Origin: a virus
Virus record (IMG/VR): IMGVR_UViG_3300030419_004166
Coordinates: 1 to 22,430 of that record
Direction: 5' to 3' (one strand)
DNA length: 22,430 nt
Shown: piece after piece, positions 1-22,430 of the stretch
Layout of the letters: every line of letters begins with the position of its first letter
How positions within the stretch are numbered: the first letter of the stretch is position 1
Notes under the pieces: generated by a model
Told to the model about the DNA's origin: nothing
Seen by the model: only the letters and a program-made list of their open reading frames with translations
Databases searched by the model: none
Made by a program: the position numbers and the translations under genes

Positions 1-1284
1 AATGCACCAGCAAGTTTTGAAATAGCTTTATTTTTTAGTAGCGTCAATATGTGGAACGCTGAAACATCTTCTTGTGTAGTAAAAATTAAAGATATTTCAA
101 TTACAGCAAAAGCTGAAATTATAGACGAGAATACCACAAATACATATTCTTCAGGTTCTGCAAGTCCATTAGAACACCAATCTGCTGTTACAGCAATAAA
201 GAAATTATATCTTGGTGGAGATGGATTTTATAAGAGTTGGGACACCGATGCTAATATAACTAACATTGTAGATATGCACAGAGATATACTACACCGTTTT
301 TCTAATGTGGGTTATTTTGTAGATAGCACAGCAAATTTAGCAGAAACATTAAATGCTACGGATACTGGAGTAGATGTATCAGATGCAAGTCAAGTATCGG
401 CAGGGCAAATTATAAAGATAGATGACGAAGAAATGGAAATTAGTTCTATATCGTCAAATACTTTAACAGTTGTTAGGGGGGTTAATCATACTACTGCTGC
501 ATCGCATACCAACGGAACAGATGTATATGAAATGGCAGATCCCCTTGTAAATGGTGGTAATTATTATAATGCTGGAAACGCAAACGATTTAATAACATTG
601 AGGAGTTCTTGGAAACCAGAATACTGGACAACAAAAGAAATAGATATAAAAAAATTATTAGAGAAATGTCAATTTGAAGGTGCTTTTGTATTTAGATTTA
701 GAACGTCTGATGAATCACCTCAATATATTTATATACCCAATACAGTTACATCGCAGCACACAATAGGATTGTCAGACATATCATCTATGGATATTAGCGT
801 AACGCCTATTGATAAATGTATTACAAAGCGTATTATAAAATGGCAGAGAAACCCTATAAACAATAAACATTTATTTGAAGAAACAGCAGAAGATACATCT
901 AATTCCATTAGAAGTAATTATAATATCAAAAGCAATGAAAATGTTGAAACGAACAAATTAGATATACTGATAGGAACTTTAAATAAATCAGATACTGCAA
1001 AAAACACAGGAAGTGGAAATAGAAATGATGGATTTGCAAATTATTATAGGAATATAAATGGTATTCCTAAATATATAGTAAATATTAATTTAATTGATCC
1101 AGAAAGTTCTGGCGTTGGTAGTAATTATTTTTATGGTATGGAAGTAGGCGATTTCTGTGCATTTAATTCTACGGTATCATCTGCCTTACCAATGTTTGGT
1201 GGAACGTTTACGGACAGCAAATTTATAGTAACAGGTATCACAAGAACAGCAGGAAGTTTAAAAGTAACTTTGAGAGAAGTTTAA
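1..1284 (+). CDS. Putative tail/baseplate structural protein (5' partial)
   Basis: The frame is open from base 1, so the gene probably starts before the window; an internal ATG at 49 would give 411 aa. It ends with TAA at 1282-1284. The C-terminal pattern FYGMEVGDFCAF followed by FIVTGITRTAGSLKVTLREV resembles the last domain of distal tail or baseplate hub proteins, where a GD-x-x-x-F turn precedes paired strands; this is a loose resemblance, not a firm family match. Around nucleotides 361-531 lies a small module (EEMEISSISSNTLTVVRGVN, then an AASHTNGTDVYE segment) that recurs in the next gene. A WTTKEIDIKKLLEKCQFEGAF segment suggests a folded core. No signal peptide or membrane segment. With the downstream gene it forms the left-hand virion cluster on the plus strand. 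The structural role is likely; the exact position in the tail is not known. Confidence 0.6.
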   Translation, partial: NAPASFEIALFFSSVNMWNAETSSCVVKIKDISITAKAEIIDENTTNTYSSGSASPLEHQSAVTAIKKLYLGGDGFYKSWDTDANITNIVDMHRDILHRFSNVGYFVDSTANLAETLNATDTGVDVSDASQVSAGQIIKIDDEEMEISSISSNTLTVVRGVNHTTAASHTNGTDVYEMADPLVNGGNYYNAGNANDLITLRSSWKPEYWTTKEIDIKKLLEKCQFEGAFVFRFRTSDESPQYIYIPNTVTSQHTIGLSDISSMDISVTPIDKCITKRIIKWQRNPINNKHLFEETAEDTSNSIRSNYNIKSNENVETNKLDILIGTLNKSDTAKNTGSGNRNDGFANYYRNINGIPKYIVNINLIDPESSGVGSNYFYGMEVGDFCAFNSTVSSALPMFGGTFTDSKFIVTGITRTAGSLKVTLREV

Positions 1285-1306
1285 TAATTTATAAATTAGA
1301 AACATT

Positions 1307-1918
1307 ATGGCGATAGAAAGAGCAAGATTTAGAGTAGATACAACACCAGATACAGATAGCACATCTGATTTAAATGGTGCAATATCATCTACATCTGCAA
1401 CATCAGTTGTAGTTGATGATGGAACAGATTTTGAAGTTAATCAAAATATATTAGTCGGTAGTGAAGAAATGACTGTTACTAATATCTCATCTAATACATT
1501 AACAGTTGTTAGAGGTGTCAATGGAACAGATGCTGCAACTCATAGTGATAATGCTAATGTTTTTGAAGATGATAGTCCTACTTATACCCCAACCCAAAGT
1601 CCAAATGTTGCTTCCGAGCAACCAAAAGAATATGATGGCGTAGTTGCAAGAAAATCGTTAGGTGGCACAACCTTTGCAGTAGCTAATCATAGCAATTCAA
1701 GAATTTCAAGAACATTATCATATAATAATTTAAGTGCTGCAAATAAAGATCGTTTGGTTGCACTATTAGATTATGCCAAAGGACAATTAAATACTTTCCA
1801 ATATAGTGATGATGGTAACACTTGGTTCACAGTTCGCCTTAAAAATAACAATTTAGATATAAGTGAAGTCGCTTATAATGCGTTTAATGTGGACATTGAA
1901 ATTGAACAGCAATTATAG
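1307..1918 (+). CDS. Putative tail structural protein, 203 aa
   Basis: ATG at 1307 lies 22 bases after the upstream stop; only weak purine pairing precedes it, so translation may depend on the upstream gene. The N-terminal half (nucleotides about 1400-1570) carries the module seen in the preceding protein: VGSEEMTVTNISSNTLTVVR, then a NGTDAATHS turn. The C-terminal half (ARKSLGGTTFAVANHSNSRI; NKDRLVALLDYAKGQLNTFQ; WFTVRLKNNNLDISEVAYNA) looks like a compact beta-rich structural domain ending in alternating hydrophobics (FNVDIEIEQQL). Threonine, serine and asparagine are abundant, as is usual for virion proteins. No catalytic motif is visible. Called structural from composition, the shared module and position; the specific tail part is unknown. 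Confidence 0.55.
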   Translation: MAIERARFRVDTTPDTDSTSDLNGAISSTSATSVVVDDGTDFEVNQNILVGSEEMTVTNISSNTLTVVRGVNGTDAATHSDNANVFEDDSPTYTPTQSPNVASEQPKEYDGVVARKSLGGTTFAVANHSNSRISRTLSYNNLSAANKDRLVALLDYAKGQLNTFQYSDDGNTWFTVRLKNNNLDISEVAYNAFNVDIEIEQQL

Positions 1919-2041
1919 AAAATTTTTCTCTCTAAAATACCTTAAAATTCTATTTAAGCTATGGTTGATAGCATATCGTAAGCGTGATAAGACAAGATGG
2001 CGTGAGAAGCCAAAATAATGCGTTATTCAGCATTTTTTCAT
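1919..2041. other. Convergent intergenic gap with three hairpins
   Basis: This gap separates the plus-strand tail genes from the minus-strand early genes. It contains three short hairpins within about 80 bases: GCTAT/ATAGC with a 5-base loop (1958-1972), TGGC/GCCA with loop GTGAGAA (1998-2012) and AATGC/GCATT followed by a T-run (2017-2038). No open reading frame with a ribosome site was seen. It may simply be a terminator region, or a short structured RNA ending in a terminator. Confidence 0.4.
2017..2038 (+). terminator. Weak rho-independent terminator after tail genes
   Basis: AATGC pairs with GCATT around an 8-base loop and is followed on the plus strand by a T-run (six T in all, two of them in the stem). 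The stem is only 5 bp and AT-rich. On the minus strand the tail after the hairpin is ATTTTGG, so it fits plus-strand transcripts better. It lies between convergent genes, as expected for a terminator. Confidence 0.4.
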
Positions 2042-2692
2042 TTATACCCAATCCATACTCCTATAATTTAATTTTGCTTGTGTAAAAAGTTCTTCAAATA
2101 ATGCAGGTGGTATTTGACTTCTTTCGTATGATCCTTTAAGTCCTTGTGTTCCAGTTTGGCTACCTCTTGGTGCTGGTTCGTGGTGGCAATCTCTATTTCC
2201 ATTTTTACACATTGGTTTTGGTTTCCAAAGATGAAAGTTTGTCCAAATATCTGTTGGTTTCATACGAATATCCCCATAAGAACAATAGGTTACTGTTGCT
2301 CTTGCAAAACGCCTAACAACATCTAACTTCCTTAATTTTCCTCTTGGATTTTCTATAAACCAATATTTTGGTTGTAGTTCGTTTATAATATCAATGGTTT
2401 TTTCAACAATCTTTACACCTAATATAGCTTCTTCAGTTTTTGGTGTATTGTCTTTATTCCAATGATGTCCTATCGACGCAACTGAAAATGTTGTGCAGGG
2501 TGGACTTGCCCAAACAATATCAGGAAAACCACCAAGCTCCGTAAGTGCTTCATCAATATTAAAATCAAAAATATCACACACCTGATCTATTTTATCAAAA
2601 TCTTGATTATCGGTAGTGTAAGTTTTAAAACCATATTCTTCAGCAACTTTGCTAAAACTTCTACTTCCTGCGAATAATTCTAATGTTTTCAT
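2042..2692 (-). CDS. DNA (cytosine-5) methyltransferase, compact
   Basis: The 216 aa protein has the C5 cytosine methylase motifs in order. Motif I is MKTLELFAGSRSFSKVAEEY at the N-terminus (S-adenosylmethionine binding). Motif IV is SPPCTTFS near residue 64, containing the catalytic cysteine of the PPC signature. Motif VI is ENPRG near residue 113. The C-terminus has a RSQIPPALFEELF segment like motif X. It transfers a methyl group from S-adenosylmethionine to C5 of cytosine in DNA, probably protecting phage DNA from host nucleases or altering gene control. It is much shorter than typical restriction-linked enzymes (over 300 aa): the region between motifs VIII and X is only about 60 residues, with a Cys/His-containing stretch (CKNGNRDCHH) where the target-recognition domain would be. 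No partner restriction enzyme is nearby, so it looks like an orphan phage enzyme. No Shine-Dalgarno site lies directly before the ATG; the upstream 140-base leader is described separately. Confidence 0.9.
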   Translation of the reverse strand: MKTLELFAGSRSFSKVAEEYGFKTYTTDNQDFDKIDQVCDIFDFNIDEALTELGGFPDIVWASPPCTTFSVASIGHHWNKDNTPKTEEAILGVKIVEKTIDIINELQPKYWFIENPRGKLRKLDVVRRFARATVTYCSYGDIRMKPTDIWTNFHLWKPKPMCKNGNRDCHHEPAPRGSQTGTQGLKGSYERSQIPPALFEELFTQAKLNYRSMDWV

Positions 2693-2832
2693 AATTTTTT
2701 ATGGGGTAACCAGTAGCCAACCGTTTGTATTTGCTTAAAATATAATAACTAATAAGGATAAACAGGATTGGTTACCTGCGACACTCCTTTTTTGTGCCAT
2801 TAAGTTTTAAGTTAATATGTTACCCCAATAAA
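2693..2832 (-). promoter_or_regulatory. Structured 5' leader of the methyltransferase gene
   Basis: In the 140 bases before the methyltransferase ATG (minus strand), two perfect pairings compete for the same 3' segment. TGGGGTAAC (complement of 2819-2827) can pair with GTTACCCCA (complement of 2702-2710), closing the whole leader. Alternatively GGTAACCA (complement of 2769-2776) can pair with TGGTTACC (complement of 2705-2712). A small hairpin GGCAC/GTGTC holds an AAAAAAGGA loop that includes a Shine-Dalgarno-like run. The alternative pairings suggest a conformational switch or a protein-binding RNA, but no known riboswitch class was recognised. A 20-codon reading frame (MAQKRSV...) also lies inside it. 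Confidence 0.35.
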
Positions 2833-3066
2833 TTAAAATGGCAAATCGTCATCTTTGAATTGTTCTGATTTCTCTTTTGGAATAGAAAAACTTAAACCGA
2901 AATACTTTTTACCTGCTTTACTTTCATTTATCCAAGCAGATACATTATATAATGTTCCATCTACATTGGCTTGTCCAGTAAAGTCTGGTTGTTTTTCTTC
3001 TTCCTTCCTATCGTTCTTAAATAACGATCCTTTGTTTTCTTTGTGTTCGTATGGCTTATTTGACAT
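2833..3066 (-). CDS. Small protein with SSB-type C-terminal tail, 77 aa
   Basis: The start chosen is ATG at 3066 because GGAGG stands 8 bases upstream and the ATG overlaps the previous stop as TAATG; an in-frame ATG 5 codons earlier (at 3081) lacks this support. After an N-terminal GSLFKNDRKEEEKQPDFTGQ segment comes a short predicted beta-rich core (VDGTLYNVSAWINESKAGKK, then YFGLSFSI). The protein ends DDDLPF, nearly the DDDIPF tail by which bacterial single-stranded DNA-binding protein recruits replication and repair proteins. The core is shorter than a full SSB OB-fold (about 110 aa). Possible roles are a minimal DNA-binding protein or a mimic that competes for SSB partners. Its neighbours are DNA-metabolism genes. 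The tail is a direct observation; the function is an inference. Confidence 0.65.
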   Translation of the reverse strand: MSNKPYEHKENKGSLFKNDRKEEEKQPDFTGQANVDGTLYNVSAWINESKAGKKYFGLSFSIPKEKSEQFKDDDLPF

Positions 3067-3359
3067 TATCTTAACCTCCAAGTATAAGTTAATCTACCCC
3101 AGTTACCCATTACTTTTTTATCTGTCTTTAATAAATAACCCTCTTTGGCTAAATCAGATATTGCTCTACGGATAGAAGTAATAGGGGTGTTTAGATCAAT
3201 CGCTTCTAAATGTTTAAGAGCAGATAAAACATCATCAGCACAATAATAAGCAGTAGGCATTGCTTGAAATATACCTAATACTTTTTGCTTTTGATTTTTT
3301 GCTTTATCAAAGTTTAATCTTAATTGTTTTTCCTTTTCTCTCGTTGTATTGTAATACAT
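3066..3359 (-). CDS. Winged-helix DNA-binding protein, 97 aa
   Basis: ATG at 3359 is preferred over an upstream in-frame start because GGAGAGG lies just before it. Residues about 25-95 fit a winged helix: a helix with QKQKVLGIFQAMPTAYYCAD, a second with DDVLSALKHLEAIDLN, a recognition helix PITSIRRAISDLAKEGYL, then a basic wing ending in LTYTWRLR. This layout is common in phage regulators and replication-associated proteins that control pairing of small genes. An 88-base gap upstream (3360-3447) separates it from the preceding gene and may hold a promoter; the downstream SSB-tailed gene is coupled by TAATG. The DNA-binding call is fairly secure; its target is unknown. Confidence 0.65.
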   Translation of the reverse strand: MYYNTTREKEKQLRLNFDKAKNQKQKVLGIFQAMPTAYYCADDVLSALKHLEAIDLNTPITSIRRAISDLAKEGYLLKTDKKVMGNWGRLTYTWRLR

Positions 3360-3447
3360 ATCCTCTCCATTGTTTTTGTATTTTAAGCACAAAGATACTA
3401 TTAGGTTAAAAACCCATTTACATAAACCGTTGATGTTCATTTATAAT

Positions 3448-3660
3448 TTAATCATCACAGTTTTCGCAATTACTCCATTTAGGATTTGTAGCATTTATCA
3501 TTTGTTCATATTGTTTCACATCTACTTTTTTAGATTGACGTAGTGCTTTTCTAATTTCCAAAGCCACAGGTTTAATCTGTGGTGGTAAATTATCAACTCT
3601 ACTATCACGAAACATATAACGCATTACTTCTGCTTCCTCGTTGGATAATTTCAGTATCAT
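3448..3660 (-). CDS. Hypothetical protein, 70 aa
   Basis: Not recognised. The ATG overlaps the stop of the upstream phosphoesterase gene as ATGA and has GAGGTAACAAT before it, so translation is coupled. The sequence is largely helical and charged (LSNEEAEVMRYMFRDSRVDN; ALEIRKALRQSKKVDVKQYE) and ends with a CENCDD pair of cysteines. No membrane segment. It is the last gene before a small gap, so it probably closes the transcript segment containing the phosphoesterase and nuclease. Confidence 0.6.
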   Translation of the reverse strand: MILKLSNEEAEVMRYMFRDSRVDNLPPQIKPVALEIRKALRQSKKVDVKQYEQMINATNPKWSNCENCDD

Positions 3661-4883
3661 ATTGTTACCTCAAATACGGTTTTTCTTGGTTTTAGTTTTG
3701 TGGACGCTTTCGCATTATAACTTTCAAGTTCGCTATCAATGTCATAACCGACTTCGCCTACATTTTGCAAATCTATTTTCATACCATCTATATTTTTATT
3801 CTCGTGAAAAATATAAATATTTTGACTGGCTCGTCCTGCAAGATTTAACCCTTTTTCGCTATACTCATTTGCTCCTACCAATGAAGATGATCTTGCATAA
3901 GTATCTCCTATTCGTGCAGAGTGTATATGTCCAGATATAATAAAATCAATCTGTTTGCCTTGTGCAGTATAGCGTCCTTTTATTTGATTAACACTTTTCT
4001 CGTGTTGGGTAGTAAAACTTCCGTTTCCGTGTAATAATAATAAATTTTGTCCAGCAACATTAACAACAACTTCGCTTGGATCATCAACAACAAACTCTAC
4101 ATTGGTTTGTTTAAATAAGTGTCGTAGCATTTCAAATATAACAAAGTCGTAATTATCACTTGCCATAAAGTCTGTCCAACCCCACTCTTGTTTTAAGCGA
4201 CTTTCATTTCCAGTTACACAAGCAACTGTTACAGAATAATCCTCTCCAATGTCGTGTATAATTTGTTGTAATAAATCTACTGCCAAGAATATTGCTTTGG
4301 AACGATTAACACTCATATTCAACATTTCATCTAATCGTCTATCTGAATTAATTAAATCCCCTGTTATAGCGATTAATACATTGTTGATATTATAACATTT
4401 AAATAATTTTTTTGCCTCTGTTACAAAGTGTTTTAAACGCCTTGAAGCAACCTTGAAATCATAATTATTGTGGGGTAGGGAAACAAGTTCGTTAAAGTGT
4501 GTATCAGATATATGCAAAACGCCAACAGACTTTCCTTGTTTGACTTTCTTGAATTTATATTCAGATAAGGAACGGTTTTGTAATATCTCTTGTATGTTAA
4601 ATAATAATTGCGTAATGGCATTTTCATATCTTGCGTGTTCTCTAAACCCTTTTCGTTCAATTCTATTTATATCTTGTGCTGATTGTTTTTGCTTGGCTAA
4701 TTGGACATTTGACTTAACAATGTCTTTATCTAATAAGGTAGGGTTAACAGTTCTTGATCCACAGTTTTTGCACATATACCTCTGTTTATAACTGCCGTCA
4801 TAATTCTTTTGTCGTGATTTCTTGATTAAATCTTTACTCTCACACTTTGGACAAGCCAATATATAGCAATCTACTTCAATCAT
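3657..4883 (-). CDS. Zinc-ribbon metallophosphoesterase, 408 aa
   Basis: Residues 11-41 hold a zinc ribbon, CPKC then CKNC about 24 residues later, followed by a GSRTVNP segment like that of transposase-type zinc ribbons. A helical linker (about 50-115) leads to a calcineurin-like phosphoesterase domain: D127-x-H129 in HISDTH, GD at 175-176 in TGDLINSD, GNES near 225 in place of the common GNHD/GNHE, LLLHGN near 280 and GHIH near 319. These supply the metal-binding residues of a two-metal hydrolase acting on phosphodiesters, so a nuclease (SbcD/Mre11 fold) or a small phosphodiesterase are both possible. The N-terminal ribbon suggests nucleic acid binding. Directly upstream, 10 bases away, is a resolvase-like nuclease, which supports a role in phage DNA processing or recombination. 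The ATG is preceded by GGATCAAAT, a spacing seen before several other genes in this run. Confidence 0.8.
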   Translation of the reverse strand: MIEVDCYILACPKCESKDLIKKSRQKNYDGSYKQRYMCKNCGSRTVNPTLLDKDIVKSNVQLAKQKQSAQDINRIERKGFREHARYENAITQLLFNIQEILQNRSLSEYKFKKVKQGKSVGVLHISDTHFNELVSLPHNNYDFKVASRRLKHFVTEAKKLFKCYNINNVLIAITGDLINSDRRLDEMLNMSVNRSKAIFLAVDLLQQIIHDIGEDYSVTVACVTGNESRLKQEWGWTDFMASDNYDFVIFEMLRHLFKQTNVEFVVDDPSEVVVNVAGQNLLLLHGNGSFTTQHEKSVNQIKGRYTAQGKQIDFIISGHIHSARIGDTYARSSSLVGANEYSEKGLNLAGRASQNIYIFHENKNIDGMKIDLQNVGEVGYDIDSELESYNAKASTKLKPRKTVFEVTI

Positions 4884-4893
4884 ATTTGATCCA

Positions 4894-5226
4894 TTACTTT
4901 CTTAACAAATCTAATAAATCCTTAAATTCAAAGCAAACCAATACTTTGGAATTGTTTTTTGAGAATATAAGCAAGGGTGTTAAGTCCTCTGAATTTTCAC
5001 AAGATTGTTCAAAACACTTCCAAATATTAATCTTTTCTACCTTTTTACACTCAACAGCATAAGGAAATTTCTCTCTACCTGCTGACGATAGTTTTATATC
5101 CATACCACTTTCGCCCATTACTGCTGTCTTTATATCGTGTTCATTGATGTCCAGATGATCCATTATCATCTTTCTTACTTTATTCTGGAAGTTTCTGCCT
5201 TTTGCTTTCGCACTACTTGGTTTCAT
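4894..5226 (-). CDS. PD-(D/E)XK nuclease, Holliday junction resolvase-like, 110 aa
   Basis: The protein starts with a basic KAKGRNFQNKVRKMI segment, followed by GESGMDIKLS and then YAVECKK. The acidic residue of GMDI and the ExK of ECKK match the core D...ExK pattern of the restriction-endonuclease fold, as in archaeal Hjc resolvases and phage VRR-type nucleases; a late NIWKCFEQSCENS helix also fits. It would cut branched or otherwise structured DNA during recombination or before packaging. The length is normal for the family. The ATG lies inside the 3' end of the 56 aa gene upstream (14-base overlap), with AGAGGACAAGAA before it. The family is clear from motifs; substrate specificity is inferred. 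Confidence 0.7.
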   Translation of the reverse strand: MKPSSAKAKGRNFQNKVRKMIMDHLDINEHDIKTAVMGESGMDIKLSSAGREKFPYAVECKKVEKINIWKCFEQSCENSEDLTPLLIFSKNNSKVLVCFEFKDLLDLLRK

Positions 5227-5383
5227 TTCTTGTCCTCTTTCCTAAATTATTATCAACTTTTTTAAGTGTTTTTACAAGTTCTTTATATTTATCGTCTTTG
5301 AATATAATATTATTAGGGTTTAAATGTCCCTCGTGTTTTATACTCCAAGTTGTTCCAGTTATTTTGTCCAATTTTTTTCCCAT
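5213..5383 (-). CDS. Hypothetical protein, 56 aa
   Basis: Not recognised. This short gene was found by reading the gap between two larger ones. ATG at 5383 is preceded by GGAGAATAA, a good ribosome site, and the stop (TAG) at 5213-5215 lies inside the nuclease gene. The product is basic and hydrophilic (MGKKLDKITGTTWSIKHEGH, then KDDKYKELVKTLKKVDNN). Overlaps at both ends indicate translational coupling with the downstream nuclease. Confidence 0.6.
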   Translation of the reverse strand: MGKKLDKITGTTWSIKHEGHLNPNNIIFKDDKYKELVKTLKKVDNNLGKRTRNETK

Positions 5384-5550
5384 TTATTCTCCAATGCTAA
5401 TGTTATAACCTCTTGCCTCGTAAACCATTTATTACTCTGATAATCAAAAAATTTGTTTTTTTCGTTATCTATGTATTGCATTTCTGCCAATCTGTTTATC
5501 CTTAAAAACAATATCATATTATTGATATGTCTGTCCTCATACTCTATCAT
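5359..5550 (-). CDS. Hypothetical protein, 63 aa
   Basis: Not recognised. The start is set at ATG 5550 because GGAGG lies 5 bases upstream and the ATG overlaps the previous stop as ATGA; an in-frame TTG at 5562 has no such support. The sequence is MIEYEDRHINNMILFLRINR followed by a YIDNEKNKFFDYQSNKWFTR segment. It is helical and rich in aromatic residues near the C-terminus, with no membrane segment. It overlaps the next gene by 25 bases. Confidence 0.55.
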   Translation of the reverse strand: MIEYEDRHINNMILFLRINRLAEMQYIDNEKNKFFDYQSNKWFTRQEVITLALENKWEKNWTK

Positions 5551-5675
5551 TTCTGCCTCCAATCTGGTAACTTTTTTATTTCCTCTACAATCTCTATTGC
5601 TGATAGTTTTTTTCTAAATCCAAACTTATGAAATACCATTGCTACTTTTTCAATAAGTGGTATTCTTGCTCTCAT
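5547..5675 (-). CDS. Hypothetical small protein, 42 aa
   Basis: Not recognised. ATG at 5675 has GAGGAAAA immediately upstream and shares ATGA with the preceding stop; its own stop shares ATGA with the next start. The product begins MRARIPLIEKVAMVFHKFGF and is basic with an amphipathic helix (SAIEIVEEIKKLPDW). The two coupled junctions are the main evidence that it is a gene. Confidence 0.55.
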   Translation of the reverse strand: MRARIPLIEKVAMVFHKFGFRKKLSAIEIVEEIKKLPDWRQK

Positions 5676-5863
5676 TTTTCCTCGTATATAACCTTATTTA
5701 TTTCTTTTACTACAAATTCTGAATTGGGTAGTCTGTCATCATCATCTCTATAATCATTAAAAGTGTCTATCCACTTATTAGGGTTATTTGTTGTTGCCAT
5801 ATATTCATCTTCATAAGCATTTAAGTCTGAACACTTTTTTAAATATACATTATACATTTTCAT
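5672..5863 (-). CDS. Hypothetical acidic protein, 63 aa
   Basis: Not recognised. ATG at 5863 is chosen because AAGGAGAAAAAA precedes it; an in-frame TTG six codons earlier lies before that ribosome site. The sequence (MKMYNVYLKKCSDLNAYEDE; YRDDDDRLPNSEFVVKEINK) has a run of four aspartates and no membrane segment. It overlaps the upstream gene by 14 bases and the downstream gene by ATGA. Confidence 0.6.
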   Translation of the reverse strand: MKMYNVYLKKCSDLNAYEDEYMATTNNPNKWIDTFNDYRDDDDRLPNSEFVVKEINKVIYEEK

Positions 5864-6053
5864 TTTTTTCTCCTTTGTCAAATACTTTATATTGTTGCCA
5901 AGATGATGAAACTATCTCATCAATAATTTCTCCTATCTCTTTATGATTATACTTTTCAAAATGAATTTCTTTAATCAAATCAATAATGCTATTCCAATTT
6001 GATGTCTGTCGTCTATTTTCTTGTGTTAGCTGTAAATAAAGATCATTATCCAC
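5850..6053 (-). CDS. Hypothetical protein with GTG start, 67 aa
   Basis: Not recognised. The start is GTG at 6053, sharing a base with the stop of the replication gene (TAGTG) and preceded by AAGGAG at 8 bases. The product is a polar helical protein (IIDLIKEIHFEKYNHKEIGE; IIDEIVSSSWQQYKVFDKGE). Coupling directly behind the replication-initiator-like gene suggests coordinated dosage, but no role is visible in the sequence. Confidence 0.6.
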   Translation of the reverse strand: MDNDLYLQLTQENRRQTSNWNSIIDLIKEIHFEKYNHKEIGEIIDEIVSSSWQQYKVFDKGEKNENV

Positions 6054-6799
6054 TATCTATACTCCTTTGTTGGTTGTATCTGTTCATCGCAACACGAAAC
6101 ATATAAATCTCTATATTCCGAAGTTGTCTTTTGCTTGTCGCAATTCTTACAATGATAAATATATACTATCTCATCATCTTTGTTATTAATCAATATATCG
6201 TTCCATTTCTCTTGGTTTAAATAGGTTTCTGGATTGGGGATATATTGTGGGTTTTGCCATTGATCTGATTGCTTGTGGCTTTCTAATGCTTTAAGAATAT
6301 CGTCAATAGGGTATTTGTTTTTTAAAAATTTCTCCTGCACTTTTTTCTTTCCTACCTTTTTAGGATAACTCTCCCAGAATAATATAAATTCTTTATTTCT
6401 TTCTTTATTACTTTCTTTTAATAGGGTTAGGTGTGGGTTAGGTGTGGGTTGGCTCTGGGTTAGTCTTGGGTTGCTACCATGGTAAAGTTCATAATTATTA
6501 AGGTTTAGGTGGGTTATATGTGGGTTAGTTTTTATAGTAATCATCTTTGATTTTTCTAACTTTTTTAATAAAGTTCTCAATTTTTGCCTTGAAATACCAT
6601 TTCGTTTACAAAAAATCCTTTGAGAAAATATAATTTCTCCACGATTAACTTGGATTACTTGATCATTGATTAGTGCTGATGATTGCTTTATACTGGCTCT
6701 CATCAGCATATCTAACCAACATTTCAAATACAAGGGATTGTCCCATATCCAATTATCTTGTATCTTGCGATATAGTTTGACGAAACTATTATTCATCAT
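6053..6799 (-). CDS. Replication initiator / helicase-loader-like protein, 248 aa
   Basis: The N-terminal half reads FVKLYRKIQDNWIWDNPLYL, then an RGEIIFSQRIFCKRNGISRQ segment and KLRTLLKKLEKSKMI: the usual opening of phage replisome organiser proteins, in which a winged helix binds the origin. A polar linker (about 115-140) follows, then FWESYPKKVGKKKVQEKFLK and PETYLNQEKWND, a C-terminal pattern often seen in the same group and thought to contact the host helicase. At the very end is a possible zinc site (CKNCDKQ ... SCCDEQ). The start was set at ATG 6799 (ATG 6796 is equally possible); an in-frame TTG at 6868 would read through the small membrane-protein gene. No clear ribosome site precedes the ATG, so coupling to the upstream gene is likely. 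Family assignment rests on recognisable motifs without an alignment. Confidence 0.65.
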   Translation of the reverse strand: MMNNSFVKLYRKIQDNWIWDNPLYLKCWLDMLMRASIKQSSALINDQVIQVNRGEIIFSQRIFCKRNGISRQKLRTLLKKLEKSKMITIKTNPHITHLNLNNYELYHGSNPRLTQSQPTPNPHLTLLKESNKERNKEFILFWESYPKKVGKKKVQEKFLKNKYPIDDILKALESHKQSDQWQNPQYIPNPETYLNQEKWNDILINNKDDEIVYIYHCKNCDKQKTTSEYRDLYVSCCDEQIQPTKEYR

Positions 6800-6801
6800 A
6801 T

Positions 6802-6909
6802 TTATAATAGAACAATGTAATAAAAAGCTATTAAACCTATGAATATGTATGATACAATAAGATACCAATACATAAACCAGTTTATAAATTCAAATATAGC
6901 TCTTAACAT
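6802..6909 (-). CDS. Small membrane protein, 35 aa
   Basis: A tiny gene fills the space between the 190 aa protein and the replication gene. Its ATG overlaps the previous stop (TAATG), with GGGGGTAAATA before it, and its stop is 2 bases before the next ATG. The product (MLRAIFEFINWFMYWYLIVS, then a hydrophobic IFIGLIAFYYIVLL) is almost wholly a single membrane segment rich in tryptophan and tyrosine. The role is unknown; small size and coupling keep confidence moderate. Confidence 0.5.
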   Translation of the reverse strand: MLRAIFEFINWFMYWYLIVSYIFIGLIAFYYIVLL

Positions 6910-7481
6910 TATTTACCCCCTATTGCTTTTTCTAAACTTGCTGTTGCTTTCTCATATACTCGCAAGTTAGATCGTATAGCATTTTTATTATCCTTTAACC
7001 ATTTTTTAGCATTTTCATCTAAAACCCCAAGCTCTACTGCTTGTTTTTCTAACTTAACAAATGCCTCAATTTGCTTAATCGTAGGGGATTGTTTCTGGAA
7101 GTCCTCTGCCTCAACATCAGAGTAGAAAGCATTTTTGCCATACAATCCTAATAGTTTTAAGGTTGCTCTCGCTTTGCCTCTTTTCTCTGCCATTGCCCAA
7201 AAGTATTGATTACGACAATTTGTATCGTTTGCCTCTCCAAAGGTTGTTTCCTCTATTCTTTCATCATATCCATTGTGATCATTTGGCTCTATGTATGCTA
7301 CAACCTTTAAAGCAACAGCAGGGGAAACATCAAGATTGTTTGACATTTCAAATTTAACATTTTCAAGATCTATAATCTTTGAAACTCCGTCAAAAGATAT
7401 AATTCTATTTCCTGCAAGAAACCAAAAATCGTCCTCGTCAAGATTATATCGTTTCATTAAACTATCTATTGGATTACTCAT
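6909..7481 (-). CDS. Possible single-strand annealing protein (Rad52-like fold), 190 aa
   Basis: The arrangement of alternating strand segments (FWFLAGNRIISFDGVSKII; AVALKVVAYIEP; ERIEETTFGEAN) before a helix with FWAMAEKRGKARATLKLLGL resembles phage Rad52-like annealing proteins (Erf/Sak type), where a conserved A-x-x-R-A-x-x-R helix follows a beta sheet. A YSDVEAEDF acidic segment and a helical, lysine-rich C-terminus follow. If correct, it would anneal complementary single strands in recombination and would fit with the nearby resolvase-like nuclease and SSB-tailed protein. The match is by pattern only, so the function is tentative. ATG is preceded by GAGGTGCTATA and overlaps the upstream stop (TAATG). 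Confidence 0.45.
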   Translation of the reverse strand: MSNPIDSLMKRYNLDEDDFWFLAGNRIISFDGVSKIIDLENVKFEMSNNLDVSPAVALKVVAYIEPNDHNGYDERIEETTFGEANDTNCRNQYFWAMAEKRGKARATLKLLGLYGKNAFYSDVEAEDFQKQSPTIKQIEAFVKLEKQAVELGVLDENAKKWLKDNKNAIRSNLRVYEKATASLEKAIGGK

Positions 7482-7690
7482 TATAGCACCTCATCAAATA
7501 GTTCTGGCATAGAAGTTCCACATACATAACAAATTGCTAATTTGCAATGATGTGGTATTCTGCCTGTTCGTTTCCACCTGTTTATCGTATTCTCGTGAAC
7601 TTCTAATCGTTGGCTTAACCACCTTTGCGATCTGCCCTCTGAAAATAACCAGAGTTTAACTGGATCATACTCATTATATTTATTACTCAT
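7481..7690 (-). CDS. Cro/XRE-like helix-turn-helix protein, 69 aa
   Basis: Residues about 20-45 (RSQRWLSQRLEVHENTINRW) form a helix-turn-helix in which LSQRLEVHENTINRW is the turn and recognition helix, followed by KRTGRIPHHC as in YdaS/Cro-type regulators, where a GRIP motif follows the recognition helix. Length is typical of Cro. An AAAGGAGAACAG site precedes the ATG and the gene overlaps its neighbours on both sides. It is probably a transcriptional regulator of the early genes. Its likely operators are not proven; the palindrome and direct repeats in 12.4-12.5 kb are candidates. Confidence 0.75.
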   Translation of the reverse strand: MSNKYNEYDPVKLWLFSEGRSQRWLSQRLEVHENTINRWKRTGRIPHHCKLAICYVCGTSMPELFDEVL

Positions 7691-7893
7691 CTGTTCTCCT
7701 TTAATCTGTTTCGTATTATTCTTAATGATCTTTCCATACCCTCCACACAGCTAACTCCTATGTGATATTTTAATGGCTCGTCATTTTTTAAATAACAATT
7801 ATACATATCCTCGTAAGACATACCATAATCGTTTTCTAATTCCTTAATGGTATTTTTTATTTCTTTTTCTACACTTTCTATTTCTTTATACAT
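7687..7893 (-). CDS. Hypothetical coiled-coil protein, 68 aa
   Basis: Not recognised. ATG at 7893 is chosen because GAGGAGAGAGATA stands before it; an in-frame ATG at 7908 lacks a site. The N-terminus is a charged helix (MYKEIESVEKEIKNTIKELE), followed by NDYGMSYEDMYNC and a basic C-terminus. The start overlaps the end of the upstream gene by 8 bases and the stop overlaps the HTH gene start. Confidence 0.55.
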   Translation of the reverse strand: MYKEIESVEKEIKNTIKELENDYGMSYEDMYNCYLKNDEPLKYHIGVSCVEGMERSLRIIRNRLKENR

Positions 7894-8164
7894 TATCTCT
7901 CTCCTCATCTATTTCATCACAAGTCATATTGTCCATAGCATAATCTTGTTGTTTTTCGTTCCACGCCTCTTGTCGCATTTCAACATCTGTTTCTAACTCT
8001 TTTATTTTTTCATCAAATTCAGTTGTCATCTCATCAAAGTTATATTTTCTATAACCTGTTTCCTCGCAATCCTCATATTTGATTTCAATTACCAGTTTAT
8101 CCTCATTGTTTTCAAGTTGATCAATTAATTCTTTTTGTGCATATAGTTCTGCCATTTTACCCAT
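7886..8164 (-). CDS. Hypothetical acidic coiled-coil protein, 92 aa
   Basis: Not recognised. ATG at 8164 has GGAGAAAGAAA upstream; a second in-frame ATG is three codons in. The protein is strongly acidic and helical (AELYAQKELIDQLENNEDKL; TTEFDEKIKELETDVEMRQE), consistent with a coiled coil. Such small acidic phage proteins can act on host enzymes by mimicking DNA, but nothing in the sequence shows this here. It overlaps the genes on both sides by 8 bases. Confidence 0.6.
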   Translation of the reverse strand: MGKMAELYAQKELIDQLENNEDKLVIEIKYEDCEETGYRKYNFDEMTTEFDEKIKELETDVEMRQEAWNEKQQDYAMDNMTCDEIDEERDNV

Positions 8165-8345
8165 TTTCTTTCTCCTCTATCCTTTGTTTTAGTTTTACTA
8201 AATAACTATCTAATGATTTCATTTTATCTGCAAAGTCATCTTGCATTGTATCATATTCTAATATAAAATTACCATTTTCATTGATTGTATAATTAATAGG
8301 AATTTCAATCGTTAATGGTATTTCATTGCCTCTTTCTTTACTCAT
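8157..8345 (-). CDS. Hypothetical protein, 62 aa
   Basis: Not recognised. GAGGCAAAATT precedes the ATG, which overlaps the upstream stop as ATGA. A beta-rich first half (NEIPLTIEIPINYTINENGN) is followed by a helical second half (DKMKSLDSYLVKLKQRIEEK). No membrane segment or known motif. Confidence 0.6.
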   Translation of the reverse strand: MSKERGNEIPLTIEIPINYTINENGNFILEYDTMQDDFADKMKSLDSYLVKLKQRIEEKENG

Positions 8346-8521
8346 AATTTTGCCTCTAACTCTCGTTTAATTTTATCATATATTTCAGAACAAAAATCAT
8401 CAATGGTATAAAAATTATCCCACTCGCTATCCATTAGTCTGTGATATTCGTCTTTATTTCCCATTGATTGATCCATTGCTTTCTGCTCTCTCTTTTCCTC
8501 ATATTCTCTAACCCAATCCAT
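8342..8521 (-). CDS. Hypothetical acidic protein, 59 aa
   Basis: Not recognised; it was found by reading the 188-base gap between 8345 and 8533. AAGGAGAGAAAAA precedes ATG 8521 and the stop overlaps the next start (ATGA). The product (MDWVREYEEKREQKAMDQSM; HRLMDSEWDNFYTIDDFCSE) is acidic, helical and hydrophilic. Good ribosome site and stop/start overlap make it a solid small gene. Confidence 0.6.
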   Translation of the reverse strand: MDWVREYEEKREQKAMDQSMGNKDEYHRLMDSEWDNFYTIDDFCSEIYDKIKRELEAKL

Positions 8522-8532
8522 TTTTTCTCTCC

Positions 8533-8898
8533 TTATAGTAGTTGTTCTGGTAAAGTTATAATTCCTAATTCATTAAATAATAAAAGAAACAAAAGTATTA
8601 AGGCAATACCACAAAAGAACAATAGAAAATATAATGAGTTCTTTTTCTCTTGTTCTAATTTTTGTTCTCTTTTCCAAGTATTATGCCAATCGTGATATAG
8701 CTTTTGTAGTTCTGCCTCTGCTGGATTAAAAGTTATTCTATTTGGATTTCTTTTAACTTTTGTTTTAAGATAGTAAAAAGAATAATGATCTAATACATCT
8801 GCAATAAAATAATACATCTCTTTCTTTTTCTCTTTGGTAGGATTGACATAATTTTCGTAATATAATTCAGTATAAGGTTTCTCGTTTATTTCACTCAT
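8533..8898 (-). CDS. C-terminally anchored membrane protein, 121 aa
   Basis: Not recognised as a family. The N-terminal two thirds are polar and aromatic-rich (ELYYENYVNPTKEKKKEMYY; WHNTWKREQKLEQEKKN), and residues about 88-113 form one membrane helix (YFLLFFCGIALILLFLLLF), giving a C-tail-anchored topology with the bulk probably cytoplasmic. GGATCAA precedes the ATG, which overlaps the upstream stop. The function could be membrane remodelling or host takeover, but no motif supports a choice. Confidence 0.6.
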   Translation of the reverse strand: MSEINEKPYTELYYENYVNPTKEKKKEMYYFIADVLDHYSFYYLKTKVKRNPNRITFNPAEAELQKLYHDWHNTWKREQKLEQEKKNSLYFLLFFCGIALILLFLLLFNELGIITLPEQLL

Positions 8899-9140
8899 TT
8901 GATCCTACTTTCCTCTAATTTATAAATATCAAATACTTCCATTAATTTGTAATATATTTTATCTTGTTTACACTCGCCTTTTGTATTACCAAAACAAGCA
9001 TAGCAATCGTTTTGTTCTCTATCAATTTCTCTTGATAAATCCCAAAATCCACCTTGTCCACTCTCATCAAGATCAGAGTGTAAATCTCCCTTTTTATATC
9101 TTTTATAAATTTCTGCTACTTCAATTATAGTTCTTATCAT
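8895..9140 (-). CDS. Hypothetical cysteine-containing protein, 81 aa
   Basis: Not recognised. The sequence contains CYACFGNTKGEC in the middle, three cysteines that could bind a metal, flanked by polar helices (TIIEVAEIYKRYKKGDLHSD; YYKLMEVFDIYKLEESRIK). GGATCAA precedes the ATG; the stop shares AGGATCAAATGA with the next gene's ribosome site and start. Confidence 0.6.
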   Translation of the reverse strand: MIRTIIEVAEIYKRYKKGDLHSDLDESGQGGFWDLSREIDREQNDCYACFGNTKGECKQDKIYYKLMEVFDIYKLEESRIK

Positions 9141-9147
9141 TTGATCC

Positions 9148-9324
9148 TCACTTTATTAGATGACATTTTTTAAATTTTTTACCACTTCCACAAGCACACA
9201 ATTCATTTCTACCTTGTGTTTTTTTTGGTTTTGATAGTTCTGCTTGTTGTTTATAATATGCTTTATAACCACCTGCTTTTCTAATTTCTATGCCTTTTCC
9301 AGTTGGTTTCAATAAATCACTCAT
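9148..9324 (-). CDS. SEC-C zinc motif mini-protein, 58 aa
   Basis: This short gene was found between 9140 and 9324. The C-terminus reads NELCACGSGKKFKKCH, matching the SEC-C motif C-x-C-x8-C-H known from the SecA C-terminus, which binds zinc and, in SecA, contacts SecB and ribosomes. The rest is a basic helix (KPTGKGIEIRKAGGYKAYYK). It would be a free-standing SEC-C peptide, so it could bind SecB or ribosomal components, or simply use the motif for structure. The ATG shares bases with the upstream stop (ATGA). Confidence 0.7.
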   Translation of the reverse strand: MSDLLKPTGKGIEIRKAGGYKAYYKQQAELSKPKKTQGRNELCACGSGKKFKKCHLIK

Positions 9325-9647
9325 TTGGTTTTATCATTAAGTAGTTTATTCATATTCTCATCAGTCCATACTAAACCCTCTTGTAGAAAAGATACAAGTT
9401 CGTTTTCGTTTATCTGATACATAACCCACCATTTATCAGTTCCACTATTCCTAACTACTATATCTATAAAACAACTTTCACCACCTACAACAAAAACTAT
9501 ATCCCCTGTCCAACTTGGACAATCAGACATATAATTTTTAATAATAGTCATACGATCTTTGTCAATCTTATAATCATCTTTTGTTGAACCCCAATGATTA
9601 TATAATGTTTCACTTACTTGCTTATAAGTTTTGCTATCTACTTTCAT
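9321..9647 (-). CDS. Hypothetical protein, 108 aa
   Basis: Not recognised. GAGAGGATCAA precedes the ATG and the stop overlaps the SEC-C gene. The protein is mixed alpha/beta, with an N-terminal helical part (TYKQVSETLYNHWGSTKDD), a beta segment (WTGDIVFVVGGESCFIDIVV) and WWVMYQINENELVSFLQEGL. It has no membrane segment or known catalytic motif. The tryptophan-rich core suggests a folded globular protein. Confidence 0.6.
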   Translation of the reverse strand: MKVDSKTYKQVSETLYNHWGSTKDDYKIDKDRMTIIKNYMSDCPSWTGDIVFVVGGESCFIDIVVRNSGTDKWWVMYQINENELVSFLQEGLVWTDENMNKLLNDKTK

Positions 9648-9784
9648 TTGATCCTCTCTTTGAAATTTATACTGCTAACTGCTATAACTGGACTAACTAA
9701 CATATAAGGTAAGGGTAATAATGAAAATGAGATATAGCAAGTTAGCAATATAAACATATAATTTATTTTATTAGTTGTTCTCAT
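9644..9784 (-). CDS. Possible small membrane or secreted peptide, 46 aa
   Basis: Read from the gap upstream of the 108 aa gene; the stop shares ATGA with that gene's start. The product has a basic N-terminus and a long hydrophobic stretch (MFILLTCYISFSLLPLPYML), then a short polar tail. It could be a membrane anchor or signal-peptide-like segment; LTC near residue 16 is a weak lipobox. No ribosome site is visible upstream of the ATG, so translation would need coupling to the preceding frame. Uncertain. Confidence 0.4.
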   Translation of the reverse strand: MRTTNKINYMFILLTCYISFSLLPLPYMLVSPVIAVSSINFKERIK

Positions 9785-9786
9785 AT

Positions 9787-9936
9787 TTAGTGTATTATAA
9801 ACATATTATTTAAAATATACAACAAAAAAGTTAGTAAATATAGTTTTCTCGTCTGAAAAAAGTTGAAAACTCTGGTAAAAAATATAATGAAAACTCTGGT
9901 AAAAAATATAATTCTTTCATAGATTATAATTCTCAT
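9787..9936 (-). CDS. Doubtful small ORF spanning tandem repeats, 49 aa
   Basis: ATG at 9936 has AAGGAAT before it and overlaps the stop of an 8-codon frame that itself follows a copy of the repeated leader. The 24-base tandem repeat falls in frame and gives two copies of IIFFTRVF. The product is highly hydrophobic and phenylalanine-rich, as AT-rich non-coding DNA often is in translation. It could be real and coupled to the next gene, or simply repeat DNA. Confidence 0.25.
   Translation of the reverse strand: MRIIIYERIIFFTRVFIIFFTRVFNFFQTRKLYLLTFLLYILNNMFIIH
9865..9912 (+). repeat. 24-bp tandem repeat, two copies
   Basis: Two perfect adjacent copies of a 24-base unit beginning GAAAACTCTGGTAAAAAATA. 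The core AAAACTCTGGT recurs twice at 10700-10735 with a different flank. On the minus strand, the coding strand here, the core reads ACCAGAGTTTT. Probable protein-binding or promoter element. Confidence 0.8.
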
Positions 9937-9981
9937 ATTCCTTTCTTAAAGGTTATCATTTATAACCTCTTTGTTAGTTGA

Positions 9982-10013
9982 AAAAAAAGCCACTTTAATT
10001 AGTGGCTTTTTTT
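9982..10013 (-). terminator. Strong bidirectional rho-independent terminator
   Basis: Seven A, then GCCACT, a 6-base loop, AGTGGC and seven T form a 13-bp perfect stem in which the run of T after the hairpin is present on both strands. It begins directly after the stop of the 60 aa gene at 10015, so it should stop the minus-strand transcript coming from the right and divides the small-gene block into two transcription units. Confidence 0.85.
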
Positions 10014-10014
10014 A

Positions 10015-10197
10015 TTATTCTGTTATTATTGTAATAATTGCTTTTTTATTACCAATAATTTTTCTTGCTCTATTTATTGCTTTGCGATCAGTTGAACAGC
10101 ATAAATTACATATTTTGATATAATTATGCTCTTGAGGTAAATCCTCAAAATTATACCAACCATTATTATAGCTTGTTATTTTATATTCTTTTTCCAT
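10015..10197 (-). CDS. Hypothetical protein, 60 aa
   Basis: Not recognised. ATG at 10197 is preceded by AAAAAAAGAGGTATAAA, a variant of the repeated leader. The product (MEKEYKITSYNNGWYNFEDL; IKICNLCCSTDRKAINRARK) contains a CNLCC cluster and a basic segment. Its first residues MEKEY match the start of the 66 aa protein at 10464-10664, and the leaders are also alike, which suggests duplication of the leader and start. It ends at a strong terminator. Confidence 0.6.
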   Translation of the reverse strand: MEKEYKITSYNNGWYNFEDLPQEHNYIKICNLCCSTDRKAINRARKIIGNKKAIITIITE

Positions 10198-10220
10198 TTT
10201 ATACCTCTTTTTTTATTATA

Positions 10221-10442
10221 TTATATAATTCCATTTTCTTTAAATTCATCAATTAGATCAAATTGTATAGCTATTTTGAAAAAATAGTTAGTTATAATAG
10301 CTATTTCACCATAACTAATATTTTGCTCATTACCTACTTGTTTTTGATAATTAATAGCCTGTTGTATTGCTTGATCTTTATTTTCTGGTAAGTTATTATA
10401 AAGATTATAATGTTTTAATGTATTATCTCTTGTTAGTTTCAT
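10221..10442 (-). CDS. Hypothetical protein, 73 aa
   Basis: Not recognised. The leader CAACTAACAAAAGGGTATAA stands before ATG 10442. The protein is polar and helical (LTRDNTLKHYNLYNNLPENK; YGEIAIITNYFFKIAIQFDL) with one moderately hydrophobic patch not long enough for a firm membrane call. Confidence 0.6.
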   Translation of the reverse strand: MKLTRDNTLKHYNLYNNLPENKDQAIQQAINYQKQVGNEQNISYGEIAIITNYFFKIAIQFDLIDEFKENGII

Positions 10443-10463
10443 TTTATACCCTTTTGTTAGTTG

Positions 10464-10664
10464 TTATTTATCTATTAAAATATAATCTGATCCATTAAAT
10501 ACATATTTATCTTTACTTTCAATATGTTTATTATACTTTTTAATGAACCTTTTTAAGTCGTCATATAGTTTTTTATCTAATGTTTTTATGTGAATTGGTA
10601 ATAAATCAACCTCACAGCCAACACCAACCATATTTATACTATATGTTGTATATTCTTTTTCCAT
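10464..10664 (-). CDS. Hypothetical protein, 66 aa
   Basis: Not recognised. ATG at 10664 follows AACTAAAAAAAGAGGTATAA. The product (MEKEYTTYSINMVGVGCEVD; TLDKKLYDDLKRFIKKYNKH) appears alpha/beta. It begins with the same MEKEY as the 60 aa protein downstream. The paired AAAACTCTGGT repeats lie about 36 bases upstream of its start, making it the first gene after that element. Confidence 0.6.
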   Translation of the reverse strand: MEKEYTTYSINMVGVGCEVDLLPIHIKTLDKKLYDDLKRFIKKYNKHIESKDKYVFNGSDYILIDK

Positions 10665-10699
10665 TTTATACCTCTTTTTTTAGTTGTTATTTATAATTC

Positions 10700-10749
10700 A
10701 AAACTCTGGTTATAATTATAGTTGAAAACTCTGGTTATAATTATAATTG
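10700..10749 (+). repeat. 25-bp tandem repeat, two copies
   Basis: Two adjacent 25-base units beginning AAAACTCTGGTTATAATTAT differ by one base. They share AAAACTCTGGT, with a TATAAT at the same distance downstream, with the 24-bp repeats at 9865-9912. The 25-base period means that, unlike those copies, it cannot be in-frame coding repeat. Likely regulatory. Confidence 0.8.
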
Positions 10750-10780
10750 AATTTTTTTATTTTTTTTTGGTTTTTTCTGA

Positions 10781-10900
10781 TCATTTAAATATTTCTTTAT
10801 TGGTTTTTTTTATTCCATAGTGTCTAATACTTAATAAATAAACAATTAGAACCATTAATAAAAAAAAGTAATAAGTAAATAAAAGTATTTCTTTAAGCAT
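10781..10900 (-). CDS. Small membrane protein, 39 aa
   Basis: The ATG lies 8 bases inside the end of the 83 aa gene, with AAGGATTTT upstream at a long spacing. The product (MLKEILLFTYYFFLLMVLIV, then YLLSIRHYGIKK) is one membrane helix with a basic, probably cytoplasmic, C-terminus. The charge pattern and coupling support it; the weak ribosome site and small size lower confidence. Confidence 0.45.
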   Translation of the reverse strand: MLKEILLFTYYFFLLMVLIVYLLSIRHYGIKKTNKEIFK

Positions 10901-11144
10901 ATTTCTTAAAATCCTTTAATCTTATTTTTATATTATATTCTTTTAAATATTCTTTTAAATCTTGATATTCATCAAAAGTTTTACTATCAAAAATTGGCTG
11001 TTGGTGTCTTTTGTCATAACATACGAACCAATAGATAATCCAATCTTTTTTGCCTTTTGCCTTATCAATACAACATTTAAATATTTGATAAGTAAAATAT
11101 TTATCTTTTTTAATAGTTGCTTTTCTTATTTCATCTTTTATCAT
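10893..11144 (-). CDS. Hypothetical protein, 83 aa
   Basis: Not recognised. AAGGTGATCAA precedes the ATG. The protein is lysine- and aromatic-rich (KKDKYFTYQIFKCCIDKAKG; DWIIYWFVCYDKRHQQPIF), probably alpha/beta, with no full membrane segment. The C-terminal EYLKEYNIKIRLKDFKKYA is basic and helical. Confidence 0.6.
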   Translation of the reverse strand: MIKDEIRKATIKKDKYFTYQIFKCCIDKAKGKKDWIIYWFVCYDKRHQQPIFDSKTFDEYQDLKEYLKEYNIKIRLKDFKKYA

Positions 11145-11153
11145 TTGATCACC

Positions 11154-11318
11154 TTAAATATTGGCTATTATTAGCAATACATAGAACAAAAAGAACATTA
11201 AAAAACAAGTCAAAAACCCTAATATATATTCTTTTATTTGTTCTTTTTTCTTGTGTGCTTTGCTTTGCTCATTGTCAAAATATCGCTTTAAAGCTATCAT
11301 TTTAATATTATTTTTCAT
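11154..11318 (-). CDS. Small membrane protein, 54 aa
   Basis: Read from the gap between 11144 and 11333. AAGAGGTTAGAAT precedes ATG 11318. A basic, helical first half (KMIALKRYFDNEQSKAHKKK) is followed by a membrane helix (YILGFLTCFLMFFLFYVLLI) near the C-terminus. The positive-inside rule puts the N-terminal part in the cytoplasm. Function unknown. Confidence 0.55.
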   Translation of the reverse strand: MKNNIKMIALKRYFDNEQSKAHKKKEQIKEYILGFLTCFLMFFLFYVLLIIANI

Positions 11319-11332
11319 ATTCTAACCTCTTA

Positions 11333-11632
11333 TTATTTAATCATAGTCTCAAAATTCTCAGATAATAAGGTATAAGTATAATCTTTTTCATTGTAATAAA
11401 AAGAATTTACTTTTATTCCTGTGTCTTTTAAAAATTTAAAACCTTGACTTTTAATGTTGCCTATTTCATAGTCGTAAGATTGTATTACTCTTTTTTTATT
11501 TCTTAAATCATTAATTACCACCCTTGAACCCTTGTAATTAGTAGGTGGTAAGTATTTAATATTAAATGCTCTTAAATGGTTTAAAGTATATTCTTTAGAA
11601 TTATTACCTATTCTTATTTTATATTCGTTCAT
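11333..11632 (-). CDS. Hypothetical protein, 99 aa
   Basis: Not recognised. The repeated leader (AACTAAAAAAAGAGGTGTAA) stands before ATG 11632. The product is basic and beta-rich (MNEYKIRIGNNSKEYTLNHL; SRVVINDLRNKKRVIQSYDY; VNSFYYNEKDYTYTLLSENF), with no membrane segment. It looks like a small globular protein. Confidence 0.6.
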   Translation of the reverse strand: MNEYKIRIGNNSKEYTLNHLRAFNIKYLPPTNYKGSRVVINDLRNKKRVIQSYDYEIGNIKSQGFKFLKDTGIKVNSFYYNEKDYTYTLLSENFETMIK

Positions 11633-11634
11633 TT

Positions 11635-11814
11635 TTACACCTCTTTTTTTAGTTTATTTTTTAACTTTCTCAATAAGTTTAATTCTATTGCTTTTATTTT
11701 CCTCTTATCGTTCCAATTTAAAGAAAAGAATTTCTTATTTTTTAATCCTCTTGTTAAAACCCTATATGATTTAATTACTCCTATCTCATGTTCAATTAAT
11801 TGTCTTTCTATCAT
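11635..11814 (-). CDS. Hypothetical basic protein, 59 aa
   Basis: Not recognised; read from the gap between 11632 and 11939. AACTAACAAAAAGAGGTAAA stands before ATG 11814, and its last codons lie in the next gene's leader. The product (MIERQLIEHEIGVIKSYRVL; LNLLRKLKNKLKKEV) is basic and helical; the C-terminal lysine-rich helix could bind nucleic acid, but no motif confirms this. Confidence 0.55.
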   Translation of the reverse strand: MIERQLIEHEIGVIKSYRVLTRGLKNKKFFSLNWNDKRKIKAIELNLLRKLKNKLKKEV

Positions 11815-11832
11815 TTTTTTTACCTCTTTTTG

Positions 11833-11937
11833 TTAGTTTAAAATCATTAATATTACACCTAAAACCATTAAATAAAACCCTATTTTAAGATTAAAGAATA
11901 AAATTCTTAACCCTATATTTACAATAAAATCAATCAT
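11833..11937 (-). CDS. Small membrane protein, 34 aa
   Basis: A very short frame starts 1 base after the stop of the two-helix protein upstream; AGGGCTTAAA precedes the ATG. The product (MIDFIVNIGLRILFFNLKIG, then FYLMVLGVILMILN) is one or two short hydrophobic segments. It ends in the AACTAACAAAAAGAGG leader of the next gene. Plausible membrane peptide, but size limits certainty. Confidence 0.4.
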   Translation of the reverse strand: MIDFIVNIGLRILFFNLKIGFYLMVLGVILMILN

Positions 11938-11938
11938 T

Positions 11939-12181
11939 TTAAGCCCTACCTTTTTTAATGGTTGCAATACTACCAACAAAACCAATTACCATAGTAATTA
12001 GTAAATATGGTAGAATTGTAATTAGTTGATTTGCTACTATTTCCTGTTGTATTACATCATTACTGAAAAAGCTAATATTTCCACTAAAATCTGAAACTGA
12101 TAACAATTTTATCAGGTAATATTCAAAGATTGCAACACTACCTAAAACCATTACCATATAAGTTCTAAATTTATTTTTCAT
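11939..12181 (-). CDS. Two-helix small membrane protein, 80 aa
   Basis: ATG at 12181 follows CTAACAAAAAAAAGAGGTGC. Two membrane helices are visible, at about residues 8-27 (YMVMVLGSVAIFEYYLIKLL) and 54-73 (TILPYLLITMVIGFVGSIAT), with a polar loop between and basic ends. Size and topology would also suit a holin, but no lysin gene lies nearby and its place in the early-type run argues against lysis. The function is left open. Confidence 0.6.
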   Translation of the reverse strand: MKNKFRTYMVMVLGSVAIFEYYLIKLLSVSDFSGNISFFSNDVIQQEIVANQLITILPYLLITMVIGFVGSIATIKKGRA

Positions 12182-12201
12182 TTTTGCACCTCTTTTTTTT
12201 G

Positions 12202-12399
12202 TTAGTTAGTATTTAAGTCGTTGATAGCTTGATCGCAAATCTTATTATGAAGTTTTGATTTCTCAATCTTCCATTGTTTTAAATTGCTATCAAAGAATAT
12301 ATCATTTTTGCCTTTTTTGATCGGCTTGTTGCTTTTGTGCTTTTTGTATTCCTTACTTAAAGCTCTCATTTTTTCAGATCTTTTGTCTTTATTTCTCAT
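12202..12399 (-). CDS. Hypothetical basic protein, 65 aa; first gene of the leftward run
   Basis: ATG at 12399 is chosen because AACTAACAAAAAGAGGTTTA stands before it; an in-frame GTG at 12435 would translate the leader itself. The protein is very lysine-rich (MRNKDKRSEKMRALSKEYKK; HKSNKPIKKGKNDIFFDSNL), probably helical and nucleic-acid-binding by charge only. It is the first gene of the leftward run, next to the control region, a place often held by early takeover proteins. Confidence 0.55.
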   Translation of the reverse strand: MRNKDKRSEKMRALSKEYKKHKSNKPIKKGKNDIFFDSNLKQWKIEKSKLHNKICDQAINDLNTN

Positions 12400-12433
12400 T
12401 TTTAAACCTCTTTTTGTTAGTTGTTTATTTCTC

Positions 12434-12447
12434 ACTTCGTTCGAAGT
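12434..12447. promoter_or_regulatory. Palindromic operator candidate
   Basis: ACTTCG-TT-CGAAGT is a perfect 6-base inverted repeat with a 2-base centre, in otherwise AT-rich DNA, about 35 bases before the first leftward start codon. Position and symmetry suit a dimeric repressor such as the Cro-like protein encoded at 7481-7690. Confidence 0.45.
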
Positions 12448-12474
12448 TAATACACCTTTATTTAAAAAGCAAAC

Positions 12475-12508
12475 ATTTTATTTAGTTATCTATTTATTTT
12501 ATTTAGTT
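12475..12508. repeat. Two 13-bp direct repeats, two helical turns apart
   Basis: ATTTTATTTAGTT occurs at 12475-12487 and again at 12496-12508, exactly 21 bases apart, so both copies face the same side of the helix. This suits cooperative protein binding. It lies upstream of the leftward genes. Confidence 0.6.
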
Positions 12509-12934
12509 GCATTGATTGTATTACATTGTAAACCCTACACCCTAACTTTTTAAACAGCTAAACCTAACCTTTTAAAATCCTTTTTAAATCCTTTTTGTTA
12601 CTGGTTGGTTGCTTGTTGCTTGTTTTGATCTTTTGAAAATCTTTTTTTTGCTTGTTGGTTGTTGGTTGCTACCCCATAGGAGCGTATGAAACCTTATCCC
12701 CCTTTAGTATCACCATTACGCACAAAGTAGTGAAAAACGACTAACCAAGTATAAAAATATAATAATTTAATACTCTATATATAATAATCAATAATTAAAA
12801 ATATTCCTCTAAGTTATTGATATTGTTACAGTTACAAGGATTTATAGGTAAGAAATTTTTGACGGTTTTTTACTGGACAACCAATCCAAACTTTATAGTG
12901 GTATTTTTTTGGTTTTTTTGATTAAATTGTGTGT

Positions 12935-13138
12935 ATGCCAAGATATGATTACAAATGTGAAAAGACTGGAAAGGTATTTGAACACTTCCAGTATTTTGAT
13001 GAACCTAATAGGGAATTTTGTAATTGTAAAGGCAAGAAACATAAAGCGAAAAAGCTAATTTCAACACCCCAAATTAGGGTAATGCGTAAAAATACGATGA
13101 CAGATCGTAAACTTTACAAGGAATTAGATATAGATTAG
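12935..13138 (+). CDS. FmdB-like zinc-ribbon protein, 67 aa
   Basis: The N-terminus MPRYDYKCEKTGKVFEHFQY matches the FmdB family opening (MPxYxYxCxxCG...FE...Q). Further cysteines in FCNCKGKKH would complete the zinc ribbon, though the usual first CxxC is here CEKTG, with the second cysteine replaced. LISTPQIRV follows as in the family. FmdB proteins are annotated as putative regulators; phage copies have no proven role. ATG 12935 is chosen because MP is the family start; an in-frame GTG lies two codons earlier. There is no Shine-Dalgarno site, only a T-rich leader, so translation may be leaderless or S1-dependent. First gene of the rightward unit. Confidence 0.7.
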   Translation: MPRYDYKCEKTGKVFEHFQYFDEPNREFCNCKGKKHKAKKLISTPQIRVMRKNTMTDRKLYKELDID

Positions 13139-13146
13139 GAGATATA

Positions 13147-13338
13147 ATGGCGAAGTTAAAAAAATGGAACGATTTGTTAAAAAACTCTCATTTACAGACG
13201 AGAAATCAAGCAATTATTGAGTTGAAAGAGGGTAAAGACGTAGATCTTTTAAAAGAGGAAATACAAGAATTGGAAAATAATGGCGTAGAGTTTGAGGCAA
13301 AGAAAGCAGTCAAGAAAGCCAAAAAAGTTAAAAAATAA
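13147..13338 (+). CDS. Hypothetical lysine-rich protein, 63 aa
   Basis: Not recognised. AGGAGATATA gives a good ribosome site. A helical first part (LKKWNDLLKNSHLQTRNQAI) and an acidic segment (DVDLLKEEIQELENNGVEFE) are followed by a lysine/alanine tail (KKAVKKAKKVKK) like nucleic-acid-binding tails. The stop overlaps the next start as TAATG. Confidence 0.6.
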   Translation: MAKLKKWNDLLKNSHLQTRNQAIIELKEGKDVDLLKEEIQELENNGVEFEAKKAVKKAKKVKK

Positions 13339-13505
13339 TGTTTGAATATTGTGCATTAAAGGATAAGAAATGTTGTCCTTATGCTACAACATATAAAGGA
13401 TATACTCATTGTGGGTTGCAAACAGGCAATCAACAGCAGAATAAAATAATATATATGAGCAAATGTCCATTAGATACAAAACAGTATGCCAGAAAAAAGC
13501 GATAG
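13338..13505 (+). CDS. Cysteine-rich small protein, 55 aa
   Basis: Read from the gap after 13338. The ATG overlaps the previous stop (TAATG). The product (MFEYCALKDKKCCPYATTYK; GYTHCGLQTG; MSKCPLDTKQ) has five cysteines and a histidine beside one of them, which could bind zinc or iron. No family was recognised. It overlaps the next gene by 20 bases. Confidence 0.55.
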   Translation: MFEYCALKDKKCCPYATTYKGYTHCGLQTGNQQQNKIIYMSKCPLDTKQYARKKR

Positions 13506-13620
13506 TATATTTCACAAGCCAAATGGAGTTGGAAAGGGCGACAAACCACGCAAAGGTAGTGATTTGAAAAAATATAGAGAGAATTGGGAAAAAATATTTA
13601 AAAAAAAGGAGAAGAAGTAA
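13486..13620 (+). CDS. Hypothetical basic protein, 44 aa
   Basis: Not recognised. The ATG lies inside the preceding gene and the stop overlaps the next start (TAATG). The product (MPEKSDSIFHKPNGVGKGDK; PRKGSDLKKYRENWEKIFKK) is basic, with a KGDKPR turn and a YRENWEKIF helix. Coupling at both ends supports it as a gene, although no strong ribosome site is seen. Confidence 0.55.
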   Translation: MPEKSDSIFHKPNGVGKGDKPRKGSDLKKYRENWEKIFKKKEKK

Positions 13621-13757
13621 TGTTACAATTTTTATTAGGATTAGTAGTAGGATTTGGATTGCATTATGCAATACTATGCACAAAATCAGGACAAGACGCT
13701 TGTAAGAAGTGTTGGGACTGGTGCAATGTAAAGAAAAATGCCAAGAAAAAGAAATAG
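13620..13757 (+). CDS. Small membrane protein, 45 aa
   Basis: AAAGGAGAAGAAGTA gives a strong ribosome site before ATG 13620. An N-terminal membrane helix (LQFLLGLVVGFGLHYAILC) is followed by a short segment with three cysteines (DACKKCWDWCN) and a lysine tail, giving an anchored cytoplasmic peptide with a possible metal site. It lies just before the terminase genes; function unknown. Confidence 0.6.
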   Translation: MLQFLLGLVVGFGLHYAILCTKSGQDACKKCWDWCNVKKNAKKKK

Positions 13758-13896
13758 CTTCTTTGGTAGTCAACGAGTTAAGCGAAATGGTGCTAAAAAA
13801 ACTCGACAAGGTAATAGCAAGAATACCAAACGAGGCACAAAGGTTTCAAAAAAATACTATAAAAAGAAATATAGAGGACAAGGAAAAAGACGATGA
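13738..13896 (+). CDS. Very basic small protein, 52 aa (competing frame present)
   Basis: The ATG-started frame gives an arginine/lysine-rich protein (MPRKRNSFFGSQRVKRNGAK; KVSKKYYKKKYRGQGKRR) whose stop overlaps the terminase small-subunit start (ATGA), as at other junctions here. It could bind DNA or RNA. A second frame over the same bases, 13709-13900 from GTG, is also open and encodes a charged helical protein of 63 aa (ELSEMVLKKLDKVIARIPNE). ATG start and coupling favour the basic protein, but its ribosome site is weak, so the choice is uncertain and both might be used. Confidence 0.5.
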   Translation: MPRKRNSFFGSQRVKRNGAKKTRQGNSKNTKRGTKVSKKYYKKKYRGQGKRR

Positions 13897-14561
13897 GTAA
13901 AGTAGCATTAAAGAAAGTCAATCAACAAGCTGCTATTGACTTAATGATCCATAATCCTGACTTAAATAAGACAGAATTAGCCGAACAGCTTAATTTAACC
14001 CCACAAACGATACATAATTGGTTTTCTGATGACAAATTTGTGGATATGTATTATAAAAGCTATATGACAGTATTTAATAGCAAATTGCCAATGGTATTAA
14101 GCAGTATGATACGAGAAGCAGTAGAAGGTAATGTAATGGCAGGGAGATTGGTGCTTGAGCATAGTGGTAAACTGATTAAAAACATTAATGTAACCGTAGA
14201 TAGTCCATTTGAAAAGTTTTTAAAGGCAAAAGATGCAGACTGGGAAATAATTGATGCTGAAAGCGAAGAAGTAAAAGAAGTGATAGATACCCTTCCAGAG
14301 AGAAATCCTAAAAACGACAAACCTAAAAAAAGAGAACAAGAGGAAAAGAAAGCAGTAGAGAAAATAAAGAAAGGAACAAAGTCTTATAGGAAAAAGCGTA
14401 AAGAGGATAAAGCAAATAGATACGCATTATTACAACGAGCTAAAAAAGTAGGGTTAGAACCATTACCAGCAAAGCGTCCTACCAATGCCGAACGAAGAAA
14501 GTGGTTAGAAAAGTTGTATGAATTAGAAAATGTTAAGAAATCCCAAACTCGTCAGGACTAA
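13893..14561 (+). CDS. terS: Terminase small subunit, 222 aa
   Basis: The N-terminus has a helix-turn-helix (residues about 13-45: LNKTELAEQLNLTPQTIHNW) like that of phage terminase small subunits of the phBC6A51 type, followed by a helical oligomerisation region (VLSSMIREAVEGNVMAGRLV). The C-terminal third is highly charged (PKNDKPKKREQEEKKAVEKI), then KRPTNAERRKWLEKLYELEN. It would recognise the packaging site and load the large subunit. Normally the large-subunit gene follows directly; here it is 2 kb away and inverted. The last 29 bases overlap the convergent 68 aa gene. Confidence 0.75.
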   Translation: MSKVALKKVNQQAAIDLMIHNPDLNKTELAEQLNLTPQTIHNWFSDDKFVDMYYKSYMTVFNSKLPMVLSSMIREAVEGNVMAGRLVLEHSGKLIKNINVTVDSPFEKFLKAKDADWEIIDAESEEVKEVIDTLPERNPKNDKPKKREQEEKKAVEKIKKGTKSYRKKRKEDKANRYALLQRAKKVGLEPLPAKRPTNAERRKWLEKLYELENVKKSQTRQD

Positions 14562-14739
14562 TATTATACCTATCAAACATTTCAGACATTTCCATTGAAA
14601 CAGAAATAAAATCCTCTTGAGATTGTTGTGGTAATAAAGAACTTTGTTTACAGAGAAAACCCAATAGATCGTTATTATGTCCAGAAATTTGTTTGATTTC
14701 TAATACGAGTTTTAATATTTCTTTTAATAATTTATCCAT
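14533..14739 (-). CDS. Hypothetical protein, 68 aa, end of the inverted module
   Basis: Not recognised. The ATG overlaps the upstream stop (TAATG). It is a mainly helical protein (MDKLLKEILKLVLEIKQISG; SQEDFISVSMEMSEMFDRYN). It sits at the end of the terminase-portal-morphogenesis transcript and overlaps the 3' end of the terminase small subunit on the other strand, so the two transcripts converge without a terminator. Confidence 0.6.
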   Translation of the reverse strand: MDKLLKEILKLVLEIKQISGHNNDLLGFLCKQSSLLPQQSQEDFISVSMEMSEMFDRYNISPDEFGIS

Positions 14740-15275
14740 TATACTGTAAGAGCTTTACCCAAATTACGCATTGGAACTTTTAATTGCGACATAAAGTTAT
14801 TTTCAAATATAATTTTTTGCCTTGCAAGAGGTTCTATCAATCTATCAACTGCGTGTGCTTTATCTCTATAAAACCATAGTCGTTGTGGTATTGTTGCAGT
14901 TTTTGTTTTTCCACTCTTTGTTTTAAATGTTTCTTTATGTCCTTTCTTTAAATGTTTTCCACCATACCCAACTTTTGAAAATACCCTTACGCCATTTTCC
15001 AATGTTTGCATCTTAATACTTTTTAACAATTTACCTGTTGCGAGTAAAGGTGTATCATTTATACTTCTTTGAGCGTAGGCATTATTTTCAACATAAAAAA
15101 CAGATAGTGGTTCAAAAGGTTTTCCTTCCATATCTATTCCACTCTTAATACTTTCCTGAACTTGGTTTTTTGCTTCTGTCCCTATAGGGCGATATATAGC
15201 ATTTAATAATAGAGAATCAAGGTTATTAACTACTTTGTCAAAGTCAGCATTAGTTTTCACTTGAATCTTGATCAT
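14739..15275 (-). CDS. Phage virion morphogenesis protein (Mu gpG / P2 gpS-like), 178 aa
   Basis: The sequence MEGKPFEPLSVFYVENNAYA, then NDTPLLATGKLLKSIKMQTL and VRVFSKVGYGGKHLKKGH, follows the layout of the phage virion morphogenesis (tail completion) family: a DxxGxxW/F-like opening, a PLLxTGxLxxSI core and a late GH before a basic region. These proteins finish the head or tail before joining. ATG 15275 lies inside the 3' end of the portal gene, 8 bases after GAGGT. Gene order (portal, then this) matches common phage order once the inverted strand is allowed for. Confidence 0.7.
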   Translation of the reverse strand: MIKIQVKTNADFDKVVNNLDSLLLNAIYRPIGTEAKNQVQESIKSGIDMEGKPFEPLSVFYVENNAYAQRSINDTPLLATGKLLKSIKMQTLENGVRVFSKVGYGGKHLKKGHKETFKTKSGKTKTATIPQRLWFYRDKAHAVDRLIEPLARQKIIFENNFMSQLKVPMRNLGKALTV

Positions 15276-16584
15276 CTTCTTCTACCTCTTGTAATGGATT
15301 AATAGGTTGTTGAACTTGCCTTGAACCGTTCTTTTCTTTGTTTTCTTCAATAATTTTTTCAGCTTCTTCTACGCTAATATCTTTATTTTCTTCAGCGAGT
15401 AATTGAGCTTCGGTAACAAGGTTATGTTTTAATTTATATTCGTTCAACATAATCTTATCTTGGGTAGTCATCGGATATTCAACTTCAGAGAAATCTACTT
15501 TAAATCGTTTTGGATCAGGTAATCCTAAATCGTTGAATTGAGATATAGCATATTCAACTTTATAGAAATCGTGTTCGTATTGACGATATATTTCTTTATC
15601 ATCAATAAAATCTTCGTGGCGTTCTAAATCTTTAATCATTAGGGAGATACCACTTGGGACTTCTCCACCTGATTGTGCGAAAGTAACGAATAAATGATTG
15701 TTCAACGCCACCAGTTCTATTTGCCATTTGATATTTTCAATAACAGATTCTACGCTACCTTGTGGAGATACAATATTATAACTGCTTCCTTCTGGCAATG
15801 ATAAAATCTCATCTGAACCTACTCTGACTTGGTTATTGTCAGTAATTAAACCAGAAATAACTGGTTGTCCGAACATTTGGAAACGCAATCCTAATTGCAT
15901 TTCTGTCATTGTGATATTAACGTGTTCGTTTGCACTAACTAAATCAGAAGCACCTTCAACGAAAAAAGAATCCAACTGTTCTTCTCTATGAGTAAATACA
16001 AAAGGGAGAATACCAAGATTATGCTTTACTTCTTCAAGAATATTACCGTTTTCATCAAACTTGACACAAATTTGTGAATCCCAATACGCATATTGTAATT
16101 CTTGCGTATCAGATATGTCAGCGTGTCCGTGCATCATAGGATATACGATTGCTTCTGGTTTATAAACGTTATCGCCAAAGTAGGGTTCAAAATAGTAAAT
16201 AGGACGATAATCAAATTCTTGTTTTTCTTCATTGAACATAACGTATGTTGCACACGTTCCAAGTAAGCGTGTCATACGTTCCATTTGTTTCATACGAGCA
16301 TTTTTAACTTCTGTTAATTCATCGTATTTCTTACTAACATTTCTTTTTGCACCAATCGTATAAATCTTGGACATACGATTAATGAATTTTTTAACAATGT
16401 TTGTATTATAATGTGGAATTTCTTGAAACGCATCGGATTTAAAATATGGTTCGATATACTGATCTGTTAATGATCCAGAGTAATAATCTAAAGACTTTCT
16501 TACTTCTTCCCTTCTTGCTTTGGATTGTTCTTTTTTAAAATTCGACAGGGAATTTTTTATAATTTCTTCTGGTGTTAATATCAT
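15250..16584 (-). CDS. Portal protein, 444 aa
   Basis: The N-terminus (EEVRKSLDYYSGSLTDQYIE, then NIVKKFINRMSKIYTIGAKR) is that of portal proteins: a Y-x-G element followed by helices that bind the DNA channel. A central beta region (FDYRPIYYFEPYFGDN; AIVYPMMHGH) and a long helical stem (EMQLGLRFQMFGQPVISGLI) follow, with an acidic C-terminal tail (EEVEEDDQDSSEN). Twelve subunits normally form the ring through which DNA is packaged. Length is normal. The gene begins 13 bases after the terminase large-subunit stop, with AGGAACGATTAA before the ATG. It has a clear position next to the terminase and morphogenesis genes. Confidence 0.8.
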   Translation of the reverse strand: MILTPEEIIKNSLSNFKKEQSKARREEVRKSLDYYSGSLTDQYIEPYFKSDAFQEIPHYNTNIVKKFINRMSKIYTIGAKRNVSKKYDELTEVKNARMKQMERMTRLLGTCATYVMFNEEKQEFDYRPIYYFEPYFGDNVYKPEAIVYPMMHGHADISDTQELQYAYWDSQICVKFDENGNILEEVKHNLGILPFVFTHREEQLDSFFVEGASDLVSANEHVNITMTEMQLGLRFQMFGQPVISGLITDNNQVRVGSDEILSLPEGSSYNIVSPQGSVESVIENIKWQIELVALNNHLFVTFAQSGGEVPSGISLMIKDLERHEDFIDDKEIYRQYEHDFYKVEYAISQFNDLGLPDPKRFKVDFSEVEYPMTTQDKIMLNEYKLKHNLVTEAQLLAEENKDISVEEAEKIIEENKEKNGSRQVQQPINPLQEVEEDDQDSSEN

Positions 16585-16597
16585 TTAATCGTTCCTA

Positions 16598-17917
16598 TTA
16601 TCTTGGTATTCTTCCAACGAAATTACTTCTAATTGGAAATCTATTCAAGATAAAATATCGAAAAGCATCGCAACCGTGTTCATATCGTCCATCTTTTATT
16701 GGATTATTTGATATTCCTTTGCCTTCTTTTGCTTCTGGAAACCTATATCCTTCAAAATCTTCTGCAATGCCTACACATTTTTTATCTACCTTAATTCTAC
16801 GCAATCCTTCTGCATTTTCAAAGAACCCTCTACAATAACTTACCCCAGATTGTATATCACGAGATAATTTATCCATACGATATTGCACATATATTCCGTG
16901 TCGCCTCAATATGTGAATATCACCCATACCACTTTGTCCTTGAACAAAGCTACCAGCAGGATCACCATAATATGCAACCACAGGATAATTTTTAGCTTTA
17001 ATCATCTGAACTAATTTTTCCGTAGGGATATTTTGTTCGTGAATAATCTCATCTATAATATTAATATGCCAATTCCCATTATGTTGAAATGTTTGAAACC
17101 ATAATACAGATGGCATACGATAACCAAAGTCCATTGAACAGTAGGTAGGTAAATTAACATCGTATGGAATATGTCCAATATCTAATTCTCTATCAAATGG
17201 ATATACTCGTCCTTCCATACTCGTAAATTGTGCAGCAAATTCTTGATCAAATAACTCTTTTGACATATTACGTTTTCGTTCTTGTAGGAAAGAATCTTCA
17301 TATCCATCTGGAAAAGCATATTGGTTTTCCCAGCTTGGCGATTGCATACTACACCAATTTTTATCTGATTGTCCAAGTATAAATAAATCATAAATCCAAT
17401 TATACCCTTCAGGTGTCGTAATAAAGATAGCTTTTCCTTTTCTATCTACAAGCGTTGGAGATAAATACATATCCCAAATCTTTCTTGGCATTTTTGCTGC
17501 TTCGTCAATAATAAGTAAATCTACGCCTTCCCCTACTAATGAATCTGGGTTTTCACAAGACATACCTTCTACGGTAGTCCCCCACTTAAACTTAATATAC
17601 TGTTCTTTTTCAGATGCTCTATCAATATCGTTTGCTTTACCAGCAACCATATCTTTCCAAATTTCTCGGAACATTAATCGTGATTTTTTGTAAGATAGTC
17701 CAACAAGCCATATTTTTCGATTAGGTTGTGCAGCATAGAACTCTGCTTCACGAAACGCTGCTGTAGTTTTTCCATATCTTCTACCACAAATATTTACAAA
17801 ATAAGTAGCATCAGGTTTTTCTGGAAAGTGTAGTTTTCGTTGTCCTTCGTGTGGTTTATACCCCATAAAGTCAAACCACTTTTGTTTAAATTCAAATTCT
17901 TCTATTTTTTTAGACAT
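16598..17917 (-). CDS. terL: Terminase large subunit, 439 aa
   Basis: Walker A is GRRYGKTT (residues 45-52), with the usual NICGRR strand before it; Walker B is LLIIDEA (residues 134-140); a coupling motif FITTPEG follows near 165. The C-terminal RNase H-like nuclease has SMDFGY near 268 and YYGDPAG near 315, which supply the aspartates of the metal site. The enzyme cuts concatemeric DNA and drives it into the capsid through the portal. Length and motif order are complete. No ribosome site precedes the ATG at 17917; the upstream leader is A/T-rich. It is transcribed away from the scaffold gene across a 68-base divergent gap. Confidence 0.92.
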   Translation of the reverse strand: MSKKIEEFEFKQKWFDFMGYKPHEGQRKLHFPEKPDATYFVNICGRRYGKTTAAFREAEFYAAQPNRKIWLVGLSYKKSRLMFREIWKDMVAGKANDIDRASEKEQYIKFKWGTTVEGMSCENPDSLVGEGVDLLIIDEAAKMPRKIWDMYLSPTLVDRKGKAIFITTPEGYNWIYDLFILGQSDKNWCSMQSPSWENQYAFPDGYEDSFLQERKRNMSKELFDQEFAAQFTSMEGRVYPFDRELDIGHIPYDVNLPTYCSMDFGYRMPSVLWFQTFQHNGNWHINIIDEIIHEQNIPTEKLVQMIKAKNYPVVAYYGDPAGSFVQGQSGMGDIHILRRHGIYVQYRMDKLSRDIQSGVSYCRGFFENAEGLRRIKVDKKCVGIAEDFEGYRFPEAKEGKGISNNPIKDGRYEHGCDAFRYFILNRFPIRSNFVGRIPR

Positions 17918-17985
17918 TTTAATTTGTGTTTAATTTAGTTATGAATTAACTTTATGGGAATATATAATCCACAAAAGGAGTTAAA
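17918..17985. promoter_or_regulatory. Divergent promoter gap between terminase and scaffold genes
   Basis: The 68 bases hold an inverted repeat AGTTA-N5-TAACT (17937-17951), a TATAAT at 17963-17968 facing the scaffold, and AAAAGGAG before the scaffold start. The two start-codon contexts form an 11-base inverted repeat (AGACATTTTAA at 17912-17922 and TTAAAATGTCT at 17981-17991). No good -35 box was found. Promoters for both directions must lie here or in the neighbouring coding sequence. Confidence 0.5.
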
Positions 17986-18540
17986 ATGTCTGAAGATACA
18001 CAGAAACCAGCCGTAGAGGAAGCTGTAAAAGAACCTCAAGTCAGTCAAGACGCTAAAAAAGAAAATGAAGCTGTTCCTTATTATCGCTTTCAAGAGATTG
18101 TAAAAGAACGTAATGAACTTAAAGGAAAATTAAGTTCTTTTGAAGTCGAACAGGAAGAACAGCGTAAAAAAGTTTTAGAGGAGCAGGGCGAATATAAAAC
18201 CCTTCTTTCCGAAGAACAGAATAAAAATAAAGATTTACAAGCTAAATTCGATCAAGTAAATGAATCTTTTAGTAATTATGTTCAAGAAGAAAGAAAAACT
18301 CTTTTAGATCGTATTCCTGAAAATAAGCGAGAGAAGTTTGAAAAGGTTGATGACTTATCGCTTTTGAGAAATATTGCTGAAGAATTTGATAAAAAATCTG
18401 GAGCAAACGTTGGGCAAGTTGAAAATCAGGTAAGCGTTTCCAAGTTTAAAGGAAACCCTTTTAATGAATTAGATACTAACTCTGATCGTAGAAGTTCTCA
18501 TAAGGATTTATTAAGCCATTACCTTAAAAAACGAAAATAA
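17986..18540 (+). CDS. Capsid scaffolding protein, 184 aa
   Basis: The protein is highly charged and almost wholly helical (NELKGKLSSFEVEQEEQRKK; EQNKNKDLQAKFDQVNESFS), with a polar N-terminus and a basic C-terminus (SSHKDLLSHYLKKRK). This is the usual design of phage scaffolds, in which the basic C-terminal helices bind coat protein. It lies directly before the major capsid gene, the standard position. AAAAGGAGTTAAA provides a strong ribosome site. No protease motif is visible. Confidence 0.75.
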   Translation: MSEDTQKPAVEEAVKEPQVSQDAKKENEAVPYYRFQEIVKERNELKGKLSSFEVEQEEQRKKVLEEQGEYKTLLSEEQNKNKDLQAKFDQVNESFSNYVQEERKTLLDRIPENKREKFEKVDDLSLLRNIAEEFDKKSGANVGQVENQVSVSKFKGNPFNELDTNSDRRSSHKDLLSHYLKKRK

Positions 18541-18573
18541 TTTTAACAATTTAATACCTTAAGGGGGTAAAAA

Positions 18574-19446
18574 ATGGCTGATGGAAATGTAACAGTAACT
18601 ACGGCTGCCAATTTTATACCTGAACTTTGGAGAGATGCGATTCTTGACTATGCTGAAAGAAAATTTCAGATTAAAAATCAAGTATCTGACTTCTCATCAA
18701 TGTTAGCAGGTGGTGGCGATATACTACACATACCTAAAGTAACAGAAGAAACTGCTGCAGCTAAATCTGCAGGTAGTGCAGTTACTTACACAAATAACAC
18801 CGATGGAAAGATTGACTTAACAGTTGATCAACATCACTACGAAGCAAAACGAATTGAAGATATTGTCAAAGTGCAAGAATCTGCTGATTTGTTTAATGCT
18901 TACGCACGATCAATGGGTTATGCTCTTGCAAAGAAAGTTGAAAACTATCTTGCAGTTGATGTAATCCAATCAGCAACAGGTAACGATGTTACTTTAAGTG
19001 CTGACAATACTATGACAACAGCATTATTGCGTTCTGGTTTACAGAAAATGCTTGATGCTGGACACGATTATACAGACGGAGATACTTGGTTTTACGGTTC
19101 TCCTGCTGCCTATATGAGTATGTTATCTCTTGGCGACTTCGCAGAAGCTCAAAAGAGAGGCGACGGTGCTAATCCACTTGTCAAAGGACAAGTTGTAATG
19201 GCATACGGTATGCCTGTATTTGCGTCCACAGATTGGGACGACGATGGTGGAACTGGCGACGAAAGTGCTTCTATCTTTAAAAGAGAAAGCATCTATTTCG
19301 CACAACAAATTGCACCAAGAGTTCAAAGTTCTTATGACATTGATCACTTGGCAACATCTGTTGTAGCCGATGTGTTGTTTGGAGCTGCGTTATCACACGC
19401 TACTTCAAGCACAGCATTAGGAATTGTGAATTTTAACAATCCGTAA
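18574..19446 (+). CDS. Major capsid protein, 290 aa
   Basis: The sequence (TTAANFIPELWRDAILDYAE; RKFQIKNQVSDFSSMLAGGG; GDILHIPKVTEETAA) matches the opening of HK97-fold coat proteins of the P22/N4-like marine type: 'F-x-PExW' then a long arm and a 'G-D-x-x-x-IP' beta strand. Further on are VDQHHYEAKRIEDIVKVQES and GYALAKKVENYLAVDVI (spine helix), and VKGQVVMAYGMPVFAS, as in coat proteins. A strong site AAGGGGGTAAAAA precedes the ATG, which suits high expression. Codon choice is slightly richer in C-ending codons than in neighbours, also as expected for an abundant protein. Confidence 0.85.
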   Translation: MADGNVTVTTAANFIPELWRDAILDYAERKFQIKNQVSDFSSMLAGGGDILHIPKVTEETAAAKSAGSAVTYTNNTDGKIDLTVDQHHYEAKRIEDIVKVQESADLFNAYARSMGYALAKKVENYLAVDVIQSATGNDVTLSADNTMTTALLRSGLQKMLDAGHDYTDGDTWFYGSPAAYMSMLSLGDFAEAQKRGDGANPLVKGQVVMAYGMPVFASTDWDDDGGTGDESASIFKRESIYFAQQIAPRVQSSYDIDHLATSVVADVLFGAALSHATSSTALGIVNFNNP

Positions 19447-19458
19447 TGACGATTAAAT

Positions 19459-19482
19459 TGGGGGGTTGAAATATACCCCCCA
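19459..19482 (+). other. Strong hairpin between capsid and tail-fibre genes
   Basis: TGGGGGGT and ACCCCCCA form a perfect 8-bp stem with an 8-base loop. There is no run of T afterwards on the plus strand, so it does not look like an ordinary terminator. It may partly reduce read-through into the fibre gene, or protect the 3' end of the capsid message. Confidence 0.65.
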
Positions 19483-19498
19483 GTAATCAGGAAATACT

Positions 19499-22430
19499 AT
19501 GGCTAATTATACATCATCACACACAGGAGCTGTTATCGATGCAGCAGTTACTAAAATTGCTGCGACTACTTCATCTGCAACAGAATTAAATATATTAGAT
19601 GGCGTTACTGCAACTACTGCTGAAATAAACATATTAGATGGCGTTACATCTACAGCAGCAGAACTTAATATACTTGATGGAGTTACTTCTACAACGGCAG
19701 AGTTAAATATTCTCGATGGAGTAACTGCTACAGCATCAGAAATAAATATTTTAGATGGAGTTACATCGACTACTGCAGAACTTAATATTTTAGACGGAGT
19801 AACATCAACTGCAGCAGAACTTAATGTATTAGATGGTTATACTGGTAGCGTAACTGAATTAAATTATTTAGACACTTTACACGCTACAGGTGTAACGTCT
19901 ACCGAATTTGATTATCTTGATGGGGTTACATCAAACATACAAACACAGCTTAATTCAAAGATTGAAGCAACTCTTACTTCAGAGCAAGTCCAAGATATTG
20001 TCGGTGCAATGGTTTCCAGTAATACAGAAACAGGTATTACCGTAAGCTATGAAGATGGAGATGGCACTTTAGACTTTGTAGTGGCTACTCAATCAGATAA
20101 TAATTTTACAACTACACTTAAAAATAAGTTAGATGCAATAGAAGCAAACGCAACTGCAGATCAAACAGACGAAGAAATACAAGATGTTGTAGGAGCAATG
20201 TTTAGTAGTAACACCGAAACTGGAATTACTGCAACTTACCAAGACGGCGACGGAACAATAGATTTAGTTGTTGGCACTTTAAATCAAGATACTACTGGAA
20301 ATGCAGCTACTGCAACAGCATTAGAAACAGCAAGAACAATACACGGAGTTTCTTTTGACGGAAGTGCAAATATAGACTTAACTGAAGTAGTGCAAGATAC
20401 AGTTGGTGCGATGTTTAGCAGTAATACTGAAACAAATATAACAGCAACTTACCAAGATAGTGATGGAACAATAGATCTTGTCGCTACTGGAGATGTAACT
20501 CTTGTTACTTCTTCTCACGATTATTTATCTATTAGTGGACAAGCTATTACACTTGGACAAATTGATATTAGCGATGATACGAATTTATCAGCAGGAACAA
20601 ATATTTCTTTAAGTGGAGATACACTTAACGTAGATGACGCATTTTTAATTAATAGTGGAAATGACACTACCTCTGGAACAATTACAGCAGCAGGATTTAC
20701 TACTACTGGAACATTGGCAGCAGGATTAGCAGATATAGATGATGTTGTTATTAATGGAACAACAATCGGACACACAGACGATACAGATTTAATTACATTA
20801 GCAGATGGAAATGTAACGATAGCAGGGGAATTAGACTTAACAACATTAGATGTTTCTGGTAACGCAGATATAGATGGAACGTTGGAAGCTGATGCTATTA
20901 CAGTAAATGGAACTGCCTTAAATACAGTTATTGCAGGAGTTACAGTATCAAACGCTACATTAGCTTCTACAGTAACTATAACTGACAAATCAGATAATGT
21001 AAATTATGATGTAGTATTTGGTAATAGCACAAGTGCTTTATACGATGATACTGGTGCATTGTATTATAATCCAAGCACAGGAACTTTAAGAGTTCCAAAT
21101 TTAAATGTAGCAGGAACAACTACACAAGTAGATACAGTAACAATGGAAGCACAAAATGCAGTTGTCTTTGAAGGTGCAACTGCCGATAATTATGAAACTA
21201 CATTATCTATTGTTGATCCAACAGCAGATCACACACAATACTTAATTAATCAAGGTGGTTATATTCCAGTATTAGCAGCAGCTACGACTACTGCTATTTC
21301 ATCAACTCCTGCTGAATTAAATATTCTTGATGGTGCTACAGTTGTAGTGGGGGAAATTAATTATTTAGATTTAGGTTCAACAGCAATAGGAACTGCTATA
21401 GCTTCTAAAGCAGTTGTATTAGACGCCAATAAAGATTATACAGGCGTAAGAAACCTAACGATTACAGGAGAGTTAGATGGTGGTAGTTTAGATATTAGTG
21501 GAGATGCAGACATTGATGGAACTCTTGAAACAGATGCGTTATCTATAAATGGCACAGCAGTAAGTTCTACTGCTGCTGAATTAAATGTATTAGATGGATA
21601 TACTGGTAGTGTTACAGAATTAAATTATTTAGATACCTTACACGCAACAGGTGTAACCGATACTGAATTTGATTATTTAGATGGAGTAACATCAAATATT
21701 CAAACACAGCTAGATGCAAGGCAGCCGTTAGATGCTGAACTAACAGAATTAGCTACAATGGGTAGTAACACAGCTGCTGCGTTAGCTGATCTAACACAAG
21801 CAGAAGTACAGATACTAGGCGGTGCAACAGTAAGTACTGATGAACTTAATATCCTCGATGGTGTTACTGCCAGTACTGCTGATATTAACCTCATTGATGG
21901 TGTTACAAATGGTACAGTCAGTGCTTCTAAGGCTATCATCACAGACGCTAATAAGGATATTACAGGTGGTAGAAACATTACCATCACTGGTGAACTCTCT
22001 GCTGCTAGTTATACAGGAACTGGTATCCTTACAGATGGTGTTAACGCTACTGCTTCCGATACGAAATTACTGTCTTCTGAAGCCTGTGATGAAAGGTACT
22101 TTAAACAATCTAGTTCCGAGACATTAAAGGATGGTGTATCTTGGGTATCTACTGATGCTTATATAGCAACAGCAGCAGCTATTGATGACCGAGTAGCTTC
22201 ACTAGTAAATGAAGTTGGTGGTTTTGTAGCTATTGCTAATGAAGGAAGCTTCCCAACAACTAACCCTGATATCGAGAATAAAACAGGTACCATTGTCTCT
22301 ATTACAGCTTTAAGTGCTGACAGGACAGCTAGTGGTAGTGGCGTCTTAACGACAGGATTTACAACAACTGGTAGTGCAGCAGTTACTATTACTGGATGTA
22401 CTAACAACCAAGTATATAAGCAAGGTTACG
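19499..22430 (+). CDS. Repetitive tail fibre protein (3' partial)
   Basis: The frame is open from ATG 19499 to the right edge (977 complete codons) with no stop, so the gene continues. AGGAAATACT precedes the ATG. Seven 13-residue repeats near the N-terminus (residues 25-115, AELNILDGVT with variants) are followed by GSVTELNYLDTLHATG, then three copies of a longer unit (QDIVGAMVSSNTETGI and two relatives), then ELNILDGAT and ELNYLDTLHATGVT units again later. Alanine, threonine, glycine and aspartate dominate, suggesting a long beta-structured fibre. Repeats of this sort are well known in tail fibres and receptor-binding proteins of marine phages. The C-terminal, receptor-contacting part is outside the window. 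Codon choice changes near 21,780-21,860 (see findings). Confidence 0.85.
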   Translation, partial: MANYTSSHTGAVIDAAVTKIAATTSSATELNILDGVTATTAEINILDGVTSTAAELNILDGVTSTTAELNILDGVTATASEINILDGVTSTTAELNILDGVTSTAAELNVLDGYTGSVTELNYLDTLHATGVTSTEFDYLDGVTSNIQTQLNSKIEATLTSEQVQDIVGAMVSSNTETGITVSYEDGDGTLDFVVATQSDNNFTTTLKNKLDAIEANATADQTDEEIQDVVGAMFSSNTETGITATYQDGDGTIDLVVGTLNQDTTGNAATATALETARTIHGVSFDGSANIDLTEVVQDTVGAMFSSNTETNITATYQDSDGTIDLVATGDVTLVTSSHDYLSISGQAITLGQIDISDDTNLSAGTNISLSGDTLNVDDAFLINSGNDTTSGTITAAGFTTTGTLAAGLADIDDVVINGTTIGHTDDTDLITLADGNVTIAGELDLTTLDVSGNADIDGTLEADAITVNGTALNTVIAGVTVSNATLASTVTITDKSDNVNYDVVFGNSTSALYDDTGALYYNPSTGTLRVPNLNVAGTTTQVDTVTMEAQNAVVFEGATADNYETTLSIVDPTADHTQYLINQGGYIPVLAAATTTAISSTPAELNILDGATVVVGEINYLDLGSTAIGTAIASKAVVLDANKDYTGVRNLTITGELDGGSLDISGDADIDGTLETDALSINGTAVSSTAAELNVLDGYTGSVTELNYLDTLHATGVTDTEFDYLDGVTSNIQTQLDARQPLDAELTELATMGSNTAAALADLTQAEVQILGGATVSTDELNILDGVTASTADINLIDGVTNGTVSASKAIITDANKDITGGRNITITGELSAASYTGTGILTDGVNATASDTKLLSSEACDERYFKQSSSETLKDGVSWVSTDAYIATAAAIDDRVASLVNEVGGFVAIANEGSFPTTNPDIENKTGTIVSITALSADRTASGSGVLTTGFTTTGSAAVTITGCTNNQVYKQGY
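19571..19843 (+). repeat. 39-bp tandem repeats encoding AELNILDGVT units
   Basis: Seven near-identical 39-base units in frame encode 13-residue repeats such as STAAELNILDGVT. DNA copies differ mainly at third codon positions, so they are under protein-level selection. Related but diverged units appear again at about 21,300-21,900. Confidence 0.85.
19865..20490 (+). repeat. Three diverged copies of a longer protein repeat
   Basis: Within the tail fibre, segments VGAMVSSNTETGITVSY, VGAMFSSNTETGITATY and VGAMFSSNTETNITATY each precede a D-x-DGT-x-D-x-V motif. The three are spaced by about 190-200 bases. They indicate repeated duplication of a fibre shaft unit. Confidence 0.7.

Follow-up and report, generated by a model that had tools for sequence, protein, structure and literature searches.

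Tandem repeats at two control regions of an uncultured marine phage: possible fast-changing binding sites of a phage regulator

Introduction

Phage regulators that recognise repeated sites at promoters fall into several described types. The sites of CII in phage lambda are direct repeats of the form TTGC-N6-TTGC at promoters with a poor -35 box, and the operators of the Cro and C-protein (XRE) type are palindromic. In cluster A mycobacteriophages (L5, Bxb1), the operators and stoperators are asymmetric, lie in promoters and short intergenic gaps and are oriented with transcription; they are 13-bp sites, present in 20-30 dispersed copies and bound by a monomeric two-domain protein of roughly 180 residues, and their consensus differs between subclusters together with the cognate repressor (PMC9283540, PMC6550527). 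A small regulator of phage 186, Apl, also binds direct repeats arranged in tandem close to early promoters (PMC7498355).

The sequence analysed here, referred to as the window, comprises all 22,430 bases of a virus record of an uncultured marine phage, which is probably a phage fragment and may be incomplete. Its terminase has many close relatives among metagenomic viral contigs, whereas the relatives among deposited phages are all below 60% identity. A search for TerL in genome contigs, carried out to find a host, gave no match, as did a blastn search of the repeat region against phage records, and a literature search on pelagiphage promoters with tandem repeats yielded nothing. The window carries two pairs of tandem direct repeats. 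Like the lambda CII sites, they are direct repeats close to a promoter whose -35 box is weak, and the phage encodes a small HTH protein; however, their period of 24-25 bp is far longer, and they lie upstream of the -35 box, not across it. They differ from the system of phage 186 as well, since the Apl repeats are one helical turn apart and Apl is also an excisionase.

Results

The two pairs of repeats

Exactly four copies of the 11-mer AAAACTCTGGT are present in the 22.4-kb record, all of them within the two loci and on the plus strand (starts at 9866, 9890, 10700 and 10725), and a search of the window with three mismatches allowed gave six matches against 4.0 expected, thus no extra site above chance. 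The window-type unit is CAGAGTTTT. Its first bases vary between the copies (TTG, ATG, TTC, TTG), its core, which includes G/C positions, is invariant in all four, and its 3' hexamer is TATAAT in three of them and TATAGT in the first copy of locus 2, so that the motif followed by TATAAT, as described in an earlier note on this DNA, applies to three of the four copies. The copies of locus 1, at 9864-9912, match each other completely, and those of locus 2, at about 10697-10749, do so at 24 of 25 positions; the two loci share 89% across 28 bp. Two tandem pairs are present in the window and none in each of 200 dinucleotide shuffles; likewise, an 11-mer with at least four G/C is seen four times, as opposed to a shuffle maximum of three. 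The repeat searches and the shuffles therefore confirm the paired 24-bp and 25-bp repeats with a common motif as real. In the 6-bp spacer, the loci differ at three A/T positions and the copies inside one locus are identical, which looks like local duplication once the loci had diverged and makes the constant spacer length a weak argument for selection on position. RNA folding of the repeats themselves was not significant. All four copies of the asymmetric unit have one orientation, and all nearby genes lie on the minus strand. Repeats of another kind, 39 bp long, are found at 19529-19879 and 21275-21907 within a long ORF (19499 to the record end) with the motif LDGVTxTxAELN, which probably encodes a tail protein. 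The features around the two loci are listed in Table 1.

Table 1. Coordinates of the repeat loci and neighbouring features in the window.
Feature	Position	Strand	Basis or remark
69-aa Cro/XRE-fold HTH protein, candidate regulator, downstream of the locus-1 promoter	7481-7690	-	homologs, fold
Leader with long hairpin, overlapping a 46-aa ORF (9644-9784)	9665-9755	-	fold z -5.5; covariation
49-aa ORF overlapping locus 1, repeats in frame; judged not a gene	9787-9936	-	no homologs among the loci compared
Sigma70-like promoter candidate, TTGTAT-17-TATAAT, downstream of locus 1	9794-9822	-	sequence; same place in relatives
Locus 1, two 24-bp direct repeats, gene-sense unit ATTATATTTTTTACCAGAGTTTTC	about 9863-9912	-	repeat searches
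Hairpin directly after the terminator, ATG in the loop	9948-9970	-	fold z -3.1
Intrinsic terminator, start of the module	9982-10013		similar sequence in L027, L071, L091, L105
66-aa gene directly downstream of locus 2	10464-10664	-	ORF position
Locus 2, two 25-bp direct repeats, gene-sense unit ATTATAATTATAACCAGAGTTTTCAAC	about 10695-10749	-	repeat searches
78-bp segment holding locus 2, absent from L005	10700-10777	-	alignment; L005 joins both sides directly

Locus 1 within a conserved intergenic module

Locus 1 sits in an intergenic module that is present in about 20 relatives and consists of a terminator, a hairpin, the tandem-repeat interval, a sigma70-like promoter and a covarying leader hairpin in this order, all of which are found in the window. 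Several relatives share the terminator stem of the window. In the hairpin directly after it, the relatives also have an ATG in the loop, but their stem is another one. Among 15 sequences, both sides changed in 7 of the 13 pairs of the leader hairpin; the covariation score is 0.44, whereas shuffles gave 0.23 and sliding the pairing no more than 0.14. The analysis also brings out this conserved module and its covarying leader hairpin, for which an Rfam search gave no match. A leader hairpin with compensatory changes before the next gene is also present in L011, L012, L030, L091, L104 and others, and in L184, L063/L178, L071/L180 and L088 the leader carries an extra insert of at most roughly 90 nt (GTTCGGAACTAAAGTTGGAAATCCGATTAAAT...ATTCC), apparently a second structured element.

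The interval between the terminator and the promoter contains one or two copies of TATATTATATYTCASAGGGTA in about ten relatives; where there are two, they are mostly spaced by 22-24 bp, and an AT-rich stretch precedes them. Among the diverged units of these relatives AGGGT is kept, whereas neighbouring positions vary. Where AGGG repeats are missing, the -35 box is TTGACA or TTGACT in several relatives. The simple rule of a weak -35 box wherever there are repeats was given up, since TTGATA is present in some AGGG phages. In the window, locus 1 likewise lies between the terminator and the promoter-like sequence, but its control region resembles that of none of the relatives, so that its assignment rests on position and on the contrast with relative L085. 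An array of the form TTTTATATTAT...CAGGGTA, which resembles the AGGG units, was seen on the minus strand of L187 (6145-6255), a contig of mixed composition that was not among the terminase or exonuclease relatives found.

Locus 2 and the early small genes

Both loci were previously described as lying just upstream of small minus-strand genes. Locus 2 ends about 33 bp ahead of the start codon of its downstream gene; locus 1, on the other hand, is about 80 bp away from gene 9644-9784, with the promoter-like sequence in between. Compared with L005, which is 99% identical to the window across the structural genes, locus 2 is a clean presence/absence of 78 bp. The early-gene elements of two other relatives have a setting like that of locus 2, with two AGGG units in L063 and two copies of a 22-bp unit, GGCACTATAAA, in L085; both pairs follow an A-rich or C-rich stretch and stand about 30-60 bp before the early gene. 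Judged by this setting, they are likely counterparts of locus 2. The small early genes of the window (10179-12656) share a leader, AATTATAAATAACAACTAAAAAAAGAGGTATAAAATG, and the gene content at these leaders differs between the window and L005, which suggests cassette exchange at early-gene leaders.

Distribution of the repeats in relatives

The motif searches covered the window, 115 relative loci, 24 whole records, viral contigs and genome contigs. The exact motif as a tandem pair was absent from all relatives searched, and none of these sets gave a related tandem copy; the 48 tandem matches in viral contigs had unrelated contexts, many of them in repetitive coding-like DNA. The proposal that the motif should recur in related phages is thus not borne out for its sequence, but it is for its position, where other repeats are found. 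As counterparts with other units occur at locus 1 and likely ones at locus 2, the positions recur and the repeat sequence is exchanged: by these alignments, the position of the repeats is conserved and their sequence is not. Different repeats at the same places in relatives suggest fast-changing binding sites of a phage gene regulator.

The candidate regulator

The 7481-7690 protein was predicted by AlphaFold2 to adopt a five-helix Cro fold (pLDDT 92). Foldseek returned XRE/Cro matches with TM 0.7-0.79 and E above 0.01, and the Pfam matches to Cro/CI/YdaS were weak. An assignment of this protein to CII on the basis of helix resemblance was supported by neither Pfam nor PDB searches; Phage_CII is not matched among the families listed for it. 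In most relatives, an HTH homolog follows the module and precedes the SSAP gene. The comparison with L085 is informative here: the SSAP is 97% identical to that of the window, the winged-helix/exonuclease stretch 98%, and the replication genes are nearly identical, whereas the HTH protein has 35% identity and the repeats are different. Since both phages share the winged-helix stretch and differ in HTH protein and repeats, the Cro-like protein is favoured over the winged-helix protein (3066-3440), which had also been proposed as a binder and is disfavoured because the control regions of L085 differ. In L050, HTH sequence of one class flanks a different helix, and the promoter has TTGACA without repeats. 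The Cro-fold protein is the best candidate regulator.

The recognition segment of the HTH protein covaries with the locus-1 control region in Mantel tests, which remove shared ancestry only partly, with r=0.61 and p=0.001 given SSAP (12 lineages) and r=0.635 and p=0.0002 given the leader (18 lineages); leader versus HTH given the control region was about 0. When the SRQ/SKQ/TRQ helix class was left out, the HTH covaried with the 38-bp promoter core (r=0.57), as opposed to r=0.11 and p=0.16 for the upstream repeats. The idea of operators for the Cro-like protein is indirectly supported by the covariation with the control region as a whole, but outside this class the signal lies in the promoter core. 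Furthermore, the AGGG repeats of L063 are in its early element, its own module has none, and its HTH is unlike that of the AGGG-module phages, so repeat type and HTH are not one-to-one; AGGG units co-occur with several HTH types (L063, L023). In view of the ancestry remaining in the Mantel tests, the promoter-core signal and L063, we infer from sequence comparison, rather than observe, that the protein binds the repeats and that binding alters transcription.

Discussion

The reading we prefer, with a probability of roughly 0.45, is that the repeats are asymmetric sites for a phage regulator, most likely the 7481-7690 protein, duplicated at two control regions. The regulator would bind the duplicated sites, which all point the same way with respect to transcription. 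At locus 1 this would be ahead of the promoter for the operon that includes its own gene, at locus 2 ahead of an early small gene, and occupancy would activate or repress both start points. Besides the promoter-core signal and L063, the lack of locus 2 in L005 and the asymmetry of the sites count against this reading, as Cro-fold proteins usually bind palindromes as dimers.

A doubtful reading, though one that carries weight, is that the repeats bind another factor, be it a protein of the host or another phage regulator, or represent upstream AT-rich or curved promoter elements, with the HTH protein acting only at the promoter core. The position of the AT-rich units upstream of promoters agrees with this, as do the covariation in the promoter core without the SRQ class and the variety of HTH types found with AGGG units. 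However, a unit sequence that is wholly changed between close relatives such as the window and L085 would be unusual for a conserved host factor, and elements that only bend DNA have no need of the invariant G/C-bearing core. It is unlikely, although conceivable for the window taken by itself, that the pairs are neutral slippage duplications in AT-rich intergenic DNA and that recombination copied one locus to the other. At equivalent positions, relatives have independent tandem pairs of their own, the diverged units all keep AGGGT and the two loci retain their 89% identity, against which stand the near identity of copies within a locus together with the differing periods (24 and 25), the absence of the exact motif from relatives and of locus 2 from L005, and the recombination of gene leaders in this region.

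Locus 1 could also be coding, with IIFFTRVF as an 8-residue repeat of a 49-aa membrane peptide whose ORF has a plausible ribosome-binding site and an in-frame 24-bp period; this is very improbable, since periods of 25 bp in locus 2 and 22 or 24 bp in relatives, together with frame-breaking indels between close relatives, contradict it. Replication-origin iterons, suggested earlier, are hardly to be expected: short direct repeats in AT-rich DNA would fit, but there are just 2+2 copies at two sites 0.8 kb apart and away from the initiator gene, the units of relatives are at promoters, and the DnaD-like replication initiation gene (6053-6868) contains a better iteron-like cluster of its own (GGGTTAGGTGT repeats, 6401-6528), itself a possible origin judging from its sequence. 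An unusual plus-strand promoter, raised at the same time, is unsupported, because a sigma70 promoter on that strand should have TTGACA-like and TATAAT-like boxes 16-18 bp apart, whereas TTGAAA and TATAAT are separated by 14 bp and no plus-strand gene follows; a normally spaced promoter candidate lies on the minus strand downstream of locus 1.

If the repeats are sites of the phage regulator, control points and a candidate regulator are identified for a widespread group of uncultured marine phages, and the pairs window/L085 and L050 offer natural material for studying how phages swap regulatory specificity. We tentatively raise the further possibility, itself doubtful, of a marine phage family in which a one-domain Cro-fold protein reads operators made of tandem direct repeats, and in which repeat pair and protein are swapped together as a specificity module inside a fixed frame of terminator, hairpin, promoter and leader.

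Among the known systems, the Cro/C-protein (XRE) type is close in the predicted fold of the candidate, which matches C.BclI, CylR2 and 434 Cro (TM about 0.7-0.8), and in the location of the HTH gene downstream of the control region, as with autoregulatory operators; the repeats of the window, however, are not palindromic. Compared with cluster A, the window has two tandem pairs, that is 4 copies in a 22.4-kb, possibly incomplete record as opposed to about 20-30, and a 69-aa one-domain candidate protein; because copy number and protein type differ, we do not regard it as a member of that type. Its sites are nevertheless asymmetric, oriented with transcription and placed at control regions, with a sequence that varies between relatives, and by analogy the repeats appear to work most like the operators and stoperators of cluster A.
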